Assembly: GCF_014202635.1 (NCBI RefSeq)
Contig: NZ_JACHHD010000012.1
Location: 1-64,000, forward strand
Source: Faecalicoccus acidiformans
GTDB lineage: Bacteria; Bacillota_I; Bacilli_A; Erysipelotrichales; Erysipelotrichaceae
Direction: 5' to 3'
Length of the DNA: 64,000 nt
The position numbers and the translations under genes were made by a program. Within the stretch, counting starts at the first letter, position 1, and each line of letters starts with the position of its first letter. Of this stretch, positions 1 to 64,000 are shown one piece after another. Below the pieces are notes generated by a model. It did no database searches, was not told the DNA's origin, and worked only from the letters and a program-made list of their open reading frames with translations.

Positions 1-230
1 AAAAGGGGTCAATTCACAGACCCCTAAAATGGTCCCCTAGATTGACCCCTAAATAGACCCCCAAATTGAAGACCCCTAATTATTTTGGATACCCAGGTGT
101 TTTTTTTATGCGAGATATTAAAAGGGTTTTGGAAATGAGATCTCAAAACCATAGTCAGTGACAGATTTCAGCTGCTCTTAAAATATCAAGAGATGCAGCG
201 AGAAAATCTTGATATCTTCCAGGAGCTTTT
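1..230 (+). mobile_element. end of a decayed IS21-family element
   Basis: The first 90 bases hold a tightly spaced set of related blocks built on GACCCCTAA (for example near 18-27, 48-53 and 69-79) plus an inverted GGGGTCAATT copy at 5-14. IS21-family elements are known for several copies of the transposase-binding sequence near each end. The blocks are followed directly by an ORF start resembling the helix-turn-helix N-terminus of IstA. The element has no intact transposase here and continues off the left edge or is truncated. Family assignment is inference from the end structure plus the short coding remnant. Confidence 0.55.
108..212 (+). pseudogene. istA-like transposase N-terminal remnant
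   Basis: An ATG at 108 opens a frame reading MRDIKRVLEMRSQNHSQ, then a TGA at 159-161, then QISAALKISRDAARKS and a second stop at 210. Joined across the first stop it looks like the first helix-turn-helix of IS21 IstA proteins (xQRQISxxLxISRxxxRK). The TGA stands where an arginine is expected, which fits a CGA-to-TGA change. No continuation of IstA or IstB is seen downstream, so the gene is dead. Confidence 0.5.
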
Positions 231-503
231 TTATTGCATGCAATTGCCGACTCTTTTTAGTTTTTTATAGTTGCCTCTTTTTTTTTGGTTTGCGAATCTC
301 TTTATCCGGACGAGGAATCTCTCGTGTGAAAGCGTCATCTCTACGTGCTCATAGGATCCTATTTCGATTAAAGTGAAAGTTTGATATTCTATTGGATTGA
401 GCGCTATCTTATGAACGATTCTATTAAATTTTGATTGATGATTTGTCAGAACCCAGTTAACTAGACCCTTTAAACTTTGTGGATATCCAATAAGAGTCGA
501 CAT
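231..503 (-). CDS. small unrecognised ORF, possibly not a gene
   Basis: A 90-codon frame that I do not recognise. The product would be basic at its C-terminus (RIKRFANQKKRGNYKKLKR) with no clear domain, signal or membrane segment. There is no convincing ribosome binding site before the ATG at 503. It sits between the IS remnant and the toxin-antitoxin genes, so it could be a fragment of another mobile element or a chance frame. I list it because nothing else explains this stretch. Confidence 0.2.
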   Translation of the reverse strand: MSTLIGYPQSLKGLVNWVLTNHQSKFNRIVHKIALNPIEYQTFTLIEIGSYEHVEMTLSHERFLVRIKRFANQKKRGNYKKLKRVGNCMQ

Positions 504-593
504 ATGTAATCTATGTTAGCTCTTTTCTAGTCGAGGTTTTCGAGGATCTCTTTAACTTCTTTATCCTGGGTTAAATTAGAACAAATCATTAAA

Positions 594-620
594 CCATGGG
601 GCTCTCTAAGAGTCCCATGG
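594..620 (-). terminator. hairpin behind the toxin gene
   Basis: CCATGGGGCTC and GAGTCCCATGG form an 11-bp stem with one G-U pair and a 5-nt loop, placed just after the toxin stop on the minus strand. The following T-run is weak (TTTAAT), so termination is likely but not certain. Confidence 0.45.
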
Positions 621-628
621 CGGGTTTG

Positions 629-904
629 TCACTTTTTATAGACATCCCGGCGATGCCCAATTTTCACTAATAAAATGATGAGTTTTTCATCTTCAATATT
701 TGCGATAATTCGATAATCTCCTACACGATATCGCCAGAAATTAATGAGATTTCCTTTTAAAGCTTTCCCTGTAAAAAAAGGATTTTCACAATTTTCTAAA
801 TTTTTGTTAATCCAATTAACGAGCATTGTTCCGGTGTAACCGTCCATTTTTTTTAAATCTTTAAGCGCTCTTTTAGAAAATTCAACGTGATATTTTTTAT
901 CCAA
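629..904 (-). CDS. RelE/ParE-superfamily toxin
   Basis: A 91-residue basic protein with the compact RelE/ParE fold signature: an N-terminal strand and long helices (YHVEFSKRALKDLKKMD), then the core LxGxxxxFWRYRVGDYRIIANIEDEKLIILLVKIGHRRDVY. Members of this superfamily cleave mRNA on the ribosome (RelE) or poison gyrase (ParE), and the sequence alone does not decide which. The conserved RYRVGDYR and GHRRDVY blocks are closest to the RelE/YoeB side. It starts at a TTG at 904 that overlaps the antitoxin stop by 8 nt, with an AAAGGAG site inside the antitoxin gene, so translation is probably coupled. Together with its upstream partner it makes a type II toxin-antitoxin module. Confidence 0.85.
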   Translation of the reverse strand: MDKKYHVEFSKRALKDLKKMDGYTGTMLVNWINKNLENCENPFFTGKALKGNLINFWRYRVGDYRIIANIEDEKLIILLVKIGHRRDVYKK

Positions 905-1118
905 TTTTTAACATCTCCTTTACCTCATCCAAAGAATATGTTTTGGAATCTTTTGAAAATTCATCGTAAGCCAGTTCTGCTTCTGCAATATCAAATTCAT
1001 CTTCTATTTTTTCAAAAAGTGCTCTTTTAAATGCTTCTCCTACAGAAATGCCATGAATTTTAGCATAACTCTTTACTAATTCTTGTTCCCTTTCCGTCAT
1101 TCTTATAGATGTACTCAT
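897..1118 (-). CDS. RelB/DinJ-like antitoxin
   Basis: A 73-residue protein beginning MSTSIRMTEREQELVKSYA, the ribbon-helix-helix opening typical of RelB/DUF6290 antitoxins. It binds DNA as a dimer, while its acidic C-terminal half (EFDIAEAELAYDEF to VKEMLKIG) would wrap the toxin. I chose the ATG at 1118 because the ribbon-helix-helix begins there and a GGG-type site precedes it; an in-frame extension to 1193 runs through the promoter. First gene of the module, 8-nt overlap with the toxin. A palindrome over the promoter suggests autorepression. Confidence 0.85.
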   Translation of the reverse strand: MSTSIRMTEREQELVKSYAKIHGISVGEAFKRALFEKIEDEFDIAEAELAYDEFSKDSKTYSLDEVKEMLKIG

Positions 1119-1145
1119 ATGTATCGCCCTTTTTCTCCCTCTTGT

Positions 1146-1180
1146 GTAATACATTGTATCACATCGATGCAGATTATCAA
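1146..1180 (-). promoter_or_regulatory. toxin-antitoxin promoter with palindromic operator
   Basis: On the minus strand TTGATA (1180-1175), a 16-nt spacer and TACAAT (1158-1153) form a good sigma-A promoter. The -10 box lies inside GTGATACAATGTATTAC (1162-1146), whose core ATACA-A-TGTAT is a perfect palindrome. This is where an RHH antitoxin would be expected to bind and repress its own operon. Confidence 0.6.
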
Positions 1181-1301
1181 TCAAAAGTCCCAATTTTTAT
1201 AATAAATTGATTTCACTTTAAAATATATATTTTATCGATATGCTTAATGAGCTTAATGGTTGATTTTTATGAGATGGTTATCTTATTGGCATAATTTTCG
1301 A

Positions 1302-2099
1302 TTAATAATCTTCTCCTAGCTCATCCAGAGCATCATCTACACCATTTCTATAATCACTGTCTTCACTGTATAAGTCATAGTCATAATCTCCATCTTCAAT
1401 CACGGCATTATAACCGTCGTTATAAGTGCTCCAGGAAAAACCTTTGTTTGAAGAATCAGGACTGTTTTCTTGTTTTGGTTTATCTTCTTTTTGAGATGGT
1501 GTGGAGATATCACAATGGCTAGGATCTGGCGCATCAAAATATTCGTATTCGTTAGTATCTTTCCAATAAATGTAAAACGGTTCTTTATCAACGCTTAATG
1601 AACTAAAACAAGAACTATGATCATCAAATCCATAAGAGTGATCATTGCCAGAGATTGAAAAGTATCCCGTATCACTTTTAAAACTGATTTGGACAGTACT
1701 TTCATCATCTAGGCTTAATCGATTTCTATAGTCACTATACTTACTTTGATAAATGTGATCCATTTCTTTCATAGTAAAGAACAATTCTCTGGCAAGATCT
1801 TCGTTTGTTTCTATATTTTCATAGTCTTCTAAAGAGTCAGAAGAAACAATAATTGAAAAGTAATAACTTTTGTATTCTTCAAAATCAAGATTTTTTTCTA
1901 ATGAACCTAGGGATACTGTAACATCATCCATCCCGCAAGTTTTCAGATCTTGTTGGAGAGGAGAGATGAAGTCTGATTGGATTTGTTCTTTTACTTTTCC
2001 ATCAATAAGACTTTTCTGATAGTTTGGATAAACATACTGATATCCAACAAAACATAGAATAAGAATAATGATAAAAATGAGCGATTTCTTTTTTAACAT
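1302..2099 (-). CDS. membrane-anchored acidic extracellular protein
   Basis: A 265-residue protein I do not recognise. Residues 5-22 form one hydrophobic segment (SLIFIIILILCFVGYQYV) after a lysine-rich start, so it is probably an N-terminal anchor or uncleaved signal with the rest outside. The remainder is Ser/Asp-rich with many tyrosines and ends in an acidic, low-complexity tail. The start at 2099 is preferred because AAAGGA lies about 8 nt upstream; a longer frame to 2186 would overlap the previous gene. It follows the HIRAN-serpin-R2K genes on the same strand after a 73-nt gap and may be co-transcribed with them. Confidence 0.6.
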   Translation of the reverse strand: MLKKKSLIFIIILILCFVGYQYVYPNYQKSLIDGKVKEQIQSDFISPLQQDLKTCGMDDVTVSLGSLEKNLDFEEYKSYYFSIIVSSDSLEDYENIETNEDLARELFFTMKEMDHIYQSKYSDYRNRLSLDDESTVQISFKSDTGYFSISGNDHSYGFDDHSSCFSSLSVDKEPFYIYWKDTNEYEYFDAPDPSHCDISTPSQKEDKPKQENSPDSSNKGFSWSTYNDGYNAVIEDGDYDYDLYSEDSDYRNGVDDALDELGEDY

Positions 2100-2172
2100 A
2101 ATGAAGATCCTTTTTAGATAAACAATAATAATCCCGCCATATATATTATACAGTCTATTTGTTCCAATACTT

Positions 2173-3044
2173 TCACCGTAATACATCCTTTCTTTTTTGA
2201 ATGATTCGACACAATGATTTATAGAATTCTTCTAGATCTTGTTTAGGCGGAATTCCCGATACAGATCCATCTCCAGTCTCTATGATGATCCAGGAACCAT
2301 CTTTAAGCTCTGCGTAATCAATGGTGTAAAAGCGGCTGTCTAGAAATTGATATTTCTGGATCAGCTCAACAGGAGGCATAGGAGCGTTTTCTGGCTGGTC
2401 TGAGTTTTGACAAACACTGATGATGTTTTGATCAAAATAGAAGACTCGGACTTCGTTTGTATGGTTTTCATATTTTTTCAAATCCACATATTCCTTGATA
2501 CAGATGCCTCCAGTCAGAAGATTTCCCCGGTATTGATAGAACTCTTTCATATACCGATCAAATTGGTTTTGATCAAAGCTTGCGTCAAAATACTTAGGGA
2601 AACGAGAATCTTTAACAGATTTCACAAAGTCTTTGACGATAAACTTAGGAAATTTTTTGAGAACATCCTGAATATAGATTCTCTGATAAAGAGGAACTGT
2701 TAAAATGCGAGTGTATCCTCTTTGATCTTTGGATAGATATGAGGGAACAGATGAAACTCTTCATACATTTCTGGCGTTGTGATTAAGCTTATGTTTTGTT
2801 TGCGTAACTGTTGATAAAACGCAGAATAATGTTCTGGAGTCATCATCCATTCCCGATAGACCGCAGATGTTTCGTTTTCAGGAATAGAAGAAAGCTTTAG
2901 TTTTCTGTTGTTGAACCAGGCATCATAGTCAAATAAAAGAATGTCGAATTCTTTTGTTTGAAGAGCTGCATCGTATTCAGTTTTAAGGTCTTCATCGACT
3001 TGATTTCTATCGAAAAAGGATGAAGGGAATAATAGTGTTTTCAT
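2173..3044 (-). pseudogene. R2K-type ATP-grasp ligase, split by a frameshift
   Basis: Two adjacent frames on the minus strand are halves of one ATP-grasp protein of the R2K (DUF4343-like) clade. The first half (3044-2700) has the N-terminal FDYDAWFNNR and MMTPEHYSAFYQQL regions and ends DTLAF-stop. The second reads LTVPLYQRIYIQDVLKKF, then the ATP-grasp lysine strand KFIVKDF, GGICIKEY, NEVRVFYF and the C-terminal WIIIETGDGSVSG. Adding one T to the T4 run at 2702-2705 joins them without a gap (DTLAF-LTVPL). R2K enzymes are predicted amide ligases; the substrate is unknown. The ATG at 3044 overlaps the serpin stop (ATGA). It is a real pseudogene, a sequencing error or a very inefficient recoding site. 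Confidence 0.7.
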
Positions 3045-4015
3045 AGCTGGTTTAAAACTCCTACGAAGACAGGGATAAATTGTTGGGTGACAGAATCAAA
3101 ATGCATGATTGCATAAATAAAGGGTCGATTTAAAATTACACTTCTTGAATCATATTCAAAATCAATTCCGTAATCCATGGTCGCAATGGTTTTCGCGAAT
3201 GCCACGGTCTTTATTTGAGAAAATTTGATCTGAGATTCATGGAGTATTTTTTCAATTCGTAAATGCACTGAAGTCATTCCTGAAAAATCAGCTGCCTCTG
3301 TAAACAATTCATGGATACCCAGGTCTCGTAAGAAATTCGTAAGATCTGTTTCGTATTGGGATTCAAATTGGGGCATGGCAATTTCGACATCTGCCGGATA
3401 AGCAGAATTAAAAAGTTGTGTGAAATTGCACTCTTCTATACTTCTTAATAAAGAGTCATAATTCTTTTCTTTGGGCAATAAAGCCATAAACGCATCTGCT
3501 GATGTATAGCTTTTGATGAACCCTGTAAAAGATTGATTCTCGATATACATTCTTTCAATTCTGCGCATCATTTGACATCGGCTTTTGGAACCATCTTGAT
3601 TGGTAAACCAGTCTCTATCGATATCTTTGAATGGTTTTGACCAAGTACTTTCAAAAGAGATGGTGTTGATAAAATTGATGAGTCCCGTTAAATCATCTGT
3701 TTTACAGATCTTGCCCGTAAAGCGTTGAATAAAATTAGGAACCAATGTATCAAAGATATCTTTTTGTATATGGATCTCATTGGATGTGCGACAGGCCTTG
3801 CTTGTTTCGAATAGTTTTTGTATGTCTTGATTTGATAAGTTACAGTGGATGGAATTTAAGATCTCATTTTTAGTTTTACCTTGGGTTGCTTCTGCTAAAA
3901 GAAAGAGAACTGACAAGATGGACAAAGGAGAGATAAGGGGGTTTGCATCTTGTCCATAAGCAGTTCTCTTAAAACAAATGGATGTGAATCGATGGATATC
4001 TTCTAGATCCAACAT
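3041..4015 (-). CDS. bacterial serpin without signal peptide
   Basis: A 324-residue serpin-fold protein. Recognisable blocks are NPLISPLSILSVLFLLAEATQGKTKNEI (helix A/B region), FINTISFESTW (the NAIYFKGxW equivalent), MALLPKE, VEIAMPQFE, and the C-terminal NRPFIYAIMHFDS...FVGVLNQL. It is shorter than the usual 370-400 residues, mainly before the central strand. There is no signal peptide, so it should act in the cytoplasm. The reactive-loop hinge reads KTVAFAKTIAT and lacks the glycine and alanine run of inhibitory serpins, so protease inhibition is doubtful. It starts 1 nt after the HIRAN stop and overlaps the ATP-grasp start by 4 nt, which points to one coupled operon. Confidence 0.85.
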   Translation of the reverse strand: MLDLEDIHRFTSICFKRTAYGQDANPLISPLSILSVLFLLAEATQGKTKNEILNSIHCNLSNQDIQKLFETSKACRTSNEIHIQKDIFDTLVPNFIQRFTGKICKTDDLTGLINFINTISFESTWSKPFKDIDRDWFTNQDGSKSRCQMMRRIERMYIENQSFTGFIKSYTSADAFMALLPKEKNYDSLLRSIEECNFTQLFNSAYPADVEIAMPQFESQYETDLTNFLRDLGIHELFTEAADFSGMTSVHLRIEKILHESQIKFSQIKTVAFAKTIATMDYGIDFEYDSRSVILNRPFIYAIMHFDSVTQQFIPVFVGVLNQL

Positions 4016-4016
4016 C

Positions 4017-4325
4017 TTATCGTAAGCTTCTTTCGTCTAAACGGCAGACAACACCTTGCGGTAAAACATAGAGGATCGTACCCCTGGCATTCTTGTGAAT
4101 CTTATCGTAAAGACGTCCGGCACTGTAGCTTTCACCCAGAACGGTATAACGGCTGTTCGCTACATATCCCACAGTATCAAGACCATCCATCTTGACGGCT
4201 ATGGCTTCGTTGTCATAGTCGTTTTTGCGATCTTTGACCAAACGAACCGGCATACCGACCTTCATAAAATCAGATCCGTAATAGTGATTGGTACCAGCAA
4301 TCGTAAAATAGATCGGTTTTCTCAT
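4017..4325 (-). CDS. HIRAN-domain protein
   Basis: A 102-residue protein consisting of one HIRAN domain: FTIAGTNHYYG at the start, VGMPVRLVKDRKNDYDNEAIAVKM in the middle and VGYVANSRYTVL after it. In HLTF/Rad5-type proteins this domain binds DNA ends; in bacteria it occurs alone or with nucleases and may recognise damaged DNA. The ATG at 4325 has a strong AGGAGG site 7 nt upstream and a TATAAT box at 4359-4354. It is the first gene of the cassette with the serpin and the R2K ligase. Its job there is unknown. Confidence 0.85.
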   Translation of the reverse strand: MRKPIYFTIAGTNHYYGSDFMKVGMPVRLVKDRKNDYDNEAIAVKMDGLDTVGYVANSRYTVLGESYSAGRLYDKIHKNARGTILYVLPQGVVCRLDERSLR

Positions 4326-4353
4326 ACGAACAACCTCCTTTCTTTGTATCTTT

Positions 4354-4359
4354 ATTATA
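4354..4359 (-). promoter_or_regulatory. -10 box of the HIRAN-serpin cassette
   Basis: TATAAT on the minus strand 28 nt before the HIRAN start codon. Only a poor -35 match is present, but GGTCACATGTACT lies just upstream and contains the palindrome ACATGT, a possible regulator site. Confidence 0.45.
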
Positions 4360-4390
4360 GGAGGTCACATGTACTAAAAATTGGACTTAT

Positions 4391-5392
4391 CTAAATAGGA
4401 TATTGATTTTTTAACCGTTTGATCTCATTTTTCATCTGTTGGACAACCGATTCCGGGCCAGTGATCTGGATTCCTTGTCCCAAAGACATGATCCAGCCTA
4501 AGAATTGATTGCTGACGGAGACGGGGACCGTGGTCTTAAAATGATCTTCATCGATTGGGGTGATGGGGATATCTTTGCCAAAGCGATCGATCAGGATGCC
4601 GACTTTATCATTTTCGGCCTGAATGGTCACATTGGTCTCGATGCCGCTGAACATGCCGAATAGACTCTTGGTGTATCTTGGCAATTTGAATTCCTTGAAC
4701 TTGTTTTTTCCTTTTCGAGGCACCGGCGTCACTTCCACCTTCAACATCTTATCGACCCGGTAGTGTTTGATCTTATCTTCTTTTTCATCGTAGGCAACCA
4801 AGTAATAATTTTCATCGTCCCACATCAAGGCCCAGGGACTGACTTGGTAGTTCGATCCGTTTTTTCTTAGCTGCATATCTTTTTTGATATTCCACTGGAA
4901 GTATTTAAATTGGATCTGACATTCCTTTCCAATGGCTTCATGGATCTGATCGACATTGTAGTAGATGCTTTCGTTCATCGTTTTGACCCGGCCCGAGATC
5001 ACCACCTGTCTTTGAAGCTGTTTGCCCTCATACTTGCTGACAAGAGATTCGAGCTTTTTGATCAGTTCTTTGGATTTTTTATCGGTGATGAATTTGGCAG
5101 ATTGTACCGAGTCCACTAAGAGTTTTAATTCCGGAAGTTCAAATTCTCGGGAACCTAAATGATAATAATAGTGTTTTCCTTGTTTCCCGGAAAGAATATC
5201 GAAGCCAAATCTTCTTAATTCATCCAAATCTACATAGACCGTTTTCCGGTCTGCATTAACACCATAGTCTGCCAGTTTTTCTAAGATCTGAGGCATGGTC
5301 AAGCCATGCAGGTCATCGGTTTCTTCCGATAAAATCTTGACCAGATACAACATTTTTAGTTTTTGATTTTCACCTTTTCGTACATTTGCCAT
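4391..5392 (-). CDS. WYL-domain transcriptional regulator
   Basis: A 333-residue regulator. Residues 10-75 form an HTH_11-type winged helix (KMLYLVKILSEETDDLHGLTMPQI...DRKTVYVDLDELRRFGFDI). The WYL domain spans about residues 140-235, with the QIQFKYFQWN strand and SPWALMWDDENYYLVAYDEK in the place of the usual WYLxxY. A WCX dimerisation tail follows (GILIDRFGKDIPI...VSVSNQFLGWIMSLG). WYL proteins bind small ligands or nucleic acid and often control phage-defence or stress genes. It lies just upstream of the HIRAN cassette on the same strand, but a TATAAT box between them suggests separate transcripts, so it may regulate the cassette. Confidence 0.9.
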   Translation of the reverse strand: MANVRKGENQKLKMLYLVKILSEETDDLHGLTMPQILEKLADYGVNADRKTVYVDLDELRRFGFDILSGKQGKHYYYHLGSREFELPELKLLVDSVQSAKFITDKKSKELIKKLESLVSKYEGKQLQRQVVISGRVKTMNESIYYNVDQIHEAIGKECQIQFKYFQWNIKKDMQLRKNGSNYQVSPWALMWDDENYYLVAYDEKEDKIKHYRVDKMLKVEVTPVPRKGKNKFKEFKLPRYTKSLFGMFSGIETNVTIQAENDKVGILIDRFGKDIPITPIDEDHFKTTVPVSVSNQFLGWIMSLGQGIQITGPESVVQQMKNEIKRLKNQYPI

Positions 5393-5521
5393 AGTTGTTT
5401 TCTCCTATCTCGAGAATAGCACGTCTGTTCCTGCGCCACAACATTACGAGGTTCTTTTTTTGGGACAGTTGGCAAGCAAATCATTCTTCAGTAAAATAAT
5501 AAAAGAACAGGAGGTTGTGCG

Positions 5522-6244
5522 ATGAAAAAAAGCTGGGGCATCTTTTTAGTGATCTTATGTTTGATTGTATGGATTGCTTATTTGAGTTTTCCGCACGAAA
5601 AACCAAGGGGCGGGATGAGCGGCGATGTTTCTGTTCTTGCCGAAGAGATCGATCTGGATTCTTTGCCCGAGTATAGCGGGCATGCAACCATCGAGATCAA
5701 TGACAATGTTCCAGATTTTGAAGAATATGAGATCGAAGAAGCTCAGACTTCCTATGAATCATACAGTGAGTTGGATGCCTTGGGGCGGTGCGGCAAGGCC
5801 GAGGCCAGCGTCAGTCTGGATACGATGCCGACCAAAAAACGCACCAGCATCAGTTCTGTCAAACCCTCGGGCTGGGAAAACGAGAAATATGATTTCGTAT
5901 CCGGAGAATGGGTCTATAATCGCTGTCATCTGATTGGTTTTCAATTGACAGGAGAGAATGCGAATTCCCAGAATTTAATTACGGGAACACGTTACATGAA
6001 TGTGGAAGGTATGCTTCCATATGAAGACGAAGTGGCTGCCTATGTAAAATCGACTGGGCAACATGTTTTGTATGAAGTGACGCCGATCTATGAGGATTCG
6101 GATGATCTGGTCGCTTCCGGCGTTCATATGCAGGCATGTTCCGTCGAAGATGACTGCGCGTCTTTGGCATTCAATGTCTATGCTTACAATGTGCAGCCCG
6201 GCATTGAGATTGATTATCGTACGGGTGAAAATTGGGAAGAATAG
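5522..6244 (+). CDS. membrane-anchored DNA/RNA non-specific endonuclease
   Basis: A 240-residue protein with an N-terminal membrane segment (residues 5-22, WGIFLVILCLIVWIAYLS) and a NUC-type beta-beta-alpha-metal nuclease domain in the second half. The active-site block is WVYNRCHLIGFQLTGENANSQNLITGTRYMN: the His of NRCHLI replaces that of the usual DRGH motif and the Asn of SQNL is the metal ligand. This pattern matches EndA/NucA-like DNA-entry nucleases, which degrade DNA outside the cell for uptake or nutrition. An AGGAGG site precedes the ATG. ComFA/ComFC are also in the window, so a link with transformation is possible but not shown. Confidence 0.88.
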   Translation: MKKSWGIFLVILCLIVWIAYLSFPHEKPRGGMSGDVSVLAEEIDLDSLPEYSGHATIEINDNVPDFEEYEIEEAQTSYESYSELDALGRCGKAEASVSLDTMPTKKRTSISSVKPSGWENEKYDFVSGEWVYNRCHLIGFQLTGENANSQNLITGTRYMNVEGMLPYEDEVAAYVKSTGQHVLYEVTPIYEDSDDLVASGVHMQACSVEDDCASLAFNVYAYNVQPGIEIDYRTGENWEE

Positions 6245-6245
6245 C

Positions 6246-6312
6246 TTGAAATCCTGTCGTGTCCATGGTATGATGCTTGCGCACTTACTTTAAACTCAAC
6301 CGAAGTTTAAGG
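6246..6312 (+). promoter_or_regulatory. rpmE promoter and leader stem
   Basis: TTGAAA (6246-6251), a 17-nt spacer and TATGAT (6269-6274) form the promoter. The transcript would open with the inverted repeat CTTTAAACT (6288-6296) and AGTTTAAGG (6304-6312), just ahead of the AAGGAGG site. Firmicute rpmE leaders are known to fold into a short autoregulatory stem; whether this one belongs to that family is inference. Confidence 0.55.
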
Positions 6313-6328
6313 CGGAAGGAGGATACAC

Positions 6329-6547
6329 ATGAAACAGGGAATTCATCCGAATTACCATCGTGTTAAATGTATCTGTACCTCTTGCGGCGCTGAATTTGAA
6401 ACAGGAAGTACGATCAAAAAAGACGAATTGCGTGTAGATACTTGCAGTAACTGTCACCCATTCTTCACTGGTCGTCAACGTTTCGCAGCTGCTCAAGGAC
6501 GTATTGAGAAGTTTAACAAGAAATATGGTCTGAAAAACGGTCAATAG
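6329..6547 (+). CDS. rpmE: 50S ribosomal protein L31
   Basis: A 72-residue L31 starting [28 protein letters not shown], the universal opening of this large-subunit protein. It has the zinc-binding cysteines (C14, C16/C19 and the CSNCHPFF pair), so it is the zinc-containing form. The family tail [21 protein letters not shown] is complete. A strong AAGGAGG site and its own promoter precede it, and an intrinsic terminator follows, so it is a one-gene transcript. Confidence 0.98.
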
Positions 6548-6559
6548 TGATACAATAAA

Positions 6560-6586
6560 AACAGCGTAGAACACGCTGTTTTTTCT
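6560..6586 (+). terminator. rpmE terminator
   Basis: AACAGCGT and ACGCTGTT form an 8-bp stem with a 5-nt loop, followed by TTTTCTTT. Confidence 0.9.
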
Positions 6587-6604
6587 TTAGATAGAGGTGA
6601 ACAT

Positions 6605-7780
6605 ATGCATATTCCGTCCAAACGCATGGAGGTTTTTGCTCCATCGATCTTTACAGAACTTAAACAGATGAAATTAGATTATTCGAAACGAACAGGGAAA
6701 GACACCATTGATTTCTCTGTTGGATCGCCCAATATTGCTCCAGAGCCATCTATTATGAAAGCTTTGCAGGATGCAGTTTGTGTCCCGGAAAACTATAAGT
6801 ATGCGATCAATGAATTGCCGGAAATGAAAAGTGCAATTCATGACTGGTATCAAAACCGCTATGGGGTCCAGCTCGAAGATGATGAGATGATTTGTCTTCA
6901 AGGGTCCCAGGAAGCTTTAAGCACTTTGTTTTTGGCTACTTGCGATGCCGGAGACATCGTTCTGGTGCCAGATCCTTACTATCCGATCTTCAATGACGGC
7001 CCTAAGATTGCCAATGCCAGCGTAGAATATATGCCGCTGTTGGAAGAAAATGATTATCTGATTGATTTTGATGCGATCGATCCTAAGATTGCCCAAAAAG
7101 CCAAAATGATGATCGTCTCTTATCCTAACAATCCGACTTGTGCGATTGCTCCGGATTCTTTTTATGAAGACCTGATCGCTTTTGCGAAAAAATACGACAT
7201 CATCGTATTGCACGACAATGCCTATAGCGAACTGGTCTTTGATGGCAAGATAGGAAAGAGCTTTTTGTCTTTTGAAGGCGCGAAAGAAATCGGGATCGAA
7301 TTGAATTCTTTTTCTAAGACCTTTGGAATGGCCGGGGCACGACTTGGGGTCTGTGTGGGAAATCGTGAAATCATCAAAGTTTATAACACTTTAAAATCCA
7401 ATATGGATTATGGAATCTTTTTGCCTGTACAATATGCCGGTATTGAAGCTTTACGCCACGGAGGAAAATCTATCCGTTCCACTTGCCAGGCCTATCAGGA
7501 CCGGCGCGATCTGATCTGTGAAGAATTTAAAAAGGTCGGATGGGAGATTCCCAAAAGTCCAGCTACGATGTTCGCATGGGCAAGGATCCCGGATCACTAT
7601 CCTGATTCTTTGGCCTTTGTCACGGATCTTTTAGAGAAGACCGGGATCGTTGTGACTCCAGGACAATCGTTTGGTAAACAAGGATCGCGATATATTCGAA
7701 TTGCCTTGGTTCAAGATGCGGATAAGATCAAGGAGGCTGCTGACCGCATTCAAAAATCTAAGATTTTTCAAACCCAGTAA
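6605..7780 (+). CDS. class I/II PLP-dependent aminotransferase, DapL/Asp-aminotransferase-like
   Basis: A 391-residue fold-type I aminotransferase. Visible landmarks are the N-terminal IDFSVGSPNIAPEPSIMKAL, GSQEALSTLFLA for phosphate binding, PYYPIF, the SYPNNPT block, LHDNAYSELVF, and the Schiff-base lysine in NSFSKTFGMAGARLG. The overall pattern (FNDGPKIANA, MPLLEENDYLIDFDAI) is near LL-diaminopimelate aminotransferases and related aspartate/alanine transaminases. Substrate cannot be told from sequence. It lies alone between two terminators with an AGAGGTG site before the ATG. Confidence 0.85.
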   Translation: MHIPSKRMEVFAPSIFTELKQMKLDYSKRTGKDTIDFSVGSPNIAPEPSIMKALQDAVCVPENYKYAINELPEMKSAIHDWYQNRYGVQLEDDEMICLQGSQEALSTLFLATCDAGDIVLVPDPYYPIFNDGPKIANASVEYMPLLEENDYLIDFDAIDPKIAQKAKMMIVSYPNNPTCAIAPDSFYEDLIAFAKKYDIIVLHDNAYSELVFDGKIGKSFLSFEGAKEIGIELNSFSKTFGMAGARLGVCVGNREIIKVYNTLKSNMDYGIFLPVQYAGIEALRHGGKSIRSTCQAYQDRRDLICEEFKKVGWEIPKSPATMFAWARIPDHYPDSLAFVTDLLEKTGIVVTPGQSFGKQGSRYIRIALVQDADKIKEAADRIQKSKIFQTQ

Positions 7781-7821
7781 CAAGAAGTGGATAATTATTG
7801 ATTCGTCAAACTGTTTGAATA

Positions 7822-7867
7822 AAAAACACAATATTTGGATAAAAATCCGCGTATTGTGTTTTTTTCT
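7822..7867 (+). terminator. terminator after the aminotransferase
   Basis: AAACACAATA and TATTGTGTTT pair across a loop of about 20 nt with a small inner stem, followed by a T-run at 7860-7866. Confidence 0.8.
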
Positions 7868-7957
7868 TTGATGAACTCAATATAAGTATCTGAAGTTTGA
7901 CTTTCTTTTATTCGATCAAAACATTATAATGTTTAAGACAAAAGAGGTTGAGCAACA

Positions 7958-8758
7958 ATGAAAAAAAAGATCAAAGAACAGATTCAAGCCGTATTTTTAG
8001 ATATTGATGGAACGTATTATGATCATGAAAAAAACAAAGTTCTTCCTTCGACGATGAAAGCCATGCGAAAATTAAAAGAAAGAGGGTATAAAATTGCCCT
8101 GTGTTCTGGACGACCTTTGCGAATGGCACAGGAACTTTCGATTTTTGATGGTGTACAATGGGACGGGTTTATTGGAAGTGCAGGGAATACCGTCTATGAT
8201 GAACAGATTCAATTGATCGAAAAAAACGGTTTTTCGAATGCGGAATTGAAACGGATCTTCTCCATTGCCAAAGAAAAAAATCTGTGTTTGTATGTCAATG
8301 GAAGCTCTGCATTTTTAACCCAAAAAGATCCAGCAGCTATGCGTGTTTTAGAACAGTTTCATGTACAGATTCCAAACGAGATTCGAGATTGGGATCCAGA
8401 GGATGTTGTTGATATGATTTCTTTATTTAAAGGGTATGACTATGACTACTCTGATTTCTTACAAATTCCAACTGTTAAAACGCAAAAATCATCCGGTTGC
8501 ATTGTCGATTTGATCAAAGAAGGAGTAAGCAAAGTCAAAGGAATTGAATCTCTGTTAAAATATTGGCATATGGAACAGGCCCCTTATATGGCCTTTGGAG
8601 ATTCTTTAAATGATAAAGAAATGATCCAAGAAGCGACAATTGGAGTTGCCATGGAAAACAGCGATCCTGATTTGTTTGCCTATGCGGATTTTATTTGTGG
8701 TCCAAGCGATCAAGACAGCATCGCTTTGACCTTGCGGCAGTTTCGGCTGATCGACTAA
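7958..8758 (+). CDS. Cof-type HAD-IIB family phosphatase
   Basis: A 266-residue HAD hydrolase of the Cof/YidA type. Motif I is FLDIDGTYYD near residue 15 (nucleophile Asp and acid/base Asp), motif II is LCSGRP, motif III lysine is in KGIESLL, and motif IV is FGDSLNDKEMIQEA. The C2B cap lies between motifs II and III. Such enzymes dephosphorylate sugar phosphates, FMN or PLP in the cytoplasm; the substrate is not predictable. A TATAAT box at 7925-7930 lies upstream. The alpha/beta hydrolase gene follows after 13 nt and is probably in the same operon. Confidence 0.9.
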   Translation: MKKKIKEQIQAVFLDIDGTYYDHEKNKVLPSTMKAMRKLKERGYKIALCSGRPLRMAQELSIFDGVQWDGFIGSAGNTVYDEQIQLIEKNGFSNAELKRIFSIAKEKNLCLYVNGSSAFLTQKDPAAMRVLEQFHVQIPNEIRDWDPEDVVDMISLFKGYDYDYSDFLQIPTVKTQKSSGCIVDLIKEGVSKVKGIESLLKYWHMEQAPYMAFGDSLNDKEMIQEATIGVAMENSDPDLFAYADFICGPSDQDSIALTLRQFRLID

Positions 8759-8771
8759 GGAGGAAAAGTCC

Positions 8772-9551
8772 ATGGAAAAAAGATTGTTTATTCCTTGTGA
8801 GGATCATGAACTTCCAATGATTCTCACCTATCCGGATACTTTGGGCCCTTATCCTTGTATGCTTTGTCTGCATGGATTCTTGTCCTACAAAGAAGGCGAT
8901 GGGCATTTGCTCCAAAAGAGTGCGCAGTACTTGGCTGAACACGGGATAGCCAGTGCACGTATTGATTTCTGCAGTATGGGAGAAAATCGTGCCTCCCGCC
9001 AAATGTATGGAGTTGATATGTGTATCAAGGAAACACATGCGACATTTGCGTGGCTTCAAAATGACCCAAATATTCTATCCGACCGAATCGGATTATTAGG
9101 GCATAGCTTAGGAGGGCGTATAGCCATCTTATGCGCAGATCTTCCCAGTTTTTGTATCATTACACTGAATGGGGCTTTAAAAATAAATCAACCAGGGGCA
9201 TTTTCTTTGCCCGTTGAAAAAGAAAAGGAAATCCAATCTCAAGGGTATACCATCATGTCCACCAGTGATGGGCGTGTAGAATTGGTGTTTTCTTCATTTT
9301 TAAAAGATCTGTCTATTCAAAATGATACAATTGATCATTATAAGAATCCGATATTGGTCTGTGTAGGCGCAAAAGATCCTACCGTAGATCCAGCCAACAG
9401 TTATGATTTTGTGCAACAACGAAAAGATCGATCGACCGATTTATGTATCATTGAACATGCGGACCATACCTTTTTAGCCAAGACGGGAAACTATGCCACG
9501 CTGTATGCTTTGCTGGAGCAGATCGTGGATTGGATTCAAGAGAAGCTGTGA
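8772..9551 (+). CDS. alpha/beta hydrolase, acyl-peptidase/esterase type
   Basis: A 259-residue serine hydrolase. It has the oxyanion strand MLCLHGFLSYKEG, the nucleophile elbow GLLGHSLGGRIA, an aspartate in VCVGAKDPTVDP and the catalytic histidine in EHADHTFL, in the family order and spacing. No signal peptide is seen, so it acts in the cytoplasm. The substrate is unknown; carboxylesterases and dienelactone-hydrolase-like proteins look similar. It has a GGAGGAAAAGTCC site overlapping the end of the HAD gene, which points to a two-gene operon. Confidence 0.85.
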   Translation: MEKRLFIPCEDHELPMILTYPDTLGPYPCMLCLHGFLSYKEGDGHLLQKSAQYLAEHGIASARIDFCSMGENRASRQMYGVDMCIKETHATFAWLQNDPNILSDRIGLLGHSLGGRIAILCADLPSFCIITLNGALKINQPGAFSLPVEKEKEIQSQGYTIMSTSDGRVELVFSSFLKDLSIQNDTIDHYKNPILVCVGAKDPTVDPANSYDFVQQRKDRSTDLCIIEHADHTFLAKTGNYATLYALLEQIVDWIQEKL

Positions 9552-9562
9552 ACCGATGCATC

Positions 9563-9868
9563 TTATTGTTTTAAATTCTTTATGATGGATGGATTATGTT
9601 TCAGAATGCTTTCTATGGTTCGACAAGTCTCTAAGTTGGAACAGTCTTTGCAGGTGGAGACTTCTTTTTTTATGGCGCATTTTCGGATTTCACACATCGT
9701 TTCACAGAATATTGTTTTCGCTCCGGGCATACGGCAGTCTTCACAGTGAATGTGTTCCGGCAAAATAGGAGCCTGGTTGAGCCGGGCCCATTTTTTGGCG
9801 GTGGCTTCCTTTAGCTTTTGATCGTTGTGGATGGTTGCCAAGTATGCATCACAGGTTTGGCAATTCAA
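9563..9868 (-). CDS. DUF3795 cysteine-rich protein, start region frameshifted
   Basis: A cysteine-rich protein of the DUF3795 family, whose members begin IAYCGLxCxxCxAYxAT. Here IAYCGLNCQTCDAYLAT can be read, but the frame meets a TGA just before it. The natural start appears to be ATG at 9896 (good GAGG site), in another frame, separated by an A8 run (9883-9890). Seven A would give MNKKIAYCGLNC. The open part shown starts at a TTG. Later Cys pairs (CEDC, CKDC, CRT) suggest metal binding. Function of the family is unknown. The frameshift may be real, phase-variable or a sequencing error. Confidence 0.75.
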   Translation of the reverse strand: MNCQTCDAYLATIHNDQKLKEATAKKWARLNQAPILPEHIHCEDCRMPGAKTIFCETMCEIRKCAIKKEVSTCKDCSNLETCRTIESILKHNPSIIKNLKQ

Positions 9869-9950
9869 TCCGCAATAGGCAATTTTTTTTGTTCATAATG
9901 CAATCCTCTGTTTCTATTTCAAAGTGTATCATTCACCAAGAGGTTCTATA

Positions 9951-11171
9951 ATGGACAATCGTATGAAGCTGTCACGAATCATCTTTTTTGTCGTATTTAG
10001 AAATATGAAATGTCCTCGCTGCCAAAATGAAGATCCGAACTTCTTTGCCTATGACAAGGGTGTGTATTACTGCCGCAAATGCATCGTCTTTTCCCGCGTG
10101 CAAGTTGGCGATACCATTGAACCGTGTCATTTATCGCATCGAATATGGAAAGGAAAACCAAAGCTTACCTATGCACTGACAGAAAAACAGAAACAATGTT
10201 CGACAAAAACGTTGAATTATCTAAAACAAGGAAGAGATGTTTTTGTCTATGCCGCAACAGGAGCCGGCAAGACTGAGATTACCTTCGCCAGCATTTCTTA
10301 TTATTTATCCCAAGGGAAGAAAGTGGCTTTTGCGATCAGTCGTCGTCAAGTCGTCTTAGAGATTGCCGAGCGCTTACGCAAAGCCTTTTGTGAGCTCAGT
10401 GTTGTAGAAGTGGCTCAAGATTATACCCAGGTGACGGATGCGGATTTGATCGTTTGTACGATGCACCAGCTCTATCGCTATCCATATGGTTTTGATTTGC
10501 TTATCCTGGATGAAGTAGACGCTTTTCCATATGCCGGCAATACCTTATTAGAAGCCATTGTAGATCTTTCGTGCATTGGGCAGAAACTTTATTTGAGTGC
10601 CACACCTTCTTCTGAAATTTTGGCTCAGATCGAGGCCGGAAAAATGGAGGTTGTCAAACTTTTTGAAAGACCGCACAAACACCCTCTGGTGATTCCTAAA
10701 GTGATTCAAAGAGATCCTTGGAGGCAAGTTCTCTATCTTTTGATCTTTTGTGCCCGTTGTCAAAAAGAACATAAACAAGTGTTGGTTTTTGTTCCTAGAA
10801 GACAAGATTGTTTCTGGATGGCTTGGGTTTTGCGCCTAGTATGCAAAGCTGTAGGAATCCATTCGGCAACGCACGATAAGGATAAGATCTTGGAAGCCTT
10901 CCGTCAAAAACAATACGATGTTTTAGTGTGCACGACCTTATTAGAACGCGGCATCACGATTGGCAGCGTGCAGGTTGCTGTTTATCAAGCCCAACATATC
11001 GTTTTCAGCACAGCCAGTCTGATTCAGATCTTTGGCCGTATCGGAAGAACGTTTGATGACCCAGCAGGGAAAGGAGTCTGTCTATGTCAGTATGCGAGTC
11101 AATCCGTTCGCGAATGCATCAAACTCTTAGAGTGGATGAACGATTCTGCCTCATCTGCAATGCCTCCTTAG
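9951..11171 (+). CDS. comFA: ComFA-like DEAD/DEAH-box helicase of competence
   Basis: A superfamily 2 helicase of about 406 residues. A four-cysteine zinc finger near the N-terminus (CPRCQ...YYCRKC) is the ComFA hallmark. Helicase motifs follow: Walker A AATGAGKTE, motif II ILDEVDAFP, motif III YLSATPS, motif V TLLERGITI and motif VI IFGRIGR. ComFA is a cytoplasmic ATPase that helps pull single-stranded DNA through the ComEC channel in transformation. The ATG at 9951 has an AGAGG site; a start at 10005 right before the zinc finger is the alternative. comFC overlaps its 3' end, the classic arrangement. Confidence 0.93.
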   Translation: MDNRMKLSRIIFFVVFRNMKCPRCQNEDPNFFAYDKGVYYCRKCIVFSRVQVGDTIEPCHLSHRIWKGKPKLTYALTEKQKQCSTKTLNYLKQGRDVFVYAATGAGKTEITFASISYYLSQGKKVAFAISRRQVVLEIAERLRKAFCELSVVEVAQDYTQVTDADLIVCTMHQLYRYPYGFDLLILDEVDAFPYAGNTLLEAIVDLSCIGQKLYLSATPSSEILAQIEAGKMEVVKLFERPHKHPLVIPKVIQRDPWRQVLYLLIFCARCQKEHKQVLVFVPRRQDCFWMAWVLRLVCKAVGIHSATHDKDKILEAFRQKQYDVLVCTTLLERGITIGSVQVAVYQAQHIVFSTASLIQIFGRIGRTFDDPAGKGVCLCQYASQSVRECIKLLEWMNDSASSAMPP

Positions 11172-11779
11172 ATGAGATACATTCTTTCGAGGATCTCTAT
11201 GCGAAACATCGAAAAATCTGTACGGACTGTCAAAAACAGTTTAAGCCTATCCGGAAGATCTTCCGGATTCAAAACCGAGAATGGCATATTTTATATCAAT
11301 ACGATGATTTTTTAGAGAGACTGTTCTTTCGCTATAAAGAACAAAGAGATATTTTGCTGGCACCGGTCTTTTTGGAAAGAGTCCAAGAGCGTCTAAAAAT
11401 AATGAAAAAGTATCAGGTCTGTGGTTTATGCTCAAGTGACCAGCATCGACTCTATCGCGGTTTTGAACCTTTGATCGAACTTTTTAAGCCCTATGGGATC
11501 GAAGTGCTTTCTCCGCTTTACAAGACGAAGCCCGTCAAACAAAGTGCGCAATCGAAGACTAAGCGAAAACAGATCCAGGCAATCTTAAAACGAAAAGAGC
11601 TATATTCTTTATCGAACAAAAAGATTTTGTTAGTGGATGATGTTTGTACGACCGGATCCAGTTTGGAAGCGGCTTGTCAACTTTTGAATCCGCAGTGTGT
11701 TTTTGTTTTGGCTGCTCATCCAAAATGGCTGCAAGCTCATGCATCAATGGGTATAGAAAAAAAGAGTTCCTTTTGGTAG
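11084..11779 (+). CDS. comFC: ComFC-like phosphoribosyltransferase-fold competence protein
   Basis: A 231-residue protein with an N-terminal four-cysteine cluster (CLICNASL...CTDCQ) and a C-terminal PRTase domain with the PRPP-loop motif ILLVDDVCTTGSSLEA. ComFC/GntX proteins partner with ComFA in natural transformation. The start at 11084 lies 88 nt inside comFA but has an excellent AAAGGAG site 7 nt upstream, so it is preferred over ATG 11114. The pair is complete and intact, so DNA uptake may be active if ComE and ComG genes exist elsewhere. Confidence 0.92.
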   Translation: MSVCESIRSRMHQTLRVDERFCLICNASLDEIHSFEDLYAKHRKICTDCQKQFKPIRKIFRIQNREWHILYQYDDFLERLFFRYKEQRDILLAPVFLERVQERLKIMKKYQVCGLCSSDQHRLYRGFEPLIELFKPYGIEVLSPLYKTKPVKQSAQSKTKRKQIQAILKRKELYSLSNKKILLVDDVCTTGSSLEAACQLLNPQCVFVLAAHPKWLQAHASMGIEKKSSFW

Positions 11780-11800
11780 AATGATGCCAAGGAGAAATAT

Positions 11801-13036
11801 ATGGCAGGAAGAAAAGAAAACGATGAAATTTCAAAACTTTTAGATTCTTTTGAAGCGGATGGAGCTTTGGAAGAAAAAATGGAAGGTTTTGCGGCTAAAA
11901 AGCGTCGTCAAGATAAGTATACGCAACAAATCAACATGATCGATGTGGATGATACGCAGGAGACAAAAACTCCAACTGCAAATGATACCATAGTTTTGCG
12001 TCCTGCTCGCCCTCAGCAGGCAGAATCGGAAGCGGGCGAGACTGTGATGTTCGATCCTGATCAGATCGAAGAACAAACAGAACTTACGAATAAGACCGTT
12101 GTGATCAATGATGATGAGATCCAATCGTTATTAGAACAAGAACAAGGGCCGAAACTGAGACGCGAAGTCAAAGGACATTCAAAAAAACCAGTGGCCAAGA
12201 TGCGGAAAAAGAACGATAAAACGGTAAAAATCGTTTTGGCAGTTTTAGTATCGCTTTTAGTCGTAGCGGTGATTGGAACCGGTGCGTATGTTTTGTTGAA
12301 TGGTATTGGAGAAAATACAGAAACTGAAAATGATCGCCAGGCAGTGGCCTATGAGCGTATTATGGACTGGCTGGATACGGTGGATGATGATTTTACCGGC
12401 ATTGAAGATATGGAAGAGTATTACAACCGTCTAAGCGATGAGCAAAAAGAAGAAATCGATGATTTGTTGAAGAGTCGTACAGGCTATACTTTTGATGAAT
12501 TGTTGGCTCGGGCGAAATCGGACGAAAAGAAAGATTCTTCTAACAACAATACGGAAATCGCAGAACTGCGCGCAAAACTTTCTACTTTGCAGACGCAGCT
12601 TAGCAGCGCTCAGTCTACTTTGGATTCCGCCAAAAGCACATTGACGACTCGTCAATCGGAATATGATGCCTTAGTGGAACAATCGCAAAATGCCGCGAAT
12701 GCCCAGGCGAATCTGGAAAGCGCACAGGCGGCTGTCGATGAGTGTGAAGCACGTCGTCAAGAGCTCTTGAACAAGCAGAGTGCGGGCACGATCACCGAAG
12801 AAGAACTGATTGAATTGGATAATATTTATAAAGTCGACTGGCCTTCTTTAAACGATGCTCTTGAACAGGCACAAAGAGAAGTGAATAATGCACCATCAGT
12901 ATCGCAAGATCAGTTGAATAGTGCTTCCCAAGCTGTCAGTCAGGCACAAAGTGCAGTCGATCAGGCACAAAGTGCGGTCGATGAGATCAATTCTCAGATC
13001 TCGCAGATTCAATCGCAGATCAATGAGCTGGAATAA
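11801..13036 (+). CDS. single-pass membrane protein with extracellular coiled coil
   Basis: A 411-residue protein I cannot assign to a named family. Residues 1-138 are acidic and cytoplasmic by charge, residues about 143-167 form one membrane helix (KIVLAVLVSLLVVAVIGTGAYVLL), and the outer part ends in a long coiled coil rich in Gln/Ser/Ala (TLQTQLSSAQSTLDSAKSTL through INSQISQIQSQINELE). The cytoplasmic part has three similar motifs, DTIVLRP, ETVMFDP and KTVVIND, each a threonine with a hydrophobic residue at +3. This resembles phospho-threonine sites read by FHA domains, as in division-linked kinase substrates. It follows comFC by 21 nt and ends at a terminator. Confidence 0.75.
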   Translation: MAGRKENDEISKLLDSFEADGALEEKMEGFAAKKRRQDKYTQQINMIDVDDTQETKTPTANDTIVLRPARPQQAESEAGETVMFDPDQIEEQTELTNKTVVINDDEIQSLLEQEQGPKLRREVKGHSKKPVAKMRKKNDKTVKIVLAVLVSLLVVAVIGTGAYVLLNGIGENTETENDRQAVAYERIMDWLDTVDDDFTGIEDMEEYYNRLSDEQKEEIDDLLKSRTGYTFDELLARAKSDEKKDSSNNNTEIAELRAKLSTLQTQLSSAQSTLDSAKSTLTTRQSEYDALVEQSQNAANAQANLESAQAAVDECEARRQELLNKQSAGTITEEELIELDNIYKVDWPSLNDALEQAQREVNNAPSVSQDQLNSASQAVSQAQSAVDQAQSAVDEINSQISQIQSQINELE

Positions 13037-13060
13037 GGGTTGAAAAACCCTTTTTCTTTC
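13034..13060 (+). terminator. terminator after the coiled-coil gene
   Basis: AAGGGTT and AACCCTT form a short stem with a GAAA-type loop, followed by TTTCTTTCTTT. Confidence 0.85.
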
Positions 13061-13132
13061 TTTAATAAATCAGGAAATTTTGTTAAGATGTTAGAAGTGA
13101 ATAGTTAAAGAATGGTAAAGGACGGTGATCGC

Positions 13133-14122
13133 ATGCGGAATGCCATCGTAATGGCAGCGGGAAAAGGAACGCGGATGAAGTCTTTCCAAAGCAAAGTGAT
13201 GCATCCAATTATCGATCGGCCGATGTTAGGATATATCATCGATGCCTTGCGGGCGGTACAAGTCGAACGAATCGTGATCGTGGTCGGCTACCAGGCCCAG
13301 ACGATCCAAGAAGCGTTTCCCGATTGTGAGTTTGCCTTGCAGGAGCCGCAATTAGGGACGGGACATGCCGTGATGCAATGTCAGCAACTCAAAGATGCCA
13401 CAGGGGATACCTTGGTAATCAATGGGGATGGGCCGTGTATTCAGCCGGAAACTTTAGAGAAGCTCTTTCAAGCAAACCAGGATGCTTCCTTGACCTTGTT
13501 GACATCGATTCTGGATGACGGGGCACATTATGGCCGTATCATTCGCGATGAAACAGGGCAAGTTCAAGCCATAGTGGAAGCAAAAGACTGTACGCCGGAG
13601 CAATTGAAAGTCAAAGAAATCAATGCCGGAATGTATTGTTTCAAGAATGAGGATCTCTTTAACCATATTCATGAGTTGCAGCCAAACAATGCTCAGAAGG
13701 AATATTACTTGACTGATATGGTTAAGATCTTGGCTGCACAAGGAAAGAAAGTCAATGGGATGGTCATTGAAGACCGTGATGAAGTCATGGGAATCAATGA
13801 CTGTATAGAATTATATAAAGCATATACCTGGATGCGCGACAAGATCAACTTGGAATGGATGAGGCAAGGCGTCCAAATCGTTGACCCACAAAGAACTGTG
13901 ATCGGCAAAGATGTCCAGATTGGACACGATGTCTTGATCGGACCGAATGTAGAAATCTTAGGGAAAACGATCATCCATGACTATGTCACGATTTTGCCGG
14001 GTTCCATAATAGAGGATGCGATCATAGGAGAAGGTGCTGTGATTGATTCCAGCAAGGTGGTTGGTACGAGCGTCAAAAGTCAAGAAAAAGTAGGACCGAT
14101 GGCGTTTATCCATTCAGGATAA
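13133..14122 (+). CDS. glmU: GlmU-like uridylyltransferase lacking the acetyltransferase part
   Basis: A 329-residue protein with a complete N-terminal nucleotidyltransferase domain: AAGKGTRMKS at residue 8, QEPQLGTGHAV, NGDGP for metal binding, and EINAGMYCF. This half makes UDP-GlcNAc from GlcNAc-1-P and UTP for peptidoglycan. Only the first coils of the left-handed beta-helix follow (VIGKDVQIGHDVLIGPNVEIL), and the protein stops at VGPMAFIHSG, where normal GlmU (about 455 residues) continues with GPxAHLRPG and the acetyltransferase site. No continuation is visible in other frames. The ATG at 13133 has an AAAGGA site. prs follows after 59 nt, a conserved pairing. Confidence 0.88.
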   Translation: MRNAIVMAAGKGTRMKSFQSKVMHPIIDRPMLGYIIDALRAVQVERIVIVVGYQAQTIQEAFPDCEFALQEPQLGTGHAVMQCQQLKDATGDTLVINGDGPCIQPETLEKLFQANQDASLTLLTSILDDGAHYGRIIRDETGQVQAIVEAKDCTPEQLKVKEINAGMYCFKNEDLFNHIHELQPNNAQKEYYLTDMVKILAAQGKKVNGMVIEDRDEVMGINDCIELYKAYTWMRDKINLEWMRQGVQIVDPQRTVIGKDVQIGHDVLIGPNVEILGKTIIHDYVTILPGSIIEDAIIGEGAVIDSSKVVGTSVKSQEKVGPMAFIHSG

Positions 14123-14181
14123 CCGACGATCTGGTTTTAAGGAAGTACAAAAACGACTGTAGAGAAAGGGAAGGAACAATC

Positions 14182-15138
14182 ATGGAAAACACAATCGTAT
14201 TTGGTTTATCATCCAGCCAGGAATTGGCTCAGAAAATTTGCGAAGAATTAAATATGCCGCTTGGGAAATCCAAAACCAATCATTTTGCGGATGGTGAGAT
14301 TCTTTTTGAACTGGGAGAAAGTGTTCGAGGAAAACATGTTTATTTCATTCAGAGTACAAACCGTCCTGTCAATGACAACTTAATGGAGATCTTAATTGGA
14401 ATTGATGCCTGCAAGCGTGCCTCCGCTGCCAGTATCAACTGCGTGATTCCTTATTTCGGATATGCCAGACAAGATCGAAAAGCAAAACCGCGTCAGCCAA
14501 TCACCGCTAAACTGGTGGCCAGCTTATTAGAAAAAGCAGGAGCTACCCGCGTCGTTACAGTGGATTTGCACGCTAATCAGATCCAAGGATTCTTTGATAT
14601 CCCGGCTGATGACATCACAAGCATGGGCTTGATCGGTGATTATTTCAAACATAAAGCCGATATCGTAGATCCGGTTGTCGTAAGTCCGGACCATGGCGGA
14701 ACCGTCCGTGCTCGTAATTTGGCCGATATTTTGGGCGCTCCGGTTGCGATTATCGACAAGCGCCGTCCAAGACCAAATGTCGCAGTGGCTATGAATTTGT
14801 TAGGGGATGTAGAAGGCAAGACGGCTATCTTGATCGATGACATGGTCGATACGGCTGGCACCTTGGTATCAGGAATTGAAATGTTAAAGAAAAAGGGAGC
14901 CAAAGATGTTTATGCGGCTTGCAGTCATGGCGTTTTGTCCGGACCGGCTGTAGAACGCTTACGCAACAGCGAAGTTAAAGAATTTGTCTGTACCGATACG
15001 ATTGATCAAAGTGAGAATGTCAAAAATCTTCCGCAGGAAGTCGTTCTTTCCGTAGCTCCATTGATTTCAGCCTTGATCCAAGCGGTAGAAACCAACTCTT
15101 CTTTGAGTACGGCTTTGTCGCACGCTTTTGAACGATAA
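14182..15138 (+). CDS. prs: ribose-phosphate pyrophosphokinase (PRPP synthase)
   Basis: A 318-residue class I PRPP synthase, full length. It transfers pyrophosphate from ATP to ribose-5-phosphate, feeding purine, pyrimidine, His, Trp and NAD synthesis. Seen are FADGEILFELGESVRGKHV, the ATP-site YFGYARQDRK, VTVDLHANQIQGFF, the PDHGGTVRAR block with the catalytic KRRPRP loop, and the PRPP-binding loop ILIDDMVDTAGTL. An AAGGGAAGGAAC site precedes the ATG. It stands downstream of glmU as in many Bacillota and is followed at once by the ArsC/Spx-like gene. Confidence 0.97.
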   Translation: MENTIVFGLSSSQELAQKICEELNMPLGKSKTNHFADGEILFELGESVRGKHVYFIQSTNRPVNDNLMEILIGIDACKRASAASINCVIPYFGYARQDRKAKPRQPITAKLVASLLEKAGATRVVTVDLHANQIQGFFDIPADDITSMGLIGDYFKHKADIVDPVVVSPDHGGTVRARNLADILGAPVAIIDKRRPRPNVAVAMNLLGDVEGKTAILIDDMVDTAGTLVSGIEMLKKKGAKDVYAACSHGVLSGPAVERLRNSEVKEFVCTDTIDQSENVKNLPQEVVLSVAPLISALIQAVETNSSLSTALSHAFER

Positions 15139-15139
15139 C

Positions 15140-15499
15140 ATGAAAGAGACATTGTTTATTGGATATCCCAAGTGCTCTACTTGCCAGAAAGCGTATCAAG
15201 CTTTAGAAAATTTGGGGATCCATGCGACCTACCGTGATATCACCAAAGACAATCCGACCAAGGAAGAGATCCAAAGCTGGATCGATCAAGGAGTGTCTCT
15301 TGATAAACTGTTCAACACCAGCGGGATGAAATATCGTGAACTGAATGTCAAAGAAAAACGCCAGAGCGCTTCTCAAAAAGAGTTGATAGAGCTGCTGGCG
15401 AGCGATGGTATGTTGGTCAAACGCCCCATTGTGATCCAAGGGGATACAATTATCGTAGGAAAAAAAGAAAAAGAATACGCATTATTGGAAAAGGCTTAA
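15140..15499 (+). CDS. ArsC/Spx-family thioredoxin-fold protein
   Basis: A 119-residue protein of the arsenate reductase/Spx/MgsR family. It has the redox motif YPKCSTCQKA (CSTC), the RDITKDNPTKEEI loop, FNTSGMKYRELNVKEKR and the C-terminal LVKRPIVIQGDTIIVGKKEKEY typical of YffB/Spx-like members. Some members bind the RNA polymerase alpha subunit as stress regulators; others are of unknown reductase function. The ATG at 15140 lies 1 nt after the prs stop. Its last 18 nt overlap the convergent tatD gene. Confidence 0.88.
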   Translation: MKETLFIGYPKCSTCQKAYQALENLGIHATYRDITKDNPTKEEIQSWIDQGVSLDKLFNTSGMKYRELNVKEKRQSASQKELIELLASDGMLVKRPIVIQGDTIIVGKKEKEYALLEKA

Positions 15500-16231
15500 A
15501 AAATTAGATTCAATCTGTGAACAAAGAAGCGACTCATTCAGTCCTTTGAGTTCACAGATTTTTTTTGCGACATATTCGACATACTTCGGTTCATTTTGTT
15601 TGCCTCGATAGGGTACTGGTGTCAAATAGGGTGAATCTGTCTCTGTCAAAATGCGTTCGATTGGACAAGCCAATACACAATCGGGTGCATGACGGGCGTT
15701 TTTAAACGTTAAAGGGCCCGCAAAAGAAATCAGTGAATCCATCTTCAGGCATTCTTTCATGGTCTCTACGCTGCCGCTGAAACAGTGAAAGATGATTCGC
15801 GTTCGGGCATGTTTTTTTAATATCTCTAGGCAATCCTTAGTGGAATCGCGCATATGGATCGAAATAGGCAGATGTGTTTGATTGGCTATTTCAATTTGTT
15901 GAATAAAGAGTTCTTTTTGCAGGTCATTGAAACTGGTATCCCAATAATAATCTAGACCGATTTCACCTAAACAGTCGATTTGTTTAGCGGCGGCCAGATC
16001 GTAAAGAGCTTTTAAGTCCTCTGATGTTATTGTTTTGGCATCGGAAGGAAACCATCCCAAGGCTACCTTAAATCGCGGGTCTCTATCTTTGACTTTTTGA
16101 GCTCTATGGAATTCTTCTAGTGTAGTGCACATGATCATGCAGCGGGAAACTAAATCCATATTTTCTAAAACTTCATCGATTCTTTCATAAAGGGGGTCGC
16201 AAGTGATATGAGCATGAGAGTCTGTATACAT
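15482..16231 (-). CDS. TatD-family metal-dependent DNase
   Basis: A 249-residue TIM-barrel metallohydrolase. Metal ligands are visible in order: DSHAHI at residue 4, the glutamate of CLGEIGLDYYWD, HMRDS, IFHCFSGS and the aspartate in TETDSPYLTPVP. TatD enzymes are 3'-5' exonucleases or deacylases in DNA repair and quality control. An AGGAGG site precedes the ATG, with TATAAT further upstream. Transcription runs toward the prs operon. Confidence 0.92.
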   Translation of the reverse strand: MYTDSHAHITCDPLYERIDEVLENMDLVSRCMIMCTTLEEFHRAQKVKDRDPRFKVALGWFPSDAKTITSEDLKALYDLAAAKQIDCLGEIGLDYYWDTSFNDLQKELFIQQIEIANQTHLPISIHMRDSTKDCLEILKKHARTRIIFHCFSGSVETMKECLKMDSLISFAGPLTFKNARHAPDCVLACPIERILTETDSPYLTPVPYRGKQNEPKYVEYVAKKICELKGLNESLLCSQIESNFLSLFQ

Positions 16232-16273
16232 TGTTCATTCCTCCTGATCTTATTTATTATAACAGCGCAGACA

Positions 16274-16301
16274 AAGAAAAAGTGCAGGAATTCTGCACTT
16301 T
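16274..16301 (-). terminator. terminator of the SNF transporter gene
   Basis: AAAGTGCAG and CTGCACTTT form a 9-bp stem with a 5-nt loop, followed on the minus strand by TTCTTTG, directly after the stop codon. Confidence 0.85.
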
Positions 16302-17687
16302 CTACATTGTAATCCAGCCTAGAACATTGGCGACAGAGCTCAATAAGATAATCGTGATACAGATCGGCGCCACATATTTGATGATGAAGTGATAGATTTT
16401 TTTGCGCTTGAACTGCGAAGAAATCTCAATCTCTTCGTCGATTTTCTTTAAACCTACGACTTTCACAACCAAGAAACAAGTTGCTAAGGCCGATATTGGC
16501 ATCATGACTGAGTTCGTTAAGAAATCAAAGAAATCTAAGAACTGCATTCCGAAGATCCGAATCGAATCCCAGACGCCAAATCCTAAACAAGAACAAGTTC
16601 CCAAGATAATCATAACAACCGCCATGAACACACAAGATTTTTTGCGGCTCCAGTGGAGTTCGTCACCCAAAGTGGATACGCTTGTTTCCAACAAAGAGAT
16701 CGCGCTGGTCAAGGCTGCGAACAGGAACATTAAGAAGAAGACAACTCCGACAAAGGTCCCGATTCCCATGCTGGAGAATACCTTCGGTAAAGTGATAAAG
16801 GTCAAAGATGGGCCAGCCTGCAACGTAGACATATCGCCACCGGAAAAAGCGAAGACAGCCGGAATGATCATCAGACCTGCCAACAAGGCAACGCCGGTAT
16901 CAAAAAATTCAACTTGTGAAGTACTCTTTTCTATATCGACATCTTTTTCGATATAGGAACCATAAGTGATCAAGATTCCCATGGCGATAGAGAGGGAATA
17001 AAACATTTGACCCATTGCCGAAACCACAGTCATTAGGGAGAAATTGTCAAAGTTAGGGATCAAGAAGTATTTAACTCCTTCCCAGGCACCAGGACGAGTG
17101 ACCGAGTAGATGGCAACAATAATGGCCAATACGATCAGGATCGGCATCATTATCTTGGAAACTCGTTCAACACCTTTATTGACGCCGCCCAAGATGACGG
17201 AAAACACTAGGACAGAGAACAGGATGAACCAAAGTTCTACACTGCCTGAAGAGGATAAAAAAGCAGAGAATGTTCCGTCCTGGGCTAACAAGGTCGCATT
17301 GCCCAAGGCATAATCAAAGAGATATTTCAGGACCCAGCCGCCAATAACACAATAGTAAGGGCAAATCAACATGGGGATGATGGCAGTGAACCAGCCGCCT
17401 AAACGAAAAGGCAAGGTCTTGCCGAAAACATGAAAGGCACCTACCGGACTCTTTTTTGTCATTCGCCCTAGAGCAGTTTCTGATACAATCAAGGCATAGC
17501 CTAATGTAACCACCAGGATCAGATACACGAGCAAAAAGATCCCGCCGCCATATTTGGCGGCTAAATAGGGAAAACGCCAAATATTTCCCAAGCCGACAGC
17601 TGATCCGGCAACGGCCATTACATAACCGATCCGTCCTGAAAACTTGCCTCGACTATTTTGCGAACTTGAAGAAGTTTTCTTATCCAT
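16302..17687 (-). CDS. sodium-dependent transporter, SNF (LeuT-like) family
   Basis: A 461-residue integral membrane protein with about 11-12 hydrophobic helices. The unwound TM1 signature GSAVGLGNIWRFPYLAAKYGG with GGIFLLVYL is diagnostic of the neurotransmitter:sodium symporter family. Bacterial members import amino acids such as tryptophan, tyrosine or leucine with sodium; the substrate here is not predictable. The N-terminal Ser/Lys-rich tail is cytoplasmic. It has its own terminator and an AGGAGG site. No neighbour hints at the substrate. Confidence 0.93.
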   Translation of the reverse strand: MDKKTSSSSQNSRGKFSGRIGYVMAVAGSAVGLGNIWRFPYLAAKYGGGIFLLVYLILVVTLGYALIVSETALGRMTKKSPVGAFHVFGKTLPFRLGGWFTAIIPMLICPYYCVIGGWVLKYLFDYALGNATLLAQDGTFSAFLSSSGSVELWFILFSVLVFSVILGGVNKGVERVSKIMMPILIVLAIIVAIYSVTRPGAWEGVKYFLIPNFDNFSLMTVVSAMGQMFYSLSIAMGILITYGSYIEKDVDIEKSTSQVEFFDTGVALLAGLMIIPAVFAFSGGDMSTLQAGPSLTFITLPKVFSSMGIGTFVGVVFFLMFLFAALTSAISLLETSVSTLGDELHWSRKKSCVFMAVVMIILGTCSCLGFGVWDSIRIFGMQFLDFFDFLTNSVMMPISALATCFLVVKVVGLKKIDEEIEISSQFKRKKIYHFIIKYVAPICITIILLSSVANVLGWITM

Positions 17688-17857
17688 ATGAGACCTCCTT
17701 TGATAAGGTTTCTAGTCGTATCTTTCATTAAATACTATTATGAAAAGGATTTCAATGAAAATCAGGAAATCCATGTAAAAAAAGACAAGGTTTATGAAAA
17801 ATGTAAGAATTAAGACAAGATATCTATGATACGATAAAAACAGAGGAGGCTTTCTTT

Positions 17858-18163
17858 ATGGTGATCGCTTTGTGTTTTCCGGGAATCTTCTATATTCTCT
17901 ATGGGATCTATATGATTTGCAGAAAGCGCATGATCAATTTGCGTGAAGATTTTCGCAGTCAATCTTGGACTTCAGAATATATTACGGAACAAGGGAAGCT
18001 TGATATTATTTTTGGGGCTCTTCTTTTTGCGGACAGCGGGGTATATCTCTTATTAGGAGGGGTGGCCGGGTTTCTCTTCCTGATTCTTTTGGGGATCCTT
18101 TGTATCCTGGGACAATATCGTCTGTTCCAAAAATATAAGCAGAAGATTGAAAAACCGCGGTGA
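17858..18163 (+). CDS. small membrane protein, three predicted helices
   Basis: A 101-residue protein I do not recognise. Hydrophobic segments lie at about residues 2-20, 47-67 and 70-88, with a charged middle loop (RKRMINLREDFRSQSWTSEY) and a basic C-terminus. A strong GAGGAGG site precedes the ATG, which supports it as real. It is followed by an independent promoter for the CorC-type gene, so the two are probably separate transcripts. Confidence 0.7.
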   Translation: MVIALCFPGIFYILYGIYMICRKRMINLREDFRSQSWTSEYITEQGKLDIIFGALLFADSGVYLLLGGVAGFLFLILLGILCILGQYRLFQKYKQKIEKPR

Positions 18164-18174
18164 TTTTGCGGGAA

Positions 18175-18203
18175 TTGACATCCGATACAAGTTTTGATAA
18201 ACT
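18175..18203 (+). promoter_or_regulatory. promoter of the CorC/HlyC-type gene
   Basis: A perfect TTGACA (18175-18180), exactly 17 nt, then TAAACT (18198-18203). Transcription should begin near 18210, which leaves a leader of about 115 nt before the start codon. Confidence 0.7.
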
Positions 18204-18209
18204 TTCGTC

Positions 18210-18323
18210 AGTATGAGTAGCACAGAAGACCCCGGTCGAAGTTGCACGGGGAAACAATAAAAAAGAAAGACATAACCTGAATTCCATCAGGCTATGTCTT
18301 TTTGTGCATTTTTGGAGGATATT
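18210..18323 (+). promoter_or_regulatory. leader RNA with intrinsic terminator before the CorC-type gene
   Basis: The leader contains a hairpin with CCCCG (18230-18234) and CGGGG (18247-18251) around a 12-nt loop, then a 15-bp stem AAAGACATAACCTGA / TCAGGCTATGTCTTT (18266-18301, one mismatch) with a T-tract, then the GGAGG site. A terminator between promoter and gene means expression depends on readthrough. I could not match the upstream part to any riboswitch class I know. It could be a new ion or metabolite sensor or a protein-bound attenuator. Confidence 0.6.
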
Positions 18324-19652
18324 ATGTTTTTTGCGTTAGGATTGCAGGTCGTCTTGATCTGCGTGAATGCGATCTTTGCCGGCGCGGAGATCGCCGTCGT
18401 CTCCATGAACGGAGCGACGTTACAAGCACGTGCCGAAGAAGGGAATCGTCGCGCCAAGATCTTGATGAAGTTAGTCGAGAATCCATCAAAGTTTTTGGCA
18501 ACGATTCAGGTAGCCATTACGTTGGCAGGATATTTAGGTAGTGCCTATGCGACAGATAGTTTTGCGGATCCTTTGGTGAAACTCTTGAATTCCTGGAACA
18601 TTCCGATCTCGGAGGCCACACTGCGTTCTTTTTGTCCATTGGTGATCACTTTGATCATGTCCTTTTTCTCGATCGTATTCGGGGAATTGGTGCCGAAGCG
18701 AATCGCGATGCAGAATAAAGAAAAGGTATCTTATGCTTTGTCGGGGACTCTATCTTTTATCTCTAAAGCCTTTGCCCCTTTGGTATGGTTATTGACCAAC
18801 AGTACCAATTTGGTTCTTCGTCTTTGCGGCATCGATCCGGACGAGGAAGAAGAAGTGACCGAAGAAGAGATTCGTATGATGGTCAATCAAAGCCTTTCCC
18901 AAGGACAGATAGAACAAGATGAGAATGTGATGATCCAAAACATCTTTGATTTCAATGATGTGACCTTGGAAGAAATCTGTACGCATCGAAAAGATGTAGT
19001 CGCATTGGATGTCGAAGATGAATTGAGCGTATGGGACGAAGAAATCAACCAGACATCTTTTGACTGTTATCCGGTTTATCGCGAAAACCAGGATCAGATC
19101 GTAGGTGTATTGGATGCCAAAAAGTATCTTCGTATGGCCAACCGCACCAAAGAAGAAGTGCTCTTGAATGCGGTATTGAAGCCCTTGTTTGTCTTAGAGG
19201 GTATGAAAGCCGATCATCTTTTATTAAAGATGAAACAGACAAAAAAATCTTTTGCGGTCGTCTTGGATGAATATGGAGGATTTGTCGGGGTTGTCACGTT
19301 GCGCGATCTTTTGGTCTTATTAGTGGAAGATCTGGATGAAGAAGGACAGTCCAGCGAATCTGACGGTATCCTCTTACTAGAAGAAAACATGTGGCGAATC
19401 CAGGGAGATGCCATGCTGGAGGATGTCAATAAGATTTTAGGGCTGCAGCTCAGCGATGAAGAATACGATACATTCAGCGGTTATGTACTGGATGCCTTAG
19501 GCGGCAGTTTGCCGGATGATAACGAAAGCTTTGAGCTGGATCTGGAAGAAATGATCATCAAAGCGAAGATGGGAACGGAACACCGCATAGACGAAGCGGT
19601 GGTTCGCTTGAAACCAAAACCCCAAAAACAAAACGAAGAGGAGAACGATTGA
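18324..19652 (+). CDS. HlyC/CorC (CNNM-type) membrane protein with CBS pair
   Basis: About 442 residues. The N-terminal DUF21/CNNM membrane domain covers the first 190 residues (four hydrophobic segments; NAIFAGAEIAVVSMN, KFLATIQVAITLAGYLGSAYA, GELVPKRIAMQN). Two CBS motifs follow, with RKDVVALDVEDELS and VLDEYGGFVGVVTLRDLL, then the C-terminal CorC_HlyC domain (ESDGILLLEENMWRIQGD). Homologues are linked to magnesium or cobalt efflux. The start at 18324 has GGAGG 6 nt upstream; the ATG at 18294 lies inside the leader terminator and is unlikely. Confidence 0.92.
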   Translation: MFFALGLQVVLICVNAIFAGAEIAVVSMNGATLQARAEEGNRRAKILMKLVENPSKFLATIQVAITLAGYLGSAYATDSFADPLVKLLNSWNIPISEATLRSFCPLVITLIMSFFSIVFGELVPKRIAMQNKEKVSYALSGTLSFISKAFAPLVWLLTNSTNLVLRLCGIDPDEEEEVTEEEIRMMVNQSLSQGQIEQDENVMIQNIFDFNDVTLEEICTHRKDVVALDVEDELSVWDEEINQTSFDCYPVYRENQDQIVGVLDAKKYLRMANRTKEEVLLNAVLKPLFVLEGMKADHLLLKMKQTKKSFAVVLDEYGGFVGVVTLRDLLVLLVEDLDEEGQSSESDGILLLEENMWRIQGDAMLEDVNKILGLQLSDEEYDTFSGYVLDALGGSLPDDNESFELDLEEMIIKAKMGTEHRIDEAVVRLKPKPQKQNEEEND

Positions 19653-19670
19653 TTCTCCTCTTATTTTTTT
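19636..19670. terminator. terminator at the CorC/GntR junction
   Basis: AAGAGGAGAA and TTCTCCTCTT form a 10-bp stem with a 7-nt loop, followed by ATTTTTTT on the plus strand. It overlaps the stop of the CorC-type gene and the last codons of the convergent GntR gene. Confidence 0.85.
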
Positions 19671-20359
19671 AGGGTAAAGGTAAAGGAATTGGTATCGCCC
19701 CGATATTTTGAGATCGAGTATTCGATCGGAATTCCTTGGGGATCCCTTCCGTAAGAATGAAAATAAAACAGCGGATCTTTCTGGTTGATCTGCAGCAAGT
19801 CGGCTAATGTCTCATCGGCGCTGACCACCTCTAAATGACGAGTGATCGAGGCAATCGGATGATCGCAGCGGGCACATTGATCATAGAAAGATTCTTTACT
19901 GAAATCCAGATCCAGAAAATGCGCAAACAAGGGATAGGGCATGTAGGTCGTCACAAAGACATTGGGCGTATGATCGATATAGCGCAAACGGACCAGTTTC
20001 AAGACTTCATCGCATCGCAAGATCTCTTTGATCTCGTCCGAGGCTTCTTCTTTTTGAAACGTCAGCACTTTGGTTTGGCTCGAATGTCCTTTTTGATGGA
20101 TCTCGGAATCAAAGCTGCTGATGGTTTGGGTAAATCCCTGATCGATCTTAGGAGCGCAAACGATGGTTCCTCGTTTCCGGCGCTTTTCCAAGATGCCTTG
20201 GTCAACCAGCAAACTGATGGCCTGACGGATCGTCGGCCGGCTGACGTGGTATTGGCTGGCCAGTTCCATCTCTGTGGGAATGGTTTCACCTACCGGATAA
20301 AAGCCGGAATCGATCTTATCGAGCAGATCGTTGCGGATATCTAGATACATTGCGGACAT
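19661..20359 (-). CDS. GntR-family regulator, HutC/UTRA subfamily
   Basis: About 232 residues. The N-terminal winged helix is complete (YLDIRNDLLDKIDSGFYPVGETIPTEMELASQYHVSRPTIRQAISLLVDQGILEKRRKRGTIV in pieces typical of GntR). The UTRA ligand-binding domain occupies the C-terminal two thirds (VLKLVRLRYID, VTTYMPYPLF, DPLFYFHSYGRDPQGIPIEYSISKYRGD). Such regulators sense sugar phosphates or amino acids and repress adjacent genes. It is divergent from deoC, and an 18-bp palindrome lies between them over the deoC promoter. The start at 20359 follows an AAGGTGG site. Confidence 0.92.
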   Translation of the reverse strand: MSAMYLDIRNDLLDKIDSGFYPVGETIPTEMELASQYHVSRPTIRQAISLLVDQGILEKRRKRGTIVCAPKIDQGFTQTISSFDSEIHQKGHSSQTKVLTFQKEEASDEIKEILRCDEVLKLVRLRYIDHTPNVFVTTYMPYPLFAHFLDLDFSKESFYDQCARCDHPIASITRHLEVVSADETLADLLQINQKDPLFYFHSYGRDPQGIPIEYSISKYRGDTNSFTFTLKK

Positions 20360-20405
20360 AAATGCCACCACCTTCTATACATAATAGTAACATTTTATTT
20401 ATTTC

Positions 20406-20446
20406 TGTCAATTTATATTGACATAAACATTACATAATGATACATT
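20406..20446 (+). promoter_or_regulatory. deoC operon promoter with palindromic operator
   Basis: TGTCAATTTATATTGACA (20406-20423) is a perfect 6-6-6 inverted repeat. Its right arm is itself the -35 box TTGACA (20418-20423), followed by 17 nt and TACATT (20441-20446). A dimeric repressor bound here would block the -35 region. The divergent GntR gene is the obvious candidate binder; this is inference. Confidence 0.65.
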
Positions 20447-20472
20447 GTCCTTGACAAAAGGAGGTATTGGAT

Positions 20473-21162
20473 ATGAATTCATCCAATCTGACAAAAGAAT
20501 CACTTGCGAAACTGTTTGACCATACCTTTTTAAAAGCGTATGCGACCGATGCCGATCTTGCGAAACTTTGTGACGAAGCTAAGGCAATGAATACGGCGAT
20601 GGTAGCCATCAATACGGAATGGACGGCTTTTTGTAAAGAACAGCTCAAAGACAGCGATGTGCATGTCGGCGCTGCCATTGGATTCCCGTTAGGCCAATGC
20701 GGGCTGGAAACGAAATTATTTGAATGTCGTCATGCGATCGAACAAGGAGCCGATGAGATCGACTATGTCATCAATATCGGACAGGCGAAGATGCATCATT
20801 GGGACTACATCAAAGACGAGATGGAAAAGATCGTGGCCATCTGTAAAGAACATCATGTCCTCAGCAAGGTCATCTTTGAAAACTGTTATTTGGAAAAAGA
20901 AGAGATCCAGAAATTGAGCGAGATCGCCAAAGAAGTAAAACCTGATTTCATCAAGACCAGCACCGGATTTGGAACCGGCGGGGCCACGGCAGAAGATGTA
21001 AAACTGATGAAAGATACCGTAGGAGACGTAGTTCAGGTCAAAGCCGCCGGCGGCATCCGCAGCTGGCAGACATGTAAAGCAATGATCGATGCCGGTGCTA
21101 CCCGCATCGGAACCAGCTCCAGTATCCAGATCTTAAAAGAATTTGAAGAGGCAAACGCATGA
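20473..21162 (+). CDS. deoC: deoxyribose-phosphate aldolase
   Basis: A 229-residue class I aldolase that cleaves 2-deoxyribose-5-phosphate to glyceraldehyde-3-phosphate and acetaldehyde in deoxynucleoside salvage. Family blocks are DHTFLKAYAT near the start, GAAIGFPLGQ, EIDYVINIG, SKVIFENCYL, and the Schiff-base lysine in DFIKTSTGFGTGGAT, then KAAGGIRS with the second lysine. A TTG six bases upstream is in frame, but the ATG at 20473 has the better AAAGGAGG spacing. The next gene starts within its stop codon (ATGA), so the operon is coupled. Confidence 0.96.
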   Translation: MNSSNLTKESLAKLFDHTFLKAYATDADLAKLCDEAKAMNTAMVAINTEWTAFCKEQLKDSDVHVGAAIGFPLGQCGLETKLFECRHAIEQGADEIDYVINIGQAKMHHWDYIKDEMEKIVAICKEHHVLSKVIFENCYLEKEEIQKLSEIAKEVKPDFIKTSTGFGTGGATAEDVKLMKDTVGDVVQVKAAGGIRSWQTCKAMIDAGATRIGTSSSIQILKEFEEANA

Positions 21163-22088
21163 AACCCCTCTTATTAAAACCTATCCCGGATTATACGATC
21201 TGGGGCGGCAATACATTAAGTCAAGCCCGCGGGTATGATCAAAATTATGGAACGTGGTGGGAAGTCTCCGCACATCCTTACTGCACCAATGAAGTGACCA
21301 ATCTGGAAGAAAGTGTCACGCTTCAAGAATTGATCGACCGCGATCCCGAAGGGATGCTGGGAAAAGGCTACGGCCTTCATGAAATGCTTCGCTTGGCGTA
21401 CCTGGATTCCATCGACAGATTGAGCATCCAGGTCCATCCTTATGATGAATATGCCTGGGAACATGCACAGGATAATGGAAAATTTGAGACTTGGTATATC
21501 TTGGATGCGAAACCAGGCGCCAACCTGGTCGCAGGAACGACCGTCTCGGATCCGGAAGTGATCCGCAAAGCCCTGGAAGATCATACGTTAGATCAGTATT
21601 TACGACACTGGCCTGTCAAAAAAGGCGACTATATCACGATCCCGGACGGAATGCTTCATGCGTTGGGAAAAGATATCGTTGCCTTGGAAGTGGGCACCAA
21701 TTCCAATACGACGTATCGCTTTTATGATTATGGCCGCACGGATGCGCAGGGAAATGCGCGCCCGCTGCATTTAAAGGAAAGTTTTGATGTGGTTGACTTT
21801 TCCAAAGAACCGCACTTTGTACCGGCCCAGCACAAGACGCATCGCTTAGGCGATACGCCGGTTTTAACCGTCGATGAAATCTATGCCGATCAGGATCAAG
21901 TGATCGATGTACAGGATACTTATGGCATTCTCTCGAATGTAGGCGAAGAAAAGATCCAGGTCATCTGGAAAGATCAAACGATCGAAGTGGCCCGCTATAA
22001 CAGTCTTTTCATCCCTCACAGTGCGCAGGAAGTGACATTGAAAAAAGGGGCTCATGTCTTATTCAGCCAACCGAGAAAGAAGGACTAA
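21159..22088 (+). CDS. manA: mannose-6-phosphate isomerase, class I
   Basis: A 309-residue cupin enzyme converting mannose-6-phosphate and fructose-6-phosphate, dependent on zinc. The short Firmicute form is recognised by IWGGNTLSQ, WWEVSAHP, LSIQVHPYDEYAWEHAQ with the metal-binding His and Glu, KFETWYILDA, and PDGMLHALGKDIVALEVGTNSNTTYRFYDYGR. It overlaps deoC by 4 nt. The two share a sugar-phosphate theme, which hints at the ligand of the divergent GntR regulator. Confidence 0.93.
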   Translation: MKPLLLKPIPDYTIWGGNTLSQARGYDQNYGTWWEVSAHPYCTNEVTNLEESVTLQELIDRDPEGMLGKGYGLHEMLRLAYLDSIDRLSIQVHPYDEYAWEHAQDNGKFETWYILDAKPGANLVAGTTVSDPEVIRKALEDHTLDQYLRHWPVKKGDYITIPDGMLHALGKDIVALEVGTNSNTTYRFYDYGRTDAQGNARPLHLKESFDVVDFSKEPHFVPAQHKTHRLGDTPVLTVDEIYADQDQVIDVQDTYGILSNVGEEKIQVIWKDQTIEVARYNSLFIPHSAQEVTLKKGAHVLFSQPRKKD

Positions 22089-22089
22089 G

Positions 22090-22956
22090 ATGAAAACAAT
22101 TTTAGTAACCGGAGCCAATGGATACTTGGCCAGTTATATCGTGCGCGAGAATCAAGACCAGTTTCACTGGATCAAGATGACCCGCAAGGATGCCGATCTC
22201 AGCGATCCGCATGCAGTTTATGACTTTGTTTCCCGTCAAGATTTTGATATTTGTTTCCATACGGCAGCCAATGCGACGACGGCTCTTTGTGAAGAAAAAC
22301 CGGATCTGGCGCATAAGATCAATGTGGAATCGACCCAGTCGATCATCCGGGCGTGTAAAGAAAAAAAGGCTCGTCTGATCTTCTGTTCTACGGAACAAGT
22401 CTTTAATGGTTTGGTCAACGAAGGACCGATCAAAGAAGATCAAGAACCATGTGCCGTGACTGTTTATGGACAAAACAAGATCGAATGCGAAAAATACATC
22501 CATCAGGAACTGGAAGATGCCGTGATCTTGCGCTATTCCTGGATGATGGGACTTTCTTTTGATGGCATCAAGGCCAGTCCGAGCATTGTCAAAAATGTCA
22601 TGAATGCACTGATCCATCATCAGCCGACCTTGTTCACATGCAACGAAAGAAGATGCATGACCTATGCCAAATACTTGGCTAAGCAGTTCAAACAGATCTC
22701 GGAATTGCCGGCCGGCACCTATCATGTGGCTTGTGAAAACGATAAGACGACGTATGAATCGGCTCTTTATGTCGCAAACCGTTTGGGTTGTGATCCTAAA
22801 GCCATTGAAGAATTGATCTTGCCGAATACAAAACGTTATGCCGATCGCTTCCGCGATTATCGTTTGGATGCGGCCAAACTGAAAGGCTATGGCATTACGT
22901 TTGGCACCTTTGAAGAAAATGTCGAAGAAGTTTTAAAAGATTTTGGCTGGATCTAG
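22090..22956 (+). CDS. SDR-family NAD(P)-dependent reductase, RmlD-like
   Basis: A 288-residue extended short-chain dehydrogenase. The N-terminal Rossmann loop is TGANGYLASYIV, followed by DADLSDPHAVYDFV, FHTAANATTALCEEKPDLAHKINV, a serine in FCSTEQVFNG and the catalytic YGQNKIECEKYI (YxxxK). It resembles dTDP-4-dehydrorhamnose reductases and related sugar-nucleotide reductases, but the substrate is not fixed. The ATG at 22090 has an AAGGA site; the frame extends into manA, but there is no support for an earlier start. Third gene of the deoC operon, ending at a terminator. Confidence 0.87.
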   Translation: MKTILVTGANGYLASYIVRENQDQFHWIKMTRKDADLSDPHAVYDFVSRQDFDICFHTAANATTALCEEKPDLAHKINVESTQSIIRACKEKKARLIFCSTEQVFNGLVNEGPIKEDQEPCAVTVYGQNKIECEKYIHQELEDAVILRYSWMMGLSFDGIKASPSIVKNVMNALIHHQPTLFTCNERRCMTYAKYLAKQFKQISELPAGTYHVACENDKTTYESALYVANRLGCDPKAIEELILPNTKRYADRFRDYRLDAAKLKGYGITFGTFEENVEEVLKDFGWI

Positions 22957-22960
22957 ATCC

Positions 22961-22985
22961 TAAGGCTCCGCTTGGGGCCTTTTTC
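22961..22985 (+). terminator. terminator of the deoC-manA-SDR operon
   Basis: AAGGCTCC and GGGGCCTT form an 8-bp stem with a GCTT loop, followed by TTTCTTTT. Confidence 0.9.
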
Positions 22986-23024
22986 TTTTGTCAAAAAAAA
23001 GATCCTCATGGAGAGGATCGTGAG

Positions 23025-23246
23025 TTAGGAAATGTTTTTGTTGAATTCTGGATCGTTCTGGAGTGATTCGCGCAGTTCAGCCGGGATATCTAAAATTTCC
23101 AGTGCTTTTTCCAATGTCATATCCGGGAGATTCTTCATGAGATTGCGAACACTTTCCTGCAGCGCCATATTTTTGCCTTGGCTAATTCCTGTACTGAACG
23201 CTTGGCCCCATGCCTGGTTCCATAATCCTTCACTGAATGTACACAT
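23025..23246 (-). CDS. short protein resembling the tail of Rpn/PD-(D/E)XK transposase-like proteins
   Basis: A 73-residue protein starting at the ATG at 23246 after an AAGGAG site. The segment GISQGKNMALQESVRNLMKNLPDMTLEKALEILDIP looks like the C-terminal tail of the Rpn (recombination-promoting nuclease, YhgA-like) family, but the nuclease domain is absent. It may be a free-standing remnant or a regulatory small protein. No nuclease domain is found upstream in any frame. Function unknown. Confidence 0.55.
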   Translation of the reverse strand: MCTFSEGLWNQAWGQAFSTGISQGKNMALQESVRNLMKNLPDMTLEKALEILDIPAELRESLQNDPEFNKNIS

Positions 23247-23268
23247 ATTTCTCAACTCCTTTTTTATC

Positions 23269-24753
23269 TCAGTATACCATGTCTTTTTTTAAAACGAGCC
23301 CCTGGGCATGATCATAAGCGGCTTGCGGATCGATTTGCCCGTTGTTTACCGGCATCTCGCTGGCCACCACGACATACTCTTGATGATCGATCGTGATTTG
23401 ATCTTGGATCACAAAGCTGGCAATATCGCCCGGTTCATAAACATAAAGCGTCGTCTTTGGGTCATTGACATCCAGGACAGGGATCTTTTTTTCGACCGAG
23501 AATGTTTGGATCTCTATCGATTGAGCATCCGCAAAATCTTGGCGGGCATCCAACAGATAATAAAAGTGAGCGGCTTTTTCGCCCCAGTATGGATCGCTGG
23601 CATATTGGACATTGATCCCGCTGGCCTTATTGCCAAACCAGGAACCGTGATAACGCGAGTCTAACAGATTCGCATAGCCGTTCTGAAGGAATCCGTAAGC
23701 ATGTTCGTAGATACAATCTTGGATCGAAGAATAGACGGTAGCGCTATCCGGGCTGGCATCATAGGCGGCATGGCCAAACAAGTTGTGGTTTACGATCGCA
23801 TATTCACTTCGTCCATAGCCGCTTTCATTGACGGCCGTCGCAAACATCATGGAGGCATTGATCCCGATCTCTTCTTGTATGGAAAGAAATTGATCGCCAG
23901 ATTGAACTAATACACTTTGATTGTCGGAACATGGGAAAGTTGCGGCTTGCTGGTTGATGCCATAGTCGGCCAAAAAAGCGTCATAATCAGCACTTGTCAA
24001 ATGAGTCGATGAACGATGCGGCACATACTGATAGAAATTATAATGCGCTTTCGGATTGACGGCATTTTCGTGAGAGTTATGTCGGACATCATCTGTCATT
24101 TTCGAAAGATCCGTGTAAAAGTAGTTTCCATCATAAGAATAATAGATCACACCCTCATCCATAAAATCCGGTGCCTGTTCCAAAGAAAGCGTATTTCCGT
24201 TTCCTTGCAGAAGATCCGTGGAGATAAAATGATATAAAATATCTTCACTGACATAGTAGTAGGAACAAGAAAGGCTTTCATCAAAAAGATACAGCTGGAT
24301 ATCTTCGATAGATACCCACGCTTTGACGCCGCTGATCTGTATCAGTGCCTGACTTCCATCCGATGAAGTGTCTAAGTATAAGGCATCGGCTCCATAAGCG
24401 CCGTTGGTATAGCCGGCGGCATCGCTGCCATCCACCGTATAGAGCGTATTCTCCGAACTTGACTTGGTGTTGAGATTGACAAAGCCTTCAGACAAGGCCA
24501 CGACTTTTTGATCTTCTCTTTGGATGTAGGCTACTTCATCTAGAGAATCCATCTTGAACTGGGCAAACAAAAAATGCTTGTAGACACCTTGTTCTTCGAC
24601 GCCTTCTTTTGTGACGGCCATGACGGTAAAGACACCGTTTTCCGTCAGTTTCAAGCCTAGAAAACCAAGACCTATCAAGCCGATCAACAGGCCTAAAATC
24701 AATACAGGTCTAGAGATCCTTCTTCGGGATCGCGTTCTTCTTTTTCTTGTCAT
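23269..24753 (-). CDS. membrane-anchored N-acetylglucosaminidase (peptidoglycan hydrolase)
   Basis: About 494 residues. A basic start (TRKRRTRSRRRISR) precedes one membrane helix (residues about 16-36), so the enzyme faces the wall. The second half has the glucosaminidase domain: EEIGINASMMFATAVNESGYGRSEYAIVNHNLFGH with the catalytic glutamate in NESG, then YHGSWFGNKASGINVQYASDPYWGEKAAHFYY. The C-terminal part may be SH3-like (VYEPGDIASFVI). Such enzymes cut glycan strands during growth or separation. The ATG at 24753 has no good Shine-Dalgarno site, and a promoter -10 box lies exactly 6 nt upstream, so the mRNA may be leaderless. Confidence 0.85.
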   Translation of the reverse strand: MTRKRRTRSRRRISRPVLILGLLIGLIGLGFLGLKLTENGVFTVMAVTKEGVEEQGVYKHFLFAQFKMDSLDEVAYIQREDQKVVALSEGFVNLNTKSSSENTLYTVDGSDAAGYTNGAYGADALYLDTSSDGSQALIQISGVKAWVSIEDIQLYLFDESLSCSYYYVSEDILYHFISTDLLQGNGNTLSLEQAPDFMDEGVIYYSYDGNYFYTDLSKMTDDVRHNSHENAVNPKAHYNFYQYVPHRSSTHLTSADYDAFLADYGINQQAATFPCSDNQSVLVQSGDQFLSIQEEIGINASMMFATAVNESGYGRSEYAIVNHNLFGHAAYDASPDSATVYSSIQDCIYEHAYGFLQNGYANLLDSRYHGSWFGNKASGINVQYASDPYWGEKAAHFYYLLDARQDFADAQSIEIQTFSVEKKIPVLDVNDPKTTLYVYEPGDIASFVIQDQITIDHQEYVVVASEMPVNNGQIDPQAAYDHAQGLVLKKDMVY

Positions 24754-24759
24754 GCATCC

Positions 24760-24789
24760 AGTGTAGCACAATCGATATTAAACTGTCAT
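24760..24789 (-). promoter_or_regulatory. extended -10 promoter abutting the glucosaminidase start
   Basis: On the minus strand ATGACA (24789-24784), 18 nt, then TGC-TACACT (-10 at 24765-24760), then 6 nt and the ATG. Transcription would begin at or next to the A of the start codon. Confidence 0.55.
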
Positions 24790-24838
24790 TTAGACGGCTT
24801 CTGTGTTAAACTGTTGAAGTTGAAAGGATGTTGAGATT

Positions 24839-25915
24839 ATGGCCACTATGGAAGAAAGATTGGATGCGATCGTAGAACGATATAATACGATCAATGATGA
24901 GATGATGAAACCGGATGTCGTATCTGATCGTAAACAGATGGCAAAATTGGGAAGAGAACAAAATGAGTTAACGCCGATCGTAGAGACGTATCAAGAATAC
25001 AAACAGGCAAGAAACGAATATGCGGATGCGAAAGAATTAGCGAAAGAAGATGACAAGGAACTTCGTGAATTGGCGCATGCCGAAATTGAGCGTTTAGAAC
25101 CGGCAATCCAGGAATATTTAGATAAGCTGGAATTATTGCTTGTACCAAAGGATCCTAATGATTCTCATAATGCTTTTATGGAGATCCGCGGTGCTGCCGG
25201 CGGGGATGAAGCCAATATCTTTGCCGGAGATCTGTTCCGTATGTATGCTAAATATGCTGAAAGCAAAGGCTGGAAAGTGGAAGTGACCGATTCCGAAGAC
25301 AGTGAAGCAGGAGGGTTCTCCATCATCACTTTCAAGATCACTGGCCAAGGGGCTTATGGCATCTTGAAATTTGAATCGGGATCTCATCGTGTGCAGCGAG
25401 TTCCTAAGACGGAAAGCCAGGGACGTATCCAAACTTCTACAGCAACCGTATTGTGTTATCCGGAATTGGATGAAGAAGATTTTGATATCGATATGAATGA
25501 TTTGGAAATCGAGACCATGCGTGCATCCGGGGCCGGTGGGCAGCACATCAACAAAACCGACTCCGCTGTTCGTATCATCCATAAGCCGACCGGAATCGTA
25601 GTCAAATGTCAGGATGGTCGCTCGCAGCACGAAAATCGTGCTACTGCCTTGGCGACGATTGCAGCTCGTGTAAAAGAAGAACATCAGCGCGAGATTGATG
25701 AAAAAGCCGGAGCCGAAAGACGGACAAAGATTGGGACGGGAGATCGTGCAGAAAAGATCCGCACCTATAATTATCCGCAAAATCGCGTAACAGATCATCG
25801 AATCGGTTATACGGTCAATCAGCTGGATCGTATTATTGACGGTCGTTTGGATGATTTGATGAATGCTTTGCAGATGGCAGATCAAAAGGCTAAATTGGCA
25901 GGAGAAGAACTGTGA
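24839..25915 (+). CDS. prfA: peptide chain release factor 1
   Basis: A 358-residue RF1 that reads UAA and UAG and releases the finished peptide. The GGQ loop is present in SGAGGQHINKTDSAVRIIHKPTG. The class-specific tripeptide region lies in ESGSHRVQRVPKTESQGRIQTSTATV, with the PxT type fitting RF1 rather than RF2. C-terminal NYPQNRVTDHRIGYT is complete. AAAGGATG stands upstream. prmC, which methylates this GGQ glutamine, starts inside its stop codon (GTGA), the usual gene pair. Confidence 0.98.
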   Translation: MATMEERLDAIVERYNTINDEMMKPDVVSDRKQMAKLGREQNELTPIVETYQEYKQARNEYADAKELAKEDDKELRELAHAEIERLEPAIQEYLDKLELLLVPKDPNDSHNAFMEIRGAAGGDEANIFAGDLFRMYAKYAESKGWKVEVTDSEDSEAGGFSIITFKITGQGAYGILKFESGSHRVQRVPKTESQGRIQTSTATVLCYPELDEEDFDIDMNDLEIETMRASGAGGQHINKTDSAVRIIHKPTGIVVKCQDGRSQHENRATALATIAARVKEEHQREIDEKAGAERRTKIGTGDRAEKIRTYNYPQNRVTDHRIGYTVNQLDRIIDGRLDDLMNALQMADQKAKLAGEEL

Positions 25916-26763
25916 ATTATCGCGAATATATCAAAGAAGGAAGAGAACGCTTATACAAAGCCGGACAGGGCGAACAGGCGGCCCAGCTTTTGATGGTCGA
26001 GCTTTGCCAACATAAAGGGATTAACTTGTATCTCGATATGGAAGAACCAATCGATGAAGAAATTCGTGTGGACTATCTGGAAGCCATCCATGAGATGGAA
26101 AAAGGAAAACCCTTGAGTTATGTTTTGGGGTATGAATCATTTTATGGCTATGACTTTATGGTAAATGAGGATGTATTGATTCCCAGACCAGAAACGGAAG
26201 AGCTGGTGGGATTGGTTCTTTCACTGTATGATGAGCATTTCAGTGATCGGGACCATGTCGATGTCTTTGATGTGGCAACAGGATCTGGTGCCATTGGGAT
26301 CACTTTGAATCTGGAAGAGCGAAAGATGGATGTGATCGCCAGCGACATCTCTTCGAAAGCGATCGATGTGGCTTATCAAAATAATGAAAAATTAGACGGC
26401 CATGTTCAGTTCATAGTGGGAGATATGTTAGAACCGTTTATTGATCGGGATCTGCATTGCGATATCTGCGTATGCAATCCACCCTATATTCCATCTCATG
26501 AACCGATGGAACACAGTGTTGTGGACTATGAACCGCATGTAGCCTTGTTTGGCGGAGAAGACGGTTTGAAATTTTATCGCGAACTGTTTGAAAAAGCCGA
26601 TCAAGTTTTACGTCCTCAGTCTTTTTTGGCCTTTGAGATCGGTTATGATCAAAGGGAAGCACTGAGTGCCTTGGCCAAGAGTTATTTTCCGGACGCCAAG
26701 ATTCAGGTCCATAAGGATATGTCAGGCAAAGACAGAATGTTAACGATTGAAAGAGGGTTTTAG
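25912..26763 (+). CDS. prmC: release factor glutamine methyltransferase
   Basis: A 283-residue SAM-dependent methyltransferase that methylates the GGQ glutamine of release factors. The N-terminal helical domain (residues 1-70) is followed by LIPRPETEELV, the SAM motif DVATGSGAIGITL and the catalytic CNPPYIPSHEPME (NPPY). It starts with GTG overlapping the prfA stop, with a GGAG site inside prfA. map follows at once, so the three form one translation-linked operon. Confidence 0.96.
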   Translation: MNYREYIKEGRERLYKAGQGEQAAQLLMVELCQHKGINLYLDMEEPIDEEIRVDYLEAIHEMEKGKPLSYVLGYESFYGYDFMVNEDVLIPRPETEELVGLVLSLYDEHFSDRDHVDVFDVATGSGAIGITLNLEERKMDVIASDISSKAIDVAYQNNEKLDGHVQFIVGDMLEPFIDRDLHCDICVCNPPYIPSHEPMEHSVVDYEPHVALFGGEDGLKFYRELFEKADQVLRPQSFLAFEIGYDQREALSALAKSYFPDAKIQVHKDMSGKDRMLTIERGF

Positions 26764-26764
26764 G

Positions 26765-27631
26765 ATGATGTCAAAAAATGCGCCATGCTGGTGCGGTTCG
26801 GGGAAAAAATATAAGCATTGCCATGAGAAATGGGATGATACGATCAATGTACTGAAACTGCAGGGGAAGATCGTTCCCGGACATGATCTGATCAAAAGTG
26901 AAGAAGATATGCATTGGATCAAAAAAGCTGCCAAGATCAACAATGAAGTCTTGGACCTGGTTCAAGAAAAGATCCATGCGGGCATGACGACCGAAGAAAT
27001 CGACCAGCTGGTCTATGACTATACTACCAGTCATGGCGGGATCCCGGCATGTCTTGGGTATATGGGATTTCCCAAGAGCTGCTGTACTTCAATCAATAAT
27101 GAGATCTGTCATGGGATTCCAGATTCTAAGGTCGTATTGAAAGAAGGGGACATCGTCAATGTGGATTGTACGACCATCGTGCATCGCCATTATGCCGATG
27201 CCAGCCGGATGTTCTGTATCGGGGAAGTTTCACCTGAGGCCAAAAAACTGGTGGATGTGACCAAAGAATGCCTTCAGATTGGAATCGATGCGGTTCGCCC
27301 TTGGGGGCATTTTGGAGATATTGGAGCCGCGATCCAGGAACATGCACATAAACATGGATACAGTGTAGTGACAGATTTCTGCGGTCATGGAGTCGGCAAT
27401 GCGTTCCATGAAGACCCTTATGTTCATCATGTCGGCATCAAGAATACGGGTATGGTCATCGCACCGGGGATGGTATTTACGATCGAGCCGATGATCAATG
27501 AGGGAGTCAGCACTTTATATATTGATAAAAAGAACAATTGGACGGCGTATACTAGTGATGGGAAATTGTCGGCCCAATGGGAACACACGCTTTATGTCAC
27601 CGAGAAAGGCGTAGAAATCATTGCTTATTGA
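26765..27631 (+). CDS. map: methionine aminopeptidase with N-terminal SEC-C zinc motif
   Basis: About 288 residues. The first 25 residues hold a SEC-C motif (CWCGSGKKYKHCHEKW) that binds zinc and probably docks the enzyme to the ribosome. The pita-bread peptidase domain follows, with metal ligands in VDCTTIVHRHYADASRMF, FCGHGVGNAFHEDPYVHHV, FTIEPMIN and SAQWEHTLYV. It removes the initiator Met from nascent proteins. The SEC-C extension is typical of some clostridial-type map genes. It is the last gene of the prfA operon. Confidence 0.96.
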   Translation: MMSKNAPCWCGSGKKYKHCHEKWDDTINVLKLQGKIVPGHDLIKSEEDMHWIKKAAKINNEVLDLVQEKIHAGMTTEEIDQLVYDYTTSHGGIPACLGYMGFPKSCCTSINNEICHGIPDSKVVLKEGDIVNVDCTTIVHRHYADASRMFCIGEVSPEAKKLVDVTKECLQIGIDAVRPWGHFGDIGAAIQEHAHKHGYSVVTDFCGHGVGNAFHEDPYVHHVGIKNTGMVIAPGMVFTIEPMINEGVSTLYIDKKNNWTAYTSDGKLSAQWEHTLYVTEKGVEIIAY

Positions 27632-27633
27632 CA

Positions 27634-27664
27634 GGACTGTAATGGCTTACAGTTCTTTTTTATG
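27634..27664 (+). terminator. terminator of the prfA-prmC-map operon
   Basis: GGACTGTAA and TTACAGTTC pair (one G-U) around a short loop, followed by TTTTTTATG. Confidence 0.85.
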
Positions 27665-27782
27665 AAAATTTTTATAAAAATTATGTAAAAAAATGCTTTC
27701 TTGACCAAGACAACCTTTCATAAACTTGTCATCCAACCCTATTAGGAGTAAAATGAACGCATAAGGAAAGGAAGTATACAGC

Positions 27783-28082
27783 ATGGAAAAATGGACACAA
27801 GAACAGTATGCAGCCCGTTTACAAGAAATGAAACAGGAAGCACATGACAAAATGTGGCTCTATATCGAAGTCAATGCCAAAGAGTTCATGAATGAATGCG
27901 AACCTGGTGTAAAGGGAAATACTACGACTTGCTGCAAAGCTATGTTGGATGCTATGTTGGAAGGGGACGGATTTATCGTTGAGCCAAAAGTCAAAACAAA
28001 AGTGGCTGGCACTCTGACAATTCGTTATTATGTGGATAACCTGCATCCTGGACGCAGAAAATATTCAGAAGTTAATAACTAA
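27783..28082 (+). CDS. conserved-looking small cytoplasmic protein of unknown function
   Basis: A 99-residue protein that I do not recognise. It is likely cytoplasmic: no signal or membrane segment, an acidic N-terminal helix (QEQYAARLQEMKQEAHDKMW), a cysteine pair (TTTCCKAM) and a basic C-terminal strand region (GTLTIRYYVDNLHPGRRKY). A GGAAAGGAAG site precedes the ATG, and a strong UUCG-capped terminator follows 20 nt after the stop, so it is a single-gene transcription unit and very probably real. Confidence 0.7.
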   Translation: MEKWTQEQYAARLQEMKQEAHDKMWLYIEVNAKEFMNECEPGVKGNTTTCCKAMLDAMLEGDGFIVEPKVKTKVAGTLTIRYYVDNLHPGRRKYSEVNN

Positions 28083-28098
28083 GATAGCATTAGACATG

Positions 28099-28122
28099 AG
28101 AAGGATCTTCGGATCCTTTTTT
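28099..28122 (+). terminator. UUCG-loop terminator
   Basis: AAGGATC and GATCCTT around a TTCG tetraloop, followed by TTTTTCTTT. Confidence 0.92.
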
Positions 28123-28183
28123 CTTTGATTTCTTTCCCCTTGTAAATCATGTATAATAAATATTAATAAAAGGACTTTACATC

Positions 28184-28870
28184 ATGGAAAAAAATGTTAT
28201 CATCACCATTTCTCGTCAATTCGGTTCCAACGGACGTGAGATTGGCCGCCGCTTGGCCGAATACTTGGATATTGGCTACTACAACAAAGAGATCATGGAA
28301 GTCATTGCCAAGGACCTGGGCATTGATGCGGACTTTTTCCGCGAAGAAAATCGCAACGCCCAAGGCCTCTACTCCTTGCCGGGACGCAATAAGCTTTCCA
28401 CGATCACGGAGCTCTCGGTCAATTCCGAAGTGTATGAAAAGGCCAGTCAATTGATCAAAGGGATCGCCAGCCGCGAAAGTGCGGTGATCGTAGGGCGCTG
28501 TGCGGACTATATTTTAAAAGAGCATACCCCTAAGATCCGCATCTTCTGCTACAGCAACATTGAAGATCGTCTGGCTTGGAGCATCCAGGAATATCAGGTG
28601 CCGAGCCGTAAAGCTCGTAAGTTCGTTCATGAGAAAGATAACCGACGTGCCGGATTCTATGAATTTTACACCGGACAAAAATGGGGATCGAGTTCCAATT
28701 ATGATTTGATGATCAACACTTCGAATATGTCAGTGGATGAAATCGTTGGCATGATTGCCGAGCTTTATGATATCAAATTGGGAACGAAGAGCTTCAAAGG
28801 AGCCTTCAGTGACCAGTATCTTGAACACAAGAAAGTTTCATTTGCCGATTTGGACGATGCGCAAAATTAA
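28184..28870 (+). CDS. cytidylate kinase-like P-loop protein
   Basis: A 228-residue protein of the cytidylate_kin2 family: ITISRQFGSNGREIGRRLAEYLDIGYYNKEI carries a GSxGREI loop in the place of the Walker A of CMP kinases, followed by AVIVGRCADYILKEH and IRIFCYSNIEDRLAWSIQEY. The family is abundant in anaerobic Bacillota and its substrate is not established; it is not the essential cmk. A TATAAT box at 28153-28158 lies 25 nt upstream, and the gene ends at a hairpin shared with addA. Confidence 0.85.
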   Translation: MEKNVIITISRQFGSNGREIGRRLAEYLDIGYYNKEIMEVIAKDLGIDADFFREENRNAQGLYSLPGRNKLSTITELSVNSEVYEKASQLIKGIASRESAVIVGRCADYILKEHTPKIRIFCYSNIEDRLAWSIQEYQVPSRKARKFVHEKDNRRAGFYEFYTGQKWGSSSNYDLMINTSNMSVDEIVGMIAELYDIKLGTKSFKGAFSDQYLEHKKVSFADLDDAQN

Positions 28871-28904
28871 AACGGAAGGGAAAATTACCGCTTCCGTTTT
28901 TTTA
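28871..28904. terminator. terminator between the kinase-like gene and addA
   Basis: AACGGAAG and CTTCCGTT with a 12-nt loop, followed by TTTTTT on the plus strand. The genes on both sides converge here. Confidence 0.85.
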
Positions 28905-31900
28905 TGGGATCTGAATCATCTTTTGGAGATGGAAAGAATAGATCCATTTTTGGATCGGTTTGTCTTCCATCAAAGACAAGGCTTGTTCATAGGTGTCTAA
29001 CTGTCCTTTATAAGCCGTGATAAAGTCTTGTTCCTGATCGAAATGATCGGTCTTAAAATCCAGGATCACGATTTGATCACTTTCCCAAACTACCAGGTCC
29101 ATAAATCCATGGACGATGGAACCATCCATCTGTACGATATAAGAACATTCAAATTCATGCGGCTCTTTCATCCACACTTGATAACGAGCATCCTTATTTA
29201 AAGATAAGAACTGAGTTTTATCAATTTCCCGCAGCGCATAATCTTTCTTCTGCGCAAATTCTTTGATCTTAGATTCTTGATACGGATACGATAATTGGGC
29301 GGCCATCTCGTGAAACAGCGTTCCACGAACCGAACCCAGCGAAGGATGCAGATCCACGGATGGCCAGGTTCTGGACTGTTTGGCTTGGCTGGCCGTTTGA
29401 TCTTGTACACAGGTCCATGGCTTGGTATAGATTGGGATCGGCTGATTAGGGGCCGATTTTTTTTGAGCGGCTGGTCTTTCGTAAAGCGTTTGCACCTTTT
29501 CAAAATGGACCAGGGGATTCTGGGCACCATAGTAGGTGTGAAAAAACCATCCGGTAGGGCCCTCTTTTTGGGTGAGGGTATAAAGCGATAAGGGGCTTGC
29601 GTAATCTTCGGCTTGCGAGATCGCATCCACTAAGATCAGCTCTTTTTCGGCACGCGTGGTCGCCACATAGAACACACGCATCTCTTCTTCCAGTTCATCC
29701 TGGCGTTTCTTGGCCAGGAAGGCCAAATGACTTTTCCCTTTGTATTTTAGATTGTGCTGCGAGTCGATTTCCGCAAACGAACATCCTAATTTTTCATCGA
29801 TCAAGACGGGCTGACTGGCATCGCGTTCCCGGTCTTCATGCGTCGAAAGAATATAGACGATCGGAAACTGCAGTCCTTTGGAATGGTGCATCGTTTTGAT
29901 CGAAACCACATCGGCATGTTTTGAATAGGGTGAAGCTTGCGCCAGCGCATCAAAATCCGAAGCCTGCTTGTGGATGCGAATAAATTCTTCGACCGAACAA
30001 GTGTCTTCTTTCTCACTGGCCATCCGTAAGAAAAGATCGAGGTTGGTCTTATCTTGCGGACTGGTCTGGTCTTGATAAAAATTGCGATGGGCATAGAGCT
30101 TTCGAATGAGATCGCATAACGGCAAATTACGATACGATGCCAATTCATGATAATCCTGCATAAAGGAGCAGTCTTTGATTTTTTGATATAAAGAAAGACC
30201 TCTTTCTTTGTGAAGCGTCGCTTGGGCCAGGTCGTCTGCAGAAACTTGACATAGTCCCGAAAACAGAAAGGCACAAAGACGGATATCATCATCCGGATCC
30301 AGGATCGCCTGCAAGGCCGAGAGGATGACCAAAACGGCGGCATTGGTATAAAAGCCGTGATCGATCTCCGCCAGACAGGGGATGTCATAAGCTTCCAAGG
30401 CATCTTTGATGGCTTGCTGCGGGCCGTGGCTGCGGGTCAGGATACAGATATCGCGAAAATGGTTGCCGTTTTCTTTTTGTTTTAAGATATCTTGTGCCAA
30501 GATGTCGAGCCGATTTTGGTTCAAGGCACTTTTGGCCTGAAGGAGTTCGACATCGTGTTCTTGGGCATAAGGTTTATATTCACTGTAAAGGAAACGAACT
30601 GGATATTGCGGTTCTTGTTTTTGGCGGTCGGTACCGGATTTCGCCAGGTCGATTGTGGAAAACTGTTCCGAGACTCCTTCGATATTCATGATCTTTTGAT
30701 AAAAGTCATTGTTGAAGCGAATGATGGCGTCCGAAGACCGGTAGTTTTCATCCAGGACGATCGTGCAGGAATTCGCATCGCGGCTATGCATATGGCTGGC
30801 CATGATCTCGGGCTTGGCATAGCGAAAGCCATAGATGCTCTGCTTGATATCACCGACCCGGAAGACATTGTTTTCGCGGGCGAAACAAGCGACGATGCTT
30901 TCTTGAAGATCGTTGGTATCCTGGAATTCATCGACCAGGATCATCTGATATTTCTGGCGCACTTCTTCGGCAATATCTTTTTGACAAAGCAGCTGGTACG
31001 CAAAGTGTTCCATATCTTCAAAATCCAGTGCTTCTTGAGCTTTTTTTAAAGCCTGGAAACAAGCTTTGGTCTTTAAAGAAAGCGTACAGAAGGTCTCTTT
31101 TTCCTTTTGAAGCAAGTCGCTGGTTTCAAAATAGACATCTTCTTCAAAACACATTTCTGCCACTTGTTTTTCAATCTTTTTAAAATGCTCGGCAAGCGCT
31201 TTGACATCGATTTCATCGTATTTGTTCTTTAGGCGCGGAGAGCCTTGGATCGCATGAAAAAAGGTTTGCCGAAAGGCGGCATAATCGCGGTCTCGCAAAG
31301 CTTCCAGGCAAGCACTGAGATCTTCTTGTTTTAATAAAAGATCCTCTGTTTCTTCGATTTCCTCTAAGATCTCTTCCAATACGATCAACATGGACTGGAT
31401 CTTCGTTTCAAAGGATTGATAGAACCAGGTCTCGATCTCAGGATTTTCCGGTTGGGTCAGTTCCTGGATCCATTTTTCTGGATCGGGTTTGGACCAGGCC
31501 GTCTGGATCAGTTTTTTGATGCTTTGAAGGATCTCATCTTCTTTTTTGCCGAAGCCGTCAAAATAGTGCAGGAGATCAGCCATGGCATCCGGATCGATCT
31601 GGGCACAGGCTTGTTCGTATGCTTTTTGAAAGAGCTCGTAGGACAAGCTGGGATCCAATGTCGTATTGGCCATCTTCAAAGAAATGGGGATCCGATAATA
31701 ATAGTTTTTAACGATGGACAAACAGAAACTGTCGATCGTACACAGGCTGCTGGTTTCTAAAAGTGCCAGCTGTTCTTTGATATAGTCGGTGGGTTCTTCG
31801 TTTTCTAAAGCGATCTGCAGACGGGTCTTCATCTCATTGGCGGCATCCTTGGTAAAGGTCATGGCCAAGATCGAATCGATCGAGATCTTGTCTTTTAAGA

Positions 31901-32018
31901 CCAGGTCGCAAAGGCGCTGGACCAGCACGCTGGTTTTTCCGCTGCCGGCACTCGCAAACACAAGGACGTTTTTATCGCGGATCTGAATGGCTTTTTGTTG
32001 AGCTGGGCTAAATCGCAT
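28902..32018 (-). CDS. addA: ATP-dependent helicase/nuclease subunit A
   Basis: About 1038 residues, a UvrD-type helicase fused to a RecB-like nuclease. Walker A is FASAGSGKTSVLV near residue 20, motif II LVDEFQDTND, motif III-IV GDIKQSIYGFRYA and motif VI VATTRAEKEL. The C-terminal PD-(D/E)XK nuclease reads FHEMAAQL, VHGFMDLVVW and VILDFKTDH. AddAB resects double-strand breaks to Chi and loads RecA. Slightly shorter than the 1200-residue norm. I chose the ATG at 32018 because AGGAG lies 7 nt upstream. It overlaps addB by 11 nt. Confidence 0.95.
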   Translation of the reverse strand: MRFSPAQQKAIQIRDKNVLVFASAGSGKTSVLVQRLCDLVLKDKISIDSILAMTFTKDAANEMKTRLQIALENEEPTDYIKEQLALLETSSLCTIDSFCLSIVKNYYYRIPISLKMANTTLDPSLSYELFQKAYEQACAQIDPDAMADLLHYFDGFGKKEDEILQSIKKLIQTAWSKPDPEKWIQELTQPENPEIETWFYQSFETKIQSMLIVLEEILEEIEETEDLLLKQEDLSACLEALRDRDYAAFRQTFFHAIQGSPRLKNKYDEIDVKALAEHFKKIEKQVAEMCFEEDVYFETSDLLQKEKETFCTLSLKTKACFQALKKAQEALDFEDMEHFAYQLLCQKDIAEEVRQKYQMILVDEFQDTNDLQESIVACFARENNVFRVGDIKQSIYGFRYAKPEIMASHMHSRDANSCTIVLDENYRSSDAIIRFNNDFYQKIMNIEGVSEQFSTIDLAKSGTDRQKQEPQYPVRFLYSEYKPYAQEHDVELLQAKSALNQNRLDILAQDILKQKENGNHFRDICILTRSHGPQQAIKDALEAYDIPCLAEIDHGFYTNAAVLVILSALQAILDPDDDIRLCAFLFSGLCQVSADDLAQATLHKERGLSLYQKIKDCSFMQDYHELASYRNLPLCDLIRKLYAHRNFYQDQTSPQDKTNLDLFLRMASEKEDTCSVEEFIRIHKQASDFDALAQASPYSKHADVVSIKTMHHSKGLQFPIVYILSTHEDRERDASQPVLIDEKLGCSFAEIDSQHNLKYKGKSHLAFLAKKRQDELEEEMRVFYVATTRAEKELILVDAISQAEDYASPLSLYTLTQKEGPTGWFFHTYYGAQNPLVHFEKVQTLYERPAAQKKSAPNQPIPIYTKPWTCVQDQTASQAKQSRTWPSVDLHPSLGSVRGTLFHEMAAQLSYPYQESKIKEFAQKKDYALREIDKTQFLSLNKDARYQVWMKEPHEFECSYIVQMDGSIVHGFMDLVVWESDQIVILDFKTDHFDQEQDFITAYKGQLDTYEQALSLMEDKPIQKWIYSFHLQKMIQIP

Positions 32019-34575
32019 GCACATTCTCCTTTTCTAAACGGCTTGATTTTTTGACTTCCTGCGCGCTGTTTCGACAGATAGATCGATATGCACAATACGT
32101 ACAGGCATCTTTGGCGTGTGCGGGTTGGATATTTCCTGATTGAATATCCCTTAAAAGGTCAAATAAGATGGTTTGCCACTGGGCCTGGATCGTTTCAAAA
32201 GAAAGAGCTTTATCGCGTTTTGCGCCAAAGCGGGAAGGCTCATCGGCATAGATCGAAAGATCTTGAAACCGGATCCCGGCAAACGAGCGCGATTCGAGAG
32301 CTTGTTCGCTTAATTCTTCCAAAGCGGTTTCCTCGATCTCCGGATATTTTTTGCGATAGTTGATCTTACAGGCCGAAGCTTCCTGCAGGGAAGTATTCAA
32401 AGAAATGTAGAAACAGCCCACCGGCAGCTGATGATGCATCGATTCGTACATGACGGCATATGTGATCAGCTGCAAGGCTTGTCCGCTTTCAAAATCAGAT
32501 AGGGCAAAGGTGCGCTTTCCGGTTTTGTAATCAAAGATCATAAACGAAGTTTGCGACGCATCGATCCGGTCGATATAGCCATACAAAAGGACAGGGGTAT
32601 CGTTCCACATCAAAGACATGGAAACTTTACATTCTTGGGCATGGGTCGTCATGTGCCATTCTTTTTCAAAGGCCGCAAGGCTTTGAAGAAGCTTTTTCAT
32701 CTTGCGGAAGATCTCCTGGATCTGAGTCTGGAAGAAAGCTTGTTTTTCCGGATGGATCTTTTGGGCAAAGGAAAACTCCTGCTCGATCAAAGAGAGCAGT
32801 TCTTTGTGATCGACCGCTGTATAGGCTTTTTGATGTTTTTGGATCAGCTTTTCTAAGATCGCATGATAGATCGATCCTCGGATCCGGATATCTTTTAGAT
32901 CTTCTCGTTCTTGAAGATGGAGGCCGTAGCGCAAAAAGTGCTGGAATGGGCAGCGGGCAAAACTTTCTAAACGCGATACGGAACCTACAAACTGGTGTGC
33001 ATCAAAAAACAGGGCACGTGCCGTCTCTTGCCCGCAAGTAAACTGCGGCTGGATCCAGCGCATCGGATCTTGAAATTCTTGAAAAACCGGGCCATGCCCA
33101 AACCATTGTTCCAGTTCATGGCTTAAGGCGTGATCTTTGCCGTTATAATCCGATTCCGCAACCAGAACATAGAGATCCTGGCAGTTCTCTAAGACCGTCC
33201 AAAGCTGTTCTCTTTGTTTTTGCAGCCGGGTGGAAAGTGCAGGGAAGTCACAAGATGCCAGATAAGCTTCATCAAAGATTCCGGTATGCATGGCAAGGGC
33301 CGGGAAATGGGCCGCATGGGCCCCGCACAAAAAGACGGTGGAAAAGAAAGGGGTGATCTCCTTTCGGCTTCCGATCAAAACGCCTTGATGGTGCTTTATG
33401 GATTTTGAAGGCATCTTGGCTTCGATGTAGTCTTTGAAGAATTGAAGATCTTCAGCGGTCCGGATCTTTTTCCAGCTCTGTCTGAGCTGTTCCTGGATCC
33501 AGTAAAAAGCATTCAAATTATCTTCCGTACAAGGCAGTTGGCTTTGGATCGTCGTCAAGATTGCATCTAAAGTATCTATGGACCAGTTTAAGATCGCATC
33601 ATGCTCCTGAAGCCAGGCTTGTGTTTGTGTGAGATGATGTTTCAAACTTTCAAACTCTTCCTGCGCAAACAATGCGTTTTCTTCATAGACTTCCGGGAAG
33701 GGATAGGCTTGTTTCCACAAAGCGGGAAAGTTTCTAAGCGTGCTTTGGATGATCTGCCGCGTTTGGGGATAGAGCAGATTGATCAGTGCCAGATAATGAT
33801 CCAGATCGGATTCCAAAATCCAGGAAAGCGCACTCAAAAAAGCATCCGCAAACGGATTTTTATGGTCTGAAGACAGGATCGTATAGGGGATCTGGTGCTG
33901 ATCAAAGATCTGTGCCAAAACTTGTTTTTCCGCATTGTCATTGCAGCTGACAAAAACGTCGGAAGCTTCAAGGCCCTGGTCCAGAATGGTCTTGGCAATC
34001 TGCTGAGCTTGTTTGCGGGGATTTCCGGTTGACCAGTAATGACGGTTTCCAGGGTCGTCAAGTTTTAAGATCTGGGCATGGCTTGCCAGTAGTTTTTGGA
34101 TCCAGAGCTGTTCGGATTCCGAATATTCATAAGGCAAGATCCATACATCAGAGGTATCTAAGTCTTTGTCAAGAATTTCCGGAATCTCTTGTTGCCAGAA
34201 AGGAAGATCTTGGATTTGTTTGAGCAGGACTTTGAGATCTTTTTGTTTTTGTGTCTTTTCGGGCAGTTTTTCAAAGTCCAGTGCATAACTTTTGGCCAAG
34301 CCCGCAAAGTCGGCCAGTTCCTGAATAAAGGCAAAACTGGAACGGCTGGCATAAAATGCATTTTCTTTCGGAATCGCCTGGCAACAATCGCGTACCTGAT
34401 AATAAAAATCGATCGAAATTTGGGGTTCGGCTTTAAAAAACCGCTGGATATAGCTTTGAAGGCTCAAGATCTCAAGACCTAAGGTATTTCCGTGGGTTTT
34501 CAAGACTTCCTGGTAGAGGGATAAATGTAAAGATGCGGGAGCAATCAGGATCCCTTTTTGTGGTAGATTCAACAT
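32008..34575 (-). CDS. addB: AddB-like helicase/nuclease subunit
   Basis: 855 residues, the AddB/RexB partner of addA. The N-terminal helicase-like half has a degenerate P-loop (IAPASLHLSLYQ), so ATP hydrolysis by this half is doubtful. The C-terminal nuclease has LYGYIDRIDAS and FMIFDYKTGKR, and the iron-sulfur cysteines are visible as RLESFARCPFQHFLRYG plus CTYCAYRSIC. AddB is usually about 1150 residues, so this one is compact and may lack insertions around Chi recognition. It is the first gene of the pair, translated directly into addA. Confidence 0.88.
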   Translation of the reverse strand: MLNLPQKGILIAPASLHLSLYQEVLKTHGNTLGLEILSLQSYIQRFFKAEPQISIDFYYQVRDCCQAIPKENAFYASRSSFAFIQELADFAGLAKSYALDFEKLPEKTQKQKDLKVLLKQIQDLPFWQQEIPEILDKDLDTSDVWILPYEYSESEQLWIQKLLASHAQILKLDDPGNRHYWSTGNPRKQAQQIAKTILDQGLEASDVFVSCNDNAEKQVLAQIFDQHQIPYTILSSDHKNPFADAFLSALSWILESDLDHYLALINLLYPQTRQIIQSTLRNFPALWKQAYPFPEVYEENALFAQEEFESLKHHLTQTQAWLQEHDAILNWSIDTLDAILTTIQSQLPCTEDNLNAFYWIQEQLRQSWKKIRTAEDLQFFKDYIEAKMPSKSIKHHQGVLIGSRKEITPFFSTVFLCGAHAAHFPALAMHTGIFDEAYLASCDFPALSTRLQKQREQLWTVLENCQDLYVLVAESDYNGKDHALSHELEQWFGHGPVFQEFQDPMRWIQPQFTCGQETARALFFDAHQFVGSVSRLESFARCPFQHFLRYGLHLQEREDLKDIRIRGSIYHAILEKLIQKHQKAYTAVDHKELLSLIEQEFSFAQKIHPEKQAFFQTQIQEIFRKMKKLLQSLAAFEKEWHMTTHAQECKVSMSLMWNDTPVLLYGYIDRIDASQTSFMIFDYKTGKRTFALSDFESGQALQLITYAVMYESMHHQLPVGCFYISLNTSLQEASACKINYRKKYPEIEETALEELSEQALESRSFAGIRFQDLSIYADEPSRFGAKRDKALSFETIQAQWQTILFDLLRDIQSGNIQPAHAKDACTYCAYRSICRNSAQEVKKSSRLEKENVHAI

Positions 34576-34651
34576 ACTTCCTATTTTATCAAAAGCGGCA
34601 GGTCTTTTGAATTTTTCTGAAATATTTTTAAAATTTCGCTACAATAAAGGC

Positions 34652-36211
34652 ATGAAAAATCCATTGAAGAAGAATGTTCTGTTTTTTCGATCCCATCAAA
34701 ATATCTTGTGGGATATTGTGGTGTGCGGAGCGTTGCTGCTGGTGGTGAGCGGCATAGGCAGTTTGTTTTATCGCTTGCATCTGGATGGGGCAACGATCAT
34801 TCTCTTATATCTTTTAGGGGTCATGGTCGTTTCGATCTTGACGACGGCGCGTTTGACCGGCGTGCTTTTTTCGATTGCCAGCGTGTTGATCTATAACTAC
34901 TTGTTCACCATTCCGCGGTTTACGTTTCATGCCTATGGCCGTGATCATTTGGCGACCTTTATGATCATGCTGGCGGCCTCGGTTCTGGCAGGATCCCTGG
35001 CTGTCCGTCTCAAGAACAATGCGAAGGCGTTTCGGCAGGATGCTTACAGTGCCAAAGTGCTGTTCAATACGTCCCAGCAGCTTTCCAAAGCCAAAGGACC
35101 CGATCAGGCGTATTCTTGTATGGCCAGACAGCTTCAAGATCTCTTTGGCTGCGGCGTGATCGTGTATCCCATCCAGGATGACCAGATCCAGGAAACGATC
35201 ACGGCGGGAACGATCTCGCAGAAGATGTTAGAAAAAGAACAGATGCATGAGGTTCAAAAGGTTTTGAAAAAAGGCGGTTATGCGGGCATTGTAGCGGGCC
35301 GGCAGGCTTCTTATGCGCCGGTGCATCTGGAAAAAGAAGTTTTGGCTGTTGTCGGGTTGGAGAAGGTCTTAGAGAATATCGATGAATTTGAAGAAAATAT
35401 TTTCTTGTCGATCTTGGGTGAGTGTGCCATGACATTAGAAAACCAGCGGGTGATCAAGGAACGTCAGGAAGCGCGGATCGAAGCGGAAAACGAACGCTTG
35501 CGGGCCGATTTGTTGCGTATGATCTCTCACGATCTAAGAACGCCGCTGACTTCGATCTATGGCAATGCGACCAATCTGCTTCATCAGGAAGAACAGATGG
35601 ATCCAGCCGTGAAAAACCAGGTCTATCAAGATATTTATGATGATTCACGCTGGTTGATCGAACTGGTGGAGAACCTGCTGGCGATCACGCGTTTAGATCA
35701 AAAACAAGTTGATCTGCACCGCAGCCAGGATGTTGTGGAAGATGTGATCGAAGAAGCTTTGAAACATGTAGAAGGGCATACACAAGGACATAAGATCGTA
35801 TTTGAACGTAAAGATGACTTTTCTTTGGCATATATGGATAGTCGTCTGATCATGCAGGTGGTAGTGAACTTGATCAACAATGCGATCAAATATACACCGT
35901 CGGGCTCTACGATCACGATTCAGACAGAATCAAAAGATTCGGTTGCATATGTGACAATCATGGATGATGGACCGGGGATCCCGGATGAACAAAAAGAACG
36001 TGTATTTGAAATGTTTTATACAGGAACTGGCAAGCTGACAGATACGAAACGCAGTCTTGGATTAGGTTTAGCACTGTGTAAAAGTGTGATTGAAGCGCAT
36101 CATGGGGAGCTGATCTTAGAAGATAACCAACCTCATGGGGCAAAATTTACCTTTAGTTTGCCGCAAAGTAAGGAGGAAGCAGAAAATGAAAATCTTGGTC
36201 ATAGAAGATGA
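34652..36211 (+). CDS. KdpD-like sensor histidine kinase without the N-terminal KdpD/USP domain
   Basis: About 519 residues. Four membrane helices in the first 110 residues form a DUF4118 domain (VVCGALLLVVSGIGSLFY...AASVLAGSLAVRL). A GAF-like region follows, then HisKA (RMISHDLRTPLTSIYG, His phosphoacceptor) and HATPase (LINNAIKYTPSG, MDDGPGIPDEQ, GLGLALCKSVIE). The universal-stress and KdpD sensor domains that precede the membrane part in real KdpD are missing. The ATG at 34652 lies 6 nt after a TACAAT box and lacks a usable Shine-Dalgarno site. The response regulator follows with a 26-nt overlap. Confidence 0.9.
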   Translation: MKNPLKKNVLFFRSHQNILWDIVVCGALLLVVSGIGSLFYRLHLDGATIILLYLLGVMVVSILTTARLTGVLFSIASVLIYNYLFTIPRFTFHAYGRDHLATFMIMLAASVLAGSLAVRLKNNAKAFRQDAYSAKVLFNTSQQLSKAKGPDQAYSCMARQLQDLFGCGVIVYPIQDDQIQETITAGTISQKMLEKEQMHEVQKVLKKGGYAGIVAGRQASYAPVHLEKEVLAVVGLEKVLENIDEFEENIFLSILGECAMTLENQRVIKERQEARIEAENERLRADLLRMISHDLRTPLTSIYGNATNLLHQEEQMDPAVKNQVYQDIYDDSRWLIELVENLLAITRLDQKQVDLHRSQDVVEDVIEEALKHVEGHTQGHKIVFERKDDFSLAYMDSRLIMQVVVNLINNAIKYTPSGSTITIQTESKDSVAYVTIMDDGPGIPDEQKERVFEMFYTGTGKLTDTKRSLGLGLALCKSVIEAHHGELILEDNQPHGAKFTFSLPQSKEEAENENLGHRR

Positions 36212-36875
36212 TACAACCGTTCGGCATTTGATCGTAACGACATTGGATACTCATGATTATGAATATCTGAGTGCAAAAAACGCTGAAGAAGGTTTGGATC
36301 TGGCATCGCAGGAAGAACCCGATGTGATCTTGCTGGACTTGGGATTGCCGGATCTGGATGGTATCGAAGTTATAAAAAAAATCCGCGTCTGGTCCAATAT
36401 GCCGATTATTGTGATCAGTGCCCGCAGTGAAGATGCGGACAAAATCGAAGCGTTGGATGCCGGAGCGGATGATTATTTGACAAAACCGTTTTCGGTGGAT
36501 GAACTCTTGGCCAGACTGCGCGTGATCCAACGGCGTCTGGCGTATTTGAACGAACATTCTCCGCAAGAGGAGATCAGTTTTACCAACGGCGATCTTCATA
36601 TCGACTATGGAGCTGCCAGTGTGACCATGAAAGGGCAGGAACTGCATTTGACACCGATCGAATATAAGATCTTATGTCTGCTGGCCAAAAATGTCGGCCG
36701 GGTTCTGACCCATAAATATTTGACCCAGGCGATCTGGGGCACGTGCTGGGAAAGCGATATGGCTTCCTTGCGTGTCTTTATGGCAACCCTTCGGCGCAAG
36801 ATCGAACCCAAGGGAACCGATGTTCACTATATTCAAACACACATTGGAGTTGGATATCGCATGATGAAGTTATAA
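36186..36875 (+). CDS. OmpR/KdpE-like response regulator
   Basis: A 229-residue two-domain regulator. The receiver has VIEDDTTVRHL with the acidic pocket, the phospho-acceptor Asp in ILLDLGLPDLDGIEV, the Thr/Ser of VISARSE and lysine of YLTKPFSVDEL. The C-terminal OmpR winged helix ends with HLTPIEYKILCLLAKNVGRVLTHKYL and YIQTHIGVGYRM. KdpE is the closest pattern. It is coupled to the kinase through a GGAGGAAG site. No kdpFABC genes lie nearby, so the target genes are unknown. Confidence 0.93.
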   Translation: MKILVIEDDTTVRHLIVTTLDTHDYEYLSAKNAEEGLDLASQEEPDVILLDLGLPDLDGIEVIKKIRVWSNMPIIVISARSEDADKIEALDAGADDYLTKPFSVDELLARLRVIQRRLAYLNEHSPQEEISFTNGDLHIDYGAASVTMKGQELHLTPIEYKILCLLAKNVGRVLTHKYLTQAIWGTCWESDMASLRVFMATLRRKIEPKGTDVHYIQTHIGVGYRMMKL

Positions 36876-37427
36876 TCTCAGAACGATTCCTAATACGGCG
36901 CATAGGCAAATCAAAGCGATCGGGTGCAGCTTTTTAAAGATTTGTAAAAGCACCAAAATAATCAAAAATAGAACAAAGTGCAAAGGAATAAAACTCGACA
37001 AAGAAAGAGTTCCATCAAATATAACTTGAAGGATGATCCCCAGTCCTGCACTGGCGATCATGGCAGCCACCGCAGGGCGCAATCCGTAGAAGACGTGCTG
37101 CACATAGGCAGAGTCCTTAAATTTTTTTAAGAATTGAGCGATAATGCAGATTACGATGATGCTGGGAGCAACCAGGCTCAATGTAGTGATGATACCGCCC
37201 AGGATCGATCCGCCTGTGGCATGATAGCCTACATAAGTGGCCATGTTGACACCCATGGCTCCGGGTGTGGATTCGCTGATGGCGATCATATTCATCAACA
37301 TGGTTTCGTCAAACCAGCCATAGGCATCGATCATCGCATAAAGAAAAGGAATCGTTGCCAGTCCGCCGCCTAAGGCAAAAAGACCGGTTTTAAAGAATTC
37401 AACGATCAAAGAGATCCAAATACTCAT
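36870..37427 (-). CDS. chromate transporter family protein, second half
   Basis: A 185-residue half-size ChrA protein with five or six hydrophobic segments. Diagnostic blocks are FFKTGLFALGGGLATIPFL, AISESTPGAMGVNMATYVGY and LRPAVAAMIASAGLG. Two such short proteins together equal one long-chain ChrA. Their usual substrate is chromate or perhaps sulfate-like anions; the role in gut anaerobes is unclear. It starts within the stop codon of the other half and its last bases overlap the convergent kdpE-like stop. Confidence 0.9.
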   Translation of the reverse strand: MSIWISLIVEFFKTGLFALGGGLATIPFLYAMIDAYGWFDETMLMNMIAISESTPGAMGVNMATYVGYHATGGSILGGIITTLSLVAPSIIVICIIAQFLKKFKDSAYVQHVFYGLRPAVAAMIASAGLGIILQVIFDGTLSLSSFIPLHFVLFLIILVLLQIFKKLHPIALICLCAVLGIVLRL

Positions 37428-37975
37428 GATTTATCTCCTTTCTTCATGCGAATTGTCTGAATCAATAATCCGGCAGCGCCTGCCAGAATCACGATCCAAA
37501 CAGTAGAAACGATAGAAAAGTAAGTCAATATCAAAGCAACAATGAAAATCAAAAGTCCTAGTTTATCCTTTATGCCGGTTTTCGCAAGTTTGATGACTGC
37601 GTTCAGGATCAGTACACAGACAGCGATCTGAATCCCGGCCAGCGCATGTTGTACAATGGCAAGGTCGGCAAAGTTTTGAAGAATGCTTGCGATCAAAAGA
37701 ATAATCACGATGCTGGGGAAGACGATTCCTAGAGTGGCGATTATGCCGCCCAAGATTCCTTTCTTGTAGTAACCGACAAAAGTGGCTGTATTGACGGCAA
37801 TGATTCCCGGAGTGCATTGTCCCACGGCAAAGTAGTCCATCAGCTCTTCTTCTGTGGCCCAATGTTTTGTATCAACGATTTCTTTTTGGAGCAGTGGCAA
37901 CATGGCATATCCGCCGCCAAAGGTAAAGGCGCCAATCTTGGTAAATGTCCAAAATAATTCTATATATGTTTTCAT
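37424..37975 (-). CDS. chromate transporter family protein, first half
   Basis: A 183-residue half-size ChrA protein. Blocks are FTKIGAFTFGGGYAMLPLLQKEI, DYFAVGQCTPGIIAVNTATFVGY and HALAGIQIAVCVLILNAVIKL. The two halves share the GGG and CTPG/STPG motifs and have opposite predicted topology, as is usual for short-chain ChrA pairs. It is transcribed with the second half by a 4-nt overlap. The first 20 nt upstream show no clear promoter. Confidence 0.9.
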   Translation of the reverse strand: MKTYIELFWTFTKIGAFTFGGGYAMLPLLQKEIVDTKHWATEEELMDYFAVGQCTPGIIAVNTATFVGYYKKGILGGIIATLGIVFPSIVIILLIASILQNFADLAIVQHALAGIQIAVCVLILNAVIKLAKTGIKDKLGLLIFIVALILTYFSIVSTVWIVILAGAAGLLIQTIRMKKGDKS

Positions 37976-38020
37976 GGGTGAAATTATAACTTATTTTAAG
38001 ATGAGTGAAAAGAGGCTAAT

Positions 38021-38557
38021 ATGAATTGGGTTCAAGAGGTAGAAAAACGCATTAAACGACAGAATCGGATTTTATTTGCGAAAGATTCTTTGTATCTTCA
38101 AGATCTCAGAGATTTGCTGGGGACTCAAAATCATCGGGTGCTTGTGTTATGGGCCTTGGATTTAGCTGAAGAAAGTGTGCAGGCATGGAATAAGAAGCAT
38201 CCGGATGAGCTCCGCCCAATGCGAGCTTATCAAGCGGCGCAAAACTGGTCTATGGGCAAGATCAAAATGAGGGAAGCACAAAGAAAGATCTTAGATTGTC
38301 ATGCCGTTGCCAAGGAGATCGATTCTTTAGAAGATCAGGCTATCTGTCATGCGATTGCCCAGGCATGTTCCGTTGTTCATACACCGGGGCATGCGATTGG
38401 TTATCCTATGTATGATCTGACATCGCTGGTCTATCATTACGGGTGGGACAAGTGTATATCTCCTATCGAAGATCGCAAAGCATTCTATATCGATCGCTTG
38501 TTTTACTGGAGCCGGCAAATTGATCAAATTCAGCGTCCTTGGGCTTCTTTTTTATAG
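38021..38557 (+). CDS. putative immunity protein (Imm-5-like)
   Basis: A 178-residue cytoplasmic protein. The pattern VLVLWALDLAEESVQAWNKKHPDELRPMRAYQAAQNWSMGKIKMREAQRK and the later HTPGHAIGYPMYDL fits the Imm-5-like family, small all-helical proteins annotated as immunity proteins against polymorphic toxins. No toxin gene is next to it, so it may act as an orphan defence gene or have another job. An AAGAGG site precedes the ATG. The call rests on family pattern only. Confidence 0.6.
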   Translation: MNWVQEVEKRIKRQNRILFAKDSLYLQDLRDLLGTQNHRVLVLWALDLAEESVQAWNKKHPDELRPMRAYQAAQNWSMGKIKMREAQRKILDCHAVAKEIDSLEDQAICHAIAQACSVVHTPGHAIGYPMYDLTSLVYHYGWDKCISPIEDRKAFYIDRLFYWSRQIDQIQRPWASFL

Positions 38558-38616
38558 AGCTTGATTTTCCACTAGCGTTTTTTTTAAGTTGGTGATAAAA
38601 TGAGGTCACGTCAAAT

Positions 38617-38692
38617 GGTGCGTTGGAGAAATGGTTAACTCACAGCCCTCTCAAGGCTGCATTTACGGGTTCGAACCCCGTACGCACTACCA
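38617..38692 (+). tRNA. tRNA-Glu (anticodon CTC)
   Basis: A 76-nt tRNA with 7-bp acceptor (GGTGCGT / ACGCACT), D arm GAG...CTC, anticodon stem CAGCC/GGCTG with loop CTCTCAA, 5-nt variable loop, T arm ACGGG-TTCGAAC-CCCGT, discriminator A and encoded CCA. The anticodon CTC reads GAG. The body resembles tRNA-Glu. Many relatives use only the TTC species, so this is an extra gene copy or isoacceptor. Confidence 0.93.
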
Positions 38693-38701
38693 TAGTCAAT
38701 C

Positions 38702-38758
38702 AAGGGACTGTGTAAAAACTTCGGATATGCAATCGAGGTTTCACAGCCCTTTTTTTTA
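38702..38758 (+). terminator. terminator after tRNA-Glu
   Basis: AGGGACTGTG pairs with CACAGCCCT around an inner stem, followed by TTTTTTTT. Confidence 0.85.
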
Positions 38759-38773
38759 TTAGATTAAAAAAAA

Positions 38774-38800
38774 TTAGCACTTTATGCTTTACAGTGCTAA
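38774..38800 (+). promoter_or_regulatory. CIRCE element 1 (HrcA operator)
   Basis: TTAGCACTT, 9 nt, CAGTGCTAA: the TTAGCACTC-N9-GAGTGCTAA inverted repeat with one mismatch in each arm end. It overlaps the hsp20 -35 region (TTTACA at 38788-38793). Confidence 0.9.
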
Positions 38801-38815
38801 AAAGAGTGTTATAAT
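38788..38815 (+). promoter_or_regulatory. hsp20 promoter
   Basis: TTTACA (38788-38793), 16 nt, TATAAT (38810-38815), placed between two CIRCE boxes. Confidence 0.75.
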
Positions 38816-38816
38816 A

Positions 38817-38843
38817 TTAGCAGAGTTAGAAATAGAGTGCTAA
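38817..38843 (+). promoter_or_regulatory. CIRCE element 2 (HrcA operator)
   Basis: TTAGCAGAG, 9 nt, GAGTGCTAA. The right arm is perfect and the left keeps TTAGCA. It begins 1 nt after the -10 box and covers the transcription start. Confidence 0.8.
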
Positions 38844-38883
38844 CTCGATAGAGATTCATAAAACTATTTTGGAGGTGACAGTT

Positions 38884-39300
38884 ATGAAATTCTATCCAGG
38901 ATTTAGAACTTTTGATTTATTTGATGATTTATTCAATGATGATTACACAACAAACACTTCATCTAATCTTTTGAAGACCGATATTACGGAAAAAGATGGT
39001 TACTATGAATTGAATATGGAAGTGCCTGGCATTAAAAAAGAAGATATTCAGTTAGAGTTAAAAAATGGATATTTGAAGATTTCGGCTTCTCGTCAAGGCA
39101 AGAATGAAGAAAAGGATGATCAGGGACGTATTATTCGTCAGGAACGTTTCAGCGGTTCTTGTTCTCGTAGTTTCTATGTGGGAAACAATGTCAAACAAAG
39201 CGATATCAAGGCTAACTTCGACAACGGAGAATTAAAGATCAGCGTTCCAACACAGGCCAAAAAAGAAGAGGAAGAAACAAAGTTTATTCCTATTCAATAA
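38884..39300 (+). CDS. Hsp20/alpha-crystallin small heat shock protein
   Basis: A 138-residue small heat shock protein. The alpha-crystallin domain covers about residues 33-130: LLKTDITEKDGYYELNMEVPGIKKEDIQLELKNGYLKISASR, RQERFSGSCSRSFYVG and FDNGELKISVPTQAK. The C-terminal KFIPIQ carries the I-x-I-type anchoring motif. It holds unfolding proteins without ATP. GGAGGTGA precedes the ATG at 38884. Two HrcA operators flank the promoter, so it is a heat-shock regulon member controlled like groE/dnaK. Confidence 0.96.
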   Translation: MKFYPGFRTFDLFDDLFNDDYTTNTSSNLLKTDITEKDGYYELNMEVPGIKKEDIQLELKNGYLKISASRQGKNEEKDDQGRIIRQERFSGSCSRSFYVGNNVKQSDIKANFDNGELKISVPTQAKKEEEETKFIPIQ

Positions 39301-39307
39301 AAAAGGG

Positions 39308-39342
39308 AAACCTCTGGAATGAATAAAATCCAGAGGTTTTTT
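39308..39342 (+). terminator. hsp20 terminator
   Basis: AACCTCTGGA and TCCAGAGGTT form a 10-bp stem with a 10-nt loop, followed by TTTT. Confidence 0.9.
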
Positions 39343-39462
39343 AATGTCCAGACATCGGGATTATTTTGTAGAAATATTCAGGAGCGATTGAAAGAGGCTC
39401 TGACTTTGGCAAAAATTTAGAATTGGTGCCCGTTGCCTAGATGCCGGCATTAGAAGGACTTT

Positions 39463-40011
39463 TTAATGAGGAATTTGGTCTTTGAGACGGAGACAGAGTT
39501 TCATGGTCAAATAAAGCACAAAGACATCGATGGGATACATCACGATATTTTTGATAACTCTGGCACTTAATAGGACCCAGAAACTGTCGCCGTACATCAT
39601 CGATAACCATAAAGGATTCAAGAAAAGATTAACGATTAAGACGACTGAAAGGCGAGCAAGAGCACAACGAAGGACACCGATCTTTTCTTGCTTGTAGAAG
39701 AAGAGTGCATAGAGAAGGGCGATGACGACCGCGTTGATCATAAACCAGGGCTGATAAGGGCCCGTAGGCCGCAAGATATAATTCACTGTATCTAAGATAA
39801 AGGCGGAAATCATATTGGGGTAGGGCCCATAGAAATAACAACTGGCCGCAACCGCAATGGATCCAAATGAGATTTTGAGCATTGGAGTCAGTTGAATGGA
39901 GAACAAGTTGAGAATCACGTTCAAGGCACAAAACAGGCTGACTCCCACTAAAACACGAACATCTTTTAAGGCTTTCGTGTTTTCTTTAAAGATCGCAAAG
40001 TATTTTTTCAT
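39463..40011 (-). CDS. folT: folate ECF transporter S component
   Basis: A 182-residue membrane protein with about six helices, the substrate-binding S subunit of an energy-coupling factor importer. The family pattern is LVGVSLFCALNVILNLFSIQL, ISFGSIAVAASCYFYGPYPNMISAFILDTVNYILRP and LNPLWLSMMYG. Folate specificity is supported by the THF riboswitch directly upstream. The EcfA and EcfT subunits are elsewhere. The ATG at 40011 has a GGAGGTC site, which the riboswitch fold could hide. Confidence 0.9.
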   Translation of the reverse strand: MKKYFAIFKENTKALKDVRVLVGVSLFCALNVILNLFSIQLTPMLKISFGSIAVAASCYFYGPYPNMISAFILDTVNYILRPTGPYQPWFMINAVVIALLYALFFYKQEKIGVLRCALARLSVVLIVNLFLNPLWLSMMYGDSFWVLLSARVIKNIVMYPIDVFVLYLTMKLCLRLKDQIPH

Positions 40012-40068
40012 AATAAAAGACCTCCTTTCCCATTCGTGCAATGGAAAAAGAGATCGGTTTTGCCATTA

Positions 40069-40175
40069 CAACAGCGGGATGCAAAATATGTATCGCAAGA
40101 TTCCTTTTCGTTTCCAAACCAACTCCCCGTGTTTGGAACACTTAACGCACATATTTTTACTCTGCTACTAAGGGC
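40069..40175 (-). promoter_or_regulatory. tetrahydrofolate (THF) riboswitch
   Basis: On the minus strand the conserved blocks GCGTTAAGTG, GGGGAGTTG, CGAAAAGGA, CTTGCGAT and TTGCATCCCGCTG stand in the order and spacing of the THF riboswitch, and ATATGT (5') pairs with ACATAT (3') as the long inner stem. It lies about 60 nt before folT. Bound folate is expected to lower folT expression. A TATACT box just upstream at 40182-40177 is the likely -10. Confidence 0.88.
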
Positions 40176-40182
40176 AGTATAC

Positions 40183-40361
40183 TCCAGAAAGAAAGGAAAA
40201 GAAAGAGATAGTTAATTTAATTTCTTTGTCTATCGAGGCTGCTTTGAAACGAACTGTTCATTCAATCGCTGTGAAGTATCGACATAGAACAAGGAATCTG
40301 TTCAGGATGAATCCGATTCGATTTTAGGACATAAAAAAGGAAGCCAGATCGAGATAAAAAA
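40183..40361. other. intergenic spacer without recognised feature
   Basis: Between the folT leader and the pta control region. I see no gene, no strong hairpin and no repeat here. Confidence 0.5.
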
Positions 40362-40379
40362 TTGCGAAAAAGTTCACAA
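40362..40379 (+). promoter_or_regulatory. Rex-type operator upstream of pta
   Basis: TTGCGAAAAAGTTCACAA fits the Rex consensus TTGTGAA-N4-TTCACAA with one mismatch. It lies 31 nt before the TATACT box (40411-40416) of pta. Rex is the NADH/NAD+ sensor of Gram-positive fermentation genes, so acetate formation may follow redox state. Confidence 0.6.
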
Positions 40380-40439
40380 CGTTTTTCGTGCAATAGCTCT
40401 TTATTTGATTTATACTAAACACGAAAGAGGTTGTGAAAA

Positions 40440-41414
40440 ATGATAATTAATGAACTAGAAGGAAAAGTCAAAGGTAAAGGCATTCGAATCGTCTTTACAG
40501 AAGGATGGGACGCCCGCGTCCAAAAAGCGGTCATTGACTTGAAAAAGAACGATGTCGTTAACCCGATTTTGTTGGGGTCTCCAGGACAGATTGCGGAATG
40601 CGCTGAAGAGAATGGATTGGATGTTTCAGGGATTGAGCAAATCGATCCTGCAACTTTCGACAAGCTAGATGAAATGGCCATGAGAATGGTAGAACTTCGT
40701 CGTGGTAAGATGGATTTGGAACAGTGCCGTAAAGCAATTCAGTCCTCTAATTACTTTGGAACGATGCTGGTAGAAATGGGTTATGCAGATGGTCTGTTAG
40801 GCGGGGCTACATATTCTACAGCAGATACGATCCGTCCTGCTTTACAGCTGGTCAAAACTGCACCAGGACAGCCATTGGTAAGTTCTTGTTTCTTGCTGGT
40901 CAAAGGATCTGAACAATATATCATGGGAGACTGTTCCATCAATATCAATCCGACACCGGATGAATTGGTAGAGATCACCGTTCAGACAGCACATACAGCT
41001 AAACAGTTTGGTGTAGAACCAAAAGTGGCTCTTCTTTCTTATTCCAGCATGGGAAGTGCCAAAGGGGAATGCGTTGCGAAGATGACAGAAGCGGTAAAAC
41101 GTTTGAAACGTATGCCGATTGACTTTGAGGTTGACGGAGAAATGCAGTTCGACTGTGCCGTGAGTGAAGAAGTAGCTTCTTTGAAAGCGCCTGGATCTAC
41201 TGTTGCCGGGCATGCCAATACATTCATCTTTCCGAACTTGTCCAGCGGAAACATCGGATATAAGATTGCTGCCCGCTTAGGCGGATGGGAAGCCATTGGA
41301 CCGGTATTGCAGGGATTGAATGCACCGATCAACGATTTGTCCAGAGGATGTACATCGCAAGAAATCTATAAGATGGCTATTGTTACGGCCGCACAAAAAT
41401 CACTGGGAATTTAA
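40440..41414 (+). CDS. pta: phosphate acetyltransferase
   Basis: A 324-residue enzyme converting acetyl-CoA and phosphate to acetyl phosphate, the first step of acetate formation with ATP yield. Blocks include RIVFTEGWDARVQKA, DGLLGGATYSTADTIRPALQ, ALLSYSSMGSAKG, FDCAVSEEVASLKAPGS, ANTFIFPNLSSGNIGYKI and the C-terminal NDLSRGCTSQEIY. Full length for the short Pta form. GAAAGAGG lies ahead of the ATG. Acetate kinase is not in the window. A Rex-like operator upstream suggests redox control. Confidence 0.96.
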   Translation: MIINELEGKVKGKGIRIVFTEGWDARVQKAVIDLKKNDVVNPILLGSPGQIAECAEENGLDVSGIEQIDPATFDKLDEMAMRMVELRRGKMDLEQCRKAIQSSNYFGTMLVEMGYADGLLGGATYSTADTIRPALQLVKTAPGQPLVSSCFLLVKGSEQYIMGDCSININPTPDELVEITVQTAHTAKQFGVEPKVALLSYSSMGSAKGECVAKMTEAVKRLKRMPIDFEVDGEMQFDCAVSEEVASLKAPGSTVAGHANTFIFPNLSSGNIGYKIAARLGGWEAIGPVLQGLNAPINDLSRGCTSQEIYKMAIVTAAQKSLGI

Positions 41415-41428
41415 AAGAAATTCATTTC

Positions 41429-41461
41429 ACTGTCGTTTCTTTTTGAGACGACAGTTTTTTT
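41429..41461 (+). terminator. pta terminator
   Basis: ACTGTCGT and ACGACAGT with an 11-nt loop, then TTTTTT. The next gene's -35 box (TTGAGA, 41443-41448) sits inside this hairpin. Confidence 0.9.
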
Positions 41462-41471
41462 GTTATATACT
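41443..41471 (+). promoter_or_regulatory. promoter abutting a start codon (leaderless candidate)
   Basis: TTGAGA (41443-41448), exactly 17 nt, TATACT (41466-41471), then 6 nt and the ATG at 41478. Initiation 7 nt after the -10 falls on the A of the ATG. Confidence 0.55.
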
Positions 41472-41477
41472 GAGAGC

Positions 41478-41963
41478 ATGAGAAAAAAAGAAATATTCCC
41501 TTACGAAATAGAACCAGGGGCCATTATGGATTATGTGGATGACAAATTCATGCTGGTAATCAAAGACAATGAGTGGTCATCCGAAGAAGTACGCTTGTTG
41601 GATAAAGGAGCTAAACTTCAGTTTTGTTATACGATGGATATTGCGATCTTTGTTTTTGAGGGTGGCGATATCGACAGCAGTGATTTTTATTTTAATATCC
41701 AGGAATGCGATCAGGCAAAGGCGCTTTTGAATGCGCAAAAGCTGGATATCGAAGTGCTGCTGGTCAATCAAAAAAATCAAATCTGTTGGAAAAAGAAAAA
41801 AACATTGGATAAGGAGAAAACACAAAAGATTTTAGAATGCTTGCACCGTCAATCTCAAATTTCTTTTGCGCCTGGAGAATTCGATGTTAATGTGGAAGGA
41901 CTTCAAAGTGCTTATGAACCCTTTGAATTGGAAAAATATGCCGTGGTAGAGCTTGCGTTTTAG
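41478..41963 (+). CDS. uncharacterised cytoplasmic protein next to the ACT/PFL pair
   Basis: A 161-residue protein with no recognised domain. It has no membrane segment; the composition is mixed and acidic in the first two thirds, with hydrophobic strands (MLVIKDNEW, MDIAIFVFEGGDI, LDIEVLLVNQ). No Shine-Dalgarno site precedes the ATG, and the promoter ends 6 nt before it. Its stop is 10 nt before the ACT-domain gene, so it probably leads that operon. Confidence 0.7.
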   Translation: MRKKEIFPYEIEPGAIMDYVDDKFMLVIKDNEWSSEEVRLLDKGAKLQFCYTMDIAIFVFEGGDIDSSDFYFNIQECDQAKALLNAQKLDIEVLLVNQKNQICWKKKKTLDKEKTQKILECLHRQSQISFAPGEFDVNVEGLQSAYEPFELEKYAVVELAF

Positions 41964-41973
41964 GAGGATGCGT

Positions 41974-42243
41974 ATGAAAGCAATTATTACAGTAATCGGA
42001 AAAGATAAAGTAGGAATTCTGGCGATGATCGCCAATGAATGTGCCAAAGAAAACATCAATATTTTAGATGTGTCGCAAACGATCGTTGATGGTTTCTTCA
42101 CGATGACGATGAGTGTGGATATCCAGGGGATGGATACGGCTTTGTCTATTTTCAGCGATCGGATGGATGGCCTTGGAAAAGAAAAGGGCTTGGTGATCCG
42201 TGTTATGCATCAAGATATCTTTGATTCGATGCATAAGATCTAG
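41974..42243 (+). CDS. ACT-domain protein (UPF0237)
   Basis: An 89-residue free-standing ACT domain: AIITVIGKDKVGILAMIANECAKENINILDVSQTIVDGFFTMTMSVDI. ACT domains bind amino acids or other small ligands as dimers. Members of this group (UPF0237) occur directly before PFL-family (UPF0210) genes in many Bacillota, as here, with a 9-nt gap. It is likely the ligand-sensing partner of that enzyme. AGGAGG stands 6 nt before the ATG. Confidence 0.92.
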   Translation: MKAIITVIGKDKVGILAMIANECAKENINILDVSQTIVDGFFTMTMSVDIQGMDTALSIFSDRMDGLGKEKGLVIRVMHQDIFDSMHKI

Positions 42244-42252
42244 GAGGACAGG

Positions 42253-43608
42253 ATGCAGACACAGGAAATATTGGAAACGATCAAGATGATCGATGAAGAA
42301 TATTTAGATATCCGTACGATCACGATGGGAATCTCCTTGTTGGATTGTATGGATACGGATATTCACAAAAGTTGTGAAAAAATCAAGAATAAAATATGTA
42401 CATTAGCCAAAGATCTTGTCAAAGTCGGCAATGAATTTGAAAAAGAATACGGGATCCCCGTTGTCAACAAGCGCATCAGTGTAACCCCGATTTCTATGTT
42501 AGTCGCCTGTTCGGGCGGAGATCCGGTCGAATATGCTTTGACGCTGGAAGCTTGTGCGCAAGAATTAGGAGTGGATTTTATCGGAGGTTTTAGCGCTCTT
42601 GTGCAAAAAGGGTATGCTAAAGGGGATAAAGAACTGATCGAAGCGATCCCTCGTGCTTTAGCTTTGACCCAACATGTTTGTGCCAGTGTCAATGTGGGCT
42701 CTACCAAGGCCGGAATCAACATGGATGCCGTCAAACAAATGGGAAGAATCGTCAAAGAGTGTGCTCTGGCTACGAAAGAGAATAACTGTTTGGGAGCTGC
42801 CAAATTGGTTGTTTTCTGTAATGCTGTTGAAGACAACCCGTTTATGGCGGGTGCTTTCCATGGCGTGGGAGAAGCGGACTGCGTATTGAATGTAGGTGTC
42901 AGCGGGCCAGGTGTCGTACGTGCGACATTGGCCAAGGCGGATAAAAACTTGCCGATGGACAAACTGGCAGATCTGATCAAACGTACGGCGTTTAAGATCA
43001 CGCGAATGGGGCAGTTGGTTGGCACCGTTGCTTCTCAGAAATTGGGTGTTCCTTTTGGAATTGTGGATCTGAGTTTGGCGCCGACGCCGGCAATTGGAGA
43101 CAGCGTAGCGTATATTCTGGAAGAAATGGGATTGGAAACGTGCGGAGCTTATGGAACAACGGCATGTCTTGCGATGCTCAATGATGCTGTAAAAAAAGGC
43201 GGGGTTATGGCCACTTCAAATGTGGGCGGTCTTTCGGGCGCTTTTATTCCAGTCAGTGAAGATGCGGGTATGATCCATGCGGCTAAGGCGGGTGTACTGA
43301 GTTTAGAAAAATTGGAAGCGATGACAGCGGTCTGCAGCGTCGGATTAGATATGATCGTTATTCCTGGTGATACCAGTGCTTCGATTATCAGCGGAGTGAT
43401 TGCCGATGAAGCTGCTATAGGCATGGTTAATTCCAAAACAACGGCGGTTCGAATCATTCCGGCGATTGGAAAAGAAGTTGGAGAAGAACTTGATTTTGGC
43501 GGTCTTTTGGGATCGGGTCCAGTGATGCCGATTCGGCAAACAAAAAATGATGTGATGATCGATCGCGGCGGAAGAATTCCGGCACCATTGCAGTCATTGA
43601 AAAACTAA
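42253..43608 (+). CDS. PFL-family protein (UPF0210)
   Basis: A 451-residue member of the UPF0210/DUF711 family, whose fold is related to pyruvate formate lyase-like barrels although no glycyl-radical loop is seen. Conserved runs are [60 protein letters not shown] and [19 protein letters not shown], with [12 protein letters not shown] near the end. The activity is not established. It is the last gene of a three-gene set with the ACT protein. Confidence 0.9.
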
Positions 43609-43643
43609 TCATTTCTTTTCAGAAAATCCTTTCCATCTTTTGG

Positions 43644-43671
43644 TTGCAAAATCGGATTTCGTGTGTATAAT
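43644..43671 (+). promoter_or_regulatory. promoter of the T-box operon
   Basis: TTGCAA (43644-43649), 16 nt, TATAAT (43666-43671). Transcription should start near 43678. Confidence 0.65.
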
Positions 43672-43677
43672 TATCTC

Positions 43678-43910
43678 ATAAAGACGAAGAAAAGAAGGAG
43701 TACAGAGGCTTTTCTTTACAGAGAGTCTGCGGATGGTGCAAGCAGATAAGAAAGAATCTGGAACGTGTCTTGGAGTTGCGTTGTCGAAATCGGGAGGCAA
43801 TGTCCGTGTGTTCGCGTTAAGAACGAGGTGTCATCCAGAGACATGGATGGAATTAAGGTGGTACCGCGAGTCAATCGTCCTTTTGAAAAGAAGGACGATT
43901 TTTTTTATGG
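43678..43910 (+). promoter_or_regulatory. T-box leader, specifier CGT (arginine)
   Basis: The T-box sequence AAGGTGGTACCGCG lies at 43855-43868 and is followed by an intrinsic terminator (AATCGTCCTT / AAGGACGATT, 43873-43900, then T8). Stem I begins near AGAGAGTCTG (43718-43727) with a GGTGCAAGC distal loop. The specifier loop fits GAA-CGT-GTCTTGGAG, so the codon is CGT (43764-43766), arginine. The TGGT of the antiterminator would pair with the tRNA 3' end with discriminator A. Uncharged tRNA-Arg should switch on the downstream transporter. Confidence 0.85.
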
Positions 43911-43924
43911 AGAGGGTGATGCGA

Positions 43925-43972
43925 ATGAATCAAGAAGATCGACGACGATGCGAGGCATTCGCATCGCTTTAA
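43925..43972 (+). CDS. short arginine-rich leader ORF
   Basis: A 15-codon ORF reading MNQEDRRRCEAFASL, with a GGAGAGGGTG-type site upstream and three consecutive CGA arginine codons (43940-43948). A perfect 8-bp hairpin, CGATGCGA / TCGCATCG (43946-43966, loop of 5), begins inside the CGA run, so a ribosome stalled there would keep it open. It lies between the T-box terminator and the substrate-binding protein gene. It could be a second arginine-sensing step; it could also be chance. No T-tract follows the hairpin. Confidence 0.35.
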   Translation: MNQEDRRRCEAFASL

Positions 43973-44009
43973 ACAAAAAAAGGAAAAGAGAAAGAAGAGG
44001 TTAAAGAAT

Positions 44010-44780
44010 ATGACAAGTAAATTTTTGAAAATGGGATTAGCAGCCGCAATGGCAATGGGAGTAGTCGGATGCTCAAGCAGCGCTCCGGCCGAAGAAACGG
44101 AAGACCAGACTGTGATCACGATCGGTATCTCTCCAGATTATGAACCTTATGAAAGCTTAAATACCGATAATGAAATGGTGGGCTTTGATATTGATATGGT
44201 TGCCTGGTTTGAAGACTATTTAAATGAAAACGAAGATACATCTTATAAATTTGAATTTAAACAGATGGATTTCGACAATATTGTCACTCAGATTCAAGGG
44301 GATCAGATCGATCTAGGTATCTCTGGCTTTACTTATGAAGAAAGTCGTAAGGTGGAATGGAGCGAACCTTATCTAGGATCTGCTCAGGTAGCTGTTGTGC
44401 CTAAAGGATCTGATATCACTTCGATCGACCAGCTTTCCGGAAAATCAATTGCGGCACAGACAGGAGCAACCGGAGAACAGGCAGCTGCTGACGCTGGAGG
44501 AGAAGTGACCGGATTAAAGAATGTTCAAGATATCATGAATGCTTTAAGTGCCAATCAGTATGATGCCGCTGTGATTGACTCCGGTGTTGCCAAAGCTTAT
44601 GAAGAAAGTGGAAACTTTACTGTTCTTGATGGTGTATTGATGGATGAGAAGAACTATATCATTGCCAAAGAAGGCAATACAGAAATGATCGATTTGGTCA
44701 ATCAGTGTATTGAAGCTTTCATTGCCAGTGAAGACTATCAGGCAATGTGTGAAGAATACGGTTTGACAGCCGTTGAATAA
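44010..44780 (+). CDS. amino acid ABC transporter substrate-binding lipoprotein (probably arginine)
   Basis: A 256-residue periplasmic-binding-protein family 3 lipoprotein. The signal MTSKFLKMGLAAAMAMGVVGC ends in the lipobox GVVGC with the lipidated cysteine at residue 21. The mature part has ITIGISPDYEPYESL, GFDIDMVAWF, IQGDQIDLGISGFTYEESRKVEWSEPYL and GATGEQAAAD, the normal layout for polar amino acid binders. First structural gene after the arginine-type T-box, so arginine is the best substrate guess. AAGAGG precedes the ATG. Confidence 0.92.
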   Translation: MTSKFLKMGLAAAMAMGVVGCSSSAPAEETEDQTVITIGISPDYEPYESLNTDNEMVGFDIDMVAWFEDYLNENEDTSYKFEFKQMDFDNIVTQIQGDQIDLGISGFTYEESRKVEWSEPYLGSAQVAVVPKGSDITSIDQLSGKSIAAQTGATGEQAAADAGGEVTGLKNVQDIMNALSANQYDAAVIDSGVAKAYEESGNFTVLDGVLMDEKNYIIAKEGNTEMIDLVNQCIEAFIASEDYQAMCEEYGLTAVE

Positions 44781-44800
44781 AACGAAAGAAGAGGGATAGT

Positions 44801-45484
44801 ATGTTTTCTGCCTTTCATGAGGTATTTACATTTGAGACTGCTCTGTATTTTGGAAAAGGAGCGCTCATTTCATTGGGGATGGCCATACTATCCCTGTTTC
44901 TCGGTTTGATCCTGGGGATTTTAGGGGCCAGTGCCAAACGTTCCAAGTACAGGCTTTTAAGATGGATTGGAAATATCTATGTTGAAGTGATCCGGGGAAC
45001 GCCTATGTTATTGCAGATCTTGATCATTTTCTCGGTGATTCCTTCGATTTATACCGCTATTACCGGCGAGGTTTTACGAATCAACGTTTATTTGATTGGT
45101 ATTATTGCCATGAGCATCAACTCAGGTGCTTATTCGACTGAATTGATTCGCAGCGGGATAAACGGGGTGGATAAAGGACAATGGGAAGCTTGCGAAACGC
45201 TGGGCCTGAGTCAATGGCAGACGATGCGCTTTGTCGTTTTACCACAGGCATTCAAGTTGATCGTGCCGCCCATTATCAGTGAATTTGTGACCTTGATCAA
45301 AGACAGTTCTTTGACCAGCTGTATTGGAGCCATTGAATTATTGAAGAGTGCTCAAATCGTGGGAGCTGAATATTATGAAGTCATGTCGCCGTATTTTTTG
45401 GCGGCAATCTTCTACCTGGTGATGACGATCAGTATTTCCTATATTGGAAAACATGTAGAAAAGAGGTTGGCTGTCAGTGATTAA
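44801..45484 (+). CDS. amino acid ABC transporter permease
   Basis: A 227-residue HisM/ArtQ-type permease with five membrane helices. It has the family coupling loop [45 protein letters not shown] (EAA motif) and the N-terminal [21 protein letters not shown] and [16 protein letters not shown]. Only one permease gene is present, so the channel is a homodimer. It lies 20 nt after the binding protein and overlaps the ATPase gene by 8 nt. Its operon position predicts arginine import. Confidence 0.94.
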
Positions 45485-46208
45485 AGTTGAACATGTGACA
45501 AAGAATTTTGGTTCCCTACATGCGGTAAAAGATGTTTCTTTGGAAGTGAATCAAGGGGAGATCGTCTCTTTGATCGGGCCTTCGGGTTCTGGAAAAAGTA
45601 CGCTTTTGCGCTGTATTCATGGTTTGGAAAAGCCGGATTCCGGCAAGATCTACATCAATGACGAAGTGATGGACCCTTCAGATTCCAAAAAGTATCGCGA
45701 ACAAAGAAATCGCATGGGGTTTGTATTCCAGCATTTCAATCTGTTTCCAAACATGACCGTTCTGGAAAACTGCAATCTGGCTCAGATCCAGGTGGGAGGA
45801 AAGACCAAAGAGGAAGCAGAAAAAACTTCGATGGAATATCTAAAACGCGTTGGACTGGCAGATAAGCGCGATTCCTACCCGAACAATTTGTCTGGCGGCC
45901 AAAAACAGCGTGTGGCCATCGCCCGTGCTTTGTGTATGAATCCGGAATTGATGCTCTTTGATGAACCGACCAGTGCCTTGGATCCTGAAATGATCAAAGA
46001 AGTATTGGAAGTTATGAAAGATCTTGGAAATCAGGGAATGACGATGATCGTAGTAACTCATGAGATGGGGTTTGCCCGCAAGGTGGGGAATCGGGTCATT
46101 TTTCTAGATCGCGGAGAGATCGTGGAAGATTCTCCAAGTGAGGAATTTTTCTCACATCCACAATCTGAACGTGCCAAGGATTTCCTCAGCAAGGTTTTCT
46201 ACGAATGA
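45477..46208 (+). CDS. amino acid ABC transporter ATP-binding protein
   Basis: A 243-residue ABC ATPase of the GlnQ/HisP type. Walker [15 protein letters not shown]-loop [17 protein letters not shown], signature [16 protein letters not shown], Walker [16 protein letters not shown] and the switch histidine in VVTHEMGFA are all intact. It starts with a GTG at 45477 inside the permease gene. It energises the transporter and is translated together with it. An aminotransferase gene overlaps its stop codon. Confidence 0.95.
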
Positions 46209-47299
46209 AGTTAAAAGATTTTAAAGTCGAACAATGGATGAATGAGAACGAAGGACAGGCGAAGTATAATCTTACCGATACTTGTGCTTCTTCTTTTTCT
46301 TTGCAGGAACTCTTGAATATGGGGCATCTGGACCCCTCATCCATTCTCTTAGATTATGGAGAAATCGTAGGGAAAAAAAGTTTACGTCAAGAGATTCTGA
46401 ATCTGTATCAAAACAAAGATCTGGAGCAAATCACAACGACTAACGGCTGTCTGGAGGCCAACACTTTAGTCATGGATACGTTGCTGGAACCCAAAGACCA
46501 TGTCATAACTTGCGTGCCGGGTTATCAACAGTTTGTCAGTTATCCTGAATCTTTGGGTTGTACTGTTTCTTTGGTGCATCTGGATCCCGCAAAGGGCTGG
46601 TCTTGCTGCGTGGATGACTTTTCTAAGCATATTGGCAAACATACAAAATTAGTGATTTTGAACAACCCTAACAATCCGACAGGAACGGTTTTTACACTTC
46701 CTTTTTTGGAAGAGCTGGTTGTTTTGTGTCGTAAAAATGGAATCTATATTCTTTGCGATGAGGTCTATCGAGATCCGCAACATTTAAAAAGTATAAGCGA
46801 TCTCTATGAAAAAGGAATCTCCACCTCTTCTTTTAGTAAACTGTATGGGCTCGCAGGCCTTCGTTTGGGATGGATCAAAGGACCGCGGGATGTAATCAAA
46901 AAGGTCAATGCCCGCAGAGATTATGTAATGATCTCAACGGGAGATCTGCGAGATACTTTAGGGTTGATCGCATTACAGAATAAGGAAGAGATTTTAAAAA
47001 GAACCCGTTCGATCTTACAGATCAATAAAGAGTTTTTACGTTCTTGGCTGGAAACAAATCCAGATTTTTCATGCGTAATTCCCGCAGAAGGGACGGTTGC
47101 GTTTTTACAGATCCATGGCATGACTGATTCAAAGTCCATGGCTCAGCAGCTTTTGGAACAAGAGGGAATCTTTTTTGTCCCCGGCTCGTGCTTTGACCAG
47201 GAAGGGTATATGCGTTTGGGGCTTGGTCAGGATCCACAAAAGTTTCAAGCAGGATTAAAGGAACTGGCCATTTTCTTGAAAAGCGTAAAACCATTATGA
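46205..47299 (+). CDS. class I aminotransferase in the arginine-type operon
   Basis: A 364-residue PLP enzyme, fold type I. Blocks are [75 protein letters not shown] and the lysine of [15 protein letters not shown]. It resembles aminotransferases of the capreomycidine-synthase-like and aspartate/tyrosine groups. It overlaps the ATPase by 4 nt, so it is made with the transporter. Its place under an arginine T-box suggests use of arginine or a close relative, but the sequence does not prove the substrate. Confidence 0.85.
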
Positions 47300-47331
47300 T
47301 AAACTGAAGACATTAAGGGGCTGATTGAATC

Positions 47332-47841
47332 ATGAAAAAAAGATGGGGCTTTGTGTGTCTTTGTCTGCTGGTGACGGGATGTGCCAGACTGAGCGATGTC
47401 GATGAGAGCTTTTTAAAGGAGACAGAAGAACCAGAGGTCGAAAAAGATGAAACACCGGTAGTCATGAAGTGTGATTCTGAAACGCAAGGGTCTTTGACTT
47501 TTGAATCTAAAGGGGATCAGATTCAAAAAATGACGCAGTCTTTTTCGATGTCTTTTACGGATCTTGGCATCAATGAAGATCTGGATCAGAATGCGATCAA
47601 GGAAAAAATAAATCAGTCTTTGGATTCTATGTATCAAGATTTGGAAGGTGTCCAGGCTGTAGGAGAGATTGTTGGAGATCACGTAGAGATTACTGTGACG
47701 ATCGACTATACCGCACCAGATCATGAGCAGCTGATGGAAGCCGGCCTTTTAGAATCAGGGAAAGTCGATAGTGCATATATTTCTCTGGAAGAAACGCAAG
47801 AAAGCTATGAGGATTCTGGCTATACTTGCACAATAGAATAA
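47332..47841 (+). CDS. small lipoprotein of unknown function
   Basis: A 169-residue lipoprotein: the signal MKKRWGFVCLCLLVTGC ends with lipobox LVTGC at residue 17. The mature part has strands and acidic loops (GSLTFESKGDQIQKMTQSFSMSF, VGDHVEITVTIDY), a pattern also seen in DUF1307/YehR-like lipoproteins, but that match is weak. An AAGGGGC site lies ahead of the ATG. It is 32 nt after the aminotransferase and ends at a terminator, so it may be the last gene of the T-box operon. Confidence 0.7.
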   Translation: MKKRWGFVCLCLLVTGCARLSDVDESFLKETEEPEVEKDETPVVMKCDSETQGSLTFESKGDQIQKMTQSFSMSFTDLGINEDLDQNAIKEKINQSLDSMYQDLEGVQAVGEIVGDHVEITVTIDYTAPDHEQLMEAGLLESGKVDSAYISLEETQESYEDSGYTCTIE

Positions 47842-47848
47842 ACAGATC

Positions 47849-47873
47849 TAGAGCGGCAAGACCGCTCTTTTTG
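47849..47873 (+). terminator. terminator after the lipoprotein gene
   Basis: AGAGCGG and CCGCTCT with a CAAGA loop, followed by TTTT. Confidence 0.9.
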
Positions 47874-47893
47874 AAAGAGAAAGGAGGGATTCT

Positions 47894-48529
47894 ATGCGAT
47901 ATTATATTGCGGACTGTCATTTTTTTCATAAAGCTTTAAATACGCAGATGGATCAAAGAGGATTTGATTCTGTAGAACAGATGAATGCCTATATGATCGA
48001 ACGCTGGAATGAAAAAGTCAGAAAGAATGATGAGGTCGTAATCTTGGGGGACTTCAGCTGGGGTTCTTTAGAGGAAACGATGGAAGTTCTTTCGGTCTTA
48101 AAAGGAAAATTGTATTTGATCAAAGGAAACCATGACCGCTTTATTAAAGACAAAAATTTTGATCCGGGACGGTTTGTGTGGATCAAAGATTATGCGGAAT
48201 TAAATGAAAACCGTCGGAAAGTTGTTTTATCGCATTATCCGATTGCTTGTTACAATGGGCAGTATCGCCGGGATGAAGCAGGGAATCCCAAAGTCTATAT
48301 GTTGCACGGGCATATCCACAGCACGCAAGATCAAGTGTATTTGGACGCCTATCAAGATTTTATCCAAAAACAGATTCGTCCTACGATTGGCGGAAAAATG
48401 GAGCATGTGCCTTGCCAGTTCATCAACTGCTTTTGCATGTATTCTGACTATCAGCCGATGACCTTGGATGAATGGATCGAGATCGACCGCAAGCGTAGAG
48501 AGAAGCTTGAATCATCGATCTGTATATAA
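47894..48529 (+). CDS. calcineurin-like metallophosphoesterase
   Basis: A 211-residue phosphoesterase. Metal-binding motifs occur in order: YYIADCHFFHK (DxH), VILGDFSWG (GDxxx), IKGNHDRF (GNHD), VLSHYPIACY and MLHGHIHST (GHxH). The family hydrolyses nucleotides or phosphoproteins; the substrate is unknown. AAGGAGG is 6-7 nt before the ATG. It is a separate unit after a terminator. Confidence 0.88.
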   Translation: MRYYIADCHFFHKALNTQMDQRGFDSVEQMNAYMIERWNEKVRKNDEVVILGDFSWGSLEETMEVLSVLKGKLYLIKGNHDRFIKDKNFDPGRFVWIKDYAELNENRRKVVLSHYPIACYNGQYRRDEAGNPKVYMLHGHIHSTQDQVYLDAYQDFIQKQIRPTIGGKMEHVPCQFINCFCMYSDYQPMTLDEWIEIDRKRREKLESSICI

Positions 48530-48553
48530 ATACTGAATTATGTTTTTCTTGCC

Positions 48554-48628
48554 GCCGGGTAAGAAATGCAGCGCCTTGTTTTCTATCGGTAGGCCTTAGA
48601 AGATAGAAAAAGAAGGCGCTTTTATTTT
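48554..48628 (+). promoter_or_regulatory. leader with attenuator hairpin before the MATE gene
   Basis: A small stem CTTGCC / GGTAAG (loop GCCG, 48549-48562) is followed by a long hairpin, AGCGCCTT and TTTTCTATC pairing with GATAGAAAA and AAGGCGCT (48570-48620, 14-nt loop), then TTTATTTT and the start site. It may terminate the upstream transcript or control the MATE gene. I do not recognise a known riboswitch. Confidence 0.5.
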
Positions 48629-48640
48629 GGGGGAGATAAG

Positions 48641-49975
48641 ATGAAACTGAAAGCGAATTTTCAAACGTTTATGGAGTATACATTTTTAAGTGTTTTGGGA
48701 TCCTTGGGGGTATCTTGTTATATATTGGCAGATACATTCTTTATTTCTTTAGGGTGCGGAGCCAATGGCTTAACGGCTTTAAATCTGGCGGTTCCGCTTT
48801 ATAACTTTATCCACGGAACAGGTTTGATGATCGGGATGGGAGCTGCTACCAAGTTTTCCATTTATCAAAGCCAGAAACAAAAAAAGGAAGGGAATGTGAT
48901 TTATACACATGCTCTGATCCTGGCTCTTGTTTTTTCGCTCTTCTTTGTAGGACTTGGGCTTTTTGCATCGTATCCGCTGGCATCTTGGCTAGGTGCTGAT
49001 GCGCAGACGCTGGAGATGACAAATACTTATTTATATTGGCTTTTGTTGTTTGCGCCTGCTTTTATTTTGAATGATATCTTTTTATGCTTTGTCCGAAATG
49101 ACGGCTCTCCTAAGTTGTCCATGATAGCGATGGTCATTGGCAGCTTGTCGAATGTGGTCTTGGACTATGTCTTTATTTTTCCTTTGGATATGGGAATCTT
49201 TGGTGCTATCTTGGCAACGGGTTTGTCTCCTTTGATCAGTATCAGTATCTTGCTGGGACACCGGATTCAAAAGAAGAATACTTTTCATTTAGAGAAAGGG
49301 CCGATTCAGCTGCCATTTCTTAGACAGACGCTGGTCATTGGCTTTCCATCGCTGGTGACTCAGTTATCGGGCGGGATCGTTATGATCGTGTTTAATTATC
49401 TGATCTTAGGATTGGCAGGGAATATAGGGGTTGCCGCTTATGGAATCACCGCCAATATCGCTTTTGTGGTCGTGGCTATCTTTACCGGGATCGCGCAGGG
49501 TGTTCAGCCTTTGACAAGTGCTTTTTACGGAGCAGGAGAGTTGGCAAAGTCCCGAAAAATGCTGAGATATATGTTAGCGGCCTCTTTAGTCTGTTCGATG
49601 CTGCTTTATGGTCTTATCTGCGGATTTGCACCATGGATCACGGCTGTTTTTAACAGCGAAAATTATCAGAGTCTTCAGCAGATTTCTGAAACAGGATTAC
49701 GGATTTATTTTTTATCGTTGCCTTTTATGGGCGTGAATATTGGGCTTTCTTTATACTTTGCTTCGATTGAAAAGGCTATCCCTTCTTACATTCTTTCACT
49801 TTGCCGCGGGTTTATACTGATTCTTCCCATGGCTTTTTTACTGGCGGCTTGGCAAGGCATGACCGGCATCTGGCTGACATATCCGGTAACGGAACTTTTG
49901 ACGACTTTGCTGGGAATCTTTCTCTACTGTGCACAAAAGGAAAAAAGAGAGAAGAAAAGCCGAATTTTTATGTAA
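48641..49975 (+). CDS. MATE-family efflux transporter
   Basis: A 444-residue integral membrane protein with 12 predicted helices in two similar halves. The N-terminal SVLGSLGVSCYILADTFFISLGCGANGLTALNLAVPLY and FIHGTGLMIGMGAATKFSI show the MATE pattern; the second half repeats it (FPSLVTQLSGGIVMIVFNYLI, AAYGITANIAFVVVAIFTGIAQGVQPL). It exports organic cations, drugs or metabolites using a sodium or proton gradient. Its substrate is not predictable. GGGGGAGAT precedes the ATG. Confidence 0.93.
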   Translation: MKLKANFQTFMEYTFLSVLGSLGVSCYILADTFFISLGCGANGLTALNLAVPLYNFIHGTGLMIGMGAATKFSIYQSQKQKKEGNVIYTHALILALVFSLFFVGLGLFASYPLASWLGADAQTLEMTNTYLYWLLLFAPAFILNDIFLCFVRNDGSPKLSMIAMVIGSLSNVVLDYVFIFPLDMGIFGAILATGLSPLISISILLGHRIQKKNTFHLEKGPIQLPFLRQTLVIGFPSLVTQLSGGIVMIVFNYLILGLAGNIGVAAYGITANIAFVVVAIFTGIAQGVQPLTSAFYGAGELAKSRKMLRYMLAASLVCSMLLYGLICGFAPWITAVFNSENYQSLQQISETGLRIYFLSLPFMGVNIGLSLYFASIEKAIPSYILSLCRGFILILPMAFLLAAWQGMTGIWLTYPVTELLTTLLGIFLYCAQKEKREKKSRIFM

Positions 49976-49993
49976 AAATTTGATAAAATAGAA

Positions 49994-50022
49994 TTGACTT
50001 CTTGCGTTTTGTAAGCTAGTAT
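49994..50022 (+). promoter_or_regulatory. rpoBC promoter
   Basis: TTGACT (49994-49999), 17 nt, TAGTAT (50017-50022), with TATTAT one turn later as alternative -10. It starts rpoB independently; no rplJL genes lie upstream. Confidence 0.6.
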
Positions 50023-50102
50023 TATAAATTGCATAATAGTCTAAGGGGGAAGTGCGCCTTGGGCTGGAAACGCAGAACAAAATCAACGAAAGGATGGCAT
50101 GC

Positions 50103-53100
50103 ATGGGCACAAACAAAGCGTATCACATCCTCGATTGCGGAAAGAAATCCACACGTCGAGATTATTCCAAAGTTAGTGGGAAATTGGAATTACCAAACCT
50201 TGTTGAGATCCAGACCAATTCATTTAAATGGTTTATCAAGCAGGGAATCCAGGAAGTATTCGAAGAGATCTACCCGATTGAAAACTACGGGAAGAATATC
50301 AAATTAAACTATGTCAGCTATCATTTTGGGCAACCAAAATATAATGCTGAAGAATCCATGTACAGAGAATGCAACTACGCAGCTCCCCTTTACGCAAAGA
50401 TGGAACTGGAAATCACCGATCCAGATACTGGTGAAGTTGTATTGAAAAGCGAAGAAGTCTATTTAGGAGACTTCCCTTTAATGACGGAAACAGGAACTTT
50501 TATTATCAACGGGGCTGAGCGAGTGATCGTCAGTCAGATCGTTCGTAGTCCGGGTGCTTATTTCTCGGAGAACTATGATGAAAAAACAGGGAAGGAAAAC
50601 TATGCCTGTGAATTGATTCCTAGCCGTGGAACCTGGCTGGAGTTCATGACAGAGCAGAAAAAGACTTCAAACGGGCGCACGATCAATGTGTCAATCGACC
50701 GTCGTCGTAAGGTTTTATTTACGATCTTATTCAAGGCAATCGGAATGTCATTGAATTTGGAAGTCAATGAAAATACAACCGACACGACACAGATGGAGAT
50801 CTTCTTAAAAGCTTTGGGCAGAAATTGGGAAGATGTCGCTACGGATCCGGAAAACCGTGAATATATGGATCTGTACTTGCTCTTATATACAGCCTTCTTT
50901 GGGAAATATGAAGAAATCGAAAATACTCTGCTCAATGATAAGGTAAAGACGACGCAGGAAGCTTTGTTGTCTTTTTATGAAAATCAGCGTAGTGATGAGA
51001 TCCCTACGTTGAATGGATCGATTACTTTGATGCAAGCAAAATTCTTTGATCATCGCCGTTATGATCTGACGAAGGCCGGCCGCTATAAGTTGCGCAAAAA
51101 ATTGAATGCGATTGCACGTATGGATGGAATGACGCTTGCTCACGATATTGTCGATGTCAATGGCAATGTCTTTATGGAAAAAGGCACATTGATCCATCGC
51201 GATGAAAGAAATGCTTTACGTGAAGAATTGGCCAAAGGATCGTATTGTGTTCCTTATCCATTCCGCAGCGAATTCCATGAAGAAGATATTGTGAAGATCC
51301 CAACATCTTATCATACCGGATTGATTGGCCGTATCTTAGCGGAAGATGTGGAAGTTCAAGGTGTTCTTTTAGATCGCGGAATGGTTTTGACAGCACAGGA
51401 TGTGGATCTGCTCCAAAATGTTGAAGTAGTTTCAGTCTATGCCGGTTTAATTGCCAAACCAGTTGTCTTGACGGCAGAGAATAGTGAAGCTGTCTTTAAC
51501 TATGGACAACGTTTATTCGCATTAGGCCGTTTAACGAATGCGAAAGGGCTGGATGTCGTAGATGAAGATATGGAACCGGTTCAGGAACGTTATATGGTCG
51601 GTGTAGAACCGGATCGCTTGGAAGAAGAAACGGTGATGGCAGTCCGTCAGCGTGCTTTAAATGAAGAAATCACCGCATGGCTGATCGGTGCGTGTGTACA
51701 GGAAGTATACGTGAGCGATCAAGAAGGCGATACGATCAAAATCTGCGGAAATGATCCGTTCGCTCAAAAACATACAATCACGATGTCGGATATGTATGCC
51801 TTCTTCTCATACAATTTGAATGTCATGGAAGGGGTAGGAACCACAGACGATATCGATATGTTGGGCAATCGCCGTATTCGTTCTGTCGGAGAATTGATCC
51901 AGAATCAGTTCCGTATTGGTTTATCTCGTATGGAACGTGTAGTAAAAGAGCGTATGTCGATTCAGGAACTGGAAAATTTGACGCCGCGTAAACTGACAAA
52001 TATTCGTCCTTTGACAGCCGCTATCAAAGAGTTCTTCTCTAGTTCTCAGCTGTCTCAGTTTATGGACCAGCAAAACCCATTAGCCGAATTGACAAATAAA
52101 CGTCGTATCTCTGCTTTAGGGCCAGGTGGTTTGACGCGTGATCGTGCCGGGTTTGAAGTGCGTGACGTTCATACTTCTCACTATGGTCGAATTTGTCCGA
52201 TTGAAACGCCTGAAGGACCAAACATCGGTTTGATTTCTAACTTGACTACATACGCCAAAATCAATGAATATGGATTTATTCAGACGCCATATCGTATCGT
52301 CAACAAAGATGGTACGGTACAGGAAGAGGCGATTTATCTGAGTGCCGATGAAGAAAATGATTATTTGATCGCACAGGCCAACGAGGTTCGTGACGGACGA
52401 TTGATCAATGAACATGTCGTTGTCCGTAAAGGCGGAGAAACGATCATTGCCAATCGTGAAGACGTAGAATTGGCTGACGTTAGTCCAAAACAGATCGTTT
52501 CGGTCGCAACTGCCTGTATCCCGTTCTTGGAAAATGACGATGCTTCTCGTGCCCTGATGGGTGCCAACATGCAGCGTCAGGCCGTGCCATTGTTGAGACC
52601 ACATTCACCATTTGTCGGTACCGGAATCGAATACAAGATTGCGAAGGATTCTGGCGTAGGAATCGTTGCCAAAGAATCGGGAACCGTCAAATATGTCGAC
52701 AGCCTTCGTATTGTTGTGGAAAACGAAGAGGGCCAGGAACGTACATATCAGCTGCGTAAATTCGCGCGAAGCAATGCTTCAACATGCATTAACCAGCGTC
52801 CAATTGTAGAAGCTGGAGAAAAAGTAGAAAAAGGCGATATTTTGGCCGATGGACCTTCCATGGAAAATGGAGAACTGGCATTGGGACAAAATGTTACGAT
52901 CGCTTATATGACATGGTATGGTTACAACTATGAGGATGCGATCATCATGTCGGAACGTATGGTCAGCGATGACGTTTATACTTCAATCCATATTGAAGAA
53001 TATGATATCGACTGCCGCGATACGAAATTAGGTCCGGAAGAAATCACACGTGATATTCCGAATGTCGGTGAAAGTGCAGTGCGTAAACTGGATGAGAACG

Positions 53101-54191
53101 GAATCATCATGGTGGGTGCTGAAGTAAAAGAGGGCGATATCCTGGTTGGTAAGGTAACACCAAAAGGACAGAGCGAAGTTTCTCCGGAAGAAAAACTGTT
53201 GTTGGCAATCTTTGGTGAGAAATCACGTGAAGTTCGCGACAATTCGCTAAAAGTGCCTCATGGAGGGGCCGGTATCGTACATTCGATTCGTGTCTTTAAA
53301 CGCGGAGACGGTTCGGAGCTTCCTCCGGGAGTCAATATGCGTGTCAAAGTGTATATTGTCCAAAAGCGTAAGATCTCAGAAGGAGATAAAATGTCTGGCC
53401 GTCATGGAAACAAAGGTGTTATCTCCAAGATTCTGCCGATCGAAGATATGCCGTTTACAGCAGATGGAACACCAATCGATATCATCTTAAATCCGTTTGG
53501 TGTACCTTCTCGTATGAATATCGGACAGATTCTTGAGATCCATTTGGGATATGCGGCCAAGAAATTAGGTGTTAAATTCGCAACACCAGTATTTGACGGG
53601 GTTTCCAATGAAGAATTGGCAGATATTATGAGAGAAGCCCAGATGACAAGCGACGGAAAACAAGTGTTGTTTGATGGACAGACTGGACAGCCGTTTGATG
53701 AACGCATCAGCGTGGGTGTCATGTATATGATCAAGTTGGCTCACATGGTTGACGATAAACTGCATGCCCGTGCAACTGGTCCATATTCTTTAGTTACGCA
53801 GCAACCGTTGGGTGGTAAGGCTCAGAATGGTGGTCAGCGTTTTGGAGAAATGGAAGTTTGGGCTTTGGAAGCTTATGGAGCCGCTCATACGCTGCAGGAG
53901 ATCTTGACAATCAAGTCCGATGATATTCAGGGACGTATCAAGACTTATGAAGCAATCATCAAAGGAAAGGACATCCCAGAACCAGGTGTACCAGAATCTT
54001 TCCGTGTCTTGGTTCACGAATTACAAGGTCTGGCGATCGATGTTCGTTTGTTAGATGAAAACAATCAAGAAGTTGACTTAAACCCTGATGATGAGGATGA
54101 AGGTGTCGTTCAAGTGGCTCCAATGCCTCAACAAGAGTTGGTCAACGATTTAGAAGAAGCACAGAAAGAAACAGAAGAGGAGGCTGAATAA
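50103..54191 (+). CDS. rpoB: DNA-directed RNA polymerase subunit beta
   Basis: About 1362 residues. It is the catalytic beta subunit. Unmistakable blocks are [26 protein letters not shown], the rifampicin region [55 protein letters not shown] and the C-terminal [25 protein letters not shown]. It is about 170 residues longer than in Bacillus; extra sequence lies between the KLNAIARM region and [18 protein letters not shown] lies 9 nt before the ATG at 50103. rpoC begins 2 nt after its stop. Confidence 0.98.
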
Positions 54192-54193
54192 GA

Positions 54194-57100
54194 ATGTCAA
54201 TCAATAAATTTGCCTCGATCCAGGTTCGTCTGGCTTCTCCGGAAACGATCTTAAAATGGTCGCATGGAGAAGTCACGAAACCAGAAACGATCAATTACCG
54301 TTCTCAAAAAGCCGAACGTGACGGATTGTATTGTGAGCGTATATTCGGCCCTACAAAAGACTGGGAATGTGCTTGTGGAAAGTATAAGAAAGTACGTTTT
54401 AAAGGTGTAGTTTGTGACCGTTGCGGTGTCGAAATCACAAAATCGAGTGTTCGCCGCGAACGTATGGGACACATTCATCTGGCTGCTCCTGTCGCTCATA
54501 TTTGGTATTTGCGCGGGATCCCGTCCAGAATGGCTCTGTTATTGGATGTCACACCAAAACAGCTGGAAGAAGTTGTGTATTTTGTCAGCTATATCGTAAC
54601 GGATCCAAAAGAAACGGATCTGGCTTATAAACAAATTCTTTCCGAAAGAGAATACCGTGAAAATATGGCCATTTATGGTTCGAATTCGTTTACGGCCCAG
54701 ACTGGTGCAGAAGCCGTACTTCGCCTTCTGCAAGATGTGGATCTGGAACAGGAATACCAGGATGTGCAAGATGCTTTAGACAAGGCACAAGGCGAAAAGC
54801 GCAAAAAGCTGATCAAACGTTTGGATACGATCAATGCTTTCCGTCATAGCGAAAACAAACCGGAATGGATGATTCTGACGAATATTCCAGTTATACCGCC
54901 GGATCTGAGACCAATGTTACAGCTGGATGGAGGCCGGTTTGCGACCAGTGATCTGAACGATCTTTATCGTCGAGTGATCACACGAAACAATCGTCTTCGT
55001 AAATTGTTGGATCTGGGCACACCAAATATTATTGTTCAAAACGAAAAACGTATGCTTCAAGAAGCTGTGGATGCCTTGATAGATAACGGGCGTCGATCTA
55101 AGCCGATCACAGGAGCAGGTGGACGTGCTTTAAAATCACTGTCTCATTCTTTGAAGGGAAAACAAGGTCGTTTCCGTCAGAACTTATTGGGAAAACGTGT
55201 CGATTTCTCAGGTCGTAGCGTTATTGCCGTTGGACCGGATCTGAAAATGTATCAGTGCGGTATTCCTCGTGAAATGGCTATTAATTTGTTCAAGCCTTTC
55301 GTAATCAATGAAATTGTAAATGAAGGATTGGCCGCCAACCCAAAAAATGCCGAGAAATTGATCGAACGCCGCGATTCTCGTATTTGGGATGTTGTCGAAA
55401 AAGTTATTGACGGCTATCCTGTATTGATGAACCGTGCTCCAACATTGCACCGCTTAGGAATCCAGGCCTTCTTACCAAAATTGGTAGAAGGGCGTGCTAT
55501 GCGTCTGCATCCATTGGTATGTACGGCCTTCAATGCGGACTTTGACGGGGACCAGATGGCAATCCATGTTCCGTTGAGCGAAGAAGCTCGTGCAGAAGCT
55601 TTGGTCATGATGTTAGGAAGCCATAATATCTTAGGACCAAAGGATGGAAAACCAATCGTTACGCCTGGGCAGGACATGGTCATGGGAAACTTCTATCTGA
55701 CAATGGAAGAGACAAAACAGGAATTGGAAGAAGAAGCACAGCGTTACTTAGATAAAGATTGTCCAAAAGAGGCAAAACAGTGGGCAACTTATGCCGCTAA
55801 CGAAGGACATGTTTATTTAGATGAAAAAGAGGTCATGATGGCTTATCAAACGGGGCAGGTGCATTTGCACTCTCGTATTGCTTTGCCTGTAAAAGGTATG
55901 AATAAGACAAGCTTTGACCCGATCCATGTCAATGATTATTTGGTTACAACTGTTGGAAAGATCATCTTTAACTCGATGTTCCCTAGTGATTTCCCATATT
56001 TGAATGAAGTGTCTAAAGAAAACTTTAATAAAACACCAGATAAGTATTTTGTTTCACCGGGCCAAAATGTGAAACAGTATATCGCTGATCTGGAAGTGAC
56101 ACCAGCGGTAAAGAAAAAAGATCTGGGAAAAGTCATTGCGGAAGTCTTCAATCGTTATTCGGTGGATCAGACAGCAGAAATCTTAGACCAGATCAAATCG
56201 ATGGGATTTAAATATTCGACGGTTGCCGGTATCACAGTATCGTTAAGTGATATCGAGGTTGCTCCAAATAAGGAAGAACATGTTGAATATGGACGTAAGA
56301 AGGCCGAAGAGCTCAAACATCTGCAACGTAAAGGAATGTTGACGATGGAAGAGTGGGAACGTCATTTGAATAAATTGTGGGAAAACGTAAAAGATGAGAT
56401 CGCCGATGAATTGTTGGCGAACTTGCCTCGTAAAAACCCGATCAATATGATGGCACGTTCAGGAGCTCGTGGTAACCGCTCCAACTTTACACAGCTGGCT
56501 GGTATGCGTGGATTGATGGCCAAACCAGGGCATGGAAAAGCTGCTGGCGGCGGCTATGTTTCTTCCATTATCGAGGTGCCGATCTATTCTTGTTTCCGTG
56601 AAGGTTTGAATGTATCTGAATTCTTTACCAGTACCCACGGTGTTCGTAAAGGGTTGACGGATACAGCCTTGAAAACTGCCGAATCTGGTTATTTGACTCG
56701 TCGTTTGGTTGATGTTGCACAAGATGTCATTATTAAAGAAGACGATTGTGGTACCGACAAAGGGTATTGGGTAGAATCTTTGATTGACCGCAAGAATAAC
56801 ACTGTGATCGAACCATTAATGGATCGTTTGGTAGGTCGATATTCGAAACAGGATGTAACAGATCCAAATACAGGTGAATTGATTATTGCCAGCGATGAGT
56901 TTATTACGGAAGAAATCGCAAAACAAATCGTAGATGCCGGTATTACTGGTATGTATATCCGTTCTGTCTTTACTTGTAAATCTACTCATGGTGTGTGTCG
57001 TAAATGTTATGGCCGCAACATGGCTACCGGAAAAGATGTAGAAGTTGGAGAAGCAATCGGTATCATGGCTGCTCAAAGTATTGGGGAACCAGGTACACAG

Positions 57101-58084
57101 CTGACCATGCGTACATTCCACACCGGTGGGGTTGCCGGCGCAGGTACCGGAGATATTACACAGGGTCTTCCTCGTGTTGAAGAGTTGTTCGAAGCGCGTT
57201 GTCCGAAAGGGGTTGCGGCGATTGCCCAAATCTCTGGAGAGATCACTTCAATTGAACGAATCGAAGGAACAATGCGTCAGGAAGTCATTATCACCAACGA
57301 AAGCGAAAGCATTTCTCATAAGATCAATGCCAACCAGTCTATGCGTCCTTGGGTACAGGTAGGTGCTCAGATCCAGGCTGGGGAAGCTTTGACAGAAGGT
57401 CCGTTAGATCCGAAAGAATTGTTGCGTGTGGCGGGTGTACGCGAAGTTCAAGATTACATTTTGAAAGAAGTTAAGAAAGTATACCAGTCTCAAGGTATCG
57501 AGATCTCTGATAAACACTTGGAAGTTATGATCAAGCAGATGATGAAAAAAGTCATCGTTGTGGATAGCGGAGATACGGATTTGAATGTGGGTGTTCAATT
57601 ATCTTTGAACAATATCACCAAGATCAATCGTGATGCTTTGTTGTCGGGAAAAACTCCAGCACAGTTTAAGCCTGTTTTACTGGGAATTTCTAAAGCTTCT
57701 GTTGAGACGGATTCGTTCTTGTCGGCAGCCAGCTTCCAGGAAACAACAAAAGTGTTGACCGATGCGACAATCAAAGGCAAGGTCGATCATTTGATCGGAT
57801 TGAAAGAGAATGTCATCATCGGTAAGCTGATTCCGGCAGGTACCGGATGTACAGGAAATCGTCCTCAAAATGAATTAGTCAAGGCCAAAGCAAAAGAACT
57901 TCGTGATAAACGACTGGCTCGCATGAATGAAGTCAAAGATGAAGAATTTGACAAGATCATCAATGCGAACGCTTTAGATGAAGAAGCCAGCTTAAATGAA
58001 GATGTGTTGGATCATGAAAGCATTTTGGGAGATACAGCTCCTGAAGTAGAATCTTTGGATATTCATACATCTTTTGAAGAATAA
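54194..58084 (+). CDS. rpoC: DNA-directed RNA polymerase subunit beta'
   Basis: 1296 residues. The N-terminal zinc finger is [22 protein letters not shown], the catalytic loop is [10 protein letters not shown], the bridge/trigger region is [41 protein letters not shown], and the second zinc site is [15 protein letters not shown]. Length and order match the Bacillota form. The C-terminus has an acidic tail. It overlaps rpoB closely, with a GGAGG site inside rpoB. A 379-bp insertion element begins 9 nt after its stop, in front of what looks like its terminator. Confidence 0.99.
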
Positions 58085-58093
58085 CAAAAAAAA

Positions 58094-58472
58094 GGGCGCT
58101 TTAAGATAACATAGGGTTTCACACAATTTACGCATTCAGAAATCATAGGGTTTCTGATGTGTGAACTATCCTTTACGAAATCGTAGGGTCAAGAAAATAG
58201 GGATGGAATCCCCACTTTCATGTAGAGTGGAGTCCATCCCTTTTTGAATGATAGAAAATCGACAGATAGTGGATTTAAATACCTGAATATAGAACTTTAC
58301 AGCTTTTGAATATTTCTGTTAAAAAAAGATAGAGATTTTATATAAAAGATTTTTTGCGAAAAATGTGAGAAAAATGGGAAACGCTCGACCCTATAATAGT
58401 TTAAAGGTCGACATGATATCGACCCTATAATTTCTTAAAGCGTTCAAAAACCCTATGATAATTTAAATACCC
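58094..58472. mobile_element. 379-bp miniature inverted-repeat element with triplicated ends
   Basis: The element starts with GGG and ends with CCC between runs of 8 and 9 A. Three copies of a roughly 22-bp motif, TTTAAGA-N-ATAGGGTTT-like, stand at the left (58098-58119, 58130-58154, 58169-58190), and three inverted copies at the right (58387-58407, 58421-58442, 58449-58470). The outermost copies form a 25-bp terminal inverted repeat with a one-base gap. No ORF is inside, only a strong hairpin at 58199-58244. Multiple-repeat ends are typical of IS21-type transposition, so it may be a non-autonomous relative. Flanking A-runs may be a target duplication. Confidence 0.7.
58199..58244 (+). terminator. 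strong hairpin inside the miniature element
   Basis: AGGGATGGA and TCCATCCCT plus CCACT/AGTGG give a long stem with a 9-nt loop and a T5 tail. It would now end rpoC transcripts. Confidence 0.7.
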
Positions 58473-58507
58473 AAAAAAAAAGATCGATCTGATCTCTTTT
58501 TTTATGT
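58473..58507 (+). terminator. probable original rpoC terminator displaced by the element
   Basis: An A-run, AGATC, GATCT loop, GATCT and a T-run form a hairpin with an A/T-extended stem. It directly follows the element's right end and would fit right after the rpoC stop if the element were removed. Confidence 0.5.
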
Positions 58508-58514
58508 ATGCACG

Positions 58515-58541
58515 CAAAAAAAAGCGAAGGCGAAAGCCTTC
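58515..58541 (-). terminator. terminator of the cyuA-like gene
   Basis: On the minus strand GAAGGC-TTTC-GCCTTC, then GC and TTTTTTTT, directly after the stop codon. Confidence 0.9.
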
Positions 58542-58542
58542 A

Positions 58543-59820
58543 CTAACAACAGCCAGTCATAATTTCGATGATTTCCTTGTCGGTTTGCTGCATTCCTTGT
58601 TTTGCGAGTAAAGATATATTGCGAATCGTGTTTTCTACCCCTTTGGTTACGATCCCTTCTCCATCTTTGAACTGTTGCCCGTTCAGATACATTTCATAGC
58701 CTAACAAGCCAGCTTCGACAGCACTGGCAATCTTAGCTGCGCAACTTGCCTTGGCACCATCACAGACAGTACCAGAAATCATGGCAATCGCATTGACCAA
58801 TGTGTGGGCAATCGCATGCAGATCTCCGCCTTGCAGAAAACAAATTCCGCAAGCGGCACCTACACCGGCGCTGACAACGCCACAATAGGCACTCAATTTA
58901 CCGATCCCTTGCTTTAGGTGGATCGTAATCAGGTTGGAGACCAATAGGGCACGATAGAGAGTATCCTTATCGGATTGCTTTTCATTAGCCCAGACTATAA
59001 CGGGGATACTGGCAGTCATGCCCTGATTCCCGCTGCCCGAATTGATAATAACAGGTAACTCACATCCGCTCATACGAGCATCGCTTCCGGCTGCTGCATA
59101 AGCTTTGATCTTATTTAATAAACTTGAGTCCTTGCGAGCCATCAGCACTTTGCCGATATTGGCACCATAGTTATGTTCTAAACCATACTTGGCAATTGAC
59201 ATATTGTATTCAATCTGGCGATTCAGTGTAGGTTTTACACTTTCCAGATCACAATGAACGGCATAATCTACGATGCCTTCGACACTCATAAATGCAGTAT
59301 CGATAACAGGTGCTTCCTCTTCTTGATTTAAATCTTCATAAATAAGCTGATCATCATGCTTCATCCAAATAATATGATCATGACTTCCGGCGATACGAAC
59401 GCTGTTGGATCCATCCGCAGTCTCCAATGTTATGATTATGTCTAACGGAATCTGGGAGCGCAGATAGCGAACCTCAATAGGTGTCGATTTTAAGAAACTT
59501 TTGAGCTCTTCTTTCTGTGCATCGGATACAGAGGAAATGACTTCTAGTTTTTTTTCAGGATCACCTGCAACGATTCCTACGGCAGCAGCCGCTTCAATGC
59601 CTTTGAGTCCATTGGTATTCGGAACAGTGACACTTTTTACGTTTTTGATGATGTTCCCGCTGGCCTCGACAATGACTTTCGTACAGGGACAGCTGCATAT
59701 TGATCGAGCTTTCGCTGCGCAGTATGCAATGGCGATAGGTTCTGTACACCCCATTGCGGGAACAAGTTCATTCTTTAAAATATTAGTATATTGTTCATAA
59801 TATATAGAATGTTCACTCAT
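58543..59820 (-). CDS. cyuA: L-cysteine desulfidase-like protein (UPF0597/CyuA)
   Basis: A 425-residue enzyme of the serine dehydratase alpha-like family, UPF0597. Iron-sulfur ligands are suggested by AMGCTEPIAIAYC, MSGCELPVIINSGSGNQG and GTVCDGAKASC. CyuA of enterobacteria breaks down cysteine to pyruvate, ammonia and sulfide under anaerobic conditions. The usual second cue, a cysteine transporter, is absent. The ATG at 59820 begins MSEHSIYY; an AAGGTG site lies upstream. It is monocistronic by its terminator. Confidence 0.85.
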   Translation of the reverse strand: MSEHSIYYEQYTNILKNELVPAMGCTEPIAIAYCAAKARSICSCPCTKVIVEASGNIIKNVKSVTVPNTNGLKGIEAAAAVGIVAGDPEKKLEVISSVSDAQKEELKSFLKSTPIEVRYLRSQIPLDIIITLETADGSNSVRIAGSHDHIIWMKHDDQLIYEDLNQEEEAPVIDTAFMSVEGIVDYAVHCDLESVKPTLNRQIEYNMSIAKYGLEHNYGANIGKVLMARKDSSLLNKIKAYAAAGSDARMSGCELPVIINSGSGNQGMTASIPVIVWANEKQSDKDTLYRALLVSNLITIHLKQGIGKLSAYCGVVSAGVGAACGICFLQGGDLHAIAHTLVNAIAMISGTVCDGAKASCAAKIASAVEAGLLGYEMYLNGQQFKDGEGIVTKGVENTIRNISLLAKQGMQQTDKEIIEIMTGCC

Positions 59821-59886
59821 AAAATACACCTTTCTTGAACTAACTCATTGTCCCATATCCACTTTAAGAGTGCAACCCGTTTTCCA

Positions 59887-60450
59887 TCAGAAAAACAGAT
59901 GTTCAAGCAGTATCTTACATCCTAAAAGAATCAATGTGATTCCGCCTAAAAACTCAGCGTATTTTTGGAAAATAGATCCGAGTTTTTTTCCTAAGAGAAC
60001 ACATAAAAAAGAAAGGATAAAAGTGATTGATCCTATCCATAAGGCGGCATATAGAATGGACACATTTAAAAACGCAAAACTGATTCCCGCCGCCAGAGCA
60101 TCGATGCTGGTGGCAATAGCCAGCATCAGAATGGTCTTTAAAGGAATCGAATCAACAGTTTCTTCGGCAGGGGTTTCTTCTTTTCCCTCTTTGATCATAT
60201 TGAAGCCGATCCACCCCAATAAAAGAAAGGCAATCCAGTGGTCAACGCTCGAAATTAAAGCGACAAACTGCATGCCGGCAAAATAACCGATACAGGGCAT
60301 CAATGCTTGAAAGAATCCGAAAGCAAGTGCCAGCAGAAATGCGTATTTCCCTAGCTTTTCTTTAGGGAGTGCCATTCCTTTGGCCAAAGATACAGCGCTG
60401 GCATCCATAGCTAGAGAAACAGCGGTCAAAATCAGAGTAAAAGTATCCAT
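59887..60450 (-). CDS. mntP: manganese efflux pump
   Basis: A 187-residue membrane protein with six helices arranged as two repeats of three. The conserved aspartates lie in AMDASAVSLAKGM and TSIDALAAGISFAF, and the GYFAGMQF and GWIGFNMIKEG segments match MntP. It exports Mn2+ to avoid toxicity. An upstream in-frame extension runs through the riboswitch terminator, so I use the ATG at 60450 behind a GGAGGAC site. Control by the yybP-ykoY riboswitch upstream supports the call. Confidence 0.95.
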   Translation of the reverse strand: MDTFTLILTAVSLAMDASAVSLAKGMALPKEKLGKYAFLLALAFGFFQALMPCIGYFAGMQFVALISSVDHWIAFLLLGWIGFNMIKEGKEETPAEETVDSIPLKTILMLAIATSIDALAAGISFAFLNVSILYAALWIGSITFILSFLCVLLGKKLGSIFQKYAEFLGGITLILLGCKILLEHLFF

Positions 60451-60464
60451 AAAGTCCTCCAAAA

Positions 60465-60587
60465 AAGAAACGAGACCCACGCGAAAAAAATCGCATAAGT
60501 CTCGTTTTTTACAGTAAACCAGATCCAATGATCATTATGTTGATTTACTCACTTACTGATTTGTAAGATAACTACTCCCTTACGTCT
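60465..60587 (-). promoter_or_regulatory. yybP-ykoY manganese riboswitch with terminator
   Basis: On the minus strand the leader opens with GTAAGGGAGTAGTTATCTTAC, a GGGAGTAG core, then AACATAATGATCATTGGATCTGG in two blocks, and ends with a terminator stem AACGAGAC / GTCTCGTT (60469-60506) and a T-rich tail. This is the arrangement of the Mn2+-sensing yybP-ykoY class before mntP genes. Bound manganese should prevent termination and turn on export. Confidence 0.85.
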
Positions 60588-60592
60588 GCTTT

Positions 60593-60621
60593 ATTCTAAC
60601 AAAGCCAGAATTAAACTGCAA
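60593..60621 (-). promoter_or_regulatory. mntP promoter
   Basis: On the minus strand TTGCAG (60621-60616), exactly 17 nt, TAGAAT (60598-60593). Transcription starts just before the riboswitch. Confidence 0.7.
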
Positions 60622-60669
60622 TTTCATTCAGTTAGGGTGTGCTAACGAAATTTGTGCTACAATATAGGC

Positions 60670-61188
60670 ATGGAAACAAAGCGATGTGTATTAAGACACT
60701 GGAAAATAGAAGATGCTCCTCGATTGTATGATCTCGCAAAAGATCCGGATATCGGACCTAGAGCCGGATGGCTTCCTCATAAAAATGTAGAAGAATCCAA
60801 AGAAATCATTATCAATGTATTTAACTGTCCGGAAACCTATGCTGTCGTTTTAAAAGAAACTGAAGAGATCATTGGATGTATCTCACTGATGTTTGAGGGA
60901 CAGGCAAACGTGCAGCTGCATGACAAGGAGGCCGAACTTGGGTATTGGCTTGGCAAGGCGTATTGGGGGCAAGGAATTATTCCGGAAGCAGCAGAGGCTT
61001 TATTAGCGTATGGTTTCCAACAATTAGGACTTACACGTATCTTTTGCGGTTACTACAAAGGGAATGAACAAAGTCGAAGAGTCCAAGAGAAACTTGGCTT
61101 CCAATATCAATATACAAGAAAAGATAAGGTAGTTCTTGGGGCGAAAAAAGATGAAATTGTCAGTGTTTTAGAAAGGAGTCAAGGATGA
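60670..61188 (+). CDS. GNAT-family N-acetyltransferase, RimJ/RimL type
   Basis: A 172-residue acetyltransferase. It opens METKRCVLRHWKIEDAPRLYDLAKDPDIG and has LGYWLGKAYWGQGIIPEAAEALLAYGF with the acetyl-CoA loop (QGIxxEA) and IFCGYYKGNEQSRRVQEKLGF, all typical of the RimJ/RimL/SpeG branch. Substrate is not predictable. A TGC-TACAAT extended -10 box (60658-60663) lies 6 nt before the ATG and no Shine-Dalgarno site is present, so the mRNA may be leaderless. It overlaps the next gene by 4 nt. Confidence 0.88.
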   Translation: METKRCVLRHWKIEDAPRLYDLAKDPDIGPRAGWLPHKNVEESKEIIINVFNCPETYAVVLKETEEIIGCISLMFEGQANVQLHDKEAELGYWLGKAYWGQGIIPEAAEALLAYGFQQLGLTRIFCGYYKGNEQSRRVQEKLGFQYQYTRKDKVVLGAKKDEIVSVLERSQG

Positions 61189-61769
61189 AAGTATATATTG
61201 TTCGGCATGGGCAAACTTACTTTAATGTGATGGGGCGTGTTCAGGGCTGGTGTGATTCTCCCTTAACAAAGCAGGGAATTCAACAGGCAGAGCACCTTGC
61301 CTCTTATTTTGAATCAATTCCTTTGGCCAGCGGCTATCATTCGGGAAGCGAGCGAGCGGCGGATACGCTGGATTTGATTCTAAAAGATAGAGAAGTCCCG
61401 AGAAAAAGGGACAAACGGTTTAAAGAAGTTTTTTTTGGGGATTACGAAGGAGAACTGATTCGAAATATTTTTCCGGATGGAAAAGTCATCCAAGAAGAAT
61501 TTTATGCTCATGGAGGAGAAAATCGCCACGAAGCGGCTATGCGTTTTTTTATGGCTATTCAAGACTTGGAACGACAAGAACAGGGTGATATTTTGATCGT
61601 TAGTCATGGTTCGGTGATTCGGCAGTTTTTGGAAGAACATTCCAAGACTTTTTTTCAAAGAGCTAAAGAGCAGAATCTGACCCGAGCTTTAGTCCCAAAC
61701 TGCTCTGTGTCAGTTGTCGAAATCAAAGAAGGAAAAGTTCGGGTTTTAGAACTTCCCAGATCGGTCTGA
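61185..61769 (+). CDS. histidine phosphatase family (phosphoglycerate-mutase-like) protein
   Basis: A 194-residue branch-1 histidine phosphatase. The nucleophile is in VRHGQTYFNVMGRVQGWCDSPLTKQG (RHG near residue 8), with SGSERAADTL, FKEVFFGDYEGEL and the second catalytic histidine in ILIVSHGSVIRQFLE. The family includes small-molecule phosphatases; the true mutase role is unlikely at this size. It begins inside the GNAT stop codon, giving a two-gene operon. Confidence 0.9.
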   Translation: MKVYIVRHGQTYFNVMGRVQGWCDSPLTKQGIQQAEHLASYFESIPLASGYHSGSERAADTLDLILKDREVPRKRDKRFKEVFFGDYEGELIRNIFPDGKVIQEEFYAHGGENRHEAAMRFFMAIQDLERQEQGDILIVSHGSVIRQFLEEHSKTFFQRAKEQNLTRALVPNCSVSVVEIKEGKVRVLELPRSV

Positions 61770-61847
61770 GCATATCGATATCATTAAATCCATAAGACTG
61801 TTATGATGTACATAGATAGAGAAGTTCTATTTGGAAAAGAGGTCTTT

Positions 61848-63539
61848 ATGAAAAGACTGATAAAATGCTTCATAGCAGTTTTTATTTTACTTGGGTTGGG
61901 CATGAATTCTATGCCTGTGTATGCTTTAGAGGAATTACCGATTTCGGAAGGCAATTTCCCTGATTCGGTTTTTCGTACCTATGTGAATCAATATATTGAT
62001 AAAGATCATAATGGATCCTTATCTGCATCCGAAATGGATGGAGTTCATTCTATTTCGCTTCGCAAGAAAGGAATCACTTCTATGCAGGGAATTGAATATT
62101 TTCCTAATTTAGAAGAGTTGAATTGTGAAGAGAATCAAATTTCGAATCTAGGTTTATCGCAAAATACAAAATTATCGGTTTTGTATACGGATGAAAATCC
62201 GATTTCAATATTGGATTTGACGCACAATCCAGAATTAAAAGTAGTCAATTGTTTTCATGATACATTGACACAGTTGGATCTTTCCCAAAACACCATGTTG
62301 GAAGAACTTGTGGCAGGAGGGAGCTTGCTTCAGAAAATCGATACTCGAAACAATCCGAATTTGAAGGTATTTATGTATTTAGCCGGAAATGCGAAAAGTT
62401 TTGATTTTTCACAGAATCCACAGTTACAAAGTATTTGGATCTCCGGTACGCCAATGACGAGTTTGGATGTTTCGACTAATAAAAACTTGTCACAGTTATG
62501 GTGTCATACTACGAATCTTTCTACGATCGATCTGACGGGGTTTCCATATTTAAATGGATCATCCGTGAATTTATCAGGCAATCGTATGATTTCGATCCAT
62601 ACGGATATTTCGAATGCTTCCGGCATTAATTTACAAGATCAAAAAGCATATACGGCTAAGATTCCTCAAAATCAAACAACTTTTGATTTGCGAAACTTAG
62701 ATCCCAATATTGATCCGTCGGCAATCATTCCCAATGGTTCAATAGAGATTCAAGATGCAGTCTTGCAAGGTGTTAAACCGGGGATGACCATCTCTTATGA
62801 TTATAAAGTAGGAGATTCCCAATTTACTTCTTCTATTACGTTTGAAGAAGAAAACTCTTGGATCCAGCCATTGAATATTGAGGATTGGACTTATGGGGAG
62901 ACCCCATCTATACCGAGTGCCCAGGCAGCATTTGGCGAAGTATCGTTTACCTATTCTGCTTCTAAAGAAGGGCCTTTTGTCAGCGAAGAACCAACCGATG
63001 CGGGGACATGGTTTGTTAAGGCAACGGTTCCATCCGATGGTATTCATATTGGTTTGGAGGATATTTGTGAATTTACGATTCATAAAGCCAAACCTATCGT
63101 GACAACACCTTCCAATCTTTATGGATGGAAAGAGGAATTGCTGGATTCAGTAGTTCTTCCAGAAGGGTTTAGCTGGGAGGATGGAAACCAGGTTTTGAAG
63201 CAAACCGGAGTCTTTACTTTTGAGGCCACCTATACTCCGAAAGATCTTCAGGATTATCTGGTCTTAGAAAATATCCCTGTTCAAGTGGAGGTCAAAGAAA
63301 AGGCAACGGAATCACCAGATTCGGATCAGGATTTGAAACCGGATGATATTCCATCCGATGAAAGCTCAGATTCGAGTGAAAAAACGAACCAAGGAAATCC
63401 TGAAAAAGACAGTTATGGATCTTCCACAAAGAAAAAAACAAATCCTTCTACATCATTGAATACATCGGCTGCAGGATGGATTGCGGCTGGCGCAACTTCC
63501 TTGGCTGCAATTCTATGGATCGTAAAGAGAAAGCATTAA
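61848..63539 (+). CDS. surface LRR protein with atypical C-terminal sorting signal
   Basis: A 563-residue exported protein. Residues 1-26 form a signal peptide ending near VYALEE. An EF-hand-like DKDHNGSLSASE follows, then 6-7 short leucine-rich repeats (ELNCEENQISNLGLSQNTKLS, LDLTHNPELKVVNC) and Ig-like or SLAP-like domains. The C-terminus has a Ser/Lys-rich linker, then NPSTS, a hydrophobic helix (AGWIAAGATSLAAILWIV) and KRKH. The sorting motif is NPSTS instead of LPXTG, so anchoring may use a class B-like sortase. The ATG at 61848 has an AAAGAGG site. Probably a cell-wall adhesin. Confidence 0.82.
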   Translation: MKRLIKCFIAVFILLGLGMNSMPVYALEELPISEGNFPDSVFRTYVNQYIDKDHNGSLSASEMDGVHSISLRKKGITSMQGIEYFPNLEELNCEENQISNLGLSQNTKLSVLYTDENPISILDLTHNPELKVVNCFHDTLTQLDLSQNTMLEELVAGGSLLQKIDTRNNPNLKVFMYLAGNAKSFDFSQNPQLQSIWISGTPMTSLDVSTNKNLSQLWCHTTNLSTIDLTGFPYLNGSSVNLSGNRMISIHTDISNASGINLQDQKAYTAKIPQNQTTFDLRNLDPNIDPSAIIPNGSIEIQDAVLQGVKPGMTISYDYKVGDSQFTSSITFEEENSWIQPLNIEDWTYGETPSIPSAQAAFGEVSFTYSASKEGPFVSEEPTDAGTWFVKATVPSDGIHIGLEDICEFTIHKAKPIVTTPSNLYGWKEELLDSVVLPEGFSWEDGNQVLKQTGVFTFEATYTPKDLQDYLVLENIPVQVEVKEKATESPDSDQDLKPDDIPSDESSDSSEKTNQGNPEKDSYGSSTKKKTNPSTSLNTSAAGWIAAGATSLAAILWIVKRKH

Positions 63540-63565
63540 AAAAGGACCTGTGAAGGTCCTTTTGG
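63538..63565. terminator. bidirectional terminator between the LRR gene and gdhA
   Basis: AAAAGGACC and GGTCCTTTT around a 6-nt loop with T/A runs on both sides. It serves converging genes. Confidence 0.9.
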
Positions 63566-63569
63566 CATT

Positions 63570-64000
<431 letters not shown>

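Follow-up and report, generated by a model that had tools for sequence, protein, structure and literature searches.

A WYL- and HIRAN-headed serpin operon in Faecalicoccus acidiformans: a possible conflict-type accessory locus of the Erysipelotrichales with interchangeable cargo

The stretch of Faecalicoccus acidiformans DNA analyzed here, referred to below as the window, is 64,000 nucleotides long and carries close to its beginning a compact group of genes on the minus strand. The first is a WYL/WCX-domain transcriptional regulator gene of 333 codons (4391..5392; PF13280, E 4e-12; PF25583, E 1e-7), which lies immediately 5' of an operon, 65 nt from its leading gene and in the same orientation. 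The operon opens with a stand-alone HIRAN protein of 102 aa (4017..4325; PF08797, E 2e-9), continues with a signal-less serpin of 324 aa (3041..4015; PF00079, E 1e-39) and ends with an R2K.3 ATP-grasp gene (2173..3044; PF14243, E 5e-24 on 2703-2173). The HIRAN and serpin genes are separated by a single nucleotide, and the serpin gene overlaps the start of the R2K gene at 3044 by four nucleotides (ATGA), so that the gene identities, the two junctions and the WYL neighbor are all as the original prediction had described them. Its picture of three coupled genes holds for the coupling but not for the R2K gene as one ORF, since a shift of frame near 2711 divides that gene in two. The ORF at 1302-2186 was considered as a further member of the operon and rejected; its own genome was one of just three, out of 60, with a match, and the second Faecalicoccus genome discussed below, where the contig ends inside the R2K gene, had none. 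Downstream of the cassette there is a ParE-like toxin gene with a DUF6290 partner (629-1193), likely a toxin-antitoxin pair, and short, imperfectly repeated units of the type GACCCCTAAA lie at the start of the contig (window 1-80, ~2 kb from the cassette). Elsewhere in the window we noted a THF riboswitch (40070-40166) and a T-box leader (43678-43885).

Between the WYL and HIRAN genes lies a putative promoter/operator (4368..4390, minus strand), the conserved leader ATAAGTCCAATTTTTAGTACATG, which has only one match within the window. A leader of the form ATAAGTCCAATTTTT[A/T]GTACA (the ATAAGTCCAATTTTTAGTACA leader) precedes HIRAN in the window and in the genomes G002 and G204, and is near-identical in the latter two although the surrounding DNA diverges. 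A single operon promoter before HIRAN, as had been proposed for the three genes, is plausible because of this conservation, while a generic promoter scan did not flag the leader.

The HIRAN protein scores 37.4 bits against a PF08797 cut-off of 24.7, and its AF2 model (pLDDT 88) matches HIRAN structures with Z scores of 9.6-11.5, the closest being lp_0118 (3k2y, Z 11.5) and the HIRAN-DNA structures of HLTF (6kcs/4s0n, Z ~10); a part of HamB, from the Hachiman defense complex, is a weaker match (Z 6.3). Residues N35 and D38 are invariant in the A2 alignment and Y37 is mostly aromatic, which indicates that the NxYD motif found in the DNA pocket of HLTF (NPYD there, with Y93 stacking on DNA; PMC4666394) is largely conserved. 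From this motif we infer that the protein may bind DNA ends or single-stranded DNA; prokaryotic HIRAN domains have been described as uncharacterised (PMC11090510). In samples of the class and phylum the family is nearly confined to the Erysipelotrichales, and it is present in 102 of 272 family genomes. On IMG/VR contigs, HIRAN genes have type I and C5 methyltransferase genes in their vicinity, and one HIRAN match was found in a short phage-labelled faecal contig. The serpin and R2K proteins were not found in viral contigs, and a prophage or plasmid origin of the cassette was considered and rejected: R2K was unmatched in phage records, and for the serpin nothing better than weak matches turned up, on six plasmids and on two faecal contigs labelled as phage.

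The serpin (137 bits against a cut-off of 27) has matches in 77 of the 272 family genomes, and its closest solved relative is tengpin (2pef, E 1e-23). It had been called intracellular, which agrees with the absence of an N-terminal hydrophobic segment or any visible signal peptide. We took as the consensus for an inhibitory serpin a P17-P9 hinge of the form ExGTEAAAA together with a complete core including helix F, and the window protein departs from it on both counts. In an alignment of 45 serpins the helix F block is absent only from the window protein and its G002 counterpart, and both have lost the hinge glycine (QIKTVAFAKT in the window, EKNTIAVAKT in G002), so the Faecalicoccus serpins may not inhibit. 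The HIRAN-linked serpins of G089 and G179 retain helix F and the hinge RKGTKAAA (KGTKAAA). An AF2 model of the window serpin from a two-row alignment was unusable (pLDDT 33), and none of the genes near the cassette codes for a protease or another target.

The R2K gene has had a different past from its neighbors. Its reading frame is divided into an ORF at 3044-2700, the pre-ATP-grasp part, and a frame at 2703-2173 that carries the R2K_3 domain, with the strand-2 lysine (IVKD) and ExGD (ETGD) by which R2K.3 is defined (PMC4431377). In G002, whose matching contig is a public MAG contig labelled as uncultured Faecalicoccus, the gene is open and in frame up to the contig end, and the two parts of the window gene are 88% (N) and 92% (C) identical to it. 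DNA identity between the two species is mostly 40-80% across HIRAN and the serpin and jumps to ~91% where the serpin stops and R2K starts; synonymous sites are saturated in HIRAN (pS 0.73) and the serpin (pS 0.74), and R2K has a dS of ~0.24 with a dN/dS of ~0.2. The jump in identity and the low dS therefore mean that the R2K history is the more recent one between the two species, by recombination or transfer, and the dN/dS value indicates that the gene was under purifying selection. That value, and the open gene in G002, make the frameshift either a recent break or an assembly error; a programmed frameshift was rejected, as no canonical slippery site was seen and G002 is open without one. Window-type R2K was matched in 4 of the 272 family genomes, with high identity in only the two Faecalicoccus. 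Since R2K is thus limited to the genus, has a separate history and is broken in the window, we regard it as a genus-level addition, and the peptide-modification step that had been proposed for the cassette is not essential.

Conservation of the three genes as a unit, by which the original prediction was to be judged, is uneven. G002 has HIRAN, serpin and R2K arranged as in the window, down to the ATGA overlap, so that the grouping does recur in a relative (protein identities to the window of 78%, 53% and ~90%, the serpin being the least conserved), while R2K is close in only 2 of the 272 family genomes. The other two genomes of the genus had no HIRAN or serpin match, and in contig scans of genomes the serpin query had no match and the R2K query matched only the G002 contig. 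What recurs more widely are two pairwise linkages. A serpin gene stands directly 3' of HIRAN on the same strand in five loci from three genera (G000, G002, G089, G179 and G074), with a stop/start overlap in G089 and a spacing of 57 nt in G179. From the numbers of genes and the sizes of the genomes, a simple Poisson calculation puts the chance expectation at 0.008 such pairs among the 40 genomes that have both genes, an excess of ~600-fold. On a tree of the 45 serpins the HIRAN-linked label needs at least three changes; four of the linked serpins fall in one clade of ten. The fifth belongs to G074, begins with what looks like a lipoprotein signal and sits in a clade far from this one. Just over half of the family loci (36 of 70) have a WYL gene no more than 1.5 kb from HIRAN; it always lies on the 5' side and is divergent in 34 of the 36, the co-directional exceptions being the window and G204, where a WYL ortholog stands directly 5' of HIRAN. 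In G002 the HIRAN flank has no WYL gene, which is found on another contig. Thus the WYL-HIRAN and HIRAN-serpin linkages exceed chance, whereas that of R2K may still be a matter of chance. Separately, G204, which belongs to another genus, has a WYL fragment (L140:5884-6435, on G204:C22) that is ended by a stop and matches the window WYL protein at 94.5% identity along 183 aa; this suggests that WYL genes have been transferred recently.

The position behind HIRAN appears to accommodate a variety of genes. In 38 HIRAN loci the following gene is on the same strand and no more than 100 nt away. Among these the serpin is the largest cargo family with five members, one of which (L091) had been listed for its serpin; the remaining cargo consists of many small, diverse families. 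Some HIRAN loci carry whole defense systems. A complete type II Wadjet system, with JetA2 (in two frames), JetB2, JetC2 and JetD2, lies behind a WYL-HIRAN pair in L187 (G263:C7:165000-178500), and a complete BREX system (BrxA, BrxB, BrxC, PglZ, PglX and BrxL) begins ~100 nt behind HIRAN in L188 (G163:C95). In L189 (G162:C9:193000-203260) a complete type II-A CRISPR-Cas locus, with Cas9, Cas1, Cas2 and Csn2 genes and a repeat array with a period of 66 nt, follows ~200 nt behind WYL-HIRAN, and a type IV methyl-directed restriction gene lies on the other side, beyond WYL. An SNF2 helicase gene stands behind HIRAN in L190, and in G179 genes for a zinc-ribbon protein and a BnzB-like protein come after HIRAN-serpin. 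Most HIRAN loci have no recognisable defense gene behind HIRAN, and cargo such as flavodoxin, YhhN, TPR and DUF2130 proteins is not known to act in defense. We treat the defense cargo as an uncontrolled, suggestive pattern rather than as a calibrated enrichment. As further observations on these loci, the G163 genome has seven HIRAN matches; macro-domain proteins lie behind HIRAN in L145 and L167; an AAA ATPase gene follows HIRAN in L191, with ADP-ribosylglycohydrolase-like and macro-domain-like proteins further on; and DUF2130 or DUF2130-like proteins recur beside WYL-HIRAN pairs (L168, L178 and L190:6165-7625).

At the window itself the picture is plainer. PADLOC had no match to the serpin or R2K, a weak match to HIRAN and a generic one to WYL, and catalogued defense systems behind HIRAN were encountered in the relatives only. 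A defense island around the cassette was sought and rejected: the window genes scanned gave helicase and nuclease domains, which we take to be those of genes resembling ComF and AddA/AddB, and no dedicated system. Proximity to defense genes, one of the checks proposed with the original prediction, was seen behind HIRAN in some relatives and not among the scanned genes of the window.

We tentatively favor, at somewhat less than even confidence, a reading in which the cassette is one version of a conflict-type accessory locus of the Erysipelotrichales, led by WYL and HIRAN and carrying interchangeable cargo, here a cytosolic serpin that would trap a protease. The WYL protein might sense single-stranded DNA, as PafBC and DriD do, or a nucleotide arising from DNA damage or phage attack, and, if it behaves like PafBC, DriD, CapW and BrxR, would control the operon; named WYL factors bind single-stranded DNA or control defense loci (PMC11804915, PMC12340889, PMC9122588, PMC9122601). 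HIRAN would bind DNA ends or single-stranded DNA, and the serpin made with it would covalently trap an intracellular serine protease that is active in the emergency, either a phage enzyme or one of the host's own that the conflict sets free. Many phage prohead proteases are of the serine type and are produced in the cytosol, which makes the prohead maturation protease an attractive, if speculative, candidate. DNA could conceivably serve the serpin as a cofactor, since it accelerates inhibition by chloropin 142-fold (PMC10090351), and R2K would be an optional ligase attaching amino acids or peptides to a target protein. The linkages, the HIRAN fold and the variable cargo are observed, while the defense role and the protease trapping are what we infer. 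The DNA- or phage-responsive system with protease control that was originally envisaged fits with the recurrent WYL-HIRAN and HIRAN-serpin pairs and the defense cargo of relatives, and the peptide-modification step is not essential to it.

The alternative that fares best would make WYL-HIRAN a DNA-stress pair whose downstream genes are ordinary accessories on its promoter, with the serpin a general, stress-made inhibitor of cytosolic proteases and no role against phages. Prokaryotic serpins have indeed been proposed to keep stray proteolysis in the cytoplasm in check (PMC8233489), and the flavodoxin, YhhN, TPR and DUF2130 cargo, like the want of a dedicated defense system among the scanned window genes, would be expected of it. 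Against it stand the three complete defense systems and the SNF2 helicase behind HIRAN in relatives, and a serpin link that has recurred, with at least three changes on the tree; we consider it unlikely, if still a serious competitor. A bolder version of the favored reading, in which HIRAN and the serpin together make up a new system for anti-phage defense or for DNA-stress conflict, is more doubtful again: WYL and HIRAN would sense foreign or broken DNA, the serpin would disable a serine protease that the invader needs, and the DNA held by HIRAN might be a template that speeds the serpin. Decay of the Faecalicoccus cassette, with a non-inhibitory serpin, a dead R2K and only WYL-HIRAN still useful, strikes us as improbable to a slightly greater degree. 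It would account for the missing helix F block and altered hinge in both species, the frameshift in the window R2K and the low conservation of the serpin (53% against 78% and ~90%), but the serpin frame has stayed intact in both species despite synonymous saturation, with conserved blocks remaining, and the dN/dS of R2K and its open frame in G002 place the break recently or in the assembly. That unrelated genes were juxtaposed by chance, as the rarity of window-type R2K and its sharply different history from that of the serpin might hint, is very improbable given the ~600-fold excess of HIRAN-serpin pairs, the WYL-HIRAN pairs in half of the loci and the ordered trio in G002, and for WYL-HIRAN and HIRAN-serpin it is already contradicted.

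The original prediction knew of no described system of this composition, and the literature searched agrees with it, having no paper with both a serpin and a WYL domain, and papers with serpin and HIRAN together that were all unrelated. The recurrent tie of serpin, HIRAN and WYL provides the role of bacterial cytosolic serpins with a concrete and testable setting, and a HIRAN-serpin conflict system, if true, would be a first case of serpins acting in bacterial immunity. The WYL-HIRAN pair could also mark further systems, as its macro-domain, DUF2130, SNF2 helicase and DUF3990 cargo is uncharacterised in such a setting.

Each component of the cassette has relatives in known systems. The R2K protein shares PF14243, the RAGNYA lysine (IVKD), ExGD (ETGD) and the strand arginine (NEVRV) with the R2K.3 family of Burroughs 2015, which has been described beside GNAT, R2K.2 and ADP-ribosylglycohydrolase genes, with HIRAN and serpin unmentioned (PMC4431377); the window copy differs in being frameshifted. 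The serpin is, by sequence, of a kind with tengpin, chloropin and the siropins, among which tengpin is the closest solved structure, but it is set apart by the lack of a visible signal peptide and of the helix F block, by its altered hinge and by its place in a HIRAN operon. With HLTF HIRAN and Lactobacillus lp_0118 (3k2y) the HIRAN protein has the fold in common (Z ~10-11.5) and mostly retains NxYD, whereas identity is only ~20%, no helicase is attached and the position of HLTF Tyr72 is, by alignment, His. The HipL and HipN proteins of HipA-type toxin-antitoxin loci are likewise bacterial HIRAN proteins with predicted binding of DNA ends or single-stranded DNA and a proposed link to phages (PMC8262856); their HIRAN domains are fused to HipS-like or kinase domains, unlike the stand-alone, kinase-free protein of 102 aa in the window. 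In overall layout there is a parallel with the BrxR and CapW loci, where a WYL factor is likewise the leading gene and BREX, CBASS or other systems are the load (PMC9122601, PMC9122588). HIRAN and serpin are both unmentioned in PMC9122601, and what distinguishes the loci described here is that the WYL factor is paired with a stand-alone HIRAN gene, mostly in divergent orientation.
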